The notes under the pieces: generated by a model | Told to the model about the DNA's origin: nothing | Seen by the model: the letters and a program-made list of their open reading frames with translations, nothing else | Databases searched by the model: none | Position numbers and translations under genes: made by a program | Shown here: positions 1 through 64,000 of the stretch, piece by piece | Numbering within the stretch: position 1 is the stretch's first letter | Layout of the letters: every line of letters begins with the position of its first letter | From: Micromonospora pattaloongensis | GTDB taxonomy: Bacteria; Actinomycetota; Actinomycetes; Mycobacteriales; Micromonosporaceae | Assembly: GCF_900107255.1 (NCBI RefSeq) | Contig: NZ_FNPH01000003.1 | Coordinates: forward strand, 558,001 to 622,000 | Length of the DNA stretch: 64,000 nt | Direction: 5' to 3'

Positions 1-751
1 GAGTAGGCCCGACAAATTGTGGATGCAAACACGGACGGCGTGGACGGCGTCCACACCGTGGGCGCAGCGGTGCGGGGAGTCGATGAGGCATGTACGGCGG
101 CATCAACCTGCACCACTTCACCGTGGCCCCTGCGCTGAACTGGTCGCACTTGGTCACGCCCGTGCCTCTGGGGCTCGCGAGCTGACGACAATCGTGGCGG
201 TGGGCAACGTCGGCCGAGGTCCCGTCAGTCCCTGCGGGCGAGACCGCCAGGTGCTGTTCGACTACCACCCAGACATCAGGGTGATCCTGCCAACCTTGGC
301 TGGCGCGAAGAGCGTGTGGATCCGCGACCTAATACCACTGGTCGCCCTGTGGACGCCGTAGGCATCTAGGTCAGCTGTCGAACATGCGGTGGACGCGAGT
401 GTCAAGCATGTGGTGGGACTACGACAGCCGGCAGCCGGCCGGCAAGGCGAGGTCCTGCGCGTGGCCTGTCTCCAGCAGTGCGGCAGCGAGCTGCCTCATA
501 GAACTGATGATTGCAATCGCTCCCGCTCCGGCCAAAGCATCGCCCTTCCTCGCCCTGTTTTGTTGCTCACCACGTGGAGGCGCCTCCCTGTAGACCTCGC
601 TGCGCCGATCGCGTCGGCTGCTCCCGATGTCGGCTGGGCCGATTCGACTGCCACAACGCACTCGGCTACGGACCACAGACCGGCGACGACCTGGAGACGG
701 CCTGCGATGCCGGCCGGAACGTGTTTTTGCAGCTCAGCAAGGCTCCGGGCG
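1..751. other. Stretch without an assignable gene
   Basis: No reading frame here resembles a known family or keeps strong third-position GC along its length. Several short stretches look protein-like in different frames (for example a 31-codon frame from the ATG at 90 that reads MYGGINLHHFTVAP, and a piece around 255-360). This would fit a decayed, frameshifted gene, but I cannot name it. The next gene, leftward, ends at 752. No tRNA, IS end or clear terminator was seen. Confidence 0.5.
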
Positions 752-1006
752 TTACTTCCAGCGGAAGTGGACGAAGAGGCGGCCGAAGTTCTTGGAGTCC
801 TTCTCGACGCGGTGGTAGAGCTGCTTGACGTCCTTCTGGTCGAGGAAGCGCAGCACCCGCTTCTTGAGCTGGCCCGACCCCTTCCCCGGGATGATCTCCA
901 CGAGCGTGGCCTTCTTCGCCACCGCCTCGTCCATGATCCCGCGCAGCGCGCGATCGATGTCGTGGCCCTTGTTGAAGATGTCGTGCAGGTCGAGCTTCAG
1001 CTTCAT
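752..1006 (-). CDS. Small Smr-domain (MutS-related) protein
   Basis: An 84-residue protein that is almost entirely one Smr domain. The middle carries EIIPGKGSGQLK, the actinobacterial form of the Smr signature (usually HGxGxGxLR), followed by KRVLRFLDQ and an aromatic/basic C-terminus. Smr domains are nucleic-acid nickases or RNA-binding modules; stand-alone copies like this one have no settled role, so only the family call is safe. The ATG at 1006 has no obvious Shine-Dalgarno. The gene lies 49 bp downstream of a leftward TPR gene and may share its transcript. Confidence 0.8.
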   Translation of the reverse strand: MKLKLDLHDIFNKGHDIDRALRGIMDEAVAKKATLVEIIPGKGSGQLKKRVLRFLDQKDVKQLYHRVEKDSKNFGRLFVHFRWK

Positions 1007-1055
1007 CGCGCGGCCAGCCGGTGATCACGTCCCATGACGGCCAATGGTAGGCCGC

Positions 1056-1430
1056 TCACCGGGGGCGACCACCGGTCCGCGCCTCGACGCGGCGCAGCGC
1101 CGCGCGGTAGTCGTCGTTGTCCGGACGCATCGCGGCCGCGATGCGCAGCGACCCCAGCGCCTCCTCCGGCCGCCCCTGCCGCTCCAACGTCCGACCCAGC
1201 ACGTGGTGGGCGTAGTGGTCGCTCGGATCGATCTCCAGCAGCGCCCGCAGCTGCTCCTCCGCGCGGACGAGCTGCGCGGAGGCGAAGTACGCCCGGGCGA
1301 GCAGCTGACGCACGGAGGCGTTCTCCGGCTCGGCCGCCACGATCGGTTCGAGCAGCCGGGCGGCCCCGCCCGGGTCGCCCGATTCGAAGAACATCGTCGC
1401 CCGCCGGTACTCCTCGAGAAGATCCACCAA
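1056..1430 (-). CDS. Tetratricopeptide repeat protein
   Basis: A 124-residue all-helical protein with about three TPR units. Repeats are visible as FESGDPGGAARLLEPIVAAEPEN, ARAYFASAQLVRAEEQLRALLEIDP (W/LG-A-P spacing) and VLGRTLERQGRPEEALGSLRIAA. There is no signal peptide or catalytic domain, so it is probably a cytoplasmic protein-protein scaffold of unknown partner. The start is a GTG preceded by a GAGGGTGGG Shine-Dalgarno. It sits between a ROK-family gene (30 bp upstream) and the Smr gene, all leftward, so the three may be one operon. Confidence 0.8.
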   Translation of the reverse strand: MVDLLEEYRRATMFFESGDPGGAARLLEPIVAAEPENASVRQLLARAYFASAQLVRAEEQLRALLEIDPSDHYAHHVLGRTLERQGRPEEALGSLRIAAAMRPDNDDYRAALRRVEARTGGRPR

Positions 1431-1459
1431 CCCACCCTCTCATCAACCGTCGCCCCGTG

Positions 1460-2209
1460 TCAGCGCTTGAGCGTCCAGGCGCGCACGCCCCCCACGATGC
1501 CCGCCGTGTTCGGTACGACCACGACGTCGTCACCCATCCGGAGGAGCTGGTCGGGACGGACGCGTCGCGAGTTGCCGCCACCGACGTAGAGCCGGTCCCA
1601 GAGGAAGACGGGGCGCAGCGCCTCCACGACCCCACGTACCCGCCGGGACCAGAACGCATCACCCAGCCGCCGCCGTTCGTGCTCGCCGATGTAGGTGTCG
1701 TAGCTCTGCCCCCACCGCGCCGGCGCCTGCGACAGCTCCAGGTGCGGCGCCAGCACCCCGCCGTCGAAGAGTGCGCAGCCCAGCCCGGTGCCGAGCGTGA
1801 GGACCAGTTCGAGCCCGGTGCCGGCGACCACTCCGGCGCCGTGCACCTCGGCGTCGTTGAGGACCAGCGTCGGCAGCCCGAACGCGTCGGCGAGGGCGCT
1901 CCGCGCGTCGAAGCCGGACCACTCGGCGACCAGCTCCGGGTCGACGCGGGTGCGCGGCCCGCTGCGGGTGACGTAGTGCGGGGTGGCGACCACGACGCCG
2001 TGCCGGATCATGCCGGGCATGCCGACCGTGAGCCGGTCGGCCGCGGGCAGCCGGGCGGCAAGGTCGAGCAGGGTCTTGACGAAGAGCGCGGGCGGCAGCG
2101 GGTACGGGGTGGGCACCCGCAACGGCCGGGCGCGCATCGTCCCCGCCTCGTCGAGGACGGACCCCTTGATTCCCCCGCCCCCGCAGTCGATCGCCAGCGT
2201 TGTGACCAT
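1460..2209 (-). CDS. ROK-family sugar kinase-like protein
   Basis: A 249-residue protein of the ROK/hexokinase fold. The N-terminus has the phosphate loop DCGGGGIKG (canonical DIGGTxIKG), followed by MPGMI, the NDAEVHG segment with the expected catalytic Asp, and TLGTGLGCALF in the second phosphate motif. It resembles actinobacterial polyphosphate/ATP glucokinases in size and motifs, but the glycine-rich loop is altered (GGGG for GGTG/S) and the usual ROK zinc-cysteine motif is not evident, so the substrate is open. Divergent from the ABC-F gene with only 45 bp between the start codons. Confidence 0.75.
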   Translation of the reverse strand: MVTTLAIDCGGGGIKGSVLDEAGTMRARPLRVPTPYPLPPALFVKTLLDLAARLPAADRLTVGMPGMIRHGVVVATPHYVTRSGPRTRVDPELVAEWSGFDARSALADAFGLPTLVLNDAEVHGAGVVAGTGLELVLTLGTGLGCALFDGGVLAPHLELSQAPARWGQSYDTYIGEHERRRLGDAFWSRRVRGVVEALRPVFLWDRLYVGGGNSRRVRPDQLLRMGDDVVVVPNTAGIVGGVRAWTLKR

Positions 2210-2254
2210 AAATCAGAGTCTGCCCAACGCCGTCCCGGATAACATCGCCTCCTC

Positions 2255-3886
2255 ATGACCGCCACGTTGATCGCCAAGGACCTCGCCGCCGCCCACGGCG
2301 ACCGCATCCTCTTCTCCGGGCTCGACCTCGTGGTCGCCCCCGGCGACGTGGTCGGGCTGGTCGGCGCGAACGGTGCCGGCAAGTCCACGCTGCTGCGGAT
2401 GCTCGCCGGGCTGCATCCGGCCGAGCAGGGCACGATCCAGCTCAATCCGCCCTCGGCCACCGTCGGCCACCTGCCGCAGGAGCCGGAGCGGCGGCCGGAC
2501 GAGTCCGTGCGGGCGTTCCTGGGCCGGCGGACCGGGGTGGCGCGGGCACAGCGCGACCTGGACGCCGCCACCGAGGCGCTGACGGCGGGCCACGAGGGCG
2601 CGGACGACGCGTACGCGGCGGCGCTGGAGCGCTGGCTCGACCTCGGCGGCGCGGACCTGGACGAGCGCGCCGAGCAGGTCGCCGCGGAGCTCGGGTTGGC
2701 GGTCGACCTCGACGCGCCGATGACCACGCTCTCCGGCGGGCAGGCCGCCCGGGCCGGGATGGCGTCGCTGCTGCTCAGCCGGTACGACGTCTTCCTCCTC
2801 GACGAGCCGACCAACGACCTGGACCTGGACGGGCTGGAGCGACTGGAACGCTTCGTCACCGGGCTGCGCGCCGGGGTGGTGCTGGTCAGCCACGACCGGG
2901 AGTTCCTGGCCCGGACGGTGACCCGGGTGGTCGAGCTGGACCTGGCGCAGCAGCAGGTCAACCACTACGGCGGCGGCTACGCGGCGTACCTGGAGGAGCG
3001 CGAGGTCGCGCGCCGGCACGCCCGCGAGGAGTACGAGGAGTACGCCGACACGAAGGCGGCGCTGGAGGAGCGGGCGCGCACGCAGCGGGCCTGGATGGAG
3101 AAGGGCGTCCGGAACGCCCGCCGGAAGGCCACCGACCCCGACAAGCACGTGAAGCACTTCCGGGGCCAGACCTCGGAGAAGCAGGCGTCGAAGGCGCGTC
3201 AGACCGACCGGATGATCGAGCGGCTGGAGGTGGTCGAGGAGCCGCGCAAGGAGTGGGAGCTGCGGATGAGCATCGCGGTCGCGCCGCGGGCCGGCGCGGT
3301 GGTCGCGGCGCTGCGCGGCGCGGTGGTACGTCGCGGCGGCTTCACGCTCGGACCGGTCGACCTGCAGATCGACTGGGCGGACCGGGTGGCGATCACCGGG
3401 GCGAACGGCTCCGGGAAATCAACGCTGCTGGCGGCGCTGCTCGGGCGGCTGCCGCTGGACGAGGGGCACGCGTCGCTCGGGCCGGGCGTGGTGGTCGGCG
3501 AGGTGGATCAGGCGCGCGGGCTGTTCGTCGGGGACGAGCCGCTGCTCGACGCGTTCCGGGCGGCCACCCCGGAGCTCGCCCCGGCCGACGCGCGGACCCT
3601 GCTGGCGAAGTTCGGGCTGCGCGCCGCGCACGTGCTGCGCCCGGCCGCGACCCTCTCCCCCGGCGAACGCACCCGCGCGGCGCTCGCGCTGTTGCAGGCG
3701 AAGGGCGTGAACCTGCTGGTCCTCGACGAACCGACGAACCATCTGGATCTGCCCGCGATCGAGCAGCTGGAGTCGGCGCTGTCGTCGTACCCCGGAACTC
3801 TGCTGCTGGTCACCCACGACCGCCGCATGCTCAACGCCGTCCCCACCACCCGCCACCTACACCTCAAGGCCGGCCAGCTCCGTTAG
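2255..3886 (+). CDS. ABC-F family ATPase
   Basis: A 543-residue soluble protein with two ABC ATPase domains and no membrane segments, the hallmark of ABC-F translation factors (Uup/EttA/antibiotic-resistance type). Domain 1 has Walker A GANGAGKST (near residue 40), signature LSGGQ and Walker B FLLDEPTND. Domain 2 has GANGSGKST, a divergent signature LSPGE and LLVLDEPTNHLD. The linker between them (about 240-320) is charged and helical, as expected of the P-site tRNA interaction motif. ABC-F proteins act on the ribosome; whether this one protects against an antibiotic or is a general factor cannot be told. No strong Shine-Dalgarno precedes the ATG. Ends at a palindromic element. Confidence 0.88.
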   Translation: MTATLIAKDLAAAHGDRILFSGLDLVVAPGDVVGLVGANGAGKSTLLRMLAGLHPAEQGTIQLNPPSATVGHLPQEPERRPDESVRAFLGRRTGVARAQRDLDAATEALTAGHEGADDAYAAALERWLDLGGADLDERAEQVAAELGLAVDLDAPMTTLSGGQAARAGMASLLLSRYDVFLLDEPTNDLDLDGLERLERFVTGLRAGVVLVSHDREFLARTVTRVVELDLAQQQVNHYGGGYAAYLEEREVARRHAREEYEEYADTKAALEERARTQRAWMEKGVRNARRKATDPDKHVKHFRGQTSEKQASKARQTDRMIERLEVVEEPRKEWELRMSIAVAPRAGAVVAALRGAVVRRGGFTLGPVDLQIDWADRVAITGANGSGKSTLLAALLGRLPLDEGHASLGPGVVVGEVDQARGLFVGDEPLLDAFRAATPELAPADARTLLAKFGLRAAHVLRPAATLSPGERTRAALALLQAKGVNLLVLDEPTNHLDLPAIEQLESALSSYPGTLLLVTHDRRMLNAVPTTRHLHLKAGQLR

Positions 3887-3902
3887 CACCCGCTCGCCCC
3901 CG

Positions 3903-3973
3903 CGATCTTGCAGTTCTGGCCGTGCTTTTGTCTGGTTGTGGGCGAGTATGTCGCGGCCATAACTGCAAGATCG
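3903..3973. repeat. Dispersed palindrome, copy A (probable bidirectional terminator)
   Basis: A 22-bp left arm (3903-3924) pairs with the right arm (3952-3973) at 20 of 22 positions; the core is CGATCTTGCAGTT-TGGCC. It lies between two convergent genes (ABC-F and alcohol dehydrogenase). A second copy with the same core sits at 50392-50462, also between convergent genes. The transcript of either strand would fold into a long hairpin. Confidence 0.8.
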
Positions 3974-3996
3974 ACGAGAAGCATCCGGGGGGAGGG

Positions 3997-5166
3997 TTAG
4001 GGGGTGAAGACGGCGCGGACGCAGTCTTCCTTCTTGTTCTTGAACAGGTCGTAGCCGCGGGGGGCCTCGCTCAGCGGCATCACGTGGGTGGCCAGGTGCT
4101 CGGTGATCAGCTCGTCTCTCGCCATCCGTTCCAGCAGCATCGGGATGTAGCGCTGGCCGTGCTGCTGGGCGCTGCGGATCGTCAGCCCCTTGTTCATCAC
4201 CGCGCCGAGCGGGAACTTGTCGACCAACCCGCCGAAGACGCCGAGGATGAACACGCTCCCGCCCTTGCGGCAGTTGTAGATCGCGTCGCGTACGGCGATC
4301 GAGCGATCCGACTCGATCCGCAACTGCTGCTTGATCTGGTCGTAGATGAACTGCGGGCCCGGGCTGTGCGCCTCCATCCCGACCGCCTCGATGCAGACGT
4401 CCGGGCCGCGGCCGCCGCTGCGTTCCAGCAGCTCGGCCCCCACGTCGGTGCGTTCGTAGTTGAGCGTCTCCACCCCGAGCACCCGCTCGGCCATCTGCAG
4501 CCGGTAGTCGAACCGGTCGATCACGATCACCCGCCCGGCGCCGAGCAGCATCGCCGCGCGCGCCGCCATCTGGCCGACCCCGCCGCAGCCCCAGACCGCG
4601 ACCACGTCGTCCGGGCGGATGCCCGCCATGTCCGCCCCCATCCAGCCCGTCGGGGCGGCATCCGAGGCGAACAGGGCACGCTCATCGCTGACCCCGTCCG
4701 GCACGGCGAACGCGCCCTGGTCGGCGAAGGGCACCCGGATGTACTCGGCGTGGCTGCCGGCCAAGCCGCCCAACGCGTGCGAGTAGCCGTAGCAGCCGCC
4801 CGGGGCGAAGCCCCAGAGCGTCTCGGTGATCGCGGGGTTCGTGTTGCCGTTGTCGCAGCACGAGAAGAGCCCCTGCTCGCAGAACCAGCAGCGACCGCAG
4901 GAGACGAACGAGCAGACGACGACCCGGTCCCCCACCTTGTGCTTGCGCACCTCGGAGCCGACCTCGACAACCTCGCCGAGGAACTCGTGGCCGAGGACGT
5001 CGCCCTGCTTCATGAACGGGATGTAGCCGCCGAGCAGGTGCAGGTCCGATCCGCAGGTGACGCTGCGCCGCACCCGCACGATCGCGTCCTGCGCGTTGAG
5101 CAGCTGCGGGTCCGGCACCTGCTCCACCGCGACCTCGTTCACCCCTTCCCAGCAGAGCGCCTTCAC
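3997..5166 (-). CDS. Zinc-dependent alcohol dehydrogenase (formaldehyde dehydrogenase-like)
   Basis: A 389-residue medium-chain dehydrogenase. Visible are the catalytic-zinc ligands CGSDLH and GHEFLGE, the four-cysteine structural-zinc lobe (CGRCWFCEQGLFSCC) and the dinucleotide loop GCGGVGQ. The long insertion after the nucleotide-binding domain (EAVGMEAH...) is typical of the glutathione-independent formaldehyde dehydrogenase-like branch of zinc alcohol dehydrogenases. The natural substrate cannot be read from sequence. Its start codon overlaps the stop of the upstream gene (5163-5651) by 4 bp, so the two are translationally coupled. The gene ends near palindrome copy A. Confidence 0.88.
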   Translation of the reverse strand: MKALCWEGVNEVAVEQVPDPQLLNAQDAIVRVRRSVTCGSDLHLLGGYIPFMKQGDVLGHEFLGEVVEVGSEVRKHKVGDRVVVCSFVSCGRCWFCEQGLFSCCDNGNTNPAITETLWGFAPGGCYGYSHALGGLAGSHAEYIRVPFADQGAFAVPDGVSDERALFASDAAPTGWMGADMAGIRPDDVVAVWGCGGVGQMAARAAMLLGAGRVIVIDRFDYRLQMAERVLGVETLNYERTDVGAELLERSGGRGPDVCIEAVGMEAHSPGPQFIYDQIKQQLRIESDRSIAVRDAIYNCRKGGSVFILGVFGGLVDKFPLGAVMNKGLTIRSAQQHGQRYIPMLLERMARDELITEHLATHVMPLSEAPRGYDLFKNKKEDCVRAVFTP

Positions 5167-5651
5167 AGCCGTCCCTCCTCGCGTCCGTGCCGGGTGGCGT
5201 ACTCCAGCGGGCTGTTCAACAGCGTCTCGCGGGCGGTCGGGGGCGCATCCGGGCTGAGTACCTCACCGGTCTCGGCGACCTGCTTGGCCTGCCGCAGCGC
5301 CGCGCGTACGGCGCGCCGCGGGTCCGTGCCGCTGATTCGGGCCGCGCCGCCGGCCACCCCGGCCGACTCGCCGTGTCGCAGCCGCACGGCGAGCTCCGTC
5401 CCCCGCCCGCCCGGCGCGGGCCGCAGCTGCACCTCGACGGCGTCGCCGAGCTGGGCCAGCGGCTCCGGGATGCCACCGCCCGGCGCCACCTGGTCGATAG
5501 GGCGGTTGATCGTGACGACGTGCCAGCGGGATGCGCGGGCGGGCGCCACCGACCGCGGCGGCCACTGGCCGTCCCCACCGAGCAATCGACGCGCCACGGC
5601 CCCGCCCGCCGCGACGACGGCCGCCGCGGTGCCCCAGTTGACCAACTTCAT
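5163..5651 (-). CDS. Conserved hypothetical protein, possibly a trimmed SRPBCC-like domain
   Basis: A 162-residue protein. The N-terminal 25 residues (VNWGTAAAVVAAGGAVARRLLGG) form a short hydrophobic anchor. The segment beginning WHVVTINRP and the strand-rich stretch VEVQLRPAPGGRGTELAVRLRH are reminiscent of cyclase/SRPBCC proteins that often accompany zinc alcohol dehydrogenases in actinobacteria. The helix RAALRQAKQVAETGEVL near the C-terminus also fits that group. I regard this as a weak resemblance. It is coupled by a 4-bp overlap to the dehydrogenase downstream, so a role with that enzyme is likely. Confidence 0.6.
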   Translation of the reverse strand: MKLVNWGTAAAVVAAGGAVARRLLGGDGQWPPRSVAPARASRWHVVTINRPIDQVAPGGGIPEPLAQLGDAVEVQLRPAPGGRGTELAVRLRHGESAGVAGGAARISGTDPRRAVRAALRQAKQVAETGEVLSPDAPPTARETLLNSPLEYATRHGREEGRL

Positions 5652-5704
5652 GCCGCTGGGTACCGGGCTGGCCGGACGGCAAACCGCGCGCGCTCAAGAT
5701 TTTC

Positions 5705-7051
5705 TTACGCGTGCCCGGGGCGCTGGTAGACGTCGGGGATACCGTCGCCGTCGGCGTCGGCGGTCTCCGCCTCGTGCAGGCGGCGGTAGACCGCGTTGCG
5801 TCGGACGAGGACGAGCGCGGCCAGCACCGCCGAGGTGAGCGAGCCGATGAGGACGGCGGCCTTGACGTGCGCGTCGCGACCGCTGCCCGCGCCGAACGCG
5901 AGGTCGCCGATCAGCAGGGAGACGGTGAAGCCGATGCCGGCCAGCAGCGCGAGGCCGAGCATGTCGGTCCAGGTGAGATCCTCGGCGAGCTGTGCGCGGG
6001 TGAACCGGGCCACCAGATAGGTGGAGCCGAGCACGCCCACCAGCTTGCCGACGACGAGCCCGGCCACCACCCCGATCGCCACCGGATCGGTGAGCACCGC
6101 GCCGAGCCCACCCTCCCGCAGTGAGACCCCGGCCGCGAAGAACGCGAAGATCGGCACGGCCACGCCGGCCGAGAGCGGACGCCAGACGTGTTCGAAGTGC
6201 TCCGCCCGCCCGGTCGACTCGCCGGGGCGGGGCCGCACCGGCACCGTGAACCCGAGCAGCACCCCGGCGACGGTGGCGTGCACCCCGGAGGCGTGCACCA
6301 GGGCCCAGGCGAGCAGCGCCAGTGGGACCAGCAGCCACCACCGGGTCCGGCCGCGCCGGACCAGCAGCGCGAACAGCGCGATCGGCACGAGCGCGCCGAG
6401 CAGCGGCAGCACCTCGAGATGGGTGGTGTAGAAGACCGCGATGATGGTGATCGCGAGCAGGTCGTCGACGACGGCGAGGGTGAGCAGGAAGGCGCGGAGC
6501 GCGGGCGGGAGGTGCGAGCCGATCACGGCGAGCACCGCGAGCGCGAACGCGATGTCCGTGGCGGTCGGGATCGCCCAGCCCCGCAGCGCGTCCCCGCCGC
6601 TGCCGAGGTTGATCAGCACGTAGATCACCGCCGGCATGGTCATGCCGCCGACCGCGGCGATGATCGGCAGCACCGCACGGCGTGGCTCCCGCAGATCACC
6701 GGCGACGAACTCGCGCTTGAGCTCCAGCCCGACGACGAAGAAGAAGATCGCCAGCAGCCCGTCGGCGGCCCACGTCGCCAGGCTGAGGTCGAGGTGAAAG
6801 CGCTCACCCCCCGGCCACGGCACGAACCGGCCCAGCGCTTCGTAGCCCCCGGACCACGGCGAGTTGGCCCAGATCAGCGCGGCGACCGCGCCGAGCAGCA
6901 GCAGCCCGCCGCCGACGGTCTCGGTGCGCAGAATGTCGGCGACGTACCGGGCTTCCGACAGGGACGGACGCGCGAACAGTCGGCGCACGGGTCCGGGCAG
7001 GCGCGGGGTCGGGTCGCTCACGGCAGGGGGCACCTCGTCACTGGGCAGCAT
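5705..7051 (-). CDS. nhaA: Na+/H+ antiporter NhaA
   Basis: A 448-residue membrane protein with about 11-12 hydrophobic segments. Family landmarks are [12 protein letters not shown], the [13 protein letters not shown] segment, and VVDDLLAI with the adjacent Asp pair that binds Na+ and protons in NhaA. The C-terminal [15 protein letters not shown] also matches. It exports sodium in exchange for protons at the plasma membrane. A hydrophilic C-terminal tail (about 25 residues, [18 protein letters not shown]) and an N-terminal extension are longer than in E. coli NhaA (388 residues). A start a few codons downstream is possible. Confidence 0.93.
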
Positions 7052-7112
7052 GGACTCTCGCCGACCAGACTTCCCGGCACACCTGTGATCACACTATCCG
7101 CCGCGCGCCGGG

Positions 7113-8891
7113 TCACGCCGGAAGGGTGAACCAGATCCGCGTGCCGCCGCCGTCGTTGGCGGTGACGCCGATCGCGCCGCCGTGTCGGGTGACCACCCGG
7201 CGGCAGATCGCGAGCCCCAGCCCGGTGCCCGACCGGTGCTCGCTGCCCGGGGCGCGGTGGAAGGCGTCGAAGACGCTCGACCGCTCGGCCTCGGGGATGC
7301 CGATGCCGCGGTCCGCGATCTCGATCCGGTAGCCGCCGTCCAGTTCGCGCCGAGCCGCGATCTCGATGTACGGCACGTGGCCGTCCGGCGAGTACTTGAT
7401 CGCGTTCCCGACGAGGTTGTCGAGCAGCTGCCGCAGCAACCCGGGGTCCCCCACGACCGTGGGCAGCCGGCCGATCCGGACGTGCGCGGCCGGGAGCACG
7501 GTGCCGCCGATCCGGTCCTGCACCACCTCGCGCGCCAGCGCGGTGAGGTCCACCTCGGCGCGGCGCAGCGGCGCGACGTCCGCGGTCGCGTAGATCAGCA
7601 GGTCCTCGATCAGCTCGCGCATCCGGCCGAGGTTCCGTTTGATCCGCCGCAGATCCTCGCGGCCGTCGTCGTCGAGCGCGGCGCCCACCTGGTCGGTCAG
7701 GAGTTCGGTGTGCGCGGTCGCGCTGGCCAGCGGCCCGCGGAGGTCGTGGGTGGCCATCGCGATGAAGCCGCGCAGTTCCGCGTCCCGCTGGCGCAACTGC
7801 TGCTCGGTCTCCTGGCGGCGCTCGATGTCGGCGCGCAGTGCCGCGGTCGCGGTCTCGACGCCGGCGAGCGCGCGGTGCCGGGACGTCGCCAGGATCAGCA
7901 CCAGGCCGCTCAGCAACAGCGTGATCAGACCACCGGTGGCTCCCGCGGCGACCGGGCGGTAGTCCCGGTCCGTCAGCTGCTCCGTCCCGTACGTCACGAG
8001 TTCCCAGTTGCGCTGCGCGACCTGGACCGAGACGGTGTGCGCGCGCTCCGGGTCCTCGATCCGGGCCTTCGGCCACCGCGCCACGGGGACGTCCACCTGC
8101 GGGGTGGACCGGTCGAAGAGAGTCACGGCGACCAGACCCTGCGAGATGCGCTCCAGCGCCTGGGAGAGGAAGTCCTGGCCCCGCATGCCCATCACGAGCC
8201 AGCCGCGCAGCTCGTCGGTGCTGCGGTTGTAGATCGGGGCGGCGAAGCCGAAGGAGAGCTGCTGCTGCTCGGGCGGGAGCCCGCGGTCACGGAGGAAGAC
8301 GTACGTGCGGGTGACCGCGACCTCTCCGGTCCGGGTCGCCCGGTCCATGGCCTCATAGGACTCCGGCGCCTCGGCCAGGTCCTGGCCCGCGGAGGTGGAC
8401 GCCCCGTCCAGGTTCCGGCTCAGCACCACGAACCGGTGCTGGCGCCCCGTGTTGAGCGCGGGCCGCAGCACGAGCCCCTTCGCACCCCACCTGCGCCACC
8501 GCGCCTGCACCTGCGCGACCTCGTCGCCGGCCGCCGGCACCACGAGCGACACGCCGATCACCCCCGAGAGTCGGTGCGGGGTGACCGTCGAGGTGATCTG
8601 CGCGAAGTCGGTGGCGGTCAGCTGGCTCTGCGCGGCCACGGCGACGGCGAGGTCCTGCAGCATGTCCACGTACCGCTCGGTCTGGGCGGCGACGGTCGCC
8701 TGGACGAGCTCGGCGCGCCGGGCCAGCGTGTGGGCGACGTACCGGTCCTGCTGTTGCTGGAGGACCACGGCCAGCGCGCCGGAGGCCACCAGTCCCACCA
8801 CGGCGACCGCGCTGGTCACGCCGTACGCGACCCAGTTACGCGGGACACGCGATTCCGGGCGAATACGCCTCAGGCTGGCGGGAAGGGGCAC
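7113..8891 (-). CDS. CHASE-domain membrane sensor histidine kinase
   Basis: A 592-residue kinase. Order: membrane segment 1 (about 21-47), an extracytoplasmic CHASE domain (about 75-270; segments such as YEAMDRA and GFAAPIYNRSTDE fit), membrane segment 2 (about 320-345), a short coiled coil, HisKA with H-box ATHDLRGPLAS, and HATPase with NLVGNAIKYSPDG, DRGIGIP and GTGLGLAICRRVV. CHASE domains bind small ligands outside the membrane; the ligand is unknown. The response-regulator gene 70 bp upstream is a candidate partner, which makes a GGDEF-EAL/regulator/kinase unit plausible. Confidence 0.9.
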   Translation of the reverse strand: MPLPASLRRIRPESRVPRNWVAYGVTSAVAVVGLVASGALAVVLQQQQDRYVAHTLARRAELVQATVAAQTERYVDMLQDLAVAVAAQSQLTATDFAQITSTVTPHRLSGVIGVSLVVPAAGDEVAQVQARWRRWGAKGLVLRPALNTGRQHRFVVLSRNLDGASTSAGQDLAEAPESYEAMDRATRTGEVAVTRTYVFLRDRGLPPEQQQLSFGFAAPIYNRSTDELRGWLVMGMRGQDFLSQALERISQGLVAVTLFDRSTPQVDVPVARWPKARIEDPERAHTVSVQVAQRNWELVTYGTEQLTDRDYRPVAAGATGGLITLLLSGLVLILATSRHRALAGVETATAALRADIERRQETEQQLRQRDAELRGFIAMATHDLRGPLASATAHTELLTDQVGAALDDDGREDLRRIKRNLGRMRELIEDLLIYATADVAPLRRAEVDLTALAREVVQDRIGGTVLPAAHVRIGRLPTVVGDPGLLRQLLDNLVGNAIKYSPDGHVPYIEIAARRELDGGYRIEIADRGIGIPEAERSSVFDAFHRAPGSEHRSGTGLGLAICRRVVTRHGGAIGVTANDGGGTRIWFTLPA

Positions 8892-8961
8892 ATCCGAAGA
8901 ATAACCACGTTATCCGCGCTAACCCGTTACCCGACACCCCGCCGGACCGGTGGTGGACGCG

Positions 8962-9390
8962 TCAGCTCGGTTCCAGCACCCCCTCGGTCAGCGGCGCCCC
9001 GGCGAGCAGGGTGTCCCGCACGGCGCTGACCAACGCCTCCGAGGTGAACGGCTTCTGCACGAGGTGATCGTCGATGGAGAGCAGCCCCTTGCCGACCGCC
9101 ACCTCCGCCGGCAGCCCGGACACGAAGACCACGCGCAGGTCGGGACGCATCCGGGTCAGGGTGCGGGCCAGGTCACCGCCGGAGGCGTCCGGCATGCCGA
9201 GGTCGGTCAACAGGAGGTCGATGACCCCGTCATGGTGCTCGCAGAGCACCTCGGCCTCCGCGGGTCCCGCGGCGGTCAGCGTGCGATAGCCCCGCCGCTC
9301 CAGCATGCGGCGCATCACTTCGCGCAGATCCTCCTCGTCGTCGACGACCAGCACGGTCGCCGGGAACGGGGCAGTCGCGGATTCAGGCAT
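8962..9390 (-). CDS. Single-domain response regulator
   Basis: A 142-residue receiver domain without an output domain. Acidic pocket VVDDEEDL (near 15-22), phosphoacceptor Asp63 in LLLTDLGMPD, conserved Ser in FVSG, and Lys113 in QKPF. The ATG at 9390 follows a strong AAGGAGG six bases upstream, which decides it over a more upstream start that would include TEGGSMPES. It lies 29 bp after the GGDEF-EAL gene and 70 bp before the CHASE kinase, suggesting that it relays that kinase's phosphate. The target is unknown. Confidence 0.88.
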   Translation of the reverse strand: MPESATAPFPATVLVVDDEEDLREVMRRMLERRGYRTLTAAGPAEAEVLCEHHDGVIDLLLTDLGMPDASGGDLARTLTRMRPDLRVVFVSGLPAEVAVGKGLLSIDDHLVQKPFTSEALVSAVRDTLLAGAPLTEGVLEPS

Positions 9391-9419
9391 CGACCCTCCT
9401 TCGGTCATACCTGACGACG

Positions 9420-11909
9420 TTAAGCCCCCCGGAGCAGGGAATCTGGCGTTTTCACAACATCGTTCCCATTTGCGTCGCCGACGCGGTGCGCCGGCCGCGC
9501 GTGCGGCGCGATCCGGAACTGCGGCGCGGTCTCCGGATCCGGCGGCAGCGGCACCGAGATCAGCGCGTCGATCGCCTCGGCGGGGACCGGCCGGGAGAAC
9601 AGGTACCCCTGCGCCAACTGGCACCGCAGCCCGCGCAGCGCCTCGGCCTGCTCGACGGTCTCGATCCCCTCGGCCACCGTGGTGAGGTTGAGACCGTGAC
9701 CGAGCGCGACGATCGCCCGCGCGAACGGCCAGTCGTCGGGGCCGAAGTCGAGCCGCTCGCCGTGCCGGGTGAACGAGCTGTCGATCTTGAGGATGTCCAC
9801 GGGCAGCTGTGCGAGGTAGGACAGCGACGAATAACCCGTGCCGAAGTCGTCGATCGCGACCCGGATACCGCGCTTGCGCAACTCGTTGAGCTGCGCCGCC
9901 GCGGTCGAGACCGTCGCCGCCGCGATCAGGCTGGTCTCCGTGATCTCCAGAATCAGCGCCGGCCCCGGCAGACCGGCCTCCGCGATCGCGTCGATGACGG
10001 TGTCGGCGAAGCCGGGCTCCACCAGCTGGCGACCGGACACGTTCACGGAGACCGCGACGCCGGCCGCGGCGTACCAGGCGCGCGCGTCCTGGCACGCGCG
10101 CCGCAGCACCCAGGCCCCGATCTCGCGGATCAGCCCCGTCTCCTCGGCGACCGGGATGAAGTCCGCGGGCGAGACCGGCGTTCCCTCCGGCGGGATCCAC
10201 CGCACCAGGGCCTCGACCGCGTGGGTCTGCCGGGTCGTGAGGTCCACCAGCGGCTGGTAATGGACGGTGAACTCGCCGTTGGTGATCGCGCGTCGCAGCC
10301 CGGCGCTGAGCCGGCTGTGGCCCAGCCGCGCCTCCCGCAACGCAGACTGGAAGGCGACGATCCGGTCCTTGCCGGCGCGCTTCGCCGCGTTGAGCGCCAG
10401 GTCCGCGTCGCGCAGCGCGGTGGACGCCGTCGTCTGGCCGTCGGCGGTCTCGGCCAGCAACAACCCGATGCTGGTGGTCAGGAAGAGCTGTCCGGCCGAG
10501 ATGTCGAAGGGGCGGCGCATGGCCGCGAGAATCTCCTCGGCGGCGGCCGCCGCCTGGGCGCCGTCCACGTCCTCCAGCAGCACCGCGAACTCGTCGCCGC
10601 CGAGCCGCGCCACCGTGCCACCGTGCGACACCAGGCCGAGCAGCCGGTGCGCGGCCGCGATCAGCACCTCGTCGCCGATCGGGTGCCCGAGGTCGTCGTT
10701 GACGTCCTTGAACTCGTCCAAGTCGAGCAGGAGCAGCGCGTGCTGGCCGGTGCCGGTGCGCCGGGACAGCGCCCACTCCACGCGCTCGGCCAGCACGACG
10801 CGGTTGGCCAAGCCGGTGAGCGGGTCGTGCAGCGCCCGGTAGGTGAGCTGCTGCTGCAGCGTCTCCTGGGCCTGGGCGGCCTCGGCCAACGCGCGCGCCT
10901 GCCGGCCGAGCTCGGTGGCCCGCCGCTGCGCCAGGCGAGCGATGATGGCCAGCCGGCCCACCAGCACGAACGCCACCAGCACCAGCGGGCCGAGGAACGC
11001 CAGCGCGTTGTAATCGGCCCAGGTCAGGCCGCCGCGCGGCGAGCGGTAGTACGCGACCACGCAGACCAGCGGCACCACCATCGCCAGCGCGCCCAGCAAC
11101 ACCAGCCGGGGCAGCGAGATCGCGGTCTGCGGCTGCGGCGTGTCGGTCGAACCGGTCGCCGACGTGGCGTGCGACGGGCGCAGCCCGGCGAGTCCGAACG
11201 CGACCGGATGCCCCACCCAGAACAGGGCGGCCGCGATGTTGGGCTGGGCCGCGCCGTGCAGCAGCGGGCCGACGAGCAGGCTGATGTTCAACGCCAGCAG
11301 CGAACCCGCGCCGAGCAGCAGCCAGACGGCGGCGCGGTGCCGCAGACCGCCGGCGAAGACCAGTCGGACGGCCAGGATCATCGTCAGGAGGTTCGCGAAC
11401 GGGAAGACCAGCGCCCAGGTCATCGAGACACCCTCGGCGGAGAGCGCCGGCGCGATCACCAGGACCCAGAGCAGCGGGAAGAGGGCCGCGGCGACCACGG
11501 CCGCGTCCAGCAGGTCGGCGCAACCGCGGTTGCGCCCGGCGGGCCGCCCGACCAACGCCAGCCCGGCGATGACCAGCACGTGCGTGACCATGAAGAGTGC
11601 GCCGGGTACGGCGGATCCACGCGGCAGCGCGTGCACGGCGCACGCCGCGGCGAAGGTGGTCATCGCGCTGGCGAACAGCACCCACCAGCCGATGAGCGGA
11701 GTAGGGCGATGCCGCCGGAGACCGAAACCCATCGCCACGATGCCGATCACGGCCATGGTCAGGGCGAGGAGGTCCCGCGGCCCCCGCGGTACGAGCAGCG
11801 CCACGAGACCCAGCAGCGCCTCGACGGCGAGCAGCCGGCGAACCGGCCCGGAGGGGACCGCCCAACGGGTCACCGCCCGCACCCGCCGACCGGATGCCGC
11901 GACAACCAT
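9420..11909 (-). CDS. Membrane-bound GGDEF-EAL c-di-GMP protein
   Basis: An 829-residue protein with roughly nine or ten hydrophobic segments in residues 20-330, then GGDEF, then EAL. The cyclase motif is intact (ARLGGDEFAVL) but no RxxD inhibitory site precedes it. The EAL half has EALVRW, NVSGRQL, EITET, DDFGTGYSSL, KID, AEGIET and AQGYLF, so all expected metal-binding and catalytic residues are present. It could make and/or degrade c-di-GMP. The ATG at 11909 is preceded by GGAGGA; an in-frame GTG at 11927 lies upstream of that ribosome site and was rejected. Likely co-transcribed with the response regulator. Confidence 0.9.
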   Translation of the reverse strand: MVVAASGRRVRAVTRWAVPSGPVRRLLAVEALLGLVALLVPRGPRDLLALTMAVIGIVAMGFGLRRHRPTPLIGWWVLFASAMTTFAAACAVHALPRGSAVPGALFMVTHVLVIAGLALVGRPAGRNRGCADLLDAAVVAAALFPLLWVLVIAPALSAEGVSMTWALVFPFANLLTMILAVRLVFAGGLRHRAAVWLLLGAGSLLALNISLLVGPLLHGAAQPNIAAALFWVGHPVAFGLAGLRPSHATSATGSTDTPQPQTAISLPRLVLLGALAMVVPLVCVVAYYRSPRGGLTWADYNALAFLGPLVLVAFVLVGRLAIIARLAQRRATELGRQARALAEAAQAQETLQQQLTYRALHDPLTGLANRVVLAERVEWALSRRTGTGQHALLLLDLDEFKDVNDDLGHPIGDEVLIAAAHRLLGLVSHGGTVARLGGDEFAVLLEDVDGAQAAAAAEEILAAMRRPFDISAGQLFLTTSIGLLLAETADGQTTASTALRDADLALNAAKRAGKDRIVAFQSALREARLGHSRLSAGLRRAITNGEFTVHYQPLVDLTTRQTHAVEALVRWIPPEGTPVSPADFIPVAEETGLIREIGAWVLRRACQDARAWYAAAGVAVSVNVSGRQLVEPGFADTVIDAIAEAGLPGPALILEITETSLIAAATVSTAAAQLNELRKRGIRVAIDDFGTGYSSLSYLAQLPVDILKIDSSFTRHGERLDFGPDDWPFARAIVALGHGLNLTTVAEGIETVEQAEALRGLRCQLAQGYLFSRPVPAEAIDALISVPLPPDPETAPQFRIAPHARPAHRVGDANGNDVVKTPDSLLRGA

Positions 11910-12179
11910 GCTTCCTCCTACGGCCACTGATGCGGCGGCCGGGGGCAGCGCGCAGTGATCAGTCGGCGAACGCCGGACGTGACGTCCGGGTAACAGGAAA
12001 TCACGGTCAGCGTGTCAATTTTGGGCATTCAGGTGCAGATCAGGATCACACCTCCGGTCTGAGATCATCAACTGAACGGCCCGGCGCGCCGCGCGAAAGT
12101 CCAGTCGAGGACGGTGAAAGTCGAACCGCAGGCTGCAAAGTCACTATCCCGCGCCGGTGCCGCCGCAGGACGACCCTGG

Positions 12180-13784
12180 TTACGGGGTGAAGGTCCAGGA
12201 GAGCAGCTGTCCGTGGTCCCGCCACGAGGTGTCCCGCACCCGCAGCCGCCAGACGCCGGTGCGGACCTCCCGCGACGCGTTGACGGTGAAGGTGGAGGCG
12301 ATGTTGTTGGCGGAGTCGCCGCGCCGCACGTTCTTCAGGCGGTACGTCGACCCGTCCGGGGCGATCAGGTCGAGCTGCAGGCTCCCCCGGTGCGTGTGCT
12401 TGATCCGCACGTAGACCTTTGTGCTCTTCGACGCGCGGCCGGCGCAGTTCGACACCCGCAGCGCGCTCGTGGTCGTGCGGTGGTCCCGGATGCTGCTCCT
12501 CGGCGCGACGATGAACGGCCGGCAGCGCGCCGGCGCCGCGGCCGGCTTCGGGGCGGGGACCGTCACCGGGGGCGGCGGCACCTCGGTCACGGCGCGGAGC
12601 AACAGGTTCGGCGACCCCGTCCCCGCCTGCCCCACCTTCCCGGCGGTCGCCCCGCCGACCAACGCCTGCCGCACCTGCGCCGGCGTCGCGGCGGGATTCG
12701 CCGCGAGCACCAGCGCGGCGACGCCGGCGACGTGCGGTGACGCCATCGAGGTGCCGCTCTTCGTCACGGCCGCGGAGTCGTCCGCATGTCCCGCCGACAC
12801 GACGGACACGCCCGGGGCGAACAGGTCGAGGCACGTCCCGTAGTTGGAGAACGAGGCGCGTACGTCGGTGCGGTCCGACGCGCCGACGGTGATGGCGAGC
12901 GGCGCGCGGGCCGGCGACTGGTCGCAGGCGTCGACATTGTCGTTGCCGGCCGCGACCGCGTACGTGACGCCGGACTCGATGGAGCGACGCACGGCGTCGT
13001 CGAGGGCGGCGCTGGCCGGACCGCCCAGGCTCATGTTCGCCACCGCGGGCTTCACGGCGTTCGCGGTGACCCAGTCCACCCCCGCGATGATCTGGGAGTA
13101 GAGACCGGAGCCGCTGCAGTTGAGCACCCGGACCCCGACCAGCCGTGCCTGCTTGGCGACGCCGTACGTCGTGCCGCCGACCGTGCCCGCGACGTGCGTG
13201 CCGTGGCCGTGGCAGTCGCTGGCGTCCGCGTCGTTGTCGATGAAGTCCCAGCCGTGCCGCGCCCGGCCGCCGAAATCCTGGTGGCTGATCCGCACGCCGG
13301 TGTCGAGCACGTACACCGTCACACCGTCCGAGCCGGGCGGATCGTACGTGCCGGACAGCGGCAGCCCGGTCTGGTCGAGCCGGTCGAGCCCCCACGGCGG
13401 GTCCGTCTGCACCTGCGCGACCCGGGCCACCCGGTCCTGCTCCACGTAGGCCACCGCGGGATCGGCGGCCAACCGCCGGGCGGCGGTCGCGGGCATGCGC
13501 GCGGAGAAGCCACGGACGGTCGCGGTGAACGACGAGCGCACGCTGCCGCCGTACCGGCGGGTCAGCTCCCCCGCCGCGGCGGCCGCGCGGCGCGATTCCG
13601 GAGCGTCGGCCCGGAACACCACGATGTAGCTGTCGCTCACCGCACCGGGCGCATTCTCGCCCAGGATGACGCCGTCGGCCGGACGGGCCTGCGCGGGAAC
13701 CGGGGCTGCGGTCAGGGCCAGTAGCGTGACCGTGCCGGTGAGCACGGCGCGGGCGGCGGGCCGGACGCGTCGGTCGTGGAGCAT
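12180..13784 (-). CDS. Secreted subtilisin-like serine protease (S8) with C-terminal P-like domain
   Basis: A 534-residue preproprotein. Signal peptide 1-34 (basic start, hydrophobic core, AQA cleavage), inhibitor I9 propeptide about 50-122, then the S8 domain with Asp161 (VLDTG), His194 (GHGTH), Asn281 (AAGNDN) and Ser346 (GTSMASP). After a proline linker, residues 430-534 look like a proprotein-convertase P domain (RGSLQLDLIAPDGS, GVWRLRVRD). The ATG at 13784 has AAGGGAAG upstream; a 74-codon extension is rejected because it would bury the signal peptide. Three phased GCA(A/C)CCS half-sites lie 60-88 bp upstream, linking it to sporangium/zoospore regulation. Confidence 0.93.
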   Translation of the reverse strand: MLHDRRVRPAARAVLTGTVTLLALTAAPVPAQARPADGVILGENAPGAVSDSYIVVFRADAPESRRAAAAAGELTRRYGGSVRSSFTATVRGFSARMPATAARRLAADPAVAYVEQDRVARVAQVQTDPPWGLDRLDQTGLPLSGTYDPPGSDGVTVYVLDTGVRISHQDFGGRARHGWDFIDNDADASDCHGHGTHVAGTVGGTTYGVAKQARLVGVRVLNCSGSGLYSQIIAGVDWVTANAVKPAVANMSLGGPASAALDDAVRRSIESGVTYAVAAGNDNVDACDQSPARAPLAITVGASDRTDVRASFSNYGTCLDLFAPGVSVVSAGHADDSAAVTKSGTSMASPHVAGVAALVLAANPAATPAQVRQALVGGATAGKVGQAGTGSPNLLLRAVTEVPPPPVTVPAPKPAAAPARCRPFIVAPRSSIRDHRTTTSALRVSNCAGRASKSTKVYVRIKHTHRGSLQLDLIAPDGSTYRLKNVRRGDSANNIASTFTVNASREVRTGVWRLRVRDTSWRDHGQLLSWTFTP

Positions 13785-13843
13785 CGGCTTCCCTTCGCGG
13801 CGAGGATTCGGTGCCCCGATCGTGCGGGGCGCCGGGAGCCGCG

Positions 13844-13872
13844 CGGGTGCCTGGCGGTTGCCGCGGGGTTGC
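13844..13872 (-). promoter_or_regulatory. Triple TcrA-type direct repeat upstream of the subtilisin gene
   Basis: Read on the minus strand the site is GCAACCC-n4-GCAACCG-n4-GCACCCG, three half-sites at exact 11-bp period. Two such half-sites match my memory of the TcrA box of Actinoplanes missouriensis, GCA(A/C)CCG-n4-GCA(A/C)CCG. It lies in the divergent spacer between the protease and the small zinc-binding gene, 60 bp from the protease start codon. A FliA-like -10 (ACCGAAT, 13812-13806) lies between, without a good -35. Confidence 0.7.
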
Positions 13873-14004
13873 CGACGCCGCCGCCCGGCGCCGGGCCGGT
13901 CCACGAGTTCTTCGCCACGTCGGTTCCCGCGCCAATCACTAACGCCGGTGCCGGTACGGCCGATCTGCCCCGTGAGTTGAATCGGTACGCCAAGGAGGCC
14001 GCCC

Positions 14005-14238
14005 ATGAGACCGGTGCTGGTGCCGTCGCTGCGGGTCGAGGTGGTCGCGTCCGTACCGGACTCCTGCGACGGGTGCGGGGCCGCGGCCCGGCTCAGCCTG
14101 CAGCTGACCAGCGGCGGCGAGCTGGCGTTCTGTGGGCATCACGCGAACCGGCACGCCGTGCGGATCCTGGGCGTCGCGCGGCAGGTCCGCGTGGAGGACG
14201 GTTTCGAGTGGGCGGGCGCGAAGCCGGCGCCGCGCTAG
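14005..14238 (+). CDS. Small zinc-ribbon-like protein (DUF7455-type)
   Basis: A 77-residue protein with Cys21-x2-Cys24 (CDGCGAAA) and FCGHH (Cys43, His45, His46) plus His50, spaced as a compact zinc site. The GGELxFCGHH pattern is common in short actinobacterial proteins of unknown function classed as DUF7455. A clear AAGGAGG precedes the ATG. It is divergent from the subtilisin gene and lies on the far side of the repeat box. Confidence 0.75.
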   Translation: MRPVLVPSLRVEVVASVPDSCDGCGAAARLSLQLTSGGELAFCGHHANRHAVRILGVARQVRVEDGFEWAGAKPAPR

Positions 14239-14378
14239 GCGCGGCGCCGGAAATGGCGACAGTCGAAGTAAAACGTCAATAACGCTTATTTTTGACTTTC
14301 GCTGTTACGATCAACTTCGTGCCGTTTCGGGCGATCGGACCCCAATTACATCCCGTGGCCCGGACTGAGGGCACCACG

Positions 14379-16316
14379 GTGGCCGGTTTCTGGGCGGATT
14401 ACGCCCGACTCCGCACCGTGCTGTCGATCGGCGCCGGCATCGCCGTGGCGCTGATCGGTCTGATGGCCCTCGCCGAGTGGCGCACCGTCCACGCGGCACA
14501 GCTCCCCGGCATGCCGACCGTCGTTCCGCTGGCCCCGTCCGTGGCCGTCGGTCTCCTCCTCGGCGGTGTCGCCCTGCTGCTGCTGGCCACGCCGCGCCCC
14601 GGCCTCGCGCGACGATCGGCCGGCCGGGTCTGCGGCGCCCTGACCGCGGCGATCGGCCTGCTCGGTCTCGCCCAGCCGGTCGCGCACGCCGCCACGGACG
14701 CCGCGGCCGGCTGGCTGCTGGGGCCGTCCGCGACCGCGCATGACCAGCTCGGCGCGGCCGCCTCCGTCGCGCTCCTGCTCAACGGGGCGGCGCTGGTCGC
14801 CCTCCACACCGAACCGCGGTGGCGGGTCCTGCTCACCGGCGCGCTGCTCACCGCCGCCGCCGGTGTCGCCCTGGTCGCCATGCTGGGGTACGTCTTCGAG
14901 CAGGCGTACCAGCCCGACGCGGGGGCGCTGGCCGCGATGCCCCTGCTCACCTCGTTCACCATGCTCGAGCTTTCGCTGGGCATCATGTTCGCCCGCCCCG
15001 AGCAGGGCCCGCTGAAGGCGTTCTTCGGCGGCGGCCCGGGCAACGTCGTCGCGCGCCGGCTCGCCCCCGCGCTGATCCTGCTGCCGTTCGGTACCGGCAT
15101 GCTCAGCATGGCGGCCGTCCGGGCCGGGCTCGGCCCGGGCGCCGCGATCACCATCAGCACCGTGCTGACCATCCTGATCCTGGTCTTCATCGTGGCCGGC
15201 ACGGTGCGGGCGCTGAACGAAACCGACGCCCGCCGCCGGCAGCTCCTCGCCGACCTCGCCGACGAGCGGGACTTCACCCGGACGCTGCTGCAGTCGCTGA
15301 ACGAGGGCGTGGTGGTGTTCGACGCCGACCGGGCGGTCATCGAGGTGAACCGGCGCTGGTGCGAGCTCTCCGGGCGGTCGCGGACCGAGCTCATCGGACA
15401 GCGCCCGCCGTATCCGTGGGAGCCCGAGGTCGCGAGCGGCTCGGACGAGCTGGTGGTACGCCCCGACGGCACCACGCTGCCGGTGCTCGCGGCGAGCGCC
15501 GAGGTGCCCGGCGAGGACGGCCGGCCGCGCGCCTACGTCGCCACCTATGTGGACATCACGGATCGGAAGCGCGCCGAGGACTTCCTCGCCGCGCACGCGA
15601 GCGCGCTGGAGCAGGTCAACGACGAGCTACGGCACGCGAACCGACGGCTCGAGCGGGGCACGGCCTTCAAGTCCGACCTGATGGCGATGGTGTCGCACGA
15701 GATCTCGCAGCCGCTCAGCTCGATGGCGAGCCTGGCGGAGCTGCTCGCCGCGGACTGGCCGGAGCTGCCCGACGACACCCGCTTCGAGCTCGCGGTGAAG
15801 ATCGATAAGAACACCCGCCGACTGACCACGATGGTCCAGGATCTGACGCTGCTCTTCCAGCTCGAGGCCGGCGCGGTCACCGCCCGGCGCGCCCCCGTCC
15901 CGGTCGCCGACGTCGTCGAGAGCGTTGTCGGGGCGCTCGCCGCGCCCACTCCCCCGATCTCCGTCACCGTCGACCCGGAGCTCTACGCGCTCGGCGACCG
16001 ATCGCATCTCTACCAGATCGTGCGGCACCTCGTCTCGAACGCGCTCCGGCACGGGGAGCCGCCGGTCGAGATCACCGCGCGGCGGCACGGCGAGACGGTG
16101 GCGCTCAGCGTGCGGGACCACGGCCCGGGTGTCCCGGCCGACGCCGAGTCCCGGCTGTTCGACCGGTTCGGTCGCGGCGGCGGGCTCGGGCTCTTCATCG
16201 CCCGGCACCTGGTGGAGGCCAACGGCGGGACCATCCGGTACGAGGCGGCCGAGCCGCACGGCGCGCGGCTGGTGCTGCGGCTGGAGCCGGCGGCCGGGAC
16301 GCGCCCGCTCGGCTAG
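14379..16316 (+). CDS. Orphan membrane histidine kinase with PAS domain
   Basis: About 645 residues from the GTG at 14379 (GAGGG upstream); in-frame starts exist further upstream to 14292, so the exact start is uncertain. Seven or eight hydrophobic segments fill the first 290 residues, with no large extracytoplasmic domain. A PAS domain follows (FDADRAVIEVNRRWCELSGRSR), then HisKA with H-box HEISQPLSS, and HATPase with LVSNALRHG, DHGPGVP and GGGLGLFIARHL. The ATP lid between the G boxes is short. No response regulator is adjacent. The stop overlaps the convergent gene by 4 bp. Confidence 0.87.
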   Translation: MAGFWADYARLRTVLSIGAGIAVALIGLMALAEWRTVHAAQLPGMPTVVPLAPSVAVGLLLGGVALLLLATPRPGLARRSAGRVCGALTAAIGLLGLAQPVAHAATDAAAGWLLGPSATAHDQLGAAASVALLLNGAALVALHTEPRWRVLLTGALLTAAAGVALVAMLGYVFEQAYQPDAGALAAMPLLTSFTMLELSLGIMFARPEQGPLKAFFGGGPGNVVARRLAPALILLPFGTGMLSMAAVRAGLGPGAAITISTVLTILILVFIVAGTVRALNETDARRRQLLADLADERDFTRTLLQSLNEGVVVFDADRAVIEVNRRWCELSGRSRTELIGQRPPYPWEPEVASGSDELVVRPDGTTLPVLAASAEVPGEDGRPRAYVATYVDITDRKRAEDFLAAHASALEQVNDELRHANRRLERGTAFKSDLMAMVSHEISQPLSSMASLAELLAADWPELPDDTRFELAVKIDKNTRRLTTMVQDLTLLFQLEAGAVTARRAPVPVADVVESVVGALAAPTPPISVTVDPELYALGDRSHLYQIVRHLVSNALRHGEPPVEITARRHGETVALSVRDHGPGVPADAESRLFDRFGRGGGLGLFIARHLVEANGGTIRYEAAEPHGARLVLRLEPAAGTRPLG

Positions 16317-16579
16317 GACGCCGGCGGGCGCTCCCCGACCGCGGCCGGCCCGTAGAGCGCGTTGACGAGCTCCAGCGCCCACCGCATCCGCCGCATGGTG
16401 ATTTCCGGATGCTCGCCGTATTCGTACGCCATCTCCGCCGCGCACCCGCGCACGCCGTGAGCGCGCACGGCCTCCTCGATCGCGGCGTCGGCGGCGGTGC
16501 GGTCGAGGGCGGCGCCGGTCGGGGCGGAAGAGGCGCACAGAGCCTCGGCACGGGCAGTGAACAGCATCGTGCGGGACAT
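16313..16579 (-). CDS. Short conserved hypothetical protein
   Basis: An 88-residue soluble protein. The ATG at 16579 has a strong GAGGAGG just upstream; an in-frame GTG nine codons earlier was rejected. The C-terminal half, with AAEMAYEYGEHPEITMRRMRWALELV, looks helical and folded. No family recognised. It is convergent with the PAS kinase (4-bp overlap) and lies downstream of the chemoreceptor terminator, so it is probably a separate transcript. Confidence 0.6.
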   Translation of the reverse strand: MSRTMLFTARAEALCASSAPTGAALDRTAADAAIEEAVRAHGVRGCAAEMAYEYGEHPEITMRRMRWALELVNALYGPAAVGERPPAS

Positions 16580-16642
16580 CGGACCTCCTCTGGTGATACC
16601 CACCACTCAACGGCCCGGCCGTTTCCCCGGCGGTATGGGAAA

Positions 16643-16677
16643 GGTGCGGCTCGGGTGCAGAACACCCGAGCCGCACC
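16643..16677 (-). terminator. Hairpin terminator after the chemoreceptor gene
   Basis: A perfect 15-bp GC-rich stem (16643-16657 with 16663-16677) and a 5-base loop, 18 bp past the stop codon of the leftward chemoreceptor gene, followed on that strand by TTTCCC. Confidence 0.75.
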
Positions 16678-16694
16678 GACGCCGCCGCCCCGGC

Positions 16695-18266
16695 TCACCC
16701 CACCCGGAACTGACTGACCAGCATCCGCAGTTGCTCCGCGGTCCGCGCGACCTCGCCGCTGGCGTGGCCGGCCTGACCGACCCCACCCAGCGAGGCCTCA
16801 CTCGTGCTCGCCACCTGCGAGATGTTGCCGGCGATCCGGGCGGATCCCGATGCCACCTCGGCGATGCTGCGGCTCATCTCCTGGGTGGTGGCGGTCTGCT
16901 CCTCCACGGCGCTGGCGATCGTCGTCTGGTACTCGTGGATCTTTCCGATGACCTCGCTGATCCGCTTGATCACCTCGACCGCCTCGCCGGTGTCGTTCTG
17001 GATCGCGGTGACGCGCGCGCTGATGTCCTCGGTGGCCCGCGCGGTCTCCTGGGCCAGGTCCTTCACCTCGCTCGCGACCACGGCGAAGCCCTTACCGGCG
17101 TCGCCGGCGCGAGCGGCCTCGATCGTCGCGTTCAGCGCCAGCAGGTTCGTCTGCTCGGCGATGGAGGTGATCAGCTTCAGCACGTTCCCGATCTCGGCCG
17201 ACGACGTGCCGAGCTGCTCCACCGTCCCGGTCGCCCGTGCCGCCTCGGTCACCGCGACGCCGGCGATCTCGGCCGCCTCGTTGGTGCTCCGGGAGATCTC
17301 CCGGATCGACAGCCCCATCTCCTCCGAGCCGGCCGCGACCGTCTGCACGTGCCGCGAGATCTCGTCCGCCTGCGCCGACGCCGACGTGGTCTGCGCGTTG
17401 GTCTCCTGCACCGCGCCGACGATCTGGGCGTTGACGGCGGAGAGCTGAGTCGCCGCGCTGGCCAGCGTGTCGGCGTTGCCGCCCATCTCGTGGAACGAGG
17501 AGCTCAGCCGCTCCATCGCCTGATCGAGTCCGGCCGCCATCCGTCCCAGCTCGTCCCGGCTGGACACGCCGGTCCGCCGGGTCAGGTCGCCCTCGGCGAG
17601 CCCGGCGACGACGTGGCCGACCCGTCGCACCGGCCGGATGATCGATCGGGTCAGCGGGACCGAGAGCAGCAGGAGCAGCGCGATTCCGGCGACGAAGACA
17701 ACGACCGCGGTGATCCGGGCCGTCGAGACCGTGCTGCTCATTTCGGCGCGCGCCTGCGCGATCTCCGCGTCCAGGGCCTCGCGCAGCGAGCCGAGCTCAT
17801 CGTCGACCTTGCGGTTGCGCTCGGCGATCGCGGCCATCCGCTCCCGCACCGCCGCCCGGTCGGTCTGCGCGGCGGTGACGAACTCCTGGACGAACTGGCC
17901 GAAGTCCTGCACGTCCGGCTTTACGGCGTCGAGCCGCGTGCGCACGGCGGCCGGGAGCGGCAGCGCCTCGACCGCGGCCAACGCCGCTGCCGCCGACGCC
18001 ACGTCGTTCGGGGTTTCACCGACGACCGTCGCCATCGCCCCGCCGATCACCGCCCGGTACGCGTCGACCTTGAGCTCGCTCTGCCGCGTGTCCAGGTGGT
18101 TGAGCGCACCCTTCGCGGCCTCCAGGTTGCGGACGTGCTCCGCCTGGTTGGTGAGCGACTGCTGGGAGAACATGCCCGTCGCGGCGACCGTGGCCGCCGT
18201 GAGCGCACCGGTGGCCACGATCAGTGACAACCGCCTCGCGACACCGAGATCGGCCAGTCGCCTCAT
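16695..18266 (-). CDS. Methyl-accepting chemotaxis protein
   Basis: A 523-residue transmembrane chemoreceptor. Membrane segment 1 at about 14-36, an extracytoplasmic four-helix-bundle sensor (about 40-190), membrane segment 2 (about 190-212), HAMP ([17 protein letters not shown]) and the long cytoplasmic hairpin whose tip reads [25 protein letters not shown], the CheA/CheW contact region. The start at 18266 is set by GGAGG six bases upstream. There is no CheR-docking pentapeptide at the C-terminus. A FliA-like promoter lies 41-67 bp upstream, so it should be made with the flagellum. Confidence 0.94.
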
Positions 18267-18306
18267 GGGAAACCTCCGTACGGGAGCTAGTGGATACACC
18301 TCATGA

Positions 18307-18333
18307 ATTCGGACAGGTCAAGCGCATTTCGAG
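18307..18333 (-). promoter_or_regulatory. FliA-type promoter for the chemoreceptor gene
   Basis: On the minus strand: CTCGA, 15 bp, TCCGAAT. One change from CTCA in the -35 and one from GCCGA in the -10. Spacing is identical to the other FliA-type sites in the window. The -10 ends 41 bp before the start codon. Confidence 0.6.
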
Positions 18334-18369
18334 CGTTTCGCCGCACACCACCCGTACGGGGACAACGCT

Positions 18370-18398
18370 GCAACCGCCCTGCGACCGTCGGGCACCCG
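18370..18398 (+). promoter_or_regulatory. Triple TcrA-type direct repeat upstream of the SH3/M23 gene
   Basis: GCAACCG-n4-GCGACCG-n4-GCACCCG, three half-sites at exact 11-bp period, the middle one with a single A-to-G change. It ends 73 bp before the ATG of the secreted M23 protein, in the spacer shared with the divergent chemoreceptor gene. Confidence 0.7.
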
Positions 18399-18471
18399 GA
18401 CTGTCAGCCCTCGCTCGGCAGCCTGTCCCCCTGTGGCGCGCACCGGACGCGCAATTGAGGGGACGTACTCC

Positions 18472-19878
18472 ATGAAACGTCGACATCAGAGCCTCCTCGG
18501 CCTGCTCGTGATGGCGGGGCCGATCGTGGGGGGTGGCATCGTGGCCGCGGCGCCGGCCGCCGTCGCGGCCGGCAACGTCACCGGCCAGGTCAACACGAAG
18601 GGCGCGTTGCTCAACATTCGAACCGGGACGTCGAGCGGCACCGCCGCGAAGGGCACCCTGCGGCACGGCGCCACCGTCACGATCGTCTGTCAGCAGCCGG
18701 GGCAGAACGTCCGCGGCGACGTCCGGACGAGCACGATGTGGAACCGGCTGACGAACGGCAGATACGTCGCGGACGCCTTCATCCGCCGTTCGCTGACCCC
18801 GCCGCGGTGCGACCAGAAGGTTGCCACCCCCACCCCCAGCCCGAGTGCGAGCACGGTGGGACAGATCTACACGCGGGGGGCCCTGCTCAACGTGCGCGCC
18901 GGGGCGACCACGACATCGCTCAAGAAGGGAACGCTGCGCGACGGCAGCCGGATCACGCTGGTCTGTCAGCAGGCCGGGCAGAACGTCCGGGGCGACGTCC
19001 GGACGAGCAGGATGTGGAACCGGATGCCGAACGGCGCCTACGTGGCGGACGCGTTCGTGAAGCGCTCCGTGACCCCGCCCTCGTGCACCCAGCCCGTGGT
19101 GGCGAAGCCCACCCCGACCCCCACGCCCACCCCGACTCCGACCCCGACTCCGACGCCGACCGCGACACGGACGCCCGCGGCCGCGAAGATCGACACCGAC
19201 GGCGTGACGCTGAACGTCCGGTACGGACCCACCACCAACGCGCCGGTGACCGGGAGCCTGCCCGACGGCAGCTCGGTCACGATCTCGTGCCAGCTGGTCG
19301 GGCAGCAGATCAACGGCAGCGTCCGGAACACCGACCTCTGGGACCGGCTCAGCAACGGCACATACATCTCGGACGCGTACGTCGAGCGGAACTACACCCC
19401 GCCGAAGTGCGCACCGCTGCCCGCCTCCCTGCGAGGTTGGGTCAACCCGGTGCCGGGGCCGGGCGGCAGCGGGTACCGCACCAAAGAGCGCCCCACCCAC
19501 GACGGCGTCGACTTCTCGGTCCGGCGCAACACGCCGATCCTGGCCGCGGCCAGCGGCACGGTCATCCTGGTCGAGTGCAACACCTCCGGTCGGACCTGCG
19601 ACGTCGACGGCTCACCGAGCGTGTACGGCTGCGGGTGGTACATGGAGATTCAGCACGCCAACCGGGTCGTGACCCGCTACTGCCACATGGTCCGTAAGCC
19701 CGCGGTGCGGGTGGGCCAGTGGGTCAACGCCGGCCAGGTCATCGGCTACGTCGGCAGCTCCGGCAACTCGTCCGGGCCGCACCTGCACTTCGAGGTGCAC
19801 ACCGGCGCCGCGCCGGCGACGCGGGCGAACGCGGTCAACCCGCGCACGTTCCTCGCGCCCCGGGGCGTCTACTTCTGA
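18472..19878 (+). CDS. Secreted three-SH3-domain M23 metallopeptidase
   Basis: A 468-residue exported wall enzyme. Signal peptide about 1-33 (AVAA end). Three bacterial SH3 modules follow (about 35-115, 125-205, 238-315), each with LNVR, a paired cysteine and VRxTxxW.R..NG.YV.DA(F/Y). A Thr-Pro linker precedes the third. The M23 domain (about 335-460) has HDGVDFS, RYCHM and GPHLHFE, the zinc ligands and catalytic His of lysostaphin-type endopeptidases that cut peptide cross-bridges of murein. The ATG at 18472 follows GAGGGG. Upstream triple GCA(A/C)CCG repeats suggest expression with spore release. Shares SH3 type with the glucosaminidase at 56762-57853. Confidence 0.92.
   Translation: MKRRHQSLLGLLVMAGPIVGGGIVAAAPAAVAAGNVTGQVNTKGALLNIRTGTSSGTAAKGTLRHGATVTIVCQQPGQNVRGDVRTSTMWNRLTNGRYVADAFIRRSLTPPRCDQKVATPTPSPSASTVGQIYTRGALLNVRAGATTTSLKKGTLRDGSRITLVCQQAGQNVRGDVRTSRMWNRMPNGAYVADAFVKRSVTPPSCTQPVVAKPTPTPTPTPTPTPTPTPTATRTPAAAKIDTDGVTLNVRYGPTTNAPVTGSLPDGSSVTISCQLVGQQINGSVRNTDLWDRLSNGTYISDAYVERNYTPPKCAPLPASLRGWVNPVPGPGGSGYRTKERPTHDGVDFSVRRNTPILAAASGTVILVECNTSGRTCDVDGSPSVYGCGWYMEIQHANRVVTRYCHMVRKPAVRVGQWVNAGQVIGYVGSSGNSSGPHLHFEVHTGAAPATRANAVNPRTFLAPRGVYF
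19108..19161 (+). repeat. Pro-Thr linker repeat in the M23 protein
   Basis: About nine tandem Pro-Thr codon pairs with imperfect 6-nt periodicity, forming an extended, possibly glycosylated linker between SH3 domains 2 and 3. Confidence 0.85.
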
Positions 19879-19889
19879 TCCGAGCCACG

Positions 19890-19931
19890 CGACATGGGCC
19901 GCACCCGAGAAATCGGGTGCGGCCCATGTCG
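19890..19931. terminator. Bidirectional hairpin terminator between the M23 gene and csrA
   Basis: A perfect 19-bp stem (19890-19908 with 19913-19931) and GAAA loop, 11 bp after the M23 stop and 13 bp after the csrA stop on the other strand. It can end both convergent transcripts. Confidence 0.9.
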
Positions 19932-19944
19932 TTGGAGAGCCGGA

Positions 19945-20187
19945 TCAGCGACCGGCGGATGGTGGGCGCAGCAGCTGGGTCAGGTTGCGCACCGCGTCCT
20001 CGCTCGGCGACGCCGCCTCCTGATTGGCCGCCTGCAGCTCCCGGTAGACCTCTTCGCGGTGCACCTGGATGTCGCGCGGCGCGCGGATCCCGAGCCGGAT
20101 CACGTCGCCGCGCACCTCGAGCACGGTGACGACGACGTCATCGCCGATCATCACGCTCTCGCCCGTACGGCGGGTCAGTACGAGCAC
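19945..20187 (-). CDS. csrA: Carbon storage regulator CsrA
   Basis: An 80-residue RNA-binding protein with the family start LVLTRRTGE, the core VLEVRGDVIRLGI and Arg44 of the VHREEVY segment that contacts GGA motifs in RNA. A GTG start is preceded by a G-rich ribosome site. CsrA represses flagellin translation in Bacillus and is held off by FliW; here fliW is the next gene upstream (52 bp), so the same partner-switch is expected. Last gene of the flgN-flgK-flgL-fliW-csrA unit, ending at a strong hairpin. The C-terminal 20 residues after the core are Ala/Ser/Glu-rich and longer than in the shortest homologues. Confidence 0.96.
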   Translation of the reverse strand: MLVLTRRTGESVMIGDDVVVTVLEVRGDVIRLGIRAPRDIQVHREEVYRELQAANQEAASPSEDAVRNLTQLLRPPSAGR

Positions 20188-20239
20188 GACGGCTCCCCCC
20201 CTTGCATCGTGGGACGCGAGCGCCCCGGCCCGTTTGCCG

Positions 20240-20698
20240 TCAGCTCGTCGTGAGCGGCGCGCGGACCGGCAGCCCGCTCCCGGTCAGGACCGCCTGGACC
20301 GCCCGCCGGTTGATCTGGTCAACGAGGATCGGCGCCATCAGGTTGGCGGTCGCGTCGCTGGGCGACTCCCCGACCGTCACCACCAGCAGCACGAGCACCT
20401 GCTCGGGGTCGTCGACCCCGAGCAGGTGCATGGTCTCATCATCGATCTCCGGCGCGTAGTCCGGGAAGAACGCCGGCGGCGGCACCACCATGAAGCGCAG
20501 CTGCGGATCGTCCGCCGAGGTGAACGCGTACAGCAGGCCGTCCGCGTCCAAGCGGACGAGGACGAACCTGCGGTGGCCGGGGAATCCCGGCATCGGACGG
20601 ACCAGCTCGATCGTCGGCAGCGTGTCCGCGGCCGGGGCCGCGCCGGACTGCACCGGCACGTCACCGGACCGGTCGGATGCGGCGGCGGGGATCACCAT
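20240..20698 (-). CDS. fliW: Flagellar assembly factor FliW
   Basis: A 152-residue protein with PMPGFPGHRRFVLV (canonical E/P-x-GLxGxxxF), FFPDYAPEIDD and LLVVTVGESPSDATANLMAPILV, the FliW landmarks. In Bacillus FliW binds either flagellin or CsrA, coupling flagellin secretion to its translation. The first 25 residues are a low-complexity extension and a later start is possible. It sits 7 bp after flgL and 52 bp before csrA. Confidence 0.93.
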   Translation of the reverse strand: MVIPAAASDRSGDVPVQSGAAPAADTLPTIELVRPMPGFPGHRRFVLVRLDADGLLYAFTSADDPQLRFMVVPPPAFFPDYAPEIDDETMHLLGVDDPEQVLVLLVVTVGESPSDATANLMAPILVDQINRRAVQAVLTGSGLPVRAPLTTS

Positions 20699-20705
20699 GG
20701 GCGGC

Positions 20706-21599
20706 TCACCGTAGGAAATCCATCAGCGACGGCTGCACGACCTTCGCGGTCGCGGCCAGCGCCGCCTGGTACGCCACCTCCTGCAGCTTGAGCTGCATGA
20801 TGGTCTCCGGCAGGTCGATGTCCTCGACGTCGGACAGCTGGGTCTTGAGCGTCAATAGCCTGTCCTCCGCGGTCTGGCGCATGTTGGTCACCCGGTTGGC
20901 CCGGGCGCCGACGTCGGCGAGTTGCGTCCTGATGCTACTAATAACGCCGTCCAGATTGTCCAGGTCCCCGCCAAGAGATCCCGCGTTTTCCCTCATGTTC
21001 GTCGCGATCGACGTGAGCACGTTGAACAGCTGCTGCGGCCCGGTGCCGAACGCCTCCGGCCCGTTGGCGTCGACGCGCACCTTGGTGCCGTCCCCGACCG
21101 TACGGTAGACCCGGCCGGCGTCGCCCACGTACGCCCCGTTCGCGTCGTACGCGGCGCCGCCCGCCGTGGTACCGCCGAACACGGGACGGTCCAGGTAGCG
21201 GGTGTTGGCCAACGCGATCAGCGCCTCGCGGATGTTCTCCACCTCGACCGCGAGCGCCTCGCGCGCCTCGGGCGCACTCGACGCGCCCGCCGAGTTGGCC
21301 TGCAGCGTCAGGTCGCGGACGCGGTTCACCTGCGTCGAAACGCTGGTCAGCGTGGAGTCGATGGTGTTCAGCCAGCCCAGGCCGTCCTCCGCGTTCCGGG
21401 CGTGCTGCTGGGTCGCGCGCATCTCGCCGCGCAACTGCATCGCCGAGACGGTGCCGGTGGGCGAGTCGGAGGGGCGCGACAGGATCTTGCCGCTGGAGAG
21501 CTGCTGTTGCAGGTCGCCGATGCGGCCGAGGTTGCCCTGCAGGCCGGTCATCACCCGGGTCGCGATGGACTGCTGGGTGACGCGCAAATTAATGGCCAT
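20706..21599 (-). CDS. flgL: Flagellar hook-filament junction protein FlgL
   Basis: A 297-residue axial protein of the flagellin superfamily: N-terminal RVTQQSIATRVMTGLQ, QQQLSSGKILSRPSDSP and LGWLNTIDSTL, and a C-terminal helix ending LQEVAYQAALAATAKVVQPSLMDFLR. It forms the second junction ring between hook and filament (HAP3). The gene starts 2 bp after the flgK stop, indicating coupling. Length matches the family. Confidence 0.95.
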   Translation of the reverse strand: MAINLRVTQQSIATRVMTGLQGNLGRIGDLQQQLSSGKILSRPSDSPTGTVSAMQLRGEMRATQQHARNAEDGLGWLNTIDSTLTSVSTQVNRVRDLTLQANSAGASSAPEAREALAVEVENIREALIALANTRYLDRPVFGGTTAGGAAYDANGAYVGDAGRVYRTVGDGTKVRVDANGPEAFGTGPQQLFNVLTSIATNMRENAGSLGGDLDNLDGVISSIRTQLADVGARANRVTNMRQTAEDRLLTLKTQLSDVEDIDLPETIMQLKLQEVAYQAALAATAKVVQPSLMDFLR

Positions 21600-21601
21600 G
21601 A

Positions 21602-22999
21602 CTACCTTCCGACCAGGCCGGTGCGGTTGATGAGGGTGTCGAGCATCCCGTCGAGGGTGGTGAGCACCCGGGACGCCGCTTCGTACGCCCGCTGGTGGCC
21701 CAGCAGGTTGGTCATCTCCTCGTCGAGGTTCACCCCGGACTCGGCCACGCGGGCGGCGTCGACGTTGGCCGTCACGCTGGCCTGGATCTCGGAACGTCGC
21801 TCGGTGGCGACGGCGGCGACCCCGAGGCCGACCACGAGCTCGCGGTAGAGCGCGTCCGCCCCGTCGATCCGCCGGCCGATCTCGCTGAGCTTGTCGGCGT
21901 TCGACCCGTCCAGCCGGGCGCCCGCCGGGACCGCCGCCGACGAGCTGGCGATCGCCACCTCGCGCTGGGTGACCCCCACGCGCAGCGTGGCCGCGGTGGT
22001 GCCGGTGTAGAACGGCTTGCCGGCGGCGCCGTCGACGTCGAAGCCGGCCTGGTGCTGCGTGTTGATCAGGTCGGCGAGCTTGAACGCCACGTCGTCCAGC
22101 CCCTTGGCGTAGCCGGGCAGGATGTCGTTGAGGATCTCCGTGGTGGCCGCGATCGTGCCGCCCGGAACGACGGTGCCCTGGGTGTCGGCCCAGCGCACCT
22201 GCACCGGGCTGGCGGTCGCGTCGGCGAGCTGGCCGGCGCCGACCATCTCGATCCGGCGGGAGTTCGCGCCGCTGACCAGCGCCGAGCCGTCCAGGATCAC
22301 GTCAACCGTGCCGTCCGGACGGGCCGTCGCGGTGGCGCCGACCAGCTGGGCGAGCTTGAGCAGGTGCAGGTCGCGCTCGTCGGCGAGCTCGTTCACCGGC
22401 ACCCCGGCGGCCTGGGCCCGCTGGATCGTCCGGTTGAGCCCGGCGACGGTCGCGGCGCTGTCGTTGACGTCCCGGACGTAGGCGTCGCCCTGGGTGCGGA
22501 TCGTGCGCCACTGCGACTCCAGCCCCTCGTGCGCCGACCGCAGCCCGTCCGCGACGACCGAGCCGCGCTGGATCAGCTGCGTACGCGCCGCCTGGTCACC
22601 GGGGTGGTTGGCGACGTCGTCCCAGCCCGCCCAGAAGTCGGCGAGCTGCGACTGCAGCGCGGTGTCGCTGGGCTCCGCGAAGACGTCCTCGATCCGGGCG
22701 TACACCTGGCGCTTCGCGTCCAGGTAGGCGCTCTGGGTGTGCTCGACGCGCGCCCGGGTCTCCAGGAAGTCGTTGCGCAGCCGGACCACGCCGCGCACGG
22801 CGACCCCGCCGGTCGTGCCCGGGTCGGTGGCGAAGAGGGCCGGGACGGTCTGTCCGCCGACCGCCTGCAGGTCGACGCGCTGCCGGCTGTAACCCGCGGT
22901 GTTGGCGTTCGCGATGTTCTGCCCGGCGGTGTCCAGTCCGCGCCGCGCGGCGTGCAGGGCGCTGAGCGCGCCGGAGATGCCCGAGAAAGTGCTGCTCAT
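21602..22999 (-). CDS. flgK: Flagellar hook-associated protein FlgK
   Basis: A 465-residue HAP1. The N-terminus has GISGALSALHAARRGLDTAGQNIANANTAG with the rod/hook signature NIANxxTxGYSRQRV, and the C-terminus (NLDEEMTNLLGHQRAYEAASRVLTTLDGMLDTLINR) closes the coiled coil. It makes the first junction ring on the hook. Its ATG shares a base with the flgN stop (TGATG), showing tight coupling to its chaperone gene. Confidence 0.96.
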   Translation of the reverse strand: MSSTFSGISGALSALHAARRGLDTAGQNIANANTAGYSRQRVDLQAVGGQTVPALFATDPGTTGGVAVRGVVRLRNDFLETRARVEHTQSAYLDAKRQVYARIEDVFAEPSDTALQSQLADFWAGWDDVANHPGDQAARTQLIQRGSVVADGLRSAHEGLESQWRTIRTQGDAYVRDVNDSAATVAGLNRTIQRAQAAGVPVNELADERDLHLLKLAQLVGATATARPDGTVDVILDGSALVSGANSRRIEMVGAGQLADATASPVQVRWADTQGTVVPGGTIAATTEILNDILPGYAKGLDDVAFKLADLINTQHQAGFDVDGAAGKPFYTGTTAATLRVGVTQREVAIASSSAAVPAGARLDGSNADKLSEIGRRIDGADALYRELVVGLGVAAVATERRSEIQASVTANVDAARVAESGVNLDEEMTNLLGHQRAYEAASRVLTTLDGMLDTLINRTGLVGR

Positions 23000-23481
23000 C
23001 AGATCGCCTCATCCACCAGGTGGGCGCGGCGCGCCCCGGGAACGGTCTGGCCCTGCGGGCCGTAGGTCTCGACGGAGCCGGCGACGGCGAGCATCGTCTC
23101 CCGGACGGCCCGCTGCCCGACGGTGATCAGCTCGCGGTTCGTCTCGGCGAGACCGGAGATCTCCGCGGTGAGGGTCAGGAACGCCTTGCGGTGCTGGTGC
23201 AGCATCTCCGACCACGGCATCGGCGCGGTGTCGGCGAGCTGGCCGAGGCTGGCGTACGCGTCCAGGCCGAGCTCCAGCGCGGCGGCCTGCGCGTGCGTGG
23301 CACGCAGCACCTCCACCTGCCGGATCTGGTCCAGCACCAGCTCCACCTCCCGGGTGGCGTGCGCCAACCACCGGGACCGGCCGGAGGCGAGCAGCAACTG
23401 CTCCTCCTCCAGCTTGAACAGGAGCAGTTCCAACAGCTCCCGGGTACGCCACAGAACGCTGGACAGTTCCGTCAGGCTCAC
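22999..23481 (-). CDS. flgN: Flagellar export chaperone FlgN
   Basis: A 160-residue mainly helical protein (LTELSSVLWRTRELLELLLFKLEEEQLLLASG...) with the size, helix pattern and gene position of FlgN, which escorts FlgK and FlgL to the export gate. Sequence identity in this family is low, so the call leans on context: first gene of the flgN-flgK-flgL-fliW-csrA operon, with a FliA-type promoter 56-82 bp upstream. Confidence 0.85.
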   Translation of the reverse strand: MSLTELSSVLWRTRELLELLLFKLEEEQLLLASGRSRWLAHATREVELVLDQIRQVEVLRATHAQAAALELGLDAYASLGQLADTAPMPWSEMLHQHRKAFLTLTAEISGLAETNRELITVGQRAVRETMLAVAGSVETYGPQGQTVPGARRAHLVDEAI

Positions 23482-23536
23482 GCTTAGCCTCCGCCGCCAC
23501 GGGCGCGCCCACTCGCGCGCCCTCCGTCGTGCTTCT

Positions 23537-23563
23537 GGTCGGCAGCCGGTCCTCCGTTATGAG
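23537..23563 (-). promoter_or_regulatory. FliA-type promoter of the flgN operon
   Basis: On the minus strand: CTCAT, 15 bp, GCCGACC. The -35 matches CTCAn exactly and the -10 matches GCCGA. It points at flgN, whose start codon is 56 bp beyond. Confidence 0.7.
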
Positions 23564-23601
23564 GACTTCGTCGGGTCCGGGCACGGATCGGGTGAACAAC
23601 G

Positions 23602-23619
23602 GCAACCCATCGGCAACGG
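23602..23619 (+). promoter_or_regulatory. TcrA-type direct repeat between flgN and fliA
   Basis: GCAACCC-n4-GCAACGG, two half-sites at 11-bp period, each one base off GCA(A/C)CCG. It lies 98 bp before the fliA start and 121 bp from flgN on the other side. Orientation agrees with control of fliA. Confidence 0.55.
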
Positions 23620-23716
23620 AACGTGAAACCGACTAGAACCCACGGTCACCGAGGGTTTCCCCAGTCAGGTTCGGTGCGCCCCGCGAAAACGGGTCGCCCG
23701 CCACGGAGGGAAACCC

Positions 23717-24580
23717 ATGACCGCTGTCTCGGCCGCCACCCCCATCGACCGCGAACGGGAAGAGTTGATCCGTTCGCACATGCCTCTTGTCGGACATCTG
23801 GTCCGCGAGCTGCTCCACCGGCTGCCGGCACACGTCAACCGCGACGACCTGACCTCTGCCGGCCTGGCCGCGCTGGTCTCCGCCGCCCGGGCGTACGACC
23901 CGGAGCGCGGCATCCCCTTCGCCCGCTTCGCCACCACCCGGATCCGCGGCGGCCTCCTCGACGAGCTGCGCGGCCTGGACTGGGCCAGCCGCTCCGTACG
24001 GCACCGCGCCCGCCGCGCCGAGACCGCCCGCCAGGAGCTGACCGCGGCGCTGGGCCGCACGCCGGAGCCGGGCGAGCTGGCCGCGTACCTCGGGATCGGG
24101 GTGGACGAGCTCGAGGCGGTCGAGGAGGACGTGCAGCGCGCCGTGGTGCTGAGCCTGCAGGGCTTCACCGCCGGCGCCGCCGAGGAGATGGTGATCGAGC
24201 GGACCTCGGGCCCGGAGGAGCTGCTGCTGCACCGGGAGCGGGTCGGCTACCTGCACGACGCGATCGAGGCGCTGCCGGAGCGGCTGAAGTACGTGGTCCA
24301 GCAGTACTTCCTGCTGGAGCGCCCGATGGCGGAGATCGCCGAGGAGCTCGGGGTGACCGGCTCGCGCGTCTCGCAGCTGCGGGCCGAGGCGCTGCAGCTG
24401 CTCCGGGACGGCCTCAACACCCAGCTCGACCCGGACCTCGTCGGCGAGCAGGAGCGTCCGGACGGCTGCGTCGCGCGGCGCCGCACCGCCTACTACGCGC
24501 AGATCGCCGCCCGCGGTGACCTGCGCAGCCGGCTGGCCATGACCGACCAGTTCGGGCTCCCGGTCGCGGTCTCGGCCTGA
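23717..24580 (+). CDS. fliA: Flagellar sigma factor FliA (sigma-28/WhiG family)
   Basis: A 287-residue sigma-70-family protein. Region 2 is at about 20-95 (SHMPLVGHLVREL, DDLTSAGLAALV, ARFATTRIRGGLLDELR), region 3 about 105-175 and region 4 about 210-245 (ALPERLKYVVQQYFL, SRVSQLRAEALQLL). It directs RNA polymerase to flagellar and chemotaxis promoters; eight matching promoters are seen in this window. A tail of some 45 residues after region 4 is unusual. GGAGGG precedes the ATG. No flgM anti-sigma gene is nearby. The TcrA-type repeat upstream suggests that a sporangium regulator switches it on. Confidence 0.94.
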   Translation: MTAVSAATPIDREREELIRSHMPLVGHLVRELLHRLPAHVNRDDLTSAGLAALVSAARAYDPERGIPFARFATTRIRGGLLDELRGLDWASRSVRHRARRAETARQELTAALGRTPEPGELAAYLGIGVDELEAVEEDVQRAVVLSLQGFTAGAAEEMVIERTSGPEELLLHRERVGYLHDAIEALPERLKYVVQQYFLLERPMAEIAEELGVTGSRVSQLRAEALQLLRDGLNTQLDPDLVGEQERPDGCVARRRTAYYAQIAARGDLRSRLAMTDQFGLPVAVSA

Positions 24581-24616
24581 CGCCGACCGCGATCGCAAAG
24601 AAGTCCGCACAGATTT

Positions 24617-24643
24617 CTACAGCCAGACCACCTGCCGCCGATT
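24617..24643 (+). promoter_or_regulatory. FliA-type promoter of the flagellin gene
   Basis: CTACA, 15 bp, GCCGATT. The -10 is a full match and the -35 differs from CTCA at two positions. It ends 60 bp before the flagellin ATG, leaving an untranslated leader of about 50-55 bases. Confidence 0.65.
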
Positions 24644-24677
24644 CATTCGGCGTACGGCTCACGGATGGGCCGGCAGG

Positions 24678-24710
24678 GACCCGAAATCAAGGAGGAAAAT
24701 TCCATGGGTC
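24678..24710 (+). promoter_or_regulatory. Flagellin leader hairpin enclosing the ribosome site (possible CsrA target)
   Basis: GACCC (24678-24682) can pair with GGGTC (24706-24710, codons 1-3), and GAA with TTC inside. The AGGAGGA ribosome site then lies in the loop, presenting GGA as CsrA prefers. A further GGA occurs at 24663. With csrA and fliW next door, CsrA control of flagellin is plausible; the pairing is short and unproven. Confidence 0.4.
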
Positions 24711-25948
24711 TGCGCATTAACCAGAACATCGCCGCTCAGAACGCCTACCGGAACCTGTCCGTCACCGACGGCCAGATGTCCAAGTCCCTGGAGAAGCTCT
24801 CCAGCGGCTTCCGGATCAACCGGGCGGCCGACGACGCGGCGGGTCTGTCCATCAGCGAGGGCCTGCGCGCCCAGATCGGTGGCCTCAAGGTCGCCGTTCG
24901 CAACGCGCAGGAGGGTGTCAGCGTCGTGCAGACGGCTGAAGGCGCGCTCACCGAGGTGCACGCGATCCTGCAGCGTATGCGTGACCTGGGCGTTCAGGCG
25001 AACAACACCGGTTCGCAGAACACCGAGGCCCGCACGGCGGCTCAGACCGAGTTCAACCAGCTCTCCTCGGAGCTGGACCGGATCGGTTCGACCACCTCGT
25101 TCGGCAAGTCGAAGCTGCTCGACGGCACCTACGGCAACACGTCGGCGAGCCTCTCCGGCGCGATCACCGGCGCCACCAGCGGCGTGACGGTCGTGGCGGG
25201 CACGGACGACGAGTTCACCATCACGGCGACCGGCACCAGCTTCCAGAAGTCCGACGGCACGTTCGCCGCGCCGAGCGGCGACCTCACCGTCACCGTCGCG
25301 GCCGGCACCTACAGCTCCGCCGGTGCCTACCAGAAGGCCGTGCAGGACGGACTGGACGCGGCGCTCACCGCCGACGGGTTCTCGGCCGGCACGATGAAGG
25401 CGAACGTCACCGACAACGGTGGCGGGGTCTGGAAGATCGAGCTCACCTCGGACAAGGCGCTGACCGCCGCCAACACCGGCGGGGAGTTCATCATCGCCAC
25501 GGGCGCTAACGCGATCGGCATGGCCAACGGTGGCACCTCGACCACCACCGGTACCGGTGGCGGAACGTTCCAGGTGGGTGCCAACAACAACTCCGCCGAG
25601 CAGATCCGGATCTCGATCGCGAAGGTCGACGCTTCCGCGCTCGGTCTCGGCGGGGTCGACCTGGTGAACAACGCGTCGGGGGCGATCGACCTCCTCGACA
25701 CCGCGATCGGTCAGGTCTCCACCCAGCGGGCCACGCTGGGTGCCTACCAGAACCGGTTCGAGCACACGATCAACAACCTGAACGTGGCGGTCGAGAACCT
25801 GTCGGCGTCGGAGTCGCGCATCCGTGACACCGACATGGCGCAGGAGATGGTCTCGTTCACCCGGGCCCAGATCCTGTCCCAGGCCGGCACCTCGATGCTG
25901 GCGCAGGCCAACCAGGCGCCGCAGTCGGTGCTCTCGCTCCTCCGCTGA
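24704..25948 (+). CDS. fliC: Flagellin
   Basis: A 414-residue filament subunit. The conserved ends are textbook: N-terminal LRINQNIAAQNAYRNL, LEKLSSGFRINRAADDAAG and QEGVSVVQTAEGALTEV; C-terminal FEHTINNLNVAVENL, ASESRIRDTDMA and a terminal ...QSVLSLLR. The surface-exposed middle (about 145-330) is Thr/Ser/Gly-rich. The ATG at 24704 follows AGGAGG; a 13-codon upstream extension would run through the ribosome site. Single-gene transcript with its own FliA-type promoter and a hairpin terminator at 26010. Confidence 0.98.
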   Translation: MGLRINQNIAAQNAYRNLSVTDGQMSKSLEKLSSGFRINRAADDAAGLSISEGLRAQIGGLKVAVRNAQEGVSVVQTAEGALTEVHAILQRMRDLGVQANNTGSQNTEARTAAQTEFNQLSSELDRIGSTTSFGKSKLLDGTYGNTSASLSGAITGATSGVTVVAGTDDEFTITATGTSFQKSDGTFAAPSGDLTVTVAAGTYSSAGAYQKAVQDGLDAALTADGFSAGTMKANVTDNGGGVWKIELTSDKALTAANTGGEFIIATGANAIGMANGGTSTTTGTGGGTFQVGANNNSAEQIRISIAKVDASALGLGGVDLVNNASGAIDLLDTAIGQVSTQRATLGAYQNRFEHTINNLNVAVENLSASESRIRDTDMAQEMVSFTRAQILSQAGTSMLAQANQAPQSVLSLLR

Positions 25949-25980
25949 TAACCGCACACACAACTTCATGAGCAGAACAA

Positions 25981-26009
25981 CAACTGAATACCGGATCCAC
26001 AACTGAATA
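25981..26009 (+). repeat. Short direct repeat after the flagellin gene
   Basis: CAACTGAATA occurs at 25981-25990 and again at 26000-26009 (19-bp period) in the 3' untranslated region between the flagellin stop and its terminator. Role unknown. Confidence 0.7.
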
Positions 26010-26053
26010 GGTGGGGCGGCTGGCGAACGGCCGGTCGCCCCACCGCTTTTTTG
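26010..26053 (+). terminator. Rho-independent terminator of the flagellin gene
   Basis: A 9-bp stem (26010-26018 with 26036-26044) and a loop that may fold further, followed by GCTTTTTTG. No promoter is seen between it and fliD, so leakage through it may feed fliD-fliS. Confidence 0.85.
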
Positions 26054-26080
26054 CCCCACCCACGGAGAGAAGGACGACCG

Positions 26081-27580
26081 ATGGCCCTGAGTCTCGACGG
26101 CCTCGTCAGCGGCATGGACACCACTGGCCTGATTCAGCAGCTCATGCAGATCGAGGCGATGCCGCGGACGGCGCTGAAGAACAAGGTCGCCGTGCAGAAC
26201 AAGGCGGTCGCCTCGTACCAGGCCGTGAACACGAAGATGGCGTCGCTGCTCAACGCGGCCAAGGCCGCCAGCGACCCGAAGACCTGGACCGCGATGAAGG
26301 CGACCTCCACCTCGGACGCCGCCGCGGTCACCGCCGCACCGGGAGCCACGGCCGGCGCCCTGACCTTCAAGGTCGACCGGCTCGCCGCCGCGCACACCAT
26401 GACCTACGGCGGGCGCGTCTCCTCGCTCACCGACGCGACGGCGGCGCCCGTGATGTCGGGCAGCACCATCGACGTGCTGCGCGCGGACGGCACCACCACG
26501 ACCGTCACCCCCACGGACGCGTCGCTGCAGTCGGTGGTCAACGCGATCAACGGCACCGCGAACGCGGCCTACAAGGCAGCGGCCGTGCAGGTCGCCCCCG
26601 GGCAGTACTCGCTCCAGTTGACCGCCGCCACGACCGGCGGCACCTCGGCCTTCGCCAACGCCTCCGCGGCCGCCGCCGCCGATGCTGATGCCGATGGCGG
26701 CGGCACGTACGTCCTCACCGGCCTCGACGAGCTCGGCAGCACCTCGATCACCACGCAGGGCGTGGACGCCAAGCTCACGGTCGGCACGGCGACGACGTAC
26801 ACGATGACGTCGACCAGCAACACGTTCACCGACATCATCCCCGGGGTCACCGTCACCGCGACCCGGGTCCAGTCCGCCACGGACGCACCCGTGACGGTCA
26901 GCGTCGGGGCCGACAAGGACGGCATCGCCGCCAAGGTCCAGGCGCTGTTCGAGTCCATCAACGTCGCGCTCGGCGAGATGAAGATGCAGAGCGCCACCAA
27001 GACGGAGACCACGTCGGCGGGGACGCTGGTCGGCGACCCCGCGGTGCGCCAGCTCACCCAGGACATCCTCAGCGCGGTCGGCCGCGGCGCCGGGGCGCTG
27101 GGCAGCTTCAAGAGCGTCGGCATCGAGCTCGACAAGAAGGGCAACCTCAGCTTCGACAAGCAGAAGTTCCTCGACTCGTACGCCGCCGACCCGGTCAAGA
27201 CGCAGAAGTTCTTCGACTCGTACGACAACGTCGCCGGTGGCCGCGCGAGCACGCTCTTCGAGCCGGGCCACGACACCGCGCACGGGTTGGCACGGAAGCT
27301 GGAGGTCATCGGACTCAAGGCGACCGAGGGCATCGCGCTGCCGACCGATCCGATCAACACGCCCAAGGAAGGCCTGCTCACCGGCCTGATCCAGCGGCGT
27401 AACGATTTCGTGAAGGACCTCAACAAGCAGGTCGAGAGCTGGGACCTGCGGCTGGACAAGCGCGAGGCGGCCCTGAAGAAGCAGTTTTCCGGCTTCGAGG
27501 TCACCCTCGGCAAACTCCGCCAGCAGTCCTCGTGGCTCTCCGGCCAGCTCGCCAGCCTCCCCAGCCCGTCCGCCCAGTAA
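26081..27580 (+). CDS. fliD: Flagellar filament cap protein FliD
   Basis: A 499-residue cap protein. N-terminal FliD domain: LDGLVSGMDTTGLIQQLMQIEAMPRTALKNKVAVQ. C-terminal domain: DLRLDKREAALKKQFSGFEVTLGKLRQQSSWLSGQLASLP, the usual cap signature. It sits at the filament tip and folds incoming flagellin. The ATG at 26081 has GAGAAGGA upstream. fliS follows after 12 bp. Confidence 0.95.
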   Translation: MALSLDGLVSGMDTTGLIQQLMQIEAMPRTALKNKVAVQNKAVASYQAVNTKMASLLNAAKAASDPKTWTAMKATSTSDAAAVTAAPGATAGALTFKVDRLAAAHTMTYGGRVSSLTDATAAPVMSGSTIDVLRADGTTTTVTPTDASLQSVVNAINGTANAAYKAAAVQVAPGQYSLQLTAATTGGTSAFANASAAAAADADADGGGTYVLTGLDELGSTSITTQGVDAKLTVGTATTYTMTSTSNTFTDIIPGVTVTATRVQSATDAPVTVSVGADKDGIAAKVQALFESINVALGEMKMQSATKTETTSAGTLVGDPAVRQLTQDILSAVGRGAGALGSFKSVGIELDKKGNLSFDKQKFLDSYAADPVKTQKFFDSYDNVAGGRASTLFEPGHDTAHGLARKLEVIGLKATEGIALPTDPINTPKEGLLTGLIQRRNDFVKDLNKQVESWDLRLDKREAALKKQFSGFEVTLGKLRQQSSWLSGQLASLPSPSAQ

Positions 27581-27592
27581 GCGAGTGAGCCG

Positions 27593-28000
27593 ATGACGCC
27601 CATGAACCCCACCCTGCGCGAGCGCTACCTCGCCGACTCGGTCGCCACCGCGTCGCCGGCCAAGCTGCTCCTGATGCTCTACGACCGGCTCCTGCTCGAC
27701 CTCACCCGCGCCGAGCAGGCGTTGTCCGGCGGCGACCGGGCCGCCGCCGCCGCGGAGCTGTTCCACGCCCAGGAGATCGTGTTGGAGCTGCGCACCACGC
27801 TGGACACGTCGGCGTGGGACGGCGCCCCCGGGCTGGCCAGCCTCTACGGCTTCGTCCTCACCGAGCTGGTCGCCGCGAATGTCCGCGGCGACGCCGAGCG
27901 GGTGGCCGGCGTCCGCCAGGTGATCGAGCCGTTGCGTGACGCGTGGCGGGAGGCGGCAGCGGCCGAGGCGGCGAACGCGGCACCTGCCCGCGTCGCGTGA
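27593..28000 (+). CDS. fliS: Flagellin export chaperone FliS
   Basis: A 135-residue helical protein with RERYLADSVATASPAKLLLMLYDRLLLDLTRAE, the FliS core that holds the flagellin C-terminus before export. The C-terminal 15 residues are Ala-rich. Its stop codon overlaps a GTG that could start the next frame, suggesting coupled translation. Confidence 0.94.
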   Translation: MTPMNPTLRERYLADSVATASPAKLLLMLYDRLLLDLTRAEQALSGGDRAAAAAELFHAQEIVLELRTTLDTSAWDGAPGLASLYGFVLTELVAANVRGDAERVAGVRQVIEPLRDAWREAAAAEAANAAPARVA

Positions 28001-28326
28001 TCGCCGTGTCCGTCGACTGGCACGAGGCCTGGACGGCGGCGCTGGACGCGCTGGAGCTGGACGTCGCGGCCGCCGAGGCGCTGCTCGCGGAGACGCACCG
28101 CGCCAGCGACAACGCGCTGCCCGACCCGTGGCGACCGCCGGGCGGGATCGGCCCGCTCCCGCTCGACCTGCGCCCCCGCGCCGAGGCGATCCTCGCCCGG
28201 CAGACCGCCGCCGCGCAGGCGTTGGCGCGCCAGATGGTCATGAACCGGCAGCAGACCGCGATGGTGGCGCGCTTCGAGACCGGCGGGTCGCAGACCGGGC
28301 CGGCGTACGTCGACTGCGCGATCTGA
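27997..28326 (+). CDS. Hypothetical protein in the fliT position
   Basis: 109 residues if translation starts at the GTG overlapping the fliS stop (27997), or 106 from the GTG at 28006. The N-terminus SVDWHEAWTAALDALELDVAAAEALL is a clear amphipathic helix and a second helix surrounds ARQTAAAQALARQMVMNRQQTAMVARF. In many flagellar clusters the small gene after fliS is the FliD chaperone fliT; there is no recognisable FliT signature here, so that is inference from position. It ends 28 bp before the flgB-operon promoter. Confidence 0.65.
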   Translation: MIAVSVDWHEAWTAALDALELDVAAAEALLAETHRASDNALPDPWRPPGGIGPLPLDLRPRAEAILARQTAAAQALARQMVMNRQQTAMVARFETGGSQTGPAYVDCAI

Positions 28327-28354
28327 CCCGCTCTACCGAATCGGCCCGAAAAAA

Positions 28355-28381
28355 CTCAACACACCATTCCGGCCGCCGATC
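28355..28381 (+). promoter_or_regulatory. FliA-type promoter of the flgB-flgE operon
   Basis: CTCAA, 15 bp, GCCGATC: the best match in the window. It ends 72 bp before flgB and probably serves the 10-kb basal-body/hook operon to the terminator at 38593. Confidence 0.78.
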
Positions 28382-28453
28382 GGTGGATACGAGCACGGAG
28401 CGCTCACTTCACGCCACGGACCGGCGGCCGGCAACAAGCTGAAGGGAGCTGCC

Positions 28454-28801
28454 GTGTTCGACGACGTCTCGTCGGCGGCCATGCGCGTGGCGTTGGACGG
28501 GTTGGCGATGCGCCAGCGCGCCATCGCGGACAACATCGCCAACGTGGAGACCCCGGGCTACCGGGCCCGGAAGGTGAAGTTCGAGGCCGCGCTCTCCACC
28601 GCGATCTCCGCCGGCCGTTCCCCCTTCGAGGCGCAGCCCACGGTCGAGCAGTCCCTGGAGCCCACGCGGCTGAACGGGAACAACGTGAACCTCGATCAGG
28701 AGACGCTCTCCAACATCGACACCGGCCTGCGCTACCAGCTCGCGTTGCGCGCCCTCGACGGCCGGTACGACACGCTGCGCACCGTGATCCGGGGGAACTG
28801 A
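28454..28801 (+). CDS. flgB: Flagellar proximal rod protein FlgB
   Basis: A 115-residue rod subunit: LDGLAMRQRAIADNIANVETPGYRARKVKFE carries the axial-protein signature, and the C-terminal RYQLALRALDGRYDTLRTVIRG forms the outer helix. GTG start with AAGGGAG upstream. First gene of the long basal-body operon; flgC follows after 2 bp. Confidence 0.96.
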   Translation: MFDDVSSAAMRVALDGLAMRQRAIADNIANVETPGYRARKVKFEAALSTAISAGRSPFEAQPTVEQSLEPTRLNGNNVNLDQETLSNIDTGLRYQLALRALDGRYDTLRTVIRGN

Positions 28802-28803
28802 TC

Positions 28804-29199
28804 ATGACGATCTTCGGCGCCATCGGCATCGCGGGCACCGGCGTGACCGTGCACCGCAAGTGGCTGGACGCGGTCTCCGACAACATCTCCAACATCAACA
28901 ACGCCAGCTCGACCGCCGCGGAGGCGTTCCGGGCCCGGTACGTCATCGCGCGCGAGGCGGCCGACGGCAACGGGGCGCAGGTCGGCGGCATCGTGCTCGG
29001 CAACCCCGATGGGCGGCTCGTCTACGAGCCGGAGCACCCGCTGGCCGACGCCGAGGGCTACGTGCGTTACCCGGACATCGACCTCAGCGGCCAGATGAGC
29101 CAGCTGATCATGGCGCAGCGCGGTTACCAGGCGAACCTCGCGGTGGTCGACCGCGCCAAGGACGCCTACCAGGCCGCGATCCAGCTCGGGAGGGCCTGA
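28804..29199 (+). CDS. flgC: Flagellar rod protein FlgC
   Basis: A 131-residue rod subunit. The N-terminus has GIAGTGVTVHRKWLDAVSDNISNINNASST and the C-terminus QMSQLIMAQRGYQANLAVVDRAKDAYQAAIQLGRA, the two helices of the rod coiled coil. The stop codon overlaps the fliE ATG by one base. Confidence 0.96.
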   Translation: MTIFGAIGIAGTGVTVHRKWLDAVSDNISNINNASSTAAEAFRARYVIAREAADGNGAQVGGIVLGNPDGRLVYEPEHPLADAEGYVRYPDIDLSGQMSQLIMAQRGYQANLAVVDRAKDAYQAAIQLGRA

Positions 29200-29507
29200 T
29201 GACCGCACCGATCGAGCCGATCAGCGCCGCGCTGCCGGCCCTTCCCATGCCGTCGCTGACGCCGGCCACCGGCGCCGCCGGCTCCGGCGAGGATTTCGCC
29301 GCCAAGCTGGCGGAGGGCCTGCAGCACGTCCAGGACCTGCAGAACCGGGCCAGCGATCTCGCGGTGCAGGCGGCCACCGGGACCCTCACCGACGTGCACG
29401 ACTACACGATCGCCAGCACCGAGGCGGGCCTCGCGGTCCAGCTCACCACCGCGATCCGTAACAAGGCCGTCGAGGCGTTCCAGGAAATCATGAGGATGCA
29501 GGCCTGA
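29199..29507 (+). CDS. fliE: Hook-basal body complex protein FliE
   Basis: A 102-residue adapter linking the MS ring to the rod. The C-terminal half, DVHDYTIASTEAGLAVQLTTAIRNKAVEAFQEIMRMQ, is the conserved FliE domain; the first 40 residues are Pro/Ala-rich. The ATG lies within the flgC stop (TGATG). fliF follows 1 bp after the stop. Confidence 0.93.
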   Translation: MTAPIEPISAALPALPMPSLTPATGAAGSGEDFAAKLAEGLQHVQDLQNRASDLAVQAATGTLTDVHDYTIASTEAGLAVQLTTAIRNKAVEAFQEIMRMQA

Positions 29508-29508
29508 C

Positions 29509-31119
29509 ATGCGAAACCGGATCCCCCGAGTTCTCCGGCGTCCCCTCGACATCTTCGCCTCGTTCACCCCGGGGCAGAAGGCCGTCACGGTCTTCGCCGT
29601 GCTGGCGCTGGTCGTCGGCGGCACGCTCTTCGCCAACTGGGCGGCCACGCCGGCGTACGTCCCGCTGTTCAACAATCTCGCGGCGAGCGACGCGGCCGCG
29701 ATCACCGAGAAGCTCACCGCCGCCGGCACCCCGTACGAGCTCGCCGACGGCGGACAGACGATCATGGTGCCGCAGGACCAGGTGTACGACCTTCGCCTGC
29801 AGATGAGCGGCGAAGGGCTCCCCGCGCAGGCCGACACCGGCTACTCGCTGCTGGACAAGCAGGGGATCACGACGTCGGAGTTCATGCAGCACGTCGGCTA
29901 CCAGCGGGCGCTGGAGGGCGAGCTGAGCAAGACGATCAAGTCGATCGAGGGCGTCAAGGCGGCCACGGTGCACCTGGTCATCCCGCAGAAGGACATCTTC
30001 TCCAACGACCAGCAGAAGCCGACCGCCTCCGTGCTGGTCGCCTCCGAGAGCGGTCGCTCACTGGCGCACGGCCAGGTTCAGGCGATCGTCCACCTCGTCG
30101 CCTCCAGCGTCGAGGGGCTGAACCCCGACGAGGTGACGGTCGCGGGCGCGGACGGCAAGGTGCTGTCGGCCGGCGGCGGCGAGACGCTCGCCGCGGACAG
30201 CGACCTTCGCTCACAGCAGACCGCGCAGTTCGAGCAGCGCATGAACGGTGCGCTGCAGCGGATGCTGGACAGCGTGGTCGGCCCCGGCAACGCGGTGGTG
30301 CAGACCACCGCGGACCTCGACTTCGACCAGACCGAGACGAAGACCCAGCGCTACACCGCGGATCCCGCGGTCCCGCCGCTGTCCCAGAGCACCTCCCGGG
30401 AGACCTACACCGGCACCGGCGGCGCGAACGGCGGCGTCCTCGGCCCCGACAACATCCAGGTGCCGGGCGGCGCCGGCAACGGCACCGGAAACTACAACTC
30501 GACCAAGGAGACCCGGAACAACGCGGTCGGAATGGTCACCGAGACCCGCAAGTCCGCCCCCGGCAACGTCCGGCGGCTCAGCGTCTCCGTTTTGATCAAC
30601 AGCAAGACGGCGACCGGCGTCGACAACGCCCAGGTGGAGCAGATGGTGACCGCCGCCGCTGGCCTGAACACCGCGCGCGGCGACGGCATGTCGGTCACCG
30701 CGCTGCCGTTCGACACCGCGGTCGCGGACAAGGCGAACAAGGCCGAGGAGGACGCGGCGGCGGCGGACCGGCAGGCGGAGCTGATCTCGTACGCCAAGAC
30801 CGCCGCACTGGTCCTGGTCGTGCTGGTCCTGCTCTTCATGGCCTGGCGGGCGAGCCGGAAGTCGAAGCGCTCGGGGCTCTCCCCCGAGGAGCTGGCGCAG
30901 CTGGAGGAGATGCAGGCCGCGCTGGAGCAGACGCGGCTCCAGGCGATCGCCGCCGCCGAGGCGGAGACGGCGGCGCTGCCGCCGGCGCCGGGGCGCAACG
31001 GCCCCACCTTCGAGGACGAACAGCGCGACGCGCGGCGCAAGGAGCTGACCGAGATGGTGGCGGAGCAGCCGGAGGACGTGGCGAACCTGCTGCGCGGCTG
31101 GCTGGCGGAGCGACGTTGA
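29509..31119 (+). CDS. fliF: Flagellar MS-ring protein FliF
   Basis: A 536-residue ring protein. Membrane segment 1 is at about 26-45, ring-building motifs follow (YVPLFNNLAASDAAAITEKL, GYSLLDKQGITTSEFMQHVGYQRALEGEL), then a Gly/Asn-rich loop (about 295-330). Membrane segment 2 is at about 424-445 and the C-terminal tail LTEMVAEQPEDVANLLRGWL binds FliG. It is the base on which export apparatus and rotor assemble. Confidence 0.97.
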   Translation: MRNRIPRVLRRPLDIFASFTPGQKAVTVFAVLALVVGGTLFANWAATPAYVPLFNNLAASDAAAITEKLTAAGTPYELADGGQTIMVPQDQVYDLRLQMSGEGLPAQADTGYSLLDKQGITTSEFMQHVGYQRALEGELSKTIKSIEGVKAATVHLVIPQKDIFSNDQQKPTASVLVASESGRSLAHGQVQAIVHLVASSVEGLNPDEVTVAGADGKVLSAGGGETLAADSDLRSQQTAQFEQRMNGALQRMLDSVVGPGNAVVQTTADLDFDQTETKTQRYTADPAVPPLSQSTSRETYTGTGGANGGVLGPDNIQVPGGAGNGTGNYNSTKETRNNAVGMVTETRKSAPGNVRRLSVSVLINSKTATGVDNAQVEQMVTAAAGLNTARGDGMSVTALPFDTAVADKANKAEEDAAAADRQAELISYAKTAALVLVVLVLLFMAWRASRKSKRSGLSPEELAQLEEMQAALEQTRLQAIAAAEAETAALPPAPGRNGPTFEDEQRDARRKELTEMVAEQPEDVANLLRGWLAERR

Positions 31120-31174
31120 TCCGCCCCCGCACCCCGATCACCCACCGACACCCCGACCCCAGGGAGGTGACCCG

Positions 31175-32194
31175 ATGACGGCGCCGACGGCGACGATCAG
31201 CGGCCTGCGCAAGGCCGCGATGCTCATGGTGCAGATGGGCAAGGAGGACTCGGTACGGCTGATGGCCCACCTCCGGGAGAACGAGGTGGAGGAGCTGTCC
31301 GCCGAGATCGCCCGGCTGGGCGCGTTGGACGTCGGCCTCGCGGACCAGGTCCTGGAGGAGTTCCACACCCTCGCCACCACCCACCGCTACGTCGGCCAGG
31401 GCGGCATGGACTACGCGCGCGACCTGCTGGAGGCCTCGATGGGGCCGGAGGCGGCGAAGGCGATCCTGGAGCGGCTCGCCGTCTCCATGACCGACATGCC
31501 GTTCGGGTTCCTCGGCCACGCCGACCCGCGACAGGTCCTCTCGTACGTGCAGCACGAGCACCCGCAGATCATCGCGCTCGTCCTCGCCCACATGCCCGCG
31601 ACGCTCGCCTCCCCGATCCTCTCCGGCCTCGCGCCGGACCTGCAGTCCGACGTCGCGCACCGGATCGCGGTGATGGACCGCACCTCCCCCGAGATCATCC
31701 GGCAGGTCGAGGCGGCGCTGGAGCGCAAGCTCTCCTCGGTGTTGCAGCCCAACGAGCTCTCCACCGTCGGTGGCCTGCAGCCGCTGGTCGACATCATCAA
31801 CCGCGCGGACCGCGGCACCGAACGTCTCATCCTCGAGGGGCTGGAGGGGCGCAGCCCCGAGCTCGCCGAGGAGGTGCGTCGGCGGATGTTCATGTTCGAG
31901 GACATCAAGATGCTCGAGGACCGCGCCGTGCAGCTCGTGCTGCGGCAGGTCGAGATGGCGGACCTCGCGACCGCGCTCAAGGGTGTCGCCGAGGAGGTGC
32001 GCGACAAGGTCGTGCGCAACCTCTCCGAGCGGGCCCGGGAGAACCTCATGGAGGAGATCGAGCTGCTCGGGCCCGTGCGGCTGCGCATGGTCGAGGAGGC
32101 GCAGGCCAAGATCGTCCAGGTGATCCGCTCCCTCGAGCAGTCCGGCCAGATCGAGATCCAGCGGGGCGGTGACGAGGATGAGTTCGTCGCGTGA
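31175..32194 (+). CDS. fliG: Flagellar motor switch protein FliG
   Basis: A 339-residue rotor protein. Three ARM-like domains: N-terminal (SGLRKAAMLMVQMG, FliF contact), middle (HEHPQIIALVLAHM with the EHPQ FliM-contact motif) and C-terminal (FMFEDIKMLEDRAVQLVLRQVEM) with the charged torque helix that meets MotA. It ends in EDEFVA, as is usual. A strong GGGAGGTGA precedes the ATG. Overlaps fliH by up to 26 bp. Confidence 0.97.
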   Translation: MTAPTATISGLRKAAMLMVQMGKEDSVRLMAHLRENEVEELSAEIARLGALDVGLADQVLEEFHTLATTHRYVGQGGMDYARDLLEASMGPEAAKAILERLAVSMTDMPFGFLGHADPRQVLSYVQHEHPQIIALVLAHMPATLASPILSGLAPDLQSDVAHRIAVMDRTSPEIIRQVEAALERKLSSVLQPNELSTVGGLQPLVDIINRADRGTERLILEGLEGRSPELAEEVRRRMFMFEDIKMLEDRAVQLVLRQVEMADLATALKGVAEEVRDKVVRNLSERARENLMEEIELLGPVRLRMVEEAQAKIVQVIRSLEQSGQIEIQRGGDEDEFVA

Positions 32195-32861
32195 TCCGCG
32201 CCGGCTCGACCCGGTGCTGCGCGGAACGCACGCCCGGGGCGTGACCCCGGCGCGCTTCGACACCGACCTGCGCGGCACCGCCAACTCCCCCGCCGACACC
32301 ACGGCGAGCACCCGGGAGAGCGCCCGCGCCGCCGGCTACGCCGAGGGTTGGGCCCAGGGCCAGCGGGCGGCCGGGATCGCGGCCCGGGCCGCGGCCGACC
32401 AGGCCGCGGCGGCCCGGAGGGAGGCCGAGGCGGCGGCGGAGATGAAGCTCGCCCGCGCCCTCGAAGCGCTCGGCCGCGCCGCCGCGCAGCTGGAACAGCG
32501 GAGCGCGCCGACCATCGCCATGATGGAGGAGCTGATCCTCGCCGCCGCCGTGGAGCTCACCCAGTCCCTCCTCGGTCGTGAACTCGCGGCCGTCGACTCA
32601 CGGGCGCGCGACGCGCTGGCCCGGGCGATGTCGCTGACACCGCCGGCCGAGCCGGTGACCGTCCGGCTCCACCCCGACGACTACCAGACCCTGCTCGCCG
32701 ACGACTGGAGCGAGGAGTTCCACATCGACGGGCGGACCGTACAGCTGCGCCCCGACCCGACGCTCGAGCCCGGCGACGCCGTCGCCGAGGCCGGGTCGAC
32801 GACCATCGACGCCACGCTCCCCGCGGCGCTGGCGCGGGTCAAAGAGGTGCTCGGCCAGTGA
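32169..32861 (+). CDS. fliH: Flagellar export regulator FliH
   Basis: About 230 residues; starts at GTG 32169 or ATG 32178, both inside the end of fliG. The middle (about 55-115) is a long Ala/Glu/Arg helix with GYAEGWAQGQRAAG at its head, as in FliH, and the C-terminal half (ELILAAAVELTQSLLGREL, VRLHPDDYQTLL, LRPDPTLEPGDAVAEAGSTTIDA) is the FliH/HrpE domain. It binds and restrains the FliI ATPase. Overlaps fliI by 4 bp. Confidence 0.9.
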   Translation: MTRMSSSRDPRRLDPVLRGTHARGVTPARFDTDLRGTANSPADTTASTRESARAAGYAEGWAQGQRAAGIAARAAADQAAAARREAEAAAEMKLARALEALGRAAAQLEQRSAPTIAMMEELILAAAVELTQSLLGRELAAVDSRARDALARAMSLTPPAEPVTVRLHPDDYQTLLADDWSEEFHIDGRTVQLRPDPTLEPGDAVAEAGSTTIDATLPAALARVKEVLGQ

Positions 32862-34183
32862 CCACCACGCTCCGCAACCGCCTCACGGCGGCGATTCAGG
32901 CCGCCCGCCCCCGGGTCTGCGGCCGGGTGACCAGCGCGGTCGGCCTGCGGGTGACTGCCGAGGGCCTCACCGCGCGCGTCGGCGACCTGGTGCACATCGG
33001 GGACGGACCGTCCCGGGTGCTCGCCGAGGTCGTGGCCATCGACGGTGACCGGCTGAGCTGTCTGCCGCTTGGCCCGCTCGCGGGGATCGCCGCGGGCAGC
33101 CCGGTGGTCAGCACCGGCGCTCCCCTGCAGATCCCGGTCGGCCCGGGCCTGCGCGGCCGGGTGCTCGACGGGCTGGGCCGTCCGATGGACGGCCGGGGCC
33201 CGCTGCGCGACTTCGAATGGGCCGGCGTGGACGCCGCCGCCCCGTCGGCGCTGGACCGGCAGCGGATCGTCGCGCCGATGTCGCTCGGCGTCCGGGCGCT
33301 GGACACGCTCGTGCCGTGCGGCCGCGGACAACGCATCGGCATCTTCGCCGGATCCGGCGTCGGCAAGTCGACGCTGATGTCGATGATCACGCGCGGCACC
33401 GCGGCAGAGGTCAACGTCGTCGCGCTGATCGGCGAGCGCGGCCGCGAGGTGCGCGAGTTCCTGGAGAACGACCTGGGCCCGGAGGGATTGGCGCGGTCGG
33501 TCGTGGTCGTGGCCACCGCCGACCAGCCGCCGCTGGTCCGGCTCCGGGCCGGCTTCGTCGCCACCCGGATCGCCGAATCGTTCCGCGACGCCGGCGCCGA
33601 CGTGCTGCTGATGATGGACAGCGTGACGCGCGCCGCGATGGCGCAGCGCGAGGTCGGCCTCTCCGTCGGAGAGCCGCCGGCGACCCGCGGCTACCCGCCG
33701 TCGGTCTTCGCGATGCTCGCCGCGCTGATGGAGCGCGCCGGACCCGGCCCCAACGGCAGCATCACCGGGCTCTACACGGTCCTGGTCGAGGGCGACGACC
33801 ACAACGAGCCCATCGCCGACACCGCCCGCTCCATCCTGGACGGACACATCACGCTCGACCGGCGACTCGCGACCGCCGGGCACTTCCCCAGCATCGACGC
33901 GCTCGAATCGATCTCGCGGCTCGCGAACACGGTCACCACGCCGGACCAGCGGGCCGCCGCCACCACGCTGCGCCGGCTGCTCGCCGCGCACCGCGACGTC
34001 CGCGAGCTGGTGGAGATCGGCGCGTACGTGCCCGGAACCAACCCGGACGCCGACCGCGCCCAGGCGCTGTGGCCGCGCATCGAGTCCTTCCTGCGGCAGG
34101 GCCTCGACGAGCGGTCGGACTCCGCCGATTCCTGGGCAGCGCTCACCGCGCTGGTCCACCCGACACACGAGGGGCTGTCATGA
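32858..34183 (+). CDS. fliI: Flagellum-specific ATPase FliI
   Basis: A 441-residue hexameric ATPase of the flagellar type III export apparatus. Walker A GSGVGKST is near residue 165; the catalytic stretch GERGREVREF, the Walker B region LLMMDSVTRAAMAQREVGLSVGEPP and the YPPSVFAMLAALMERAG motif all match. Energises substrate unfolding together with FliH and FliJ. Overlaps fliJ by 4 bp (ATGA). Confidence 0.97.
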   Translation: MTTTLRNRLTAAIQAARPRVCGRVTSAVGLRVTAEGLTARVGDLVHIGDGPSRVLAEVVAIDGDRLSCLPLGPLAGIAAGSPVVSTGAPLQIPVGPGLRGRVLDGLGRPMDGRGPLRDFEWAGVDAAAPSALDRQRIVAPMSLGVRALDTLVPCGRGQRIGIFAGSGVGKSTLMSMITRGTAAEVNVVALIGERGREVREFLENDLGPEGLARSVVVVATADQPPLVRLRAGFVATRIAESFRDAGADVLLMMDSVTRAAMAQREVGLSVGEPPATRGYPPSVFAMLAALMERAGPGPNGSITGLYTVLVEGDDHNEPIADTARSILDGHITLDRRLATAGHFPSIDALESISRLANTVTTPDQRAAATTLRRLLAAHRDVRELVEIGAYVPGTNPDADRAQALWPRIESFLRQGLDERSDSADSWAALTALVHPTHEGLS

Positions 34184-34617
34184 GCCGAATGTTCCGGCTC
34201 GGCGCCGTGCTGCGCGCACGCCAGGCACAGGAGGACGCGGCCAAGGCCGAGGTCGTACGGGTCCGGCGGGCCGCGAGCGACGCGACCGAGCTGGCCGACC
34301 AGCGGGAGTCGGCGCTGCGCGACAGCGAGATCCCGGGCGGGACGGCGCGGGCCGTCGCGGCGGCGCTGGCCGCCCGGCAGGCGCTCGCGGCCGACCTGTC
34401 GCTGGCGCGGCGGATGGTGGCCGACGCCGAGCGGGAGACCGCCGAGCGGGTCAACGAGCTGGCCGAGAAGGCGAAGGGCCGCCGGGCTGTCGAACGACTC
34501 GTGGAGCGGCAGGCGGCCGAGGAACGGCGGCTGGCGGAGGCCGCCGAGCAGCGCGTCCTCGACGAGCTGGCCGCGACGGGCCCGCAGCGGGTCGTCGTGC
34601 AGGAGCCGGTGTCGTGA
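34180..34617 (+). CDS. fliJ: Flagellar export protein FliJ
   Basis: A 145-residue coiled-coil protein (FRLGAVLRARQAQEDAAKAEVVRVRRAASDA..., Arg/Glu/Ala heptads throughout) in the fliI-fliJ position. FliJ is the stalk that inserts into the FliI hexamer. Identity in this family is low; the call rests on coiled coil, length and gene order. GTGA overlap with the next gene. Confidence 0.85.
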   Translation: MSRMFRLGAVLRARQAQEDAAKAEVVRVRRAASDATELADQRESALRDSEIPGGTARAVAAALAARQALAADLSLARRMVADAERETAERVNELAEKAKGRRAVERLVERQAAEERRLAEAAEQRVLDELAATGPQRVVVQEPVS

Positions 34618-35570
34618 CGGCGCTCGTCGAGCTGGTCTCCCGGGTCCAGCAGATTCAACAGCAGCTCGGTGTCGTCGCCGGCCGGACGGTTTCCGGCAGC
34701 GCCGGCGCCTTCGCCAGCGAGCTCAGCGCGGCCCGCTCCGCGACCGGCACGACCGTCGCGACCGGGGCGGCAACCGGCAACGACGTGGTCGCGGCCGCCC
34801 GCAAGTACCTCGGCGTGCCGTACGTCTTCGGCGGCACCGACCCGGCGACCGGCCTCGACTGCTCCGGCCTCGTGCAGCGGGCCTACCGCGACCTCGGCAT
34901 CACGCTGCCGCGGATCGCCGCCGACCAGGCGAAGGTGGGCACCGAGGTGCCGAGCCTGGCGCAGGCGAAACCGGGCGACCTGCTGGCCTTCAACAGCCCG
35001 GTCGACCACATCGCCATCTACATCGGCGACGGCAAGATGATCGCGGCGCCGCAGCCGGGCGAGAACGTCAAGATCCAGGACGTCTACCAGAAGCCGGTCA
35101 CCATCCGGCGCATCATCCCCGACGTGCCCGCGGTGGGCGGCGCGGCGGGCGTCCGCCCCGCGGCGCTGCGCACCGCCACCGATCTGGCCGGCGTCCCGTA
35201 CGCCGAGCTGTTCAGCCGGGCCGGCGCGAAGCACGGCGTCTCCGCGAAGCTGCTCGCCGCGGTCGCCAAGGTCGAGTCGGGTTACAACCCGCGGGCGGTC
35301 AGCCCGGCCGGCGCACAGGGCCTGATGCAGCTGATGCCGGCCACGGCCAAGGGGCTCGGCGTCACGAACGCGTTCGACCCGACGCAGGCGGTCGACGGGG
35401 CGGCCCGGATGCTCGCCAGCCTGCTCAAGGAGTTCGACTCCGTGCCACTGGCGCTCGCCGCGTACAACGCCGGCGGTGGCGCGGTGCGGCGGTACGGCGG
35501 CATCCCGCCGTACGCCGAGACCCAGGCCTACGTCCCGAAGGTGCAGGCGGCGCTGGCCGCCCTCGGTTAG
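34614..35570 (+). CDS. NlpC/P60 plus lytic transglycosylase fusion (FlgJ-like wall hydrolase)
   Basis: A 318-residue protein with two murein-cutting domains. Residues about 55-155 are NlpC/P60, with the nucleophile in LDCSGLVQRAY, His in DHIAIYIGDG and a following polar residue. Residues about 195-315 are an SLT lysozyme-like domain with the catalytic Glu in KVESGYNP, GLMQLMPATA and AYNAGGGAVRRYGG. There is no signal peptide, as expected if it leaves through the flagellar export gate to open murein for the rod, the job of FlgJ in other bacteria. It lies between fliJ and fliK and overlaps fliJ by 4 bp. Confidence 0.9.
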   Translation: MTALVELVSRVQQIQQQLGVVAGRTVSGSAGAFASELSAARSATGTTVATGAATGNDVVAAARKYLGVPYVFGGTDPATGLDCSGLVQRAYRDLGITLPRIAADQAKVGTEVPSLAQAKPGDLLAFNSPVDHIAIYIGDGKMIAAPQPGENVKIQDVYQKPVTIRRIIPDVPAVGGAAGVRPAALRTATDLAGVPYAELFSRAGAKHGVSAKLLAAVAKVESGYNPRAVSPAGAQGLMQLMPATAKGLGVTNAFDPTQAVDGAARMLASLLKEFDSVPLALAAYNAGGGAVRRYGGIPPYAETQAYVPKVQAALAALG

Positions 35571-35583
35571 GAGAAGGCACCCC

Positions 35584-36891
35584 ATGACCATGCCCACGAT
35601 GCTGCCCCCGGCGATCCGGGCCGGCGCGCCCGAGACCGTCCGCGTCGGCGGCGGTGGCCCCGGCACGGCCGGCGCCGCAGACGGCGTGACCGGGCGCGCG
35701 CCCGAGAACGGCGAGCGCGGCGAGGGCGGCGCGGCGGAGGAGTTCACCGCGATCCTCGCGATGCTCGTCAACGGCGGCGCCGTCCCGACGGTCCCGGTCG
35801 CGCTCGCCGCGCCCGCGGGCGGCGAGACCCCGCCCGGCGGCGCTCCGGTGGCGGCGCCCGCCGCCGTCACCGCGCCCGGCACGACGGCGGTCGCGTTGCC
35901 GGCCGGTCTGCCCATGCCGGCCGCCGTCCCCGCCGACGTTGTGTCCACCGGTGCCGTGTCCACCGTTGTCGTGTCCACCGGTGTCGTGTCCGCCGAAGCC
36001 GTGCCCGCCGGCGCCGCGCTGCCGAACGCGTCGCCGTCCGGCACCGTGCCGGCCGATCCGGCGCTGCCCGGCGCTGTCGCGGCGGCGGCGCCCACCGCCG
36101 GCGCGCGCGCGACCGCGGGCCCCACGCCCGCCGCGTTCGGCCTGCCGGCCGGGTTCACCCCGGTCCCGACCCCGGCGCAGCCGCCCGTGATGTCGCCGAC
36201 CACTCCCGCTTCGACCACGGTTCCGGCGACGGCGGGGTCGCAGGAGACCGCACCGGCCACCACCGCGACGACCGGCACGCCGGCGAACGGGGAGCCGGCC
36301 GGCGAGGGCATCCCCGCCGCGACGACGTCCCCGACGACCGCGCCGGAGGCGGCGACGCGCCCGGCCGGGCCGGCCGGCGAGCCGACGACGGTGCACGCGG
36401 CGCCGGCCGTGGCCGCCCCGGCCGCCGGCGCGCCGACCGCCGCCGCGGCCACGCCACCGGCGGACCCGCCCGCGCCGCCGGCGAGCCAGATCGCGATGCA
36501 CATCGTGCCGCTGCGCCGGGAGGCGGACGGGGTGCACCGGCTCACCGTCCACCTGCACCCGGCCGACCTCGGTCCGGTGACCGTGCTCGCGGAGATCCGG
36601 GACGGCGGCATCCAGCTGCAGCTGGCCGGCGCCACCGAGGCGGGCCGGGAGGCGCTGCGCGGCGCGCTGTCGGACCTGCGCCGGGAACTGCAGCAGGCGG
36701 GCTTCGCGAACTGCTCGCTGGACCTGCGGCAGGACACGCCGCACGGCGGTCACGCGTTCCGCCCGCCGACCGCCGCGCCGGCGGAGGCGGAACGGGGCAG
36801 CGGGTCCGCAGCCGGCGCCCCGCCGCCGGAGCCCACGCCGCCGCCCGCCACCGGCCGGAACAGCGCCCGCCGACTCGACCTGCACCTGTAA
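35584..36891 (+). CDS. fliK: Flagellar hook-length control protein FliK
   Basis: A 435-residue protein. The first 300 residues are Ala/Pro/Thr/Val-rich and low in complexity, with a 4-unit tandem repeat, as expected of the molecular-ruler part. The C-terminal domain (about 305-385; VHRLTVHLHPADLGPVTVLAEI, LRGALSDLRRELQQAGF) is the Flg_hook domain that flips export specificity through FlhB. The ATG at 35584 follows GGAGAAGG; a 36-codon upstream extension is rejected. Confidence 0.92.
   Translation: MTMPTMLPPAIRAGAPETVRVGGGGPGTAGAADGVTGRAPENGERGEGGAAEEFTAILAMLVNGGAVPTVPVALAAPAGGETPPGGAPVAAPAAVTAPGTTAVALPAGLPMPAAVPADVVSTGAVSTVVVSTGVVSAEAVPAGAALPNASPSGTVPADPALPGAVAAAAPTAGARATAGPTPAAFGLPAGFTPVPTPAQPPVMSPTTPASTTVPATAGSQETAPATTATTGTPANGEPAGEGIPAATTSPTTAPEAATRPAGPAGEPTTVHAAPAVAAPAAGAPTAAAATPPADPPAPPASQIAMHIVPLRREADGVHRLTVHLHPADLGPVTVLAEIRDGGIQLQLAGATEAGREALRGALSDLRRELQQAGFANCSLDLRQDTPHGGHAFRPPTAAPAEAERGSGSAAGAPPPEPTPPPATGRNSARRLDLHL
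35941..36000 (+). repeat. Tandem 15-bp repeat inside fliK
   Basis: Four in-frame 15-bp units beginning GTGTCC(A/G)CCG and coding VSTGA/VSTVV/VSTGV/VSAEA. In-frame expansion or loss would change ruler length without breaking the gene. Confidence 0.85.
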
Positions 36892-36903
36892 CAGGAGACG
36901 ACG

Positions 36904-37338
36904 ATGACCAGCCCGATTCCGCCGCAGACCTACACACCGGTGACCGGCACGATGCCGACCACCACCGGCGCCACGAAGAGCAGCGGCGGCAACAGCCTCG
37001 GCCAGGACGCCTTCCTCAAGCTGCTCGTCGCGCAGCTGCGCTACCAGGACCCGACCAACCCGGCCGACGGCACGGCGTTCCTGGCCCAGACGGCCCAGTT
37101 CACGCAGGTCGAGAAGCTGGGTCAGATCGCCGCCGACCAGGAGAACCTGCTGCACGGGCAACTGATGCTCAACGCCAGCAGCCTCATCGGCCGCACCGTC
37201 AGCTACCCGGGCCCGGACGGCCAGCCGATCACCGGGGTGGTCACGGCCGCCTCGTTCACCGGCGGCGCACCGACCCTGCGGATCGGGGACACGGATGTCC
37301 CGCTCTTCGCCGTCACCGAGATCCGCCGTACGGCGTAA
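36904..37338 (+). CDS. flgD: Flagellar hook assembly protein FlgD
   Basis: A 144-residue hook cap. The conserved N-terminal block LGQDAFLKLLVAQLRYQDPTNPADGTAFLAQTAQF is complete. It is short because the C-terminal Tudor/Fn3-like part of enteric FlgD (about 230 residues) is reduced to a single small beta domain. Needed for hook polymerisation and then discarded. GGAGACG precedes the ATG. Confidence 0.95.
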   Translation: MTSPIPPQTYTPVTGTMPTTTGATKSSGGNSLGQDAFLKLLVAQLRYQDPTNPADGTAFLAQTAQFTQVEKLGQIAADQENLLHGQLMLNASSLIGRTVSYPGPDGQPITGVVTAASFTGGAPTLRIGDTDVPLFAVTEIRRTA

Positions 37339-37380
37339 CGACGCCCGACCACCGACCCCACAGATCAGAAGGAAGAACGC

Positions 37381-38580
37381 ATGCTCCGCTCCCTCTTCTC
37401 CAGCATCAGCGGCCTGCGGGCCCACCAGCAGATGATGGACGTGACCGGCAACAACATCGCCAACGTCAACACCGCCGGCTTCAAGGCCAGCCAGACGACC
37501 TTCCAGGACACGCTCAGCCAGCTCGTGCAGGCGGCCGGCGCGCCCGGCGGCGGCAACGGCGGCACCAACCCGGCCCAGGTCGGGCTCGGCGTGCGGCTCG
37601 GCGGCATCAACACCAATTTCTCGCAGGGCGGCGTGCAGAGCACCGGCCGCGGCACCGACCTGATGATCCAGGGCGACGGTTTCTTCGTCGTCCGCTCCGG
37701 CAACGAGGAGCTCTACACCCGGTCCGGCGCGTTCAACTTCGACACCGACGGCCGGCTGACGGCCAGCGGCGGCCGGGTCGTGCGGGGCTGGATGGCGGTC
37801 AACGGTGTGATCAACACCAGCGGTCCGATGGCGGACATCCGGCTGCCGCTCGGCGCCACGGTGCCGGCCACCCCCACGTCGACGGTGACCGTCGGCGGCA
37901 ACCTGCCGCTGGACGCGACGAGCGCCGGCCCGTACCAGGTTTCGATCGACGGGTACGACGCGCTGGGCAACACGCGCACGTTCACCGCGTCGTTCACGCG
38001 GACCGCCACCGCCCCGAACCCGACGTGGGACGTGACGGTGACCGGCGGCGACGCGCCGGTGACCCAGTCCGTCACGTTCGCCGCGAACGGCAGCGCCCCG
38101 ACGGCCGGCGGCACCGTCCCCATCACCGTCAACGGGCTCGCCGTCGACGTCGAGCTGGCCGGGGTCAGCAGCTACGCCGGCGAGAAGACGCTCACGGTCA
38201 CCGGCCAGAACGGCTCGCAGGCCGGCACGCTGCAGGCGTACACGATCGCGCCGGACGGCGCCCTGGTCGGTGTCTTCTCCAACGGGCAGAAGCAGCCGCT
38301 GGGACAGGTCGCCCTGGCCAACTTCAACAACCCGCCCGGCCTGGAGAAGGTCGGCGACTCGATGTACCGCACCTCGGTGAACTCGGGCGTCGCGCAGGTC
38401 GGCGTCGCCGGCACCGGCGGGCGGGGCGCGCTGCAGGGCATGGCGCTGGAGATGTCCAACGTGGACCTTGCGCAGGAGTTCACCAACCTGGTCATCGCGC
38501 AGCGCGGCTTCCAGGCCAACTCCCGGGTCATCACGACCTCGGACGAGCTGCTGCAGGACCTGGTCAACCTCAAGCGCTGA
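37381..38580 (+). CDS. flgE: Flagellar hook protein FlgE
   Basis: A 399-residue hook subunit. N-terminal SISGLRAHQQMMDVTGNNIANVNTAGFKASQTTF and C-terminal LEMSNVDLAQEFTNLVIAQRGFQANSRVITTSDELLQDLVNLKR frame a variable Thr/Gly-rich middle. Last gene of the basal-body/hook operon, ending at a strong hairpin. In the absence of flgF and flgG in this window it is also the nearest relative of the distal rod proteins. Confidence 0.96.
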   Translation: MLRSLFSSISGLRAHQQMMDVTGNNIANVNTAGFKASQTTFQDTLSQLVQAAGAPGGGNGGTNPAQVGLGVRLGGINTNFSQGGVQSTGRGTDLMIQGDGFFVVRSGNEELYTRSGAFNFDTDGRLTASGGRVVRGWMAVNGVINTSGPMADIRLPLGATVPATPTSTVTVGGNLPLDATSAGPYQVSIDGYDALGNTRTFTASFTRTATAPNPTWDVTVTGGDAPVTQSVTFAANGSAPTAGGTVPITVNGLAVDVELAGVSSYAGEKTLTVTGQNGSQAGTLQAYTIAPDGALVGVFSNGQKQPLGQVALANFNNPPGLEKVGDSMYRTSVNSGVAQVGVAGTGGRGALQGMALEMSNVDLAQEFTNLVIAQRGFQANSRVITTSDELLQDLVNLKR

Positions 38581-38592
38581 TCGCGGAACCGG

Positions 38593-38630
38593 CGGGGGCG
38601 GGTGGCTTCGGCCACCCGCCCCCGGGCGTT
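38593..38630 (+). terminator. Terminator after flgE
   Basis: A perfect 14-bp stem (38593-38606 with 38611-38624) with an extra-stable TTCG loop, followed by GGCGTTTTC. Separates the hook operon from the motor/export operon. Confidence 0.9.
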
Positions 38631-38635
38631 TTCTC

Positions 38636-38662
38636 CTCAATTAACCCCACTCCGGGTCGATG
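38636..38662 (+). promoter_or_regulatory. FliA-type promoter of the flbD-flhB operon
   Basis: CTCAA, 15 bp, GTCGATG (one change in the -10). It starts 11 bp after the terminator stem and ends 60 bp before flbD. Confidence 0.68.
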
Positions 38663-38722
38663 GAAAAAGCGACGGGGCCACGGACGGCTCCCGCCGCCGT
38701 GACGACCCAAGGACGGATAGTC

Positions 38723-39004
38723 GTGATACTCGTGACGCGCCTCAACGGTGCCGCGTTCGCTCTGAACCCGGACCTGGTCGAGCGTGCCGACTGCACGCCC
38801 GACACGGTCATCACCCTCGTCGACGGCACCAAGTACGTGATCTCGGAATCGGTGCCGACCTTCATCGAACTCGTGCGCGAGTACCGGGCGTCCGTGATCG
38901 CACAGGCGCACCGCATGGAAACCGAGCCCCCCACGATGCGGGAGCACCCCGCCGCGCAGGACATGGACGCGACCGTTCTGCGGCTGCACCGGAAGGAACG
39001 CTGA
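38723..39004 (+). CDS. flbD: Flagellar FlbD family protein
   Basis: A 93-residue protein beginning MILVTRLNGAAFALNPDLVE with TPDTVITLVDGTKYVISES, the short FlbD/SwrD fold. In Bacillus SwrD boosts motor power and its gene lies beside flagellar operons. The GTG at 38723 with AAGGA upstream gives the typical N-terminus; a frame open 21 codons upstream runs through the promoter and was rejected. The C-terminal 25 residues extend past the usual end. Stop overlaps the motA start by one base. Confidence 0.85.
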   Translation: MILVTRLNGAAFALNPDLVERADCTPDTVITLVDGTKYVISESVPTFIELVREYRASVIAQAHRMETEPPTMREHPAAQDMDATVLRLHRKER

Positions 39005-39789
39005 TGGATCTCGCCGCGATCATCGGCCTTGTGGTCGCCTTCGGCGCGATCTTCACCGCACAGCTCCTCGAGGGCGGCAACCCCGCCTCGCTCTTCCTGC
39101 TGCCGCCGCTGGTCCTGGTCTTCCTGGGCAGCTTCGGCGCCGCCATGCTCGGCGGCGTCATGAAGGACAGCCTCGGCGTGTTCGGCCAGATCAAGCGGGC
39201 CTTCACCGCCAAGGTGACGCCGCCGAACGAGCTCGTGGACGGCGTGGTGAAGCTCGCCGAGCGGGCACGGCGGGAAGGGCTGCTGGCGCTGGAGGACACG
39301 GTCAAGGAGGTCAACGACCCGTTCCTCAAGCGCGGCCTGCAGCTCGCCATCGACGGCACCGACCCGGAGGAGCTCAGCGAGATCCTCTACGCGGAGGTGA
39401 GCGCGAAGCGCAAGGCCGACAAGACGAGCGCCAAGATCTTCGAAGCCATGGGCGGCTACGCGCCGACCATCGGCATCGTCGGCACGGTGATGGGCCTCGT
39501 GAACGTGCTGGAGAACCTCGACAAGCCGGAGACGCTCGGGCACTCGATCGCCGTCGCCTTCCTCGCGACGCTCTGGGGCATCATGAGCGCGAACGTCATC
39601 TGGCTGCCGATCGCGGCCCGCCTGAAGCGGATCAGCGAGCTGGAGTGCGATCAGATGGAGCTCGCCATCGAGGGCGTGCTGGCGATCCAGGCGGGTTCCA
39701 ACCCGCGCCTGGTCGCGCAGAAACTGCGCAGCCTGCTGCCGCCGGACGCCGCCAAGGCCGACGGCGACAAGGCCAAGAAGGCGGCCTGA
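39004..39789 (+). CDS. motA: Flagellar motor stator protein MotA
   Basis: A 261-residue stator protein with four membrane segments (about 4-24, 33-53, 155-175, 190-210). The cytoplasmic loop contains RARREGLLALED and the conserved prolines lie in GGYAPTIGIVGTVMGL and nearby. With MotB it forms the proton channel that drives the rotor. A lysine-rich tail follows. motB starts one base after the stop. Confidence 0.96.
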   Translation: MDLAAIIGLVVAFGAIFTAQLLEGGNPASLFLLPPLVLVFLGSFGAAMLGGVMKDSLGVFGQIKRAFTAKVTPPNELVDGVVKLAERARREGLLALEDTVKEVNDPFLKRGLQLAIDGTDPEELSEILYAEVSAKRKADKTSAKIFEAMGGYAPTIGIVGTVMGLVNVLENLDKPETLGHSIAVAFLATLWGIMSANVIWLPIAARLKRISELECDQMELAIEGVLAIQAGSNPRLVAQKLRSLLPPDAAKADGDKAKKAA

Positions 39790-39790
39790 C

Positions 39791-40687
39791 ATGTCGCACA
39801 AGAAGCGCGGCGGGCACCACGAGGAAGAGGAACACGTCAACCACGAGCGGTGGCTCGTGTCGTACGCGGACATGCTGACGCTGCTCTTCGTGCTCTTCGT
39901 GGTGCTGTTCTCGATGAGCAACGTCGACAAGGCGAAGTTCGAGAAGCTCGCCAGCAGCCTCGCCGACGGCTTCGGCTCCCGCAGCGCCGCCTTCTCCGGC
40001 CAGAGCGCGCCGCTGGAGGGCTCCGGCAACGACTCCAACGTCTTCCCGATCGACCCGGGCGCCAATCCCGGCCTGGAGCAGGCGGTCAGCCGGGGGGTGC
40101 CGCCCACCGCGGAGCAGCGCGCCCGGGAGGCCGGGGCGGCCGCCGCGGAACGCGCGCGGGCCTCGGCGAACGCGCGGGCCGCCGCCCGGGAGGCGAAAAA
40201 CCTCAAGGAGATCGAAAAGGAGATCAGGAACGCTCTCGTGCGCGCCGGGCTGCAGGAGAGCGTGCAGTTCACGATCGACGAGCGGGGCCTGCACGTCACG
40301 GTCGTGACCAGCGAGGTGGTCTTCGCGGGCGACCGGGCCGACCTGTTGACGGCCGGCCGGAAGATCATGGACGCCGTCGCGCCGCCGCTGCTGCCGCTCT
40401 CCAACACCATCCAGGTCGACGGGCACACCAACCAGCTTCCGGCGCCAACCATCAACTACCCGAGCGCGTGGGAGCTCTCCACCGCCCGCGCCTCCACGGT
40501 CGTCCGCTACCTGAACGCGAAGGGCGTGCCGCAGAAGCGGCTGGCGGCCGCCGGCTACGCGGGCACCCGCCCGCTCATCCCGCCGGACGACCCACGCTCG
40601 GTGACCATGAACCGCCGGGTCGACATCGTGATCATGTCGTCCCTCCCCCCTGAGCAGAGCGCGTTGCTGCCGTCGGCAGCCAACTGA
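39791..40687 (+). CDS. motB: Flagellar motor stator protein MotB
   Basis: A 298-residue stator anchor. His/Glu-rich N-terminus, then WLVSYADMLTLLFVLFVVLFSMS with the proton-binding Asp27, a plug/linker with an Ala/Arg/Glu helix (about 110-145), and a C-terminal OmpA-like murein-binding domain (IQVDGHTNQ, SAWELSTARASTVVRYL, NRRVDIVI). Leu/Val and not Tyr in the channel helix fits a proton, not sodium, motor, but this is inference. Confidence 0.96.
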   Translation: MSHKKRGGHHEEEEHVNHERWLVSYADMLTLLFVLFVVLFSMSNVDKAKFEKLASSLADGFGSRSAAFSGQSAPLEGSGNDSNVFPIDPGANPGLEQAVSRGVPPTAEQRAREAGAAAAERARASANARAAAREAKNLKEIEKEIRNALVRAGLQESVQFTIDERGLHVTVVTSEVVFAGDRADLLTAGRKIMDAVAPPLLPLSNTIQVDGHTNQLPAPTINYPSAWELSTARASTVVRYLNAKGVPQKRLAAAGYAGTRPLIPPDDPRSVTMNRRVDIVIMSSLPPEQSALLPSAAN

Positions 40688-40733
40688 CCCGGCGCGCCCC
40701 GTCCGTTCCACACGATCAGCAGTCGAGGTTCCG

Positions 40734-41180
40734 ATGAGCAAGAACGACAAGTCCGACGCCGACGAGGCGACGCCGAAGAAGTCCAAGAAGTTGCTGATGC
40801 TGCTGCTGGCAGTGGTGCTGCTGCTCGCCGGCGCTGCCGGCGGCTACTTCATGCTGGCCGGCCCGGCCTCCGGGTCGGACACACCGCCGCCGCCGGAGCC
40901 GGGCGCGGTGGTCGCGATGGACGCGGTGACGGTGAACCTGGCCGACGGGCACTACCTCAAGATGAGGATCGCGCTGCAGGCCACCGCGGACGCGCACGCC
41001 GAGCCCGACGGGAGCAAGGCGCTGGACCTGGCGATCACGAAGTACACCGACATGCAGATCGGCGAGCTCTCCTCGGCGGCGGGCCGGGCGAAGGCGAAGG
41101 CCGAGCTGCTGGCGAAGATCAAAGAGGCGTACGACGGCGAGATCATGGACGTCTACTTCACGGAGTTCGTGATGCAGTGA
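40734..41180 (+). CDS. fliL: Flagellar basal body-associated protein FliL
   Basis: A 148-residue single-pass protein: charged N-terminus, membrane helix at about 20-43 (KLLMLLLAVVLLLAGAAGGYFML), a Pro-rich linker and a C-terminal FliL domain (VTVNLADGHYLKMRIALQAT ... VYFTEFVMQ). It rings the stators and stabilises them. Placed after motAB with a 46-bp gap. Confidence 0.93.
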   Translation: MSKNDKSDADEATPKKSKKLLMLLLAVVLLLAGAAGGYFMLAGPASGSDTPPPPEPGAVVAMDAVTVNLADGHYLKMRIALQATADAHAEPDGSKALDLAITKYTDMQIGELSSAAGRAKAKAELLAKIKEAYDGEIMDVYFTEFVMQ

Positions 41181-41190
41181 CCGCGTCAGC

Positions 41191-42213
41191 ATGAACTATG
41201 GCGGTTTACCCGCCTGGTTTCCTCACACCGCCATCGGCCACGCCGATGGATACGCCGTGACCAAGTCCCCGTCCGCGGTCTCGACCACCCGTACCCGTGG
41301 CGCCATGACGCGCCGCGCCGGGGCCGGCGGCCCGCAGCCCTACGACTTCCGCCGGCCCATCAAGCTCTCCCGTGAACACGTCCGGACGCTGCAGATCGCG
41401 TTCGAGACGTACGCCCGGAGCGGCAGCACGCTGCTGACCACCCGGCTGCGGACCGTCTCGAACATGAACCTGCTCGCGATCGAGCAGCTGACGTACGAGG
41501 AGTACGTCGCGTCCCTGAACAACCCGACGGTGATCGCCGCCGTCACCCTGGAGCCGCTGCCCGGCTCCATCCTGTTCGAGCTCTCGCTCTCCACGGCGAT
41601 GGCCGCGATCGACCACATGCTCGGCGGTCCGGGCGGCCCCCAGCCGGAGCGGCCGCTGACCGACATCGAGCTGCCGCTGCTGCGTGGCCTGATGGACCGC
41701 CTGCTGGACGAGCTCCAGTACGCCTTCGAGCAGCTCGTCGAGATTCAGCCGAAGATCGGCGCGATCGAGTACAACCCCCAGTTCGTCCGCAGCCACTCCC
41801 CCGGCGACGCCGTCGTGGTCGCCTCTTTCGAGCTGAAGGTGGGCCAGGAGGAGTGCGTGGCGAGCATCTGCCTGCCGTTCGCCTCGATCCTGCCCGTGCT
41901 GGAGGCCGAGGGCGGCGAGGCCGTGCTCTCCGAGAAGGAGCAGACCGCCCGCCGCTCCGCCCGGCGCAACCTCACCGAGGGACTCTCGGCGGCGCCGCTC
42001 GACGTGGCGGTGCGCTTCCAGCCCGTGCGGATGCGGACCGACGACATCGTCCGGCTCCGCCCCGGCGACGTCGTGCCGCTCGGTCACGCGGTCAGTCGCC
42101 CGCTGGCCGTCACCGTCAACGACACCGTCTTCGCCCACGCCGTACCCGGCAACCAGGGCTCCCGCCTGGCCTGCCTGATCGTGCCTTCGTCCACCGAGGA
42201 GAACCACGCATGA
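41191..42213 (+). CDS. fliM: Flagellar motor switch protein FliM
   Basis: Up to 340 residues from the ATG at 41191; a GTG at 41257 with GATGGA upstream is an equally good start and gives 318. The middle CheC-like domain includes [18 protein letters not shown] (the GGxG FliG contact) and the C-terminal SpoA-like domain covers about 255-335. With either start I see no LSQxEIDALL-type CheY-binding peptide at the N-terminus. Overlaps fliN by 4 bp. Confidence 0.93.
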
Positions 42214-42977
42214 CGTCCCCTACCCTCGCCGACGCCCAGCTCGACCTCGTCCGGGCCGCCGCCCGCGCGGCGCTGGCCGTGCTGCCGACGAGCGAAGCCC
42301 TGCAGGCCGACGAGCCGCGCGGCGACACCCCGCAGCCGCTGCCGCGCGGACAGGCCGTGACCGCCCGGTTCACCGGCTCCGCCACGGGTGAGGTCGTGGT
42401 CGTGGTCGGCCAGGATCTCGCCGACGCCCTGCGGGAGAGCCCGCTCGGCGAGCTGGACCTGACCACCGCGGTCCGTCCGGCGCTGGAGGCCGCCGCCGGC
42501 ACGTTCGGCCCGGTCGTGCTCGACCCCGGCCTGGCGATGGAGCCGTCGGTGGCGCTGAGCGCGCTGACCGCCAAGGGCAACGCCGTCCTCGTGCCGCTCA
42601 CCGACGGTGCCGAGATCCGCGCGCTGGTCGCGCTCCGCCTGGAGCCGTGGCCCGGCGAGCCGTCGGCCCCGGCGCCGGCCGGCTGGAGCCCCGCGCCGAC
42701 CCCGCCGAAGGCGGCGAGCGCACCGCGCGGCGGACTCGAGCTGCTGCACGACGTGGAGATGGAGGTCTCGGCCGAACTCGGCCGGACCCGGATGAGCGTC
42801 CGGGAGCTGCTCTCCCTCACCCCCGGCGCGATCATCGAGCTGGACCGGGGCGCCGGGACCCCGGCGGACCTGCTGGTCAACGGGCGGCTCATCGCCCGCG
42901 GCGAGGTCGTCGTCATCGACGAGAACTTCGGGCTGCGGATCACCGAGCTCGTGGCGCCGGGCAACGAACACGCCTAG
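42210..42977 (+). CDS. fliN: Flagellar motor switch protein FliN (FliY-like long form)
   Basis: A 255-residue protein, far longer than enteric FliN (137). The last 80 residues are the SpoA domain ([50 protein letters not shown]). Residues 1-150 look like a CheC/FliY-type domain, but the phosphatase ExxN motif reads E93-AA-A96, so activity is doubtful. The linker is Pro/Ala-rich. GAGGAGA precedes the ATG. Forms the lower C-ring with FliM. Confidence 0.92.
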
Positions 42978-42986
42978 GGGATCGGT

Positions 42987-43397
42987 GTGATCGAACTAGT
43001 CCTCCGGATCACGCTCTCCCTCCTGATCGTCCTCGGCCTGATGTGGGGGCTGGCACGGCTCGCCCGTCGCCCGCTCTCCGGCCGGGGCGGGGCGGCGCTC
43101 GCCGTCATCTCCCGCCAGCAGCTCACCCGCGGCTCCTCGGTGGCGCTGCTGCGCGTGGTCGACCGGGCGCTGGTCGTCGGCATCACCGACAACCAGGTGA
43201 CCCTGCTCGCCGAGACCGACCTGGCCTCCGTGGAGCGGCACCTCCAGGAGCCGGCGGAGCAGCGCTCCGCGGTCGAGGTCGCGCCGGGCGACCCGGTCGC
43301 CCCGGTCACCCCCGGCCGCCTGGACGGGTCGATCCTCTCCCCCGCCACCTGGTCACGGACCGTGAACTTCCTGCGCGAGCGGACGGTGCGCCGCTGA
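42987..43397 (+). CDS. fliO: Flagellar biosynthetic protein FliO
   Basis: A 136-residue single-pass protein: N-terminal membrane helix IELVLRITLSLLIVLGLMWGLARL, then the small FliO cytoplasmic domain (LAVISRQQLTRGSSVALLRVVDRALVVGITDNQVTLLAE). It helps FliP assemble. GTG start; stop shares a base with the fliP ATG. Confidence 0.92.
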   Translation: MIELVLRITLSLLIVLGLMWGLARLARRPLSGRGGAALAVISRQQLTRGSSVALLRVVDRALVVGITDNQVTLLAETDLASVERHLQEPAEQRSAVEVAPGDPVAPVTPGRLDGSILSPATWSRTVNFLRERTVRR

Positions 43398-44293
43398 TGC
43401 GCCGGATTCTCACGACGCTCCTGCTCGGAGCGGGGCTGATGCTGGCCGTGCTCCTCGGCGGCCTCGCGACCGCGGCGCCGGCGCTCGCCGGCCCCGCGAC
43501 CGTGACGACCACGACCGTCGGACCCTCGACGGTGACCGCCGCAGTCCCGGGCCCGGCCCCCGTCACGGCGTTGCCCGCCCGCCCGGTCTCCTTCCTGGCG
43601 CTGCCGGCCGCGCCGGTGCCGCCGGCCGACCCGGACGACATCTCGATCAACGTCGGCGGCGGCAACGGCAAGCCCAGCAGCTCGATCGTGATCCTGCTCG
43701 GGATGACCGTGCTCTCGGTCGCCCCGGCGCTGCTGCTGCTCTGCACGAGCTTCACCAAGATCTTCGTGGTGCTGGGCATCACCCGGAACGCCCTGGGCCT
43801 CGCCACCACGCCGCCGAACCAGGTCCTCGCCGGGCTCGCGCTCTTCCTGAGCCTGTTCATCATGGGCCCGGTGCTGTCCGACATGAACAGCCAGGGCGTG
43901 CAGCCCTATCTCAAGGGTGAGAAGACCCAGTCGCAGGCCTTCAACGACGGGGTCGAGCCGCTGCGCGAGTTCATGTTGCAGCACACCCGCAAGGACGAGA
44001 TCGCGCTGCTGACGAAGGCGGCGAACGACCCGCAGCCGGCCACGCCGGACGATGTGCCGCTCACCACGCTCGTGCCGGCGTTCGTCCTCTCCGAGCTGCG
44101 CGCGGCGTTCATCATCGGCTTCGTGATCTTCGTGCCGTTCCTGGTGATCGACATGGTCGTCGCCGCCTCGCTGATGTCGCTGGGCATGATGATGCTGCCG
44201 CCGGTCACCGTTTCGCTCCCGTTCAAGCTGCTGCTCTTCGTGCTGGTCAACGGCTGGGGACTGATCATCACCGCCCTCGTCGCCAGCTATTGA
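43397..44293 (+). CDS. fliP: Flagellar export gate protein FliP
   Basis: A 298-residue core component of the export gate. A cleavable signal peptide (about 1-31, ending APALA) and a Thr/Pro-rich 60-residue stretch precede the four membrane segments. Landmarks: LLLLCTSFTKIFVVLGITRNALG, PPNQVLAGLALFLSLFIMGP and VPAFVLSELRAAFIIGFVIFVPFLVIDMVVAASLMSLGMMMLPP. The long leader region is unusual and would be extracytoplasmic after cleavage. Confidence 0.96.
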   Translation: MRRILTTLLLGAGLMLAVLLGGLATAAPALAGPATVTTTTVGPSTVTAAVPGPAPVTALPARPVSFLALPAAPVPPADPDDISINVGGGNGKPSSSIVILLGMTVLSVAPALLLLCTSFTKIFVVLGITRNALGLATTPPNQVLAGLALFLSLFIMGPVLSDMNSQGVQPYLKGEKTQSQAFNDGVEPLREFMLQHTRKDEIALLTKAANDPQPATPDDVPLTTLVPAFVLSELRAAFIIGFVIFVPFLVIDMVVAASLMSLGMMMLPPVTVSLPFKLLLFVLVNGWGLIITALVASY

Positions 44294-44343
44294 CCACGAA
44301 TATCCAAGCCATTAACCACGAACCTCCGGCAATTAACCACGAA
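44290..44343 (+). repeat. Three direct repeats of TTAACCACGAA in the fliP-fliQ gap
   Basis: TTGACCACGAA at 44290 (overlapping the end of fliP) and TTAACCACGAA at 44312 and 44333, spaced 22 and 21 bp, i.e. two DNA turns. AT-rich for this genome. They fill the 61-bp gap in an operon whose other genes overlap or nearly touch. The third copy merges into the fliQ ribosome-site region. Function unknown. Confidence 0.85.
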
Positions 44344-44354
44344 AAGGTTCCCCG

Positions 44355-44630
44355 ATGACCGACACCCAGGTCCTCCACATCGGCCTGCAGGCGATGACCA
44401 TGACAGCCAAGCTCGGCGCGCCGGTCCTGCTGACCGCGCTGCTCGTGGGTTTCGCGATCTCGCTGTTCCAGTCCGTGACGCAGATCCAGGAGGCCACGCT
44501 CTCCTTCGTGCCGAAGGCGGTCGGGATCGCGATCGCCCTGCTGGTCAGCGGCAACTGGATGCTGCACGAGCTGGTCTCGTTCACCACCGGCCTGTTCGAC
44601 CAGATTCCCCGCCTGCTGGGCACCGCGTAA
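44355..44630 (+). CDS. fliQ: Flagellar export gate protein FliQ
   Basis: A 91-residue protein with two membrane hairpins (MTAKLGAPVLLTALLVGFAISLFQSVTQIQEATLSFVPK and GIAIALLVSGNWMLHELVSF), the complete FliQ pattern. With FliP and FliR it forms the helical export channel. fliR begins 3 bp after the stop. Confidence 0.96.
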   Translation: MTDTQVLHIGLQAMTMTAKLGAPVLLTALLVGFAISLFQSVTQIQEATLSFVPKAVGIAIALLVSGNWMLHELVSFTTGLFDQIPRLLGTA

Positions 44631-44633
44631 GCC

Positions 44634-45398
44634 ATGACCTGGCAGGTCCCGACCGCCAGCCTGCTGGCCCTGCTGCTCGCCACCGTACGCGCCTCGGCCT
44701 GGCTGGTCGTCTGCCCGCCGTTCCAGGGGCGGGTGATCCCGGCGCAGGTCAAGCCGCTGCTCGCGCTGGCGCTGGCGCTGCCGGTCACCCCCGACCTGGT
44801 CGACCAGGCGCCCGCCGCGACGGCGCCGGCGCTGCTGGTCAGCACGGCCGAACAGGTCGTGGTCGGCGTGGCGCTGGGCTTTCTCACCGCCCTCTTCTTC
44901 GCCGCGATCCAGCTCGCCGGCGACCTGATCGACCTGTTCGGCGGCTTCTCGGTGGCGTTCGCGTTCGACCCGATGTCCAACGCGAGCAGCTCCGTCTTCG
45001 GGCGCTTCTACAACCTGGTCGCGGTCACCCTGCTCTTCGCCAGCGACGGACACCAGATGGTGCTCCGCGGATTCCTGCAGTCCTACCGGACGCTGCCGCT
45101 GGACGGAACGCTGTCACTGGCCAACCTGAGCCGGCTGCTGACCGAGGGCATGGGCGACATGTTCATGGCGGGCCTGCAGATCGCCGGCCCGCTGATCGCC
45201 GTACTCTTCATCACCGACATCGCGTTGGGCCTGCTCAACCGGGTGGCGCCCGCGCTGAACGCGTTCGCGCTCGGCTTCCCCTTGAAGATCTTCCTGACCG
45301 TGGCGCTGGCCGGCACGGCGATCGCCGTGCTGCCGAACGCGCTGGACAACCTGATCCGCAAGGCCGTCCAGGCCGTCGTCGGGCTGTCGGGCGGATGA
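44634..45398 (+). CDS. fliR: Flagellar export gate protein FliR
   Basis: A 254-residue protein with about seven hydrophobic segments. Motifs include PPFQGRVIPAQVKPLLALALAL, FAAIQLAGDLIDLFGGFSVAFAFDP and LGLLNRVAPALNAFALGFPLKI, which is the FliR signature near the C-terminus. Completes the FliPQR channel. flhB starts 7 bp later. Confidence 0.96.
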   Translation: MTWQVPTASLLALLLATVRASAWLVVCPPFQGRVIPAQVKPLLALALALPVTPDLVDQAPAATAPALLVSTAEQVVVGVALGFLTALFFAAIQLAGDLIDLFGGFSVAFAFDPMSNASSSVFGRFYNLVAVTLLFASDGHQMVLRGFLQSYRTLPLDGTLSLANLSRLLTEGMGDMFMAGLQIAGPLIAVLFITDIALGLLNRVAPALNAFALGFPLKIFLTVALAGTAIAVLPNALDNLIRKAVQAVVGLSGG

Positions 45399-45405
45399 GC
45401 AGCGC

Positions 45406-46497
45406 ATGAGCGGGGAGAAGACCGAGAAGCCCACCCCGCAGAAGCGGAAGCAGGCCCGGAAGGAAGGGCAGGTCGCCCGTTCCGCCGACGTGGGGGCGTG
45501 GGCCGGGATGCTGGCAGCGACCGTCCTGCTGCCGATCACGCTGCGGATGGCGACCGGCACGATGCGGACGCTGATGGAACGCGTCCCCTCGGTGATCGAG
45601 AACCCGGACCCGGCCGCCGCGATGGCCGTGCTCCGGACCGGCCTGATCGGCGCCGCGCTCGCGGTCGCCCCGCTCGCCGGGGCGATGCTGGTCATCGGCA
45701 TCGCCGCGGCGGGCGTCCAGGGCGGCATCCACGTCGCCACCAAACTGTTCATCCCGAAGTTCTCCCGGCTCAACCCGCTGCAGGGGTTCAAGCGGACCCT
45801 CGGCCCGCAGGCCTGGTGGGAGGCGACGAAGGCGACGATCAAGACCGGCGTCCTGGCCGGCGTTCTCTACTGGACCATCAAGGACCTGCTCCCGCTGCTC
45901 ATGACCGCCGGCCAGCTGCCGCTCAGCACGCTGATGGGGATCGTCGGTGGCACCGTGCTCACGCTGATCCGCACCGCCGCGGTCGCCGGCCTGGTCATGG
46001 CGGCCGTCGACTACATCGTGGTCCGGCGCCGGACCGACAAGCAGATCAAGATGTCGAAACAGGAGGTCAAGGACGAGCACAAGCGGTCCGAGGGCGACCC
46101 GTTCATCAAGGGGCAGATCCGGGCGCGGCAGTTGGCGATGGGCCGCAACCGGATGATGGCGGAGCTACCCAAGGCCGACGTCGTGGTGGTCAACCCCACC
46201 CACGTCGCCGTGGCGCTGCGCTACGACCCGGCCAAGGGCGCGCCGCGGGTGATCGCGAAGGGCGCCGGCGCCGTCGCGGCGAAGATCCGCGAGGTCGCGG
46301 CCGGCCAGCGGATCCCGCTCGTGCAGGACGTGCCGCTGGCCCGGGCGCTGCACGCGAGCTGCGAGCTGGGCGACGAGGTCCCGCCGGAGCTGTACGGCGC
46401 GGTCGCGAAGGTGCTGGCGTTCGTGATGGGGCTCAAGGCGCGGGGTTCCGCGGCCGGCCTGCACCGGCCATTCGCCGAGTCCCCCGCCGTGTCGTAA
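45406..46497 (+). CDS. flhB: Flagellar export switch protein FlhB
   Basis: A 363-residue protein: basic N-terminus SGEKTEKPTPQKRKQARKEGQVARS, four membrane segments (about 30-210), a helical linker (MSKQEVKDEHKRSEGDP) and the cytoplasmic domain with the self-cleaving N263-PTH site. Cleavage and FliK contact switch export from hook to filament proteins. The C-terminal tail after the core is somewhat long. End of the flbD-flhB operon. Confidence 0.97.
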   Translation: MSGEKTEKPTPQKRKQARKEGQVARSADVGAWAGMLAATVLLPITLRMATGTMRTLMERVPSVIENPDPAAAMAVLRTGLIGAALAVAPLAGAMLVIGIAAAGVQGGIHVATKLFIPKFSRLNPLQGFKRTLGPQAWWEATKATIKTGVLAGVLYWTIKDLLPLLMTAGQLPLSTLMGIVGGTVLTLIRTAAVAGLVMAAVDYIVVRRRTDKQIKMSKQEVKDEHKRSEGDPFIKGQIRARQLAMGRNRMMAELPKADVVVVNPTHVAVALRYDPAKGAPRVIAKGAGAVAAKIREVAAGQRIPLVQDVPLARALHASCELGDEVPPELYGAVAKVLAFVMGLKARGSAAGLHRPFAESPAVS

Positions 46498-46502
46498 AAG
46501 TT

Positions 46503-46529
46503 CTCACCTCGCCGTCGCGCCGTCCGATA
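46503..46529 (+). promoter_or_regulatory. FliA-type promoter of flhA
   Basis: CTCAC, 15 bp, TCCGATA (one change in the -10). It lies 5 bp after the flhB stop and ends 71 bp before the flhA start, explaining why flhA is set apart by 103 bp. Confidence 0.68.
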
Positions 46530-46600
46530 GGTGGGGCGCCAGGACGGCAGCGCAGAGGGCATGGACAGGCCCGGCATAACTCCCACCTGTGGAAGGTGCC

Positions 46601-48640
46601 GTGAACCCGAGGCGACTGAGCCAGCTCGTGGTGCCGGTCGGCGTAATCATGATCATCGTAATGATGGTCGTGCCGTTGCCGACCCTGCTGCTCGACCTTC
46701 TGATCGCGTTGAACATCACCGGCGCGCTGCTGATCCTGCTCGTGAGCATGTTCGTGCAGCGCCCACTCGACTTCTCGATTCTCCCGGCGCTGCTGCTGGT
46801 CGCCACCCTCTTCCGGCTGGCCCTCAACATCAGCGCCACCCGGCTCGTCCTGCTGGACGGCTTCGCCGGCAACGTCATCGAGGCGTTCGGGCACTTCGTC
46901 GTCGGCGGCTCGCTCGTCGTCGGCATGGTGATCTTCCTGATCCTGATCATCGTGCAGATCGTCGTGGTCACCAAGGGCTCCGAGCGGGTCGCCGAGGTGG
47001 GCGCGCGGTTCACCCTCGACGCCATGCCCGGCAAGCAGATGGCGATCGACGCGGACCTCAACGCGGGCCTGATCGACGAGGCGGAGGCGCGCCGCCGGCG
47101 CGCCGAGGTCGCGGCCGAGGCCGACTTCTACGGCGCGATGGACGGCGCCTCGAAGTTCGTCAAGGGCGACGCGATCGCCGCCATCATCATCACGCTGGTC
47201 AACCTGATCGGCGGCTTCATCATCGGCATGATGCAGCGCGGCATGTCGGCCGGCGAGGCCATCCAGACGTACAGCCTGCTCAGCGTCGGTGACGGCCTCG
47301 TCTCGCAGATCCCCGCGCTGCTGCTGTCGGTCGCGACCGGTCTGATCGTCACCCGGTCCGCCACCGACGGCGACATGGGCAGCAACGTCAGCCAGCAGCT
47401 CGGCCAGCACAAGCGCGCGCTGCAGATCGGCGGCGGCGCGGCCGTGGCGCTCTGCGTCATCCCCGGCCTGCCCAAGCTGCCGTTCCTGCTGGTGGGCGGC
47501 GCCGTGCTGCTGATCGCCCAGCGGCTGCCGAACCGCGAGGCCACCGCCGACGAGCCGACCGAGACCGTGGCCGGGCCCGCCCCGGACTCGACCGAGTCGC
47601 TGATCGGCGAGATGCGCGTCGACCCGCTCGAGTTGGCGCTCTCCCCCGACCTGGTCGACCTGGTCGACCCCACGACCGGGGACCTGCTCGACCGGGTACG
47701 GGCGCTGCGCCGCAAGATGGCGCTCGAACTGGGCATGGTGATGCCCCCGGTGCGCACCCACGACGATCTCGACCTGCCGCTGTCCACGTACGTCATCCGA
47801 ATCAGCGGGGTCGAGGTCGGACGGGGTCAGGCACCGCCGGGCACGGTGCTCGCGATCGGCGAAGGGCTGCAGGCGCTGCCCGGCCGGGCCGGCACCGAGC
47901 CGGTCTTCGGACTCACCGGCAAATGGGTTCCCACCGAGCTGCAGTACCAGGCCGAGTTGACCGGCGCGACGGTCGTGGACCGCGCCTCCGTGATCATCAC
48001 GCACCTGGCCGAGGTGGTCCGGAGCAACGCGAGCCGGCTGCTGGGCCGCGAGGACGTACGGGCGCTGACGGAGATGACCAAGCGGACCCACCCGGTCGTC
48101 GTCGAGGAGCTCACGCCGGCGCTGCTGAGCCTCGGTCAGATCCAGAAGGTGCTGCAGTCCCTGCTCGACGAGGGCGTGCCGATCCGCGACCTGGTCCGCA
48201 TCTTCGAGGCGCTCTCGCTGCGCGCCAAGGTGTCGACGGACGCCGACGGCCTCGTCGAGGCCGCCCGGACCGCCCTCGGCCCGGCGATCGCGGCGCAGCG
48301 CGCCATCGGCGGCGCGCTCCCCGTGATCACGCTCGATCCCCAGCTCGAACAGTCGCTGTTGGAGGCGCTGCGCCCGGCGGAAACCGGGGCGTTCCTCGCG
48401 ATCGACGGCGCCCGCGCCGAGACGATCGTCAGCCAGATCGGCCGCCTCGCCGAGGCGGCCGAACAGGCCGGCACCACCCCGGTGGTGGCCTGCTCACCGC
48501 AGCTACGCGCGCCGCTGAGCCGTCTGCTGCACGCCGGGGCCCGGCGGGTGCCGGTCCTGTCCTACTCGGAGATCTCCGGTTCTGTGTCGCACATCGAGAC
48601 GATGGGAGTGGTGAACGGTGCCTACGCGGGTGCTGCTTGA
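46601..48640 (+). CDS. flhA: Flagellar export gate protein FlhA
   Basis: A 679-residue protein with eight membrane segments in the first 315 residues and a large cytoplasmic domain. The conserved FHIPEP loop reads ERVAEVGARFTLDAMPGKQMAIDADLNAGLI ... DFYGAMDGASKFVKGDAIA. The cytoplasmic part (RVDPLELALSPDLVDL, VRTHDDLDLPLSTY, PVVVEELTPALLSLGQIQKVLQSLL) docks export substrates. The GTG at 46601 with GGAAGG is preferred over a GTG four codons earlier. Overlaps the next gene by 23 bp. Confidence 0.97.
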   Translation: MNPRRLSQLVVPVGVIMIIVMMVVPLPTLLLDLLIALNITGALLILLVSMFVQRPLDFSILPALLLVATLFRLALNISATRLVLLDGFAGNVIEAFGHFVVGGSLVVGMVIFLILIIVQIVVVTKGSERVAEVGARFTLDAMPGKQMAIDADLNAGLIDEAEARRRRAEVAAEADFYGAMDGASKFVKGDAIAAIIITLVNLIGGFIIGMMQRGMSAGEAIQTYSLLSVGDGLVSQIPALLLSVATGLIVTRSATDGDMGSNVSQQLGQHKRALQIGGGAAVALCVIPGLPKLPFLLVGGAVLLIAQRLPNREATADEPTETVAGPAPDSTESLIGEMRVDPLELALSPDLVDLVDPTTGDLLDRVRALRRKMALELGMVMPPVRTHDDLDLPLSTYVIRISGVEVGRGQAPPGTVLAIGEGLQALPGRAGTEPVFGLTGKWVPTELQYQAELTGATVVDRASVIITHLAEVVRSNASRLLGREDVRALTEMTKRTHPVVVEELTPALLSLGQIQKVLQSLLDEGVPIRDLVRIFEALSLRAKVSTDADGLVEAARTALGPAIAAQRAIGGALPVITLDPQLEQSLLEALRPAETGAFLAIDGARAETIVSQIGRLAEAAEQAGTTPVVACSPQLRAPLSRLLHAGARRVPVLSYSEISGSVSHIETMGVVNGAYAGAA

Positions 48641-50138
48641 GGGTCCGGAGATCGAGCCGCTGCTGGCACAGGTCCGCGAGGAGTACGGCGCCGGGGCACG
48701 GATCGTCAACGCCGAGAAGGTCCGGGTCGGTGGCGTCGGGGGCTTCTTCGCCCGGGAGCACTTCGAGCTGTCGGTCGAGGTGCCGGACGGGGTGGCCACC
48801 CCCGCCCCGGCGACGCCGGCCGACGCCGCCGGCGCGGGGCCGATCGCTCCGCGGTCGCTCGATGACCTGCTCAACCTGGCCGAGGCGAAGGAGGAACAGC
48901 AGCCGGCCGTGACGCCGTCCACGATCACGCCCAGCCAGTCCACGCCCGTTCCCGGCCTCGCCACGTCGCCCGCCGGAACGTCGGGGCCGGCGAAGGCACC
49001 CGTCCGCACGCCGGGCGCTCCGTCGAGCGCCGGCGCGAGCGGGTTCACCCCGTTCGTCCCGCCCACGGTCACCGCCACCCGAACCGCGGCGGTCAGGCCG
49101 GCGGCCGACACGCCGGCCCCGCCGGCGGCGACCCCGGCGACGGCGGGCATCCCGCTGACGCGGCCGGTCCCGTCCACCCCGCCCGTGCCGCGCGCCTCGC
49201 TGGTCTCCACGGCCGGTCCGGCGTTCGCCGACGTGATGGCCGACCTGAACTCCGCCAACCTCACCACGGCCGCTTCCCTGGCACTGCGGCCGCAGGCCGC
49301 GCCGGCCGTAGCGACGCCCCCGGTGGCCGCGCCCGCCCCGGCGACGCCCGCCGTGGTCACCTCGTCCGCCGTGACCACGCCCGCCGTGGTCACCTCATCC
49401 GCCGTGACCACGCCCGCCGTGGTCGCCTCGTCCGCGGTGGCCACGCGCCCTCCGGCCGTCGCCCGGCTGGTGGACCTCGGGGTGCCCGAGCCGCTCGCCG
49501 CACGCGTGACCGGCGGCGATCCGTACCAGGAGATCCTCGACGCGCTCGCCGCGCTGCCGGCGCCGCCGCGCGCCCCGAAGCGCGCCGGGGACGTGCTGGT
49601 GATCGCCGGCGAGCTCGCGCACGCCTTGCCGATCGCCCGCGAGGTCGCCCAGGGGCTGCATCTCGACCCCGCGAAGCTCCTGCTCGTCGCCCCCACCACC
49701 GGCGGAACCGGTCTGCACGCATCGCGCCGGATCTCCGGGCCGGCGGAGGCGCACCGACGTGCCCGGACCATGCACCGCGCCGAGGTGCCGCACGTCGTCG
49801 TCGTCGACGCCCCGATCACCAGCTCGGACGACGGCTGGGTGCGCTCGATCTCCGACGCGCTCGGCGCGACCGCGGTCTGGGCGGCCGTCGACGCCACCCG
49901 CAAACTCGCGGATACGGCGCGGCACCTGCAGCTCATGGGCCGGGTGGACGCCACCGCGGTCTACGCCACGGCCGCCTGCTCGGACCCGGCCGCGGTGCTC
50001 GGGCTGAACGTGCCGGTGGCGCTGCTGGAGCGCCGCCCTGCCACGGCTATGGCGTGGGCGACGCTGCTGTGCGAACGCCTGCGCGCCGCCGCGGGACAGC
50101 TCACGAACCGGTTGGAGGTTAGCTATGTCACTCATTAG
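48618..50138 (+). CDS. FlhF-like protein lacking GTPase motifs
   Basis: A 506-residue protein in the flhF slot after flhA. The N-terminal 55 residues (GPEIEPLLAQVREEYGAGARIVNAEKV) look like the FlhF N-terminal domain. Residues about 55-280 are Pro/Ala/Thr/Val-rich with an 11-residue tandem repeat. The last 190 residues have the strand-helix rhythm of an SRP-type GTPase (VLVIAGELAHALPIAREVAQGL, KLLLVAPTTGG, VPHVVVVDAP), but GxxGxGKTT is replaced by GELAHAL, DTAGR by DAPIT, and no TKxD is seen. Nucleotide binding is unlikely. FlhF sets flagellar number and place; a scaffold role is inferred. Confidence 0.72.
   Translation: MPTRVLLEGPEIEPLLAQVREEYGAGARIVNAEKVRVGGVGGFFAREHFELSVEVPDGVATPAPATPADAAGAGPIAPRSLDDLLNLAEAKEEQQPAVTPSTITPSQSTPVPGLATSPAGTSGPAKAPVRTPGAPSSAGASGFTPFVPPTVTATRTAAVRPAADTPAPPAATPATAGIPLTRPVPSTPPVPRASLVSTAGPAFADVMADLNSANLTTAASLALRPQAAPAVATPPVAAPAPATPAVVTSSAVTTPAVVTSSAVTTPAVVASSAVATRPPAVARLVDLGVPEPLAARVTGGDPYQEILDALAALPAPPRAPKRAGDVLVIAGELAHALPIAREVAQGLHLDPAKLLLVAPTTGGTGLHASRRISGPAEAHRRARTMHRAEVPHVVVVDAPITSSDDGWVRSISDALGATAVWAAVDATRKLADTARHLQLMGRVDATAVYATAACSDPAAVLGLNVPVALLERRPATAMAWATLLCERLRAAAGQLTNRLEVSYVTH
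49341..49439 (+). repeat. Tandem 33-bp repeat in the FlhF-like gene
   Basis: Three in-frame 33-bp units coding (A/T)TPAVV(T/A)SSAV, nearly identical at DNA level (the second differs from the first by very few bases, the third by a few more). They sit in the disordered linker. Confidence 0.88.
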
Positions 50139-50385
50139 GCCCGCCGCGCTCGGACTGGCCACGCTGATGGCCGGTCCGGCCCTGTGGCGCGCGTTCGTCA
50201 CCCAGACCCTGGACGTGCAGAGCGCGCTGACGCGCTTTCTGATCGCCGTGCCGATCGCGGCCATCATGCTCGCCGCGCTGCGCATCATCACCGAGAGCTA
50301 CCGTCGACGCCCGCGCCTCTTCGCCGAACTACAAGCCCAAACCCAGCCCACCCCCACCCCCACCGACCCCACACCCACCCCCTGA
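50125..50385 (+). CDS. Small membrane protein of unknown function
   Basis: An 86-residue protein starting inside the end of the FlhF-like gene (14-bp overlap). Two hydrophobic stretches, about 7-20 and 38-54 (FLIAVPIAAIMLAALRII), and a Thr-Pro tail. Usually an flhG/minD-like gene follows flhF; this is not one. Overlap suggests it is translated with the FlhF-like protein and may anchor it to the membrane (inference). Followed by palindrome copy B. Confidence 0.65.
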   Translation: MSLIRPAALGLATLMAGPALWRAFVTQTLDVQSALTRFLIAVPIAAIMLAALRIITESYRRRPRLFAELQAQTQPTPTPTDPTPTP

Positions 50386-50391
50386 TCCTCG

Positions 50392-50462
50392 CGATCTTGC
50401 AGTTGTGGCCCCGCTTATGCCCCTTTTTAAGGGCATATGACGGGGCCACAACTACAAGATCG
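50392..50462. repeat. Dispersed palindrome, copy B (probable bidirectional terminator)
   Basis: Left arm 50392-50413 pairs with right arm 50441-50462 at 21 of 22 positions. An inner hairpin ATGCCC/GGGCAT encloses a T-rich loop. It shares the core CGATCTTGCAGTT-TGGCC and the 71-bp length with the copy at 3903-3973, and again separates convergent genes. Confidence 0.85.
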
Positions 50463-50476
50463 GCGGGTAAAGAGGG

Positions 50477-51934
50477 TCAGGCGGCGAAGGAGACGCCGGA
50501 GCGGCCGCGCTTGGCGGTGTACATGGCGGCGTCGGCGGACCGGATCACCTCGTCCGGGCCGCGCAGCGGGGCCGACGCCGCGTCGACCAGCGTGACGCCG
50601 ATGCTCGGGGTGACCCGCACGGTGCGACCGGCGACCACGACGGGTTCGCCGATCGCGGCGATCAATCGCCGACCCAGCTCCTCGGCGTTCCAGCGATCCC
50701 GCACCTGCTCGGCGACCACCACGAACTCGTCGCCACCGAGCCGGGCGGCGACGTCGTGCCGGCGCACCGACGACCAGAGCCGCTCGGCGGTCACCCGCAG
50801 CACCTCGTCGCCGGCCTCGTGCCCGAGATCGTCGTTGATCCGCTTGAAGCCGTCGAGATCGAGGAAGAGGACCGCGACCAGCCCGGCCCCCGCCGCGCAG
50901 CGGTTGAGCACCTGGGCCAGGTGATCCAGGAGGAAGCGCCGGTTGGGCAGGCCGGTGAGCGCATCGTGCAACGCCAGCTTCTCCTCGCGCCGATGCTCCG
51001 TGACGTCCCGGTTGATCGCGATCGCGCCCGAGACGTGACCGAACTGGTCGGTCATCGCGGTCATCGAGCAGAGCAGCTGGACCTCGTCGCCGTCCGCGCG
51101 CCGCTGCCGCAGCTCGCCGTTCCACACCCCGGTCCGGCCGAGCTCCGCGAGCAGGTCGGCGCGGCTGACCGCCTCCCCCGTCGCCGTTGAGATGAACTGG
51201 GTGGCGAGCAGCGCCTGCGCGTCGCAGCCGAGCGCCTCGGCCGCCGAGTAGAGGTAGACGCGTTCCGCGGCGCTGTTCCAGTTGACCACCCGGTCCTCGG
51301 CGTCCCACGCGATGATCACGTCCGAAACCTGGTCCACCAGCTCCGCCTGCCGGCGCATGTCGTCGACCGCGGCGGTGGAGAATGCCAGCCGATCGATCGC
51401 CACCAGCGTGGCGGCGGCGGTGTCGGCGACCGCGTGCAGGAACGCCACGTCGCCGTCGGCGTACGTCGGTTTCCCCGCCTCGCGCGTCGCGACCAGCACC
51501 CCGCGTACCGAGCCGTCACCGCCGAGCGGGACGACCGCCACGGCGCCGAGGCCGTCGACCGCGTTCCACGGCGCGGCCCCGAGTTCCGGACCGTCGAGGT
51601 GCGCGGCCACCTCCGCCGGCCCCAGGATCGCGTCGATTCCCGCCTCCAGCACCGCGTAGAGCAGGTCGGCGCCCCAGGAGTCCTCGATCAGGTCGCCGCC
51701 GTGCCGCAGCAGCCGCTCGGCCCGCGGGTCGCGGTGCGCCGCGCCGGCCCGGGCAAGCCCGGTCCGCTCCCCCGGCACCGTCAGCCAGACGCTGCAGCCG
51801 TCACCGAGGAGCTCGGTCACCGCGCGGGCCGCGGCCTCCGACACCTGCCGCTGGTCCGGCGCCACACCCGTCATGGTGCGGGCGATGTCCACGACGGCCT
51901 GCAGCCGCCGCGCCTCCACCGACCTCGCCGTCAT
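50477..51934 (-). CDS. GAF-PAS-GGDEF diguanylate cyclase
   Basis: A 485-residue soluble protein. A GAF domain is at about 10-175, PAS at about 190-310 (VIIAWDAEDRVVNWNSAAERVYLYSAAE) and GGDEF at about 325-485 with LTGLPNRRFLLDHL, active motif ARLGGDEFVVV and an RRHD inhibitory I-site six residues before it, so product-inhibited c-di-GMP synthesis is expected. The ATG at 51934 has GGAGGA upstream; a GTG at 52003 is a less likely start. A FliA-type promoter at 52024-52050 places it in the flagellar regulon. Confidence 0.92.
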   Translation of the reverse strand: MTARSVEARRLQAVVDIARTMTGVAPDQRQVSEAAARAVTELLGDGCSVWLTVPGERTGLARAGAAHRDPRAERLLRHGGDLIEDSWGADLLYAVLEAGIDAILGPAEVAAHLDGPELGAAPWNAVDGLGAVAVVPLGGDGSVRGVLVATREAGKPTYADGDVAFLHAVADTAAATLVAIDRLAFSTAAVDDMRRQAELVDQVSDVIIAWDAEDRVVNWNSAAERVYLYSAAEALGCDAQALLATQFISTATGEAVSRADLLAELGRTGVWNGELRQRRADGDEVQLLCSMTAMTDQFGHVSGAIAINRDVTEHRREEKLALHDALTGLPNRRFLLDHLAQVLNRCAAGAGLVAVLFLDLDGFKRINDDLGHEAGDEVLRVTAERLWSSVRRHDVAARLGGDEFVVVAEQVRDRWNAEELGRRLIAAIGEPVVVAGRTVRVTPSIGVTLVDAASAPLRGPDEVIRSADAAMYTAKRGRSGVSFAA

Positions 51935-52023
51935 CCCGTCCTCCATCAGCGGCGACCCGGCACCGGACCGGCCGCTGCCGGACAGCCGTGAACACGCCGT
52001 CACCCATAGGTTCGCAACGTCAT

Positions 52024-52050
52024 GATCGGTCGGTGGGGGTTGGACATGAG
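52024..52050 (-). promoter_or_regulatory. FliA-type promoter of the diguanylate cyclase gene
   Basis: On the minus strand: CTCAT, 15 bp, ACCGATC (one change in the -10). It lies in the short gap after dnaE and points at the GGDEF gene, 90 bp from its preferred start. Confidence 0.65.
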
Positions 52051-52061
52051 GTTAACGGGGG

Positions 52062-55000
52062 TCAGCCGACGTTGCTGGCTCCGAGCACGGTCTTGAGGTC
52101 GGCCATCAGCGCGGTGCTGGTCGCGACCCGTACGGCGTTGAGGCGCAGCAGCGTGGCGCGGCTGCCGTTGAGGAGCCGTACGTGCACCTCGGCGTCGCCG
52201 GGGTGCCGGGTGAGCACCTCCTTGAGGCTGTCGACCAGCGGCGGCGTGCACCGCGTGATCGGCACGGTCAGCGTCACCGGCTTGGTCGTGCCGGGTGCCG
52301 TGATCTCCGGCACCGACATGTCCATCGCCATGATCCGCGGCGTGTCGTCGCGCCGGTCGACCCGACCCTTGACGATGACGATCGCGTCCTCCGCGATGTA
52401 CTGCCCGACCAGCTCGTACGTGTTCGGGAAGAACAGCGTCTCCACACCGCCGGCGAGGTCCTCCAGGGTCGCCGACGCCCAGGCGCGGCCCTGCTTGGTC
52501 ACGCGCCGCTGCACCCCGGAGAGGATGCCGGCGAGCGTGACGACCGCGCCGTCGGGCACGGTGCCCTCCTCGGAGAGGGCGGCGATCGTGGTGTCGGCCG
52601 CCGACGACAGCACATGCTCGATGCCGAAGAGCGGGTGGTCGGAGACGTAGAGACCCAGCATCTCGCGCTCGAACGCCAGCCGGTCGCGCTTGTCCCACTC
52701 GCCGGTGCCGATCTGCGGCATCACCAGCGTGGTGCCGCCGCCGTTGTCGTCGCCGAACCCGGCGCCGAACAGGTCGTACTGGCCGGCGGCCTCGTTGCGC
52801 TTGACGTCCGCGTACGCGTCGATGGCCTCCGCGTGCACCGCGAGCAGCCCCTTGCGGGCGTGCCCCATCGAGTCGAACGCCCCGGCTTTGATCAGCGATT
52901 CGATGGTCTTCTTGTTGCAGACCACCGCGTCCACCTTGGACAGGAAGTCGTAGAAGTCGGCGTAGTCGCCCTTCTCCTTGCGGCACCGCATGATCGCCTC
53001 GACGACGTTGGTGCCGACGTTGCGGATCGCGGCCAGGCCGAACCGGATGTCGGAGCCGACCGGGGTGAACGGGCCGGCGGAGGTGTTGACGTCCGGCGGC
53101 AGGACCTGGATGCCCATGCGCCGGCACTCGGCCAGGTACATCGCCATCTTGTCCTTGTCGTCGCCGACGCTGGTCAGCAGCGCCGCCATGTACTCGGCCG
53201 GGTAGTTGGCCTTCAGGTAGCCGGTCCAGTAGGAGACCAGACCGTAGCCCGCGGTGTGGGCCTTGTTGAAGGCGTAGTCGGCGAACGGGACGAGGATGTC
53301 CCAGAGCTTCTTGATGGCCTCGTCGGAGTAGCCGTTGTTCCGCATGCCGTCGCGGAACGGGATGTACTCCTTGTCGAGGACCTCCTTCTTCTTCTTACCC
53401 ATCGCCCGGCGCAGCAGGTCGGCCTGGCCGAGGCTGTAGCCGGCGAGCTTCTGGGCGGCGCGCTGCACCTGCTCCTGGTAGACGATCAGGCCGTAGGTGG
53501 GACCGAGGATCTCAGCGAGCGGTTCCTCCAGCTCCGGGTGGATCGGGATGATCTCCTGCTGGCCGTTCTTGCGCAGCGCGTAGTTGGTGTGCGAGTTGGC
53601 GCCCATCGGACCCGGCCGGTAGAGCGCCAGCACGGCGGAGATGTCCTCGAAGCTGTCCGGCTTCATCAGCCGCAGCAGCGAGCGCATCGGGCCGCCGTCG
53701 AGCTGGAAGACGCCGAGCGTGTCACCGCGGGACAGCAGCTCGTACGTGGGCTTGTCGTCCAGCGGCAGCGCCAGCAGATCAACCTTCTTGCCGTGGTTGA
53801 TCTCGATGTTCTTGACCGCGTCGTCGATGATCGTCAGGTTGCGCAGGCCGAGGAAGTCCATCTTCAGCAGCCCGAGCGACTCGCAGGTCGGATAGTCGAA
53901 CTGCGTGATGATCGCCCCGTCGGCGTCGCGGCGCATCAGCGGGATGTGGTCGATGATCGGCTCGGCGGACATGATGACGCCGGCGGCGTGCACGCCGGTC
54001 TGCCGGATCAGCCCCTCGATCCCCCGCGCGGTGTCGATGACCTTCTTGACGTCCGGGTCGGACTCGTAGAGGGCGCGGATCTCGGTGGCCTCCGAGTGGC
54101 GCGGGTGCGACGGGTCGAAGATGCCGGAGAGCGGGATGTCCTTGCCCATCACCGCCGGCGGCATCGCCTTGGTGATCCGGTCCCCCACCGCGTACGGGTA
54201 GCCGAGCACCCGCGCCGAGTCCTTGATCGCGGCCTTCGCCTTGATCGTCCCGAACGTGGCGATCTGGGCGACCTTGTCCTCGCCCCACTTCTGCGTGACG
54301 TACCGGATCACGTCGCCGCGCCGGCGCTCGTCGAAGTCGATGTCGACATCGGGCATCGACACCCGCTCGGGGTTGAGGAACCGCTCGAAGATCAGTCCGT
54401 GCGGCAGCGGGTCGAGGTCGGTGATCCCCAGCGCGTAGGCGACCAGCGACCCGGCGGCGGAGCCACGTCCCGGGCCGACCGCGATGCCCTGGCTCTTGGC
54501 CCACTGGATGAAGTCCGCCACCACGAGGAAGTACGACGGGAAGCCCATCTGGATGATGACGCCGAGCTCGTACTCCGCCTGCTTGACGTGCGTCTCCGGC
54601 ACGCCGTTCGGGAAGCGGCGCGCCAGCCCGGCGAACGTCTCCTTGCGGAACCACGACTCCTCGGTCTCCCCCTCCGGCACGGGGAAGCGCGGCATCAGGT
54701 TCCGGAACTCGAACATCCCGGTGGTGTCGACCTTCTCGGCCACCAGCAGCGTGTTGCGGCACCCCTCCAGCCAGATGTCGGAGCTGTCCACCGCCCGCAT
54801 CTGGTCGGCCGACTTCACGAAGTAGCCGGCGCCGTCGAAGCGGAAGCGGTTCGGGTCGGAGACGTTGCTGCCGGTCTGCACGCAGAGCAGCACGTCGTGC
54901 GCCTCGGCCTGCGCCTCGTGGGTGTAGTGCGAGTCGTTGGTGACCACCGGCGGGATGCCCAGCCGCCGCCCGATCTCGACGAGGTCCTCCCGGACCCGGC

Positions 55001-55595
55001 GCTCGATGTCGAGGCCGTGGTCCATCAGCTCCAGGAAGTAGTGCTCCTTGCCGAAGATGTCCTGGTACGCGGCGGCGGTCTTGAGCGCCTCGTCGAACTG
55101 GCCGAGACGCAGCCGGGTCTGCACCGCGCCCGAGGGGCAGCCGGTGGTCGCCATGATCCCCTCGGCGTGCTCGGAGATCAGCTCCATGTCCATCCGCGGC
55201 CACTTCACGTAGTGGCCCTCCATGGAGGCGCGCGAGTTGAGCGTGAAGAGGTTGTGCAGGCCGGTCTTGTTCCGGGCCCACATGGTCATGTGGGTGATCG
55301 CGCCGTTACCGGAGACGTCGTCGCTCTTCTGCTCGGGTCGGCCCCACTTCACCCGCTGCTTGTGGAAGCGCGACTCCGGCGCGACGTACGCCTCGACGCC
55401 GAGCAGCGGGGTGATGTCGTGCGCCATCGCCTGCTTGTAGAAGTCGTTCGCGCCGTGCATGTTGCCGTGGTCGGTGATCGCGACCGCCGGCATCCCGAGC
55501 CGCTTCGCCTCCGCGAACAGGTCCTTCAGTCGGGCGGCGCCGTCAAGCATGGAGTACTCGGTGTGGACGTGCAGGTGCACGAACGAGTCGCCCAT
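52062..55595 (-). CDS. dnaE: DNA polymerase III alpha subunit DnaE
   Basis: An 1177-residue replicative polymerase. The PHP domain opens the protein ([30 protein letters not shown]); the polymerase core has [18 protein letters not shown] and [16 protein letters not shown] with the catalytic aspartates, and the helix-hairpin-helix, OB-fold and tau-binding parts fill the last 350 residues. Chosen start is the ATG at 55595 ([12 protein letters not shown]); a GTG four codons upstream is possible. It is an essential housekeeping gene lodged between flagellar-regulon genes. Confidence 0.97.
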
Positions 55596-55762
55596 GGCGG
55601 CGATCACCCCTTTTTGATCATGTTTTGCGGCGGCGGAGGTCCAGACTATCGAGGTCCGGACGGCCGCGGCTCACGCCGCTCCGGTCGGGTGACGGCCTGC
55701 ACGGGATCGACGGTTTCCGGCGCGCCGGCCGGCCCACCAGGGTGATCTTGCGCGAACCGGCG

Positions 55763-56389
55763 TCAGCGCTCGAACGCGAGGCGGCCGGCCAGCGCCACGA
55801 GCACCGCGCCCATCACCCGGTCGATCCAGCGCCGCGTCCGCGCGTACGCCCGGGCCACCGGGTCGAGGCCGAAGACCGTGGCCACGACGGTGAACCAGAC
55901 CACCGCCACGGCCACCATCAGCGCGACCGCCGCGGCGCGTAGGCCCACGCCGGCGTCGACGGGCAGCAGCGCGCTGAAGAGACTCCCAAAGAAGACGGCC
56001 GCCTTCGGGTTGCCGATGTTGGTGAGGAAACCCACCCGCCAGGCGCGCACCAGCCCGCCGGGGCGCCCGCCGGCCCGCGCCGGACCGGGGTCGGCCGCCG
56101 GCGCGGCGCCGCGGGTCGACCAGAGGGTACGCACGCCGAGGTAGAGCAGGTAGGCCGCGCCCGCCAGCCGGACCACGTCGTACAGCCAGGAGACCCGAGC
56201 GAAGAGCACCGCCAGCCCCAACAGGCTGCCGACCGCCCAGACGAGGATCGCGCAGCTCACCCCGAGCCCGACGGCGACGCCGTGCCGCCGGGAGCGCGCT
56301 GACGCGTACTGCACCGTGACGACGAAGTCGGGGCCGGGGCTGATGATCGCCAACACCCAGACCCCGAGCAGAGGCAGCAACGCGAGCAC
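55763..56389 (-). CDS. LysE/RhtB-family amino-acid exporter
   Basis: A 208-residue membrane protein with six hydrophobic segments and the family signature near the N-terminus (ISPGPDFVVTVQYASARSRRHGVAVGLG), then LAGAAYLLYLGVRTL and GFLTNIGNPKAAVFFGSLFSALL. Exports amino acids or derivatives; substrate unknown. It lies 9 bp after the hypothetical gene at 56399 and probably shares its transcript. Confidence 0.9.
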   Translation of the reverse strand: MLALLPLLGVWVLAIISPGPDFVVTVQYASARSRRHGVAVGLGVSCAILVWAVGSLLGLAVLFARVSWLYDVVRLAGAAYLLYLGVRTLWSTRGAAPAADPGPARAGGRPGGLVRAWRVGFLTNIGNPKAAVFFGSLFSALLPVDAGVGLRAAAVALMVAVAVVWFTVVATVFGLDPVARAYARTRRWIDRVMGAVLVALAGRLAFER

Positions 56390-56398
56390 GGTGCGATC

Positions 56399-56728
56399 CT
56401 ACCGGCCGGCCCCGGCACCAAGATCCACAACGCCGGCGACGGTCCACCGATCGATCAATTCGGTACGCAGCTCGTGGCTGCCGTCCGGCAGCGGGGCCTC
56501 GCAGTACAGCCGGTATCCGCCGTCGGGCAACGGGAGCACGTCGAGGTAGCGCACGTCGACGGCGGGCACGCCGGGGATGCCTGGCGCCGCCGCCCGTCCC
56601 CCTTGGACGGCGACGCCAGACACGGGAAGGCCGGGCACAAACGGCGGCTCGGGCCCCGAATCGCGCCGCCGACTCCCGTATATCCGTGCCGGCCTCACTG
56701 TCACGTTCGGCGATTCCGGCCCCCGCAT
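56399..56728 (-). CDS. Conserved hypothetical protein
   Basis: Up to 109 residues from the ATG at 56728. The second half ([34 protein letters not shown]) reads like a compact beta-rich domain, the first 45 residues like low-complexity sequence, so a downstream start is likely. No family recognised. Followed at 9 bp by the LysE-type exporter. Confidence 0.5.
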
Positions 56729-56761
56729 GAGGGAATTGGCGCGGCCGAAATCGACGCGGTT

Positions 56762-57853
56762 TCAGCGCCAGATGTCGTATTGATAGAGGTTGTAGGTCTT
56801 CATGATGCCGGTGATCTTCGTGTAGTACGCCGGATCGGTCGCGTACCCGGCCTTCCACACCATGTCGATGAACTTGTTCGGGTTGCGGTTGTACGCGAAC
56901 GACGCCGCGTACCGGCTGTTGCTCCGGAGGAAGTAGCCGTGGTCGCGGTACGAGTCGGCCATCGACGCGTAGACCCGGAACGTCGCGGAGGTGGTGAAGC
57001 ACTTGCCGGCCTTGTCGCACTCCTGCGTCTGGTAGCTGCGGCAGCCGATCGCGTACCGGCCGGGATCGTTGTTGAAGCACTTGATCCCGAAGTAGTTGCG
57101 GTCGTTGGCGGAGAGCTTGCTGCGGCCCCAGCCCGACTCGAGGATGGCCTGCGCGATCGTGACCGAGGCGGGCACCTGGTGCTCACGCCAGCCCCGCTGC
57201 GCCCCCGCGACCGAGGCGGCGATGAACTCGGCGTTCGTCATGGCCGGCGCCGGCGGCGCCACCGGCGGGGACGTCACCTTCGGCGCGGGCGTGGTGCACC
57301 GCGGGATCGCGCCGGAGAGCACGTACGCGTGCGAGACGTACCGGCCGTTGGTCAACCGGTCCCAGGCGGCCGTGGCCCGGACGTCGCCCCGGACGTACTG
57401 ACCGGGGATCTGGCACACGATGCTGACCTTCGCCTTGTTCCCCAGCGCGCCGACCGTCCTCGCAACCGTCGTGGAGCTCACGCGCACGTTCACGCTGCCG
57501 CTCACCTTGATCGTTCCGGCGACGGGGCACGGCGGGACGGCCGCGGACACCACGTACGCGTGCGAGACGTACCGGCCGTTGGTCAGCCGGTTCCACGCCG
57601 TCGTCCTGCGCACGTTTCCCTTGACGGACTGCCCGATGACCTGGCAGGCGATGCTGATCCGCGCGCCGTTGCGCAGTTTCCCGACCGCCTTCGAGGAGGT
57701 CGTGGCGCCGGCGCGCACGTTCAGGGTTCCGCTGACCTTGATGGTCCCGGTCACCGCGGCCTCGGCGGCCGGCGGCGCGACGACCACGCCGACGCCGATC
57801 GCGAGAAATGCCACGAGTGGCGCGACGAGCCGACGTCGTGCGATGTGCTGCAT
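56762..57853 (-). CDS. Secreted SH3/glucosaminidase wall hydrolase (GsmA-like)
   Basis: A 363-residue exported enzyme. Signal peptide 1-33; two bacterial SH3 modules (about 35-108 and 112-186) of the same cysteine-containing type as the M23 protein at 18472; a Pro linker; then a glucosaminidase domain (about 207-363) with catalytic Glu239 in ILESGWGRSKL, NYFGIKC and YRDHGYFLRSN. It cuts the glycan strands of murein. The gene lies next to the chemotaxis operon with a TcrA-type box upstream. From memory, A. missouriensis GsmA, needed for spore maturation, is a hydrolase of this kind; equivalence needs confirmation. Confidence 0.9.
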   Translation of the reverse strand: MQHIARRRLVAPLVAFLAIGVGVVVAPPAAEAAVTGTIKVSGTLNVRAGATTSSKAVGKLRNGARISIACQVIGQSVKGNVRRTTAWNRLTNGRYVSHAYVVSAAVPPCPVAGTIKVSGSVNVRVSSTTVARTVGALGNKAKVSIVCQIPGQYVRGDVRATAAWDRLTNGRYVSHAYVLSGAIPRCTTPAPKVTSPPVAPPAPAMTNAEFIAASVAGAQRGWREHQVPASVTIAQAILESGWGRSKLSANDRNYFGIKCFNNDPGRYAIGCRSYQTQECDKAGKCFTTSATFRVYASMADSYRDHGYFLRSNSRYAASFAYNRNPNKFIDMVWKAGYATDPAYYTKITGIMKTYNLYQYDIWR

Positions 57854-57890
57854 GGTGAAATGCCCCCCAGATGGCGATGTCAAGCAACAC

Positions 57891-57917
57891 CATCGGCGGG
57901 GCATGGTCCCGATCCAG
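57891..57917 (-). promoter_or_regulatory. FliA-like -10 with weak -35, glucosaminidase gene
   Basis: On the minus strand: CTGGA, 15 bp, GCCGATG. The -10 is a full match, the -35 poor. The TcrA-type repeat begins 8 bp upstream of the -35, the layout of an activator-dependent promoter. Confidence 0.5.
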
Positions 57918-57925
57918 GAGTCGGA

Positions 57926-57943
57926 CGGTTGCGGATCGGTTGC
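57926..57943 (-). promoter_or_regulatory. TcrA-type direct repeat upstream of the glucosaminidase gene
   Basis: On the minus strand: GCAACCG-n4-GCAACCG, two perfect half-sites at 11-bp period, exactly the form remembered for the TcrA box. It ends 72 bp before the ATG of the glucosaminidase and lies after the stop of the EAL gene. Confidence 0.8.
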
Positions 57944-57999
57944 ACGGGCAGCGCCCGGCGGTGGCCGCCGCGATGCCGGCCCGCGGCCGGTCGGCGGGC

Positions 58000-59280
58000 T
58001 CAGTGGCCGGCGGCGCGGATCCGGTGCAGGATGACGCGCGCGGCACGCGCCACCGTCATCCGGTCGTAGAGCAGCCGGTACTCGTACCCGCCGGCCGGGC
58101 GCCCCGGGAGTCGCTCCTGCGCGGCGAGCAGGGCCGCGTAGTGCGGACCGATCAGGATGACGCAGAGTTCGTCCTGGAGCGGGTCGTCGCGCTCCATGGC
58201 GGCCAGGTGGACGCCACGGATCCGCTGACCGGGTGGTCGGCGCAGCAGCACGCCCGCGTAGCTGGCGCCGGCGGTGACGGACTCCAGCTCGGTCAGCGGC
58301 GCCCCGGAGAGCAGCTTGTTGCCGGGCAGACAGGCCAGGAACATGATCGGGTCCGGGTCGGCGGCCACCCGCCGCTCCAGGTGCGCGGCGAGCGCCGCCA
58401 GCATCGACTCGCTGGCCGGCAGCGCCGGTTCGGCCGCGGTCGCCAGCCGGAACGGGGTCTCGGCGAACTTGGCGGGCGGCAGCGGCTCGATCAACGGCAG
58501 CGGGTTCGCCGGCGGCGACGAGGTGGGCGGCAACGCGCCGGGCGCCCCGAAGAGGTAGCCCTGGCCGAGCACGGCGCCGAGGCTGCGCGCGGTGCGCAGC
58601 TGCCCCTCGCTCTCGATGCCGACCGCCAGGATCGACGCCTTCGTCCGCTCGGCGTGCGCCGTGACCGCGTTCATCACCTGCGCCGCGTGCGGATGCGTGT
58701 CCCGGTGCACCAGCGATACGTCGATCTTGGTCACGTCGGGGCGCGCGAACGGCATCAGCGCCAGGGCGGGGGGCGCCACGCCGATGTGGTCCAGCGACAC
58801 TCCCCACCCCGAGGCGCGCGCCTTGTCGATGCTCGCCACCGTCGCGTGCGGGTCGTCCAGCAGCGCCTGTTCGGAGAACTCCAGGAACACCTTGAACCGG
58901 CCGTGCGCCCCCACGAGCGCGCGCGCGAGGTCATCGGGGAGCGGCCGGCCCAGCGTGGTGGGGTCGACGTTGATGAACAGCGACATCTGTGGCGGCAGCC
59001 CCGCCTCGACCGCGGCGGTGAAGGCGGAGGCCACGGCGACCAGGTCGAGCTCCCAGGTCAGCCCGGCGGCCTCGGCGGCGGCGAACATCTGGGCGGGCGT
59101 CTCGAACGCGGTTCCCGCCGGCCCGCGGACCAACGCCTCGTAGCCGACCACCTCGCGGGTGTCGAGCCGGACGACCGGTTGGAACTGGGTCGCGACCATC
59201 CGGCCCCGAACCAGTTCCTCGATCGTCAGGTCCGCCCCGTCGTCACCCGGCGCGAAGCGGCGCTGAAACAGTACGACCAC
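58000..59280 (-). CDS. Degenerate EAL protein with C-terminal DICT-like sensory domain
   Basis: A 426-residue soluble protein. The EAL fold (about 18-250) keeps YEALVRG (Glu48), Asn104, Glu134/137, Lys185 and Gln240, but the DDFG pair is D164-H165 and AEGVE reads A219-V220-G, so one metal ligand and the general-base Glu are missing. Hydrolysis of c-di-GMP is doubtful; binding is possible. Residues about 290-410 (PIMFLACLPGNKLLSGAPLTELE...) resemble the DICT domain. Last gene of the chemotaxis operon, 34 bp after the CheX-like gene. Confidence 0.82.
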   Translation of the reverse strand: MVVLFQRRFAPGDDGADLTIEELVRGRMVATQFQPVVRLDTREVVGYEALVRGPAGTAFETPAQMFAAAEAAGLTWELDLVAVASAFTAAVEAGLPPQMSLFINVDPTTLGRPLPDDLARALVGAHGRFKVFLEFSEQALLDDPHATVASIDKARASGWGVSLDHIGVAPPALALMPFARPDVTKIDVSLVHRDTHPHAAQVMNAVTAHAERTKASILAVGIESEGQLRTARSLGAVLGQGYLFGAPGALPPTSSPPANPLPLIEPLPPAKFAETPFRLATAAEPALPASESMLAALAAHLERRVAADPDPIMFLACLPGNKLLSGAPLTELESVTAGASYAGVLLRRPPGQRIRGVHLAAMERDDPLQDELCVILIGPHYAALLAAQERLPGRPAGGYEYRLLYDRMTVARAARVILHRIRAAGH

Positions 59281-59314
59281 GTCACGCCCTTTCCCATGTT
59301 GTTGTTACGGCCGC

Positions 59315-59800
59315 TCAGTTGGCCAGCGACAGCGAGAACCGTCCCCCGCCGTACCGGGCCACGTCGACCCGCAGGTCGACCCGGCGCCCGAGCGCGAGCA
59401 GCTGGGCCTGCGCGTCGGCCGGGAGCGGCTGACCGGGGAGGAAGACCTGGTGCAGCTTGGAGCGCGGGGTTCCCTCCCCCCGGTTGAGCAGGCCGGTCAG
59501 GATGTTGCACAGCTCGGTCACGTTCTCCGCCAGCACCGGGGACAGCTCCTTGTCCTCGATGCAGTCCTGCGCGCCGCCCGGCGGCAGCAGCCCGAGCGCG
59601 GCGCCGGCGTACGCGGCCAGCGACAGATCGAGCCCGAGCACGCCGGAGATCCGCGACGTGTTGTCGACGTACAACGCGACGACGGTGGTGGGGAGATCCT
59701 CACGAACCAGGGGAACGGCGTCGGCGACGGTCACCTCTCGGCCGAGAAGGTCTTCCAGCATGTTCCGAATTGCCAGCAGTGGCGGGAGATTTTGGGGCAT
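59315..59800 (-). CDS. CheX/CheC-like protein
   Basis: A 161-residue protein between cheY and the EAL gene. Residues 90-105 (LAENVTELCNILTGLLN) contain an ExxN pair (Glu96, Asn99), the CheC/CheX/FliY phosphatase signature, and VALYVDNTSRISGVLGLDLSLAA matches the strands before it. It may dephosphorylate CheY-P. The overall likeness is modest. The ATG at 59800 has AAAGGA upstream; a longer frame is rejected because it would overlap cheY by about 110 bp. Confidence 0.65.
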   Translation of the reverse strand: MPQNLPPLLAIRNMLEDLLGREVTVADAVPLVREDLPTTVVALYVDNTSRISGVLGLDLSLAAYAGAALGLLPPGGAQDCIEDKELSPVLAENVTELCNILTGLLNRGEGTPRSKLHQVFLPGQPLPADAQAQLLALGRRVDLRVDVARYGGGRFSLSLAN

Positions 59801-59808
59801 GGTCCTTT

Positions 59809-60171
59809 TTATCCGATAAGCGGGGTGAATACCTCGGAGAAACGCTCGGCCGTGAACGGTTTGATGATGAAGAAATGCGCGCCCGCCGCCTCGGCCTGGT
59901 CCTGCATCTCCTGCGTGCATTCCGACGTCACGAAGCCGAACTTCACGTCATTGCCGCCGCCGCGCAGTGCGCGCAGCACCTCGATCCCGGTCATCTCCGG
60001 CATGTTCCAGTCCGAGATGACCAGGTCGGGCTGCTCCTCCACGGCCTTGTCGTACGCCTGCCGGCCATCGGCCGCCTCGACGAGGTCGTGCCCGTCGAAG
60101 CCGGCCTGACGCAGCGTACGGGTGACGATCTGACGCATCACCCGGCTGTCGTCGGCGATCAGGATCTTCAT
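59809..60171 (-). CDS. cheY: Chemotaxis response regulator CheY (copy 1)
   Basis: A 120-residue single receiver domain: acidic pair D7-D8, phosphoacceptor Asp54 (VISDWNMPEM), Thr82 (FVTSE) and Lys104 (IIKPF), all CheY-like. It should carry the signal from CheA to the motor or act as a phosphate sink. Its ATG overlaps the cheX stop by 4 bp. Confidence 0.93.
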   Translation of the reverse strand: MKILIADDSRVMRQIVTRTLRQAGFDGHDLVEAADGRQAYDKAVEEQPDLVISDWNMPEMTGIEVLRALRGGGNDVKFGFVTSECTQEMQDQAEAAGAHFFIIKPFTAERFSEVFTPLIG

Positions 60172-60653
60172 GCCGCCGCCTCCCCGGTCAGCTCACGGCT
60201 CTGCCACATGCTGAACGCGATCGACTCCCCCGACCAGAGCCCCGCCAGCTCGCAGACCTGCACGGCCGCCGGCCAGTGGTTGGCCTGCGCGGGCGCGCTC
60301 ACCACGTGCGGCAGCGAGACGAAGCACCCGGCCGGCAGCATGCTCTTGACGTTGCCGCCCACGATGTTCGCCAGCTCGCCCAGCACGTCGATCAGGTCGG
60401 CCTCGGTGACCTCCTCGGGCTCCATCGCCAGGAAGGCCGCGGCGGCGAGCTTGCCGGCCGCGTTGGAGCACGCGACCACGACGTGACCGTGCCAGGAGCC
60501 GGTGATCGACACCGACGCGTGGATGTCGCTCGCGTCCGCCGCGCTCTCCACCGGGATCAGCGGGTTGACGCCCTCCGGGTCGAGGTAGGACGCCCAGACC
60601 TGCTCGACGATCTCGTTCAGGTCCGCGACGGTGGGTACGTACTGCACGCTCAT
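60168..60653 (-). CDS. cheX: Chemotaxis phosphatase CheX
   Basis: A 161-residue protein with the CheX fold: HASVSITGSWHGHVVVACS, then DVLGELANIVGGNVKSMLP with the catalytic ExxN (Glu93, Asn96). It removes phosphate from CheY-P. Overlaps both neighbours, cheY copies 1 and 2, by 4 bp each, so it is coupled to its substrates. Confidence 0.9.
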   Translation of the reverse strand: MSVQYVPTVADLNEIVEQVWASYLDPEGVNPLIPVESAADASDIHASVSITGSWHGHVVVACSNAAGKLAAAAFLAMEPEEVTEADLIDVLGELANIVGGNVKSMLPAGCFVSLPHVVSAPAQANHWPAAVQVCELAGLWSGESIAFSMWQSRELTGEAAA

Positions 60654-61036
60654 AGACTCGCTCCGCTTGGTACGAGGCCCAGTAGGGCCAATTTCTCGAC
60701 CATGGCGCCCGACGTGAACGGCTTGATCACGTATTCGTGGGCTCCGGCGGCGAGCGCCCGCACGATCTGGCTCTGCTCGCTCTCCGTGGTGACCATGACC
60801 AGGGTCATCTCCCGCAGCTGCGGGTTGTCACGGGCCGCCGTGACGAACTCGAGGCCGTTCATGTTCGGCATGTTCCAGTCGACCAGCGCCAGATCCGGCT
60901 TCTGCTCCATCCCCTCAAGGACGTTGAGCGCGGCCTGACCATCCTCGGCCTCGACCACGTCGAAGCCGAGCTGCCCGAGGATCCGGCGCAGAATCAGCCG
61001 CATGGCCCGGGAGTCGTCGATCACGATGGCGTGCAC
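60650..61036 (-). CDS. cheY: Chemotaxis response regulator CheY (copy 2)
   Basis: A 128-residue receiver: D7-D8, Asp53 (ALVDWNMPNM), Thr83-Thr84 (MVTTE), Lys105 (VIKPF). About as close to CheY as copy 1 but clearly different in sequence. Two CheYs around one CheX suggest motor control and phosphate sink shared between them. Starts 6 bp after cheR. Confidence 0.93.
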   Translation of the reverse strand: MHAIVIDDSRAMRLILRRILGQLGFDVVEAEDGQAALNVLEGMEQKPDLALVDWNMPNMNGLEFVTAARDNPQLREMTLVMVTTESEQSQIVRALAAGAHEYVIKPFTSGAMVEKLALLGLVPSGASL

Positions 61037-61042
61037 CGGACA

Positions 61043-61888
61043 TCACCCCTTTCCCGCGGTGCCGACCGGCACCGCCGCTCTGAGTCGGTACGCCGACGTC
61101 CGTCCGGCCACGACCCGCTCGTAGTTGTCATCCACGCCGATGGTGGTCTCGGCCGCGCCCAGGAACAGCCACCCGTCGGGGCGCAGCAGCCGGCCCATGC
61201 TGCGCAGCACGGACCGCTTCGTCTCGACGTCGAAATAGATGAGAACGTTCCGCAGGAAGATCACGTCGAACGGCGGCAGCGCCGGCAGCGGCGCGGTGAG
61301 GTTCATCCGCTGGAACGTCACGGTGCGACGCAGCGCCGGCATCACTCGCCAGTGCGCGCCCACCCGTTCGAAGTTGTGCACCAACTTCTGTACCGGCAGG
61401 CCGCGGTTCACCTCGACCTGGCTGAACTCACCCCGTTCGGCCCGCTCGATCATCTCGCCGGAGATGTCCGTGCCGAGAATCTCGTACGTCCACCCCGCCG
61501 GCAGCGTCTCGCGCAGCGCGATGGCCAGGCTGTACGGCTCCTGGCCGCTGGAGCAGGCGGCCGACCAGACCCGGATGTGCCGGTTGGCCGCCCGATTGGC
61601 GATCAGTTCGGGCAGCACCTGAGTGGTCAGCGCGGTGAACGGATCCTGGTCACGGAACCACGAGGTCTCGTTCGTGGTGAGCGCGTCGACGATCCGGCTC
61701 TGCCCCACCGGATCCGGATGCCGCTGGATCGCGGCGAGGAACTCGGCGACGCTCGCCGCGCCGGTCTGGCGGGCGACCGGGATGAGCCTGGCCTCGACCA
61801 GATACTCCTTACCCGGGCCCAGGACAATGGAGGACTCGCGGCGTACCAGCGCGGAGACGAATGCGAAATCCGCAGCGGAAAGAGTCAT
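61043..61888 (-). CDS. cheR: Chemotaxis methyltransferase CheR
   Basis: A 281-residue S-adenosylmethionine-dependent enzyme that methylates chemoreceptor glutamates. N-terminal helical domain (DFAFVSALVRRESSIVLG, NETSWFRD), then the cofactor site VWSAACSSGQEPYSLAI and FDVIFLRNVLIYFD. The ATG at 61888 follows GGTGGTGA and overlaps the cheB stop by 4 bp. A frame open further upstream is ignored. Confidence 0.95.
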   Translation of the reverse strand: MTLSAADFAFVSALVRRESSIVLGPGKEYLVEARLIPVARQTGAASVAEFLAAIQRHPDPVGQSRIVDALTTNETSWFRDQDPFTALTTQVLPELIANRAANRHIRVWSAACSSGQEPYSLAIALRETLPAGWTYEILGTDISGEMIERAERGEFSQVEVNRGLPVQKLVHNFERVGAHWRVMPALRRTVTFQRMNLTAPLPALPPFDVIFLRNVLIYFDVETKRSVLRSMGRLLRPDGWLFLGAAETTIGVDDNYERVVAGRTSAYRLRAAVPVGTAGKG

Positions 61889-63003
61889 CGGGTCACCACC
61901 TTCGGCCGGGCCTGCCGCCCGGCGGTCATTCGGGTATTGAGGTATGTGCCGATCTCCGCGAGCGGCAGCACGGTGTGCGCGAGGCCGGCCTCCACGACGG
62001 CGCCGGGCATTCCCCACACCACCGAGCTCGCCTCGTCCTGAGCGATCACTTCTGCGCCGGCGGCGTGCAGCACCTCGCAGCCGCGGCGCCCGTCATGGCC
62101 CATCCCGGTCAGCACCACCGCGAGCGCGGAGGCGCCGTAGACCCGGTCCACCGACCGGAACAGCACGTCGACGGCGGGACGACAGGAGTTCTCCGGCGGG
62201 GCGCCGGTCAGCCGGGTGAGCCGGGCCGTCCCGCGCTGCAGCACCTCCAGGTGGCGGTCGCCGGGCGCGATGTAGACCACGCCGGGGGTGACCGGCATGT
62301 CGTCCTCGGCCTCGACGACCCGCACCGCGGCCATCCGGTTCAGCCGTTCGGCGAACATCCGGGTGAAGACCGGCGGCATGTGCTGCACGACCACCACGGG
62401 CACGGGCAGGTCCGCCGGGAACGCGCCGATCACCCGGGCCAGGGCGTCGGGTCCACCGGTCGAGGCGCCGATCGCGATGACGTCGATGGTGGTCCGCGGC
62501 GGCGCCGTGCGGGCGATCGGCCGGGACGCGGCGTGGGGGGCCGGGCGGGTGGGCGGCGGCGCGGCGGCCGGTCGGGTACGCGACGGCGGGGCCGTGCGAC
62601 CGTGGCCGGTGAGCGCGCGCATCCTCGGCACCAGCTGCTCGCGGACCGCCTGGATCGAGGCCGCGACGCTGCCGACGTTGGCCGGCTTCGTCACGTAGTC
62701 GGTGGCTCCGGCGGCCAGCGCGTCCAGGGTGGCGGCGGCGCCGGCGGAGCTGAGCGTGCTGAACATGATGACCGGTAACGTGCGGTGGACCTTGCGCAGC
62801 GCCCGTACCGCGGTGATGCCGTCCATGTCCGGCATCTCGATGTCCATCGTCACCACGTCCGGGGTGAGCTGGTCGACCTTGGCCAGCGCGATCCGGCCGT
62901 TGGCCGCCGTTCCGACGACCCGGATGTCGGGTAGTCCGGAGAGGGCGTCGACGATCAGGCGACGGACGACGACGGAGTCGTCTACCACCAGAACTGAGAT
63001 CAC
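61885..63003 (-). CDS. cheB: Chemotaxis methylesterase CheB
   Basis: A 372-residue response-regulator enzyme. Receiver 1-120 (VLVVDDSVVVRRL, DIEMPDMDG, TKP), a Pro/Arg/Ala-rich linker (about 140-180), and the esterase domain with the triad in GASTGGP (Ser), VVQHMPPVFT (His) and TGMGHDGRRG (Asp). Removes methyl groups from receptors. The GTG at 63003 with AGGAAGG gives the normal CheB N-terminus. First gene of the operon; FliA-type promoter 53-80 bp upstream. Confidence 0.95.
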   Translation of the reverse strand: MISVLVVDDSVVVRRLIVDALSGLPDIRVVGTAANGRIALAKVDQLTPDVVTMDIEMPDMDGITAVRALRKVHRTLPVIMFSTLSSAGAAATLDALAAGATDYVTKPANVGSVAASIQAVREQLVPRMRALTGHGRTAPPSRTRPAAAPPPTRPAPHAASRPIARTAPPRTTIDVIAIGASTGGPDALARVIGAFPADLPVPVVVVQHMPPVFTRMFAERLNRMAAVRVVEAEDDMPVTPGVVYIAPGDRHLEVLQRGTARLTRLTGAPPENSCRPAVDVLFRSVDRVYGASALAVVLTGMGHDGRRGCEVLHAAGAEVIAQDEASSVVWGMPGAVVEAGLAHTVLPLAEIGTYLNTRMTAGRQARPKVVTR

Positions 63004-63056
63004 TTCCGTCGCCTTCCTGAACCGGGGACCCGACGCCGCCGGCGTCGCGCACTCCC

Positions 63057-63083
63057 TATCGCCCGGATGGGAGCGGACCTGAG
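63057..63083 (-). promoter_or_regulatory. FliA-type promoter of the chemotaxis operon
   Basis: On the minus strand: CTCAG, 15 bp, GGCGATA (one change in the -10). It lies between the stop of the upstream gene and cheB. Confidence 0.68.
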
Positions 63084-63128
63084 AAGTGCGGACAAACCGG
63101 TCGGGTCGGGTTTCGCGGTGCGGTGGCG

Positions 63129-64000
63129 TCAGCTGAGCCACGCGGGCCCGAGCGCCCCGATCACCGGCGCGAGGAGCCGGTGCGCGGTCGCCTCGTCCAA
63201 CAGATCCCGGACGACCAGCGCCTGCACCGCGCCGCTGAGCAGGTTCCACACCCCGCCCGCCCGGTCGGCCAACGGCACCGCGGAGGTGTCCATCGCCTGC
63301 ACCAGCAACAGCTGCGCGGCGGCCGCCGTGCGGACCCGGTCGGAGAGGTACGCGCCCCAGGACGCGGAGTGCACGGCGGTCGCCCACCCGGTGCGCTGTT
63401 CCCGGGCCTCGTGGGCGACGCGCACCAGCCGGCGCGCCTCGGACTCGCGCAGCGTGCGGAGCCGGTCGAGGAGCCGGGAGATCGCGTAATGGTGCGGTCC
63501 GAGGTCGACGGGACGCCCGGCCGGCAGCTTGCGCATCGCCGCGACCCAGCCGGCGGCCAGCCCCCGCCGGGTGGTGTCGGCGAGCACGTCGCGCAGGTAG
63601 CTGGCGACGGTCGCGTCGCAGAGCAGCGCGGTCGCGCGCTCGGCCACCGGGTCCTGCCGCGCGGCGCGTCCCTGCCCGCTCCAGGTCCAGGACATCACGT
63701 CGTAGCGCACGCAACGCAGCAACGCGTCCAGGGATCCGATGGGGGCGCGTTCGACCAGCGAGAGCGACCGCTGCGGGTCCGCGGCGTCGGCCACCCCGCG
63801 CAGCGTCGGCATCCGCAGCGCCGCCTGCTCGACCGCGACCCACAACGGCCCGCGGACGCCCTCGTCCGGCAGGTAGCCGGCGAGGATCGGCAGGTCCTGC
63901 GGGCTCAGGCACAGCGCGCGCAGCAGCACCTCGGCCGTCGCCGACCCGCCGCCCAGCCGGGTCAGGTCGAACCCTAGAACCGGCGCGCTGACGAGGCTGT
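63129..64000 (-). CDS. Hypothetical protein, 5' end beyond the window
   Basis: At least 289 residues; the frame stays open and protein-like (SLVSAPVLGFDLTRLGGGS) to the window edge, so the internal GTG at 63929 is not the start. Largely helical, with LLRALCLSPQDLPILAGYL and RLVRVAHEAREQ; no membrane segment or known motif. Unknown function. It precedes the chemotaxis operon, which has its own promoter. Confidence 0.65.
   Translation of the reverse strand, partial: SLVSAPVLGFDLTRLGGGSATAEVLLRALCLSPQDLPILAGYLPDEGVRGPLWVAVEQAALRMPTLRGVADAADPQRSLSLVERAPIGSLDALLRCVRYDVMSWTWSGQGRAARQDPVAERATALLCDATVASYLRDVLADTTRRGLAAGWVAAMRKLPAGRPVDLGPHHYAISRLLDRLRTLRESEARRLVRVAHEAREQRTGWATAVHSASWGAYLSDRVRTAAAAQLLLVQAMDTSAVPLADRAGGVWNLLSGAVQALVVRDLLDEATAHRLLAPVIGALGPAWLS

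Follow-up and report, generated by a model that had tools for sequence, protein, structure and literature searches.

Organization of the flhA neighbourhood

The DNA analysed here, referred to as the window, is a stretch of 64,000 nucleotides from Micromonospora pattaloongensis that includes a flagellar gene cluster. An intact open reading frame (ORF) of 506 amino acids with a GTG start, here termed pseudo-flhF, is present in this cluster at 48618-50138 on the forward strand. It lies directly after flhA (46589-48640, forward strand; Pfam FHIPEP, E 4e-251) and overlaps the 3′ end of that gene, so that the flhA-flhF gene order typical of FlhF is kept. In most Actinomycetia loci, the pseudo-flhF start is found 22 nt ahead of the flhA stop. 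The full-length model consists of an FID-like N-terminal domain (residues 1-57; 48618-48788), a long, Pro/Ala-rich and mostly disordered linker of low confidence (residues 58-274; 48789-49439; pLDDT mostly below 50) and an NG-like domain (residues 275-499; 49440-50114). The last has the fold of the SRP GTPases without their nucleotide motifs. The same cluster encodes FliF and FliG, the latter (31175-32191, forward strand; Pfam FliG_N/M/C) being the proposed partner of the FID.

The stop codon of pseudo-flhF is overlapped by the gene for a small conserved membrane protein of 86 amino acids (50125-50385, forward strand), as the preliminary description of this DNA had stated. Two hydrophobic segments can be recognised in it by eye, and no Pfam or NCBIfam family scores above cut-off. 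Behind flhA or pseudo-flhF, 37 related ORFs were found in flagellated Actinomycetia loci, some of these records overlapping. The small protein is retained beside flhA at six loci that have lost the FlhF-like gene (L017, L154, L156, L160, L167 and L175); the two are, therefore, not strictly tied. It is a candidate, and only that, for the docking of the NG-like domain. Past the end of the flagellar cluster and convergent with it, a PAS-GGDEF diguanylate cyclase gene is encoded on the reverse strand (50477-52003).

The N-terminal domain and the linker

A single-sequence search with the 506-residue protein gave no Pfam match. The NCBIfam model for FlhF, TIGR03499, matches residues 8-94 only (E 1.2e-5), and its 25.5 bits do not exceed the equivalog cut-off of 174.15 bits. 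When a profile of the FID was built from relatives and compared with canonical FlhF N-termini, hhalign gave an E-value of 2.9e-15 over the first ~60 residues. A profile from the actinobacterial rows alone reached the solved FID 9en1 at E 0.024, ranked behind one unrelated chain. In the full-length model, the domain is compact, with three strands and one helix (strands 3-9, 28-37 and 46-55; helix 12-23), and it contains a GGxxGFF motif. The crystal structure of the Shewanella FlhF FID is reported to have the same make-up, three antiparallel strands and one helix, and FliG binding requires the N-terminal 60 residues of that protein, which also suffice for it (PMC11236974). Thus, an FID of the FliG-interaction type is present by sequence and model, and binding of pseudo-FlhF to FliG is predicted.

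In the linker, which is the fastest-evolving part in most of the pairs tested, helices are modelled at residues 81-93 and 201-221. In four Geodermatophilaceae (L016, L018, L019 and L027), pseudo-FlhF reaches ~800-1300 amino acids, with very long linkers, and some of these proteins carry Ala/Glu/Arg-rich repeats of the coiled-coil type.

The NG-like domain and its lost nucleotide motifs

An FlhF-like NG fold had been proposed for the C-terminal half, with structure prediction as the means to check it. No unrelated fold emerged. An AlphaFold2 model of the domain from ten sequences (pLDDT 91.4, pTM 0.86) has the NG fold of the SRP GTPases, and all 50 of the listed PDB matches are SRP-type GTPases, the best target-normalised TM-score among them being 0.60 for FlhF (2px0). 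Similarly, the NG-like profile matches FlhF NG domains with an E-value of 3.5e-7 over ~208 columns, which becomes 1.4e-8 with four further relatives. Five column-shuffled control profiles gave E-values of 0.12-0.89, and a ParA/FlhG profile used as control gave no match. Searched by sequence with the NG-like profile, the PDB yielded no SRP GTPase; it is solely fold comparison and profile-profile comparison that link this domain to the family. Insertion of an unrelated gene into the flhA-flhF slot is ruled out by the homology of both the FID and the NG-like domain.

The nucleotide motifs, located by motif column alignment on the forward strand, are altered exactly as first described. The G1 (P-loop) position reads GELAHAL (residues 331-337; 49608-49628), where the first Gly alone is retained, the loop is two residues shorter, and neither Lys nor Ser/Thr is present. 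The G3 (DTAGR) position reads DAPIT (residues 397-401; 49806-49820). At the G4 (TKxDE) position, TAVYATAACSDP (49953-49988) holds no TKxD, which is replaced by VYATAACSDP. Aligned against canonical FlhF, the three columns read IAGELA--HAL, VVVVDAP and TAVYATAAC. With these residues gone, the protein is predicted not to bind GTP. A T-x-K-x-x-D pattern was considered as an inheritance from FlhF, as canonical FlhF and many Actinomycetia share it. It is missing from the P-loop-keeping intermediates and is, therefore, not taken as proof.

The domain also has invariant residues specific to its family, among them W421, K429, P457 and P466, the invariance of W421 and K429 being judged on 17 sequences. 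In actinobacterial alignments, a signature AVDATRKLAD (49884-49913, forward strand) is recognised, an invariant Trp preceding it and its Lys being invariant as well. The gain of such residues in the C-terminal half might mean that the pocket was repurposed for another ligand, e.g., cyclic di-GMP, by which flagellar assembly would be signalled. The GGDEF/PAS cyclase gene just past the cluster is in line with this, as is the report by Zhu et al. (2023; PMC10746217) of a surge in c-di-GMP enzymes among flagellated Actinobacteria, foremost in those that form zoospores. However, no recognised c-di-GMP motif is found among the new invariant residues, and a repurposed pocket is considered quite unlikely.

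FlhG and other SRP GTPases in the genome

FlhG, the partner and GTPase activator of FlhF, marked by DQAxxLR, was not found in the M. pattaloongensis genome, in keeping with the preliminary description. The best score of a whole-genome FlhG profile search was 71.5 bits, a ParA/MinD-like background, against 365-441 bits in four FlhG-bearing controls. In the 31 genomes other than these controls, M. pattaloongensis and all eleven of state B (see below) among them, the score was at most 98 bits. Nor was another, canonical FlhF found in the genome; the only two full SRP54 matches are presumably Ffh and FtsY. The 506-residue protein gave no SRP54 match and lacks a GTPase domain and motifs of the Ffh/FtsY type. 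A search for FipA (DUF2802) returned no match, the controls being without one as well, and a plasmid search gave no match. Homology to FlhF, the NG fold, the loss of the G motifs and the absence of FlhG are established computationally.

Distribution of the loss

A survey of orthologues had been suggested, and it was anchored on FlhA: public genomes were scanned, and the DNA behind flhA was read. FlhA loci were sampled from Pseudosporangium, Dactylosporangium, Modestobacter, Blastococcus, Klenkia, Geodermatophilus, Cellulomonas, Arthrobacter, Naasia, Occultella, Cryobacterium and several MAGs. With few exceptions, the gene that follows flhA at these loci encodes pseudo-FlhF, again without a P-loop, and the losses extend over the greater part of a large flagellated clade within the Actinobacteria. 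No FlhF-like ORF was found behind flhA in Nocardioides (L017), Microbacterium sp. MYb62 (L022), Aeromicrobium (L026) and family f7. A small-genome lineage with FlhA, family f12 (L195 (G047), L212 and L231), likewise shows none in the available DNA behind flhA. As some flagellated lineages live without it, the gene is not essential for flagella.

In a class survey of 297 genomes, FlhA was present in 37, and a clear match to the NG-like profile was seen in 21, all within those 37. Two marginal matches in genomes lacking FlhA were taken as chance. Of the remaining genomes with FlhA, some carry an FID protein that is shorter or more diverged (L146, L149 and L172), and others have none.

The preliminary description suggested that the changed protein is part of a redesigned way of placing flagella on spores. 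Micromonosporaceae are a family with motile spores, and the nearest FlhA relatives, Pseudosporangium and Dactylosporangium, belong to it. Nevertheless, several genera that carry pseudo-FlhF form no zoospores, and the trait is thus not bound to spores. The loss is equally seen in Arthrobacter, Cryobacterium, Cellulomonas, Naasia, Occultella, Geodermatophilaceae and many further genomes, all within one old clade, and a flagellar system redesigned specifically for spores is thus very improbable.

A graded series from FlhF to pseudo-FlhF

A phylum survey of 296 genomes found FlhA in 52, among which three states could be recognised. In state A (13 genomes; f25, f13 and f11), FlhF carries G1, G3 and G4 and is directly followed by FlhG with DQAxxLR. 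In state B (11 genomes; f21, f59, f28, f22, f42 and f46), the P-loop is retained and no FlhG lies behind the gene. G3 is here mostly altered (DTPG, DTPP, DTTS, DLPA or DAPA), G078 alone still having DTAGR, and G4 ranges from TKLDET to SKxDE, THxDET or none. State C (22 genomes, a few of them read only in part at contig ends) includes M. pattaloongensis and has an FID protein without P-loop, G3 and G4. Within it, the P-loop of Actinomycetia and f31/f61 lacks two residues (GELA--HAL). A sister group (f16, f35, f39, f41 and f47) keeps the full loop length without Lys and Ser/Thr (e.g., GPRARGLAR). The C-terminal half of these five families and of f29 can no longer be recognised as NG (hhalign E 0.07), and their identity as FlhF therefore rests on the FID and on position.

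In the FlhA tree, which was rooted with Firmicutes, every row without a P-loop falls in one clade of 53 (SH-aLRT 100), which otherwise holds only rows without an FlhF gene. This crown clade sits within the state-B rows, and these in turn within the deep lineages of state A. This one clade and the spread across many genera make the loss an old actinobacterial trait and not a zoospore redesign. The simplest reading is that FlhG was lost first, G3/G4 next and the P-loop last, an order that is not proven, as the tree is a quick one and the branches ordering A, B and C have a support of 89-93. Since the P-loop has two shapes, one loss of it cannot be told from two.

Selective constraint

Nei-Gojobori dN/dS ratios were calculated for twelve congeneric or near pairs; owing to the high G+C content, they are rough. 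The ratios of the FID and the NG-like domain are mostly below that of the linker. For L128/L129, they are 0.07 and 0.09 against 0.25 for the linker, and for L028/L048, 0.14 and 0.20 against 0.24. In most congeneric pairs, purifying selection is thus stronger on the two domains than on the linker between them.

It could be argued that the loss of FlhG and of the GTPase cycle made the protein dispensable, and that a remnant is now slowly decaying ahead of gene loss. The loci in Nocardioides, Aeromicrobium, Microbacterium sp. MYb62 and f7 that already lack the gene would fit, as would lengths as unequal as 249 to 1297 amino acids and the NG-like part of L134/L136, which is unconstrained with a dN/dS near 1. 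However, the overlapping ORFs are intact in nearly the whole clade, both domains have dN/dS values of 0.07-0.2 in several pairs, below the linker, and new invariant residues such as W421 and K429 have appeared in 17 sequences. The fold is, moreover, compact and confidently modelled. Decay is, therefore, an unlikely account.

A possible role in flagellar assembly

It is proposed, with a probability of about 0.7, that pseudo-flhF (48618-50138) descends directly from flhF and that its product has become a pseudo-GTPase, acting as a nucleotide-independent tether of FliG/FliF outside any GTP/FlhG cycle. As far as sequence can tell, the protein is FlhF by descent and, by defining biochemistry, not an FlhF GTPase. 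In Shewanella, the FID of FlhF binds FliG, and its NG domain binds the polar landmark HubP; FlhG then stimulates the FlhF GTPase, and assembly of the C-ring proceeds (PMC11236974). A role of pseudo-FlhF in flagellar placement is suggested by analogy. As the FID and the NG fold are kept while the nucleotide site and FlhG are missing, a permanent adaptor for FliG/FliF is the simplest role. The FID would keep hold of FliG and, through it, of FliF, and the NG-like domain would serve as a fixed docking surface for the membrane or a polar site. Without GTP-driven dimerisation and resetting by FlhG, such an adaptor would be permanent. It may help the MS/C-ring to start and perhaps determine its location, and it would not count flagella through a GTP cycle.

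This would not simply be the known mechanism, because the FlhF-FliG interaction of P. aeruginosa is regulated by GTP binding, according to a study on that organism (PMC12713375). The same study reports that the B and N domains of FlhF are needed for assembly and that the GTPase domain maintains polar localisation. Historically, the loss of FlhG may have relaxed selection on hydrolysis, with erosion of G3/G4; the P-loop may then have been lost, and the gene finally dropped in some lineages. On balance, it appears that most flagellated Actinobacteria of the later classes keep FlhF as a nucleotide-free pseudo-GTPase scaffold, the recruitment of FliG having been uncoupled from the GTP/FlhG cycle through these ordered losses.

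The phylogenomic study of Zhu et al. (2023; PMC10746217) described the later, non-FlgFG actinobacterial classes as being without FlhF. That absence is corrected here, as an eroded FlhF is present in most of the members sampled. In a 2025 review on the diversification of FlhF/FlhG, the word stem ‘actino’ is missing from the main text (PMC12826062). No description of a GTPase-dead FlhF family, or of FlhF paired with ‘pseudoGTPase’, was found in a literature search that covered few subscription papers. At this one gene position, the nucleotide machinery has been removed stepwise, which bears on the question of which part of FlhF's job requires GTP. Since the end likely to bind FliG and the fold are kept, the series offers natural test proteins in which each motif is either present or absent. 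Pseudo-FlhF is also a candidate for starting flagella in zoospores and in other flagellated actinobacteria that lack an FlhF GTPase or FlhG.

Comparison with known systems

Pseudo-FlhF resembles the FlhF of Bacillus (2px0) and Shewanella (8r9r; FID 9en1) in the position of its gene after flhA, the FID-linker-NG architecture, the homology of the FID and the NG fold. Unlike them, it has no P-loop, DTAGR, TKxD or FlhG; its linker is much longer, and its TIGR03499 score is far under the cut-off. With Ffh and FtsY it shares the NG fold; they are, however, encoded by separate genes of the same genome, and pseudo-FlhF has an FID, a location in the flagellar cluster and no G motifs. The sister P-loop FlhF proteins without FlhG (L205, L208, L217-L220, L222, L225, L228, L229 and L233) agree with it in position, FID, NG domain (profile E 2.9e-6 to 2.4e-7) and the lack of FlhG, but they keep GxxGxGK[ST], with G3 and G4 altered in most.

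BcsE, which is involved in cellulose secretion, carries degenerate domains with a c-di-GMP role. It belongs to a different pathway and may be a precedent for the retention of a degenerate fold of the nucleotide type as a scaffold.
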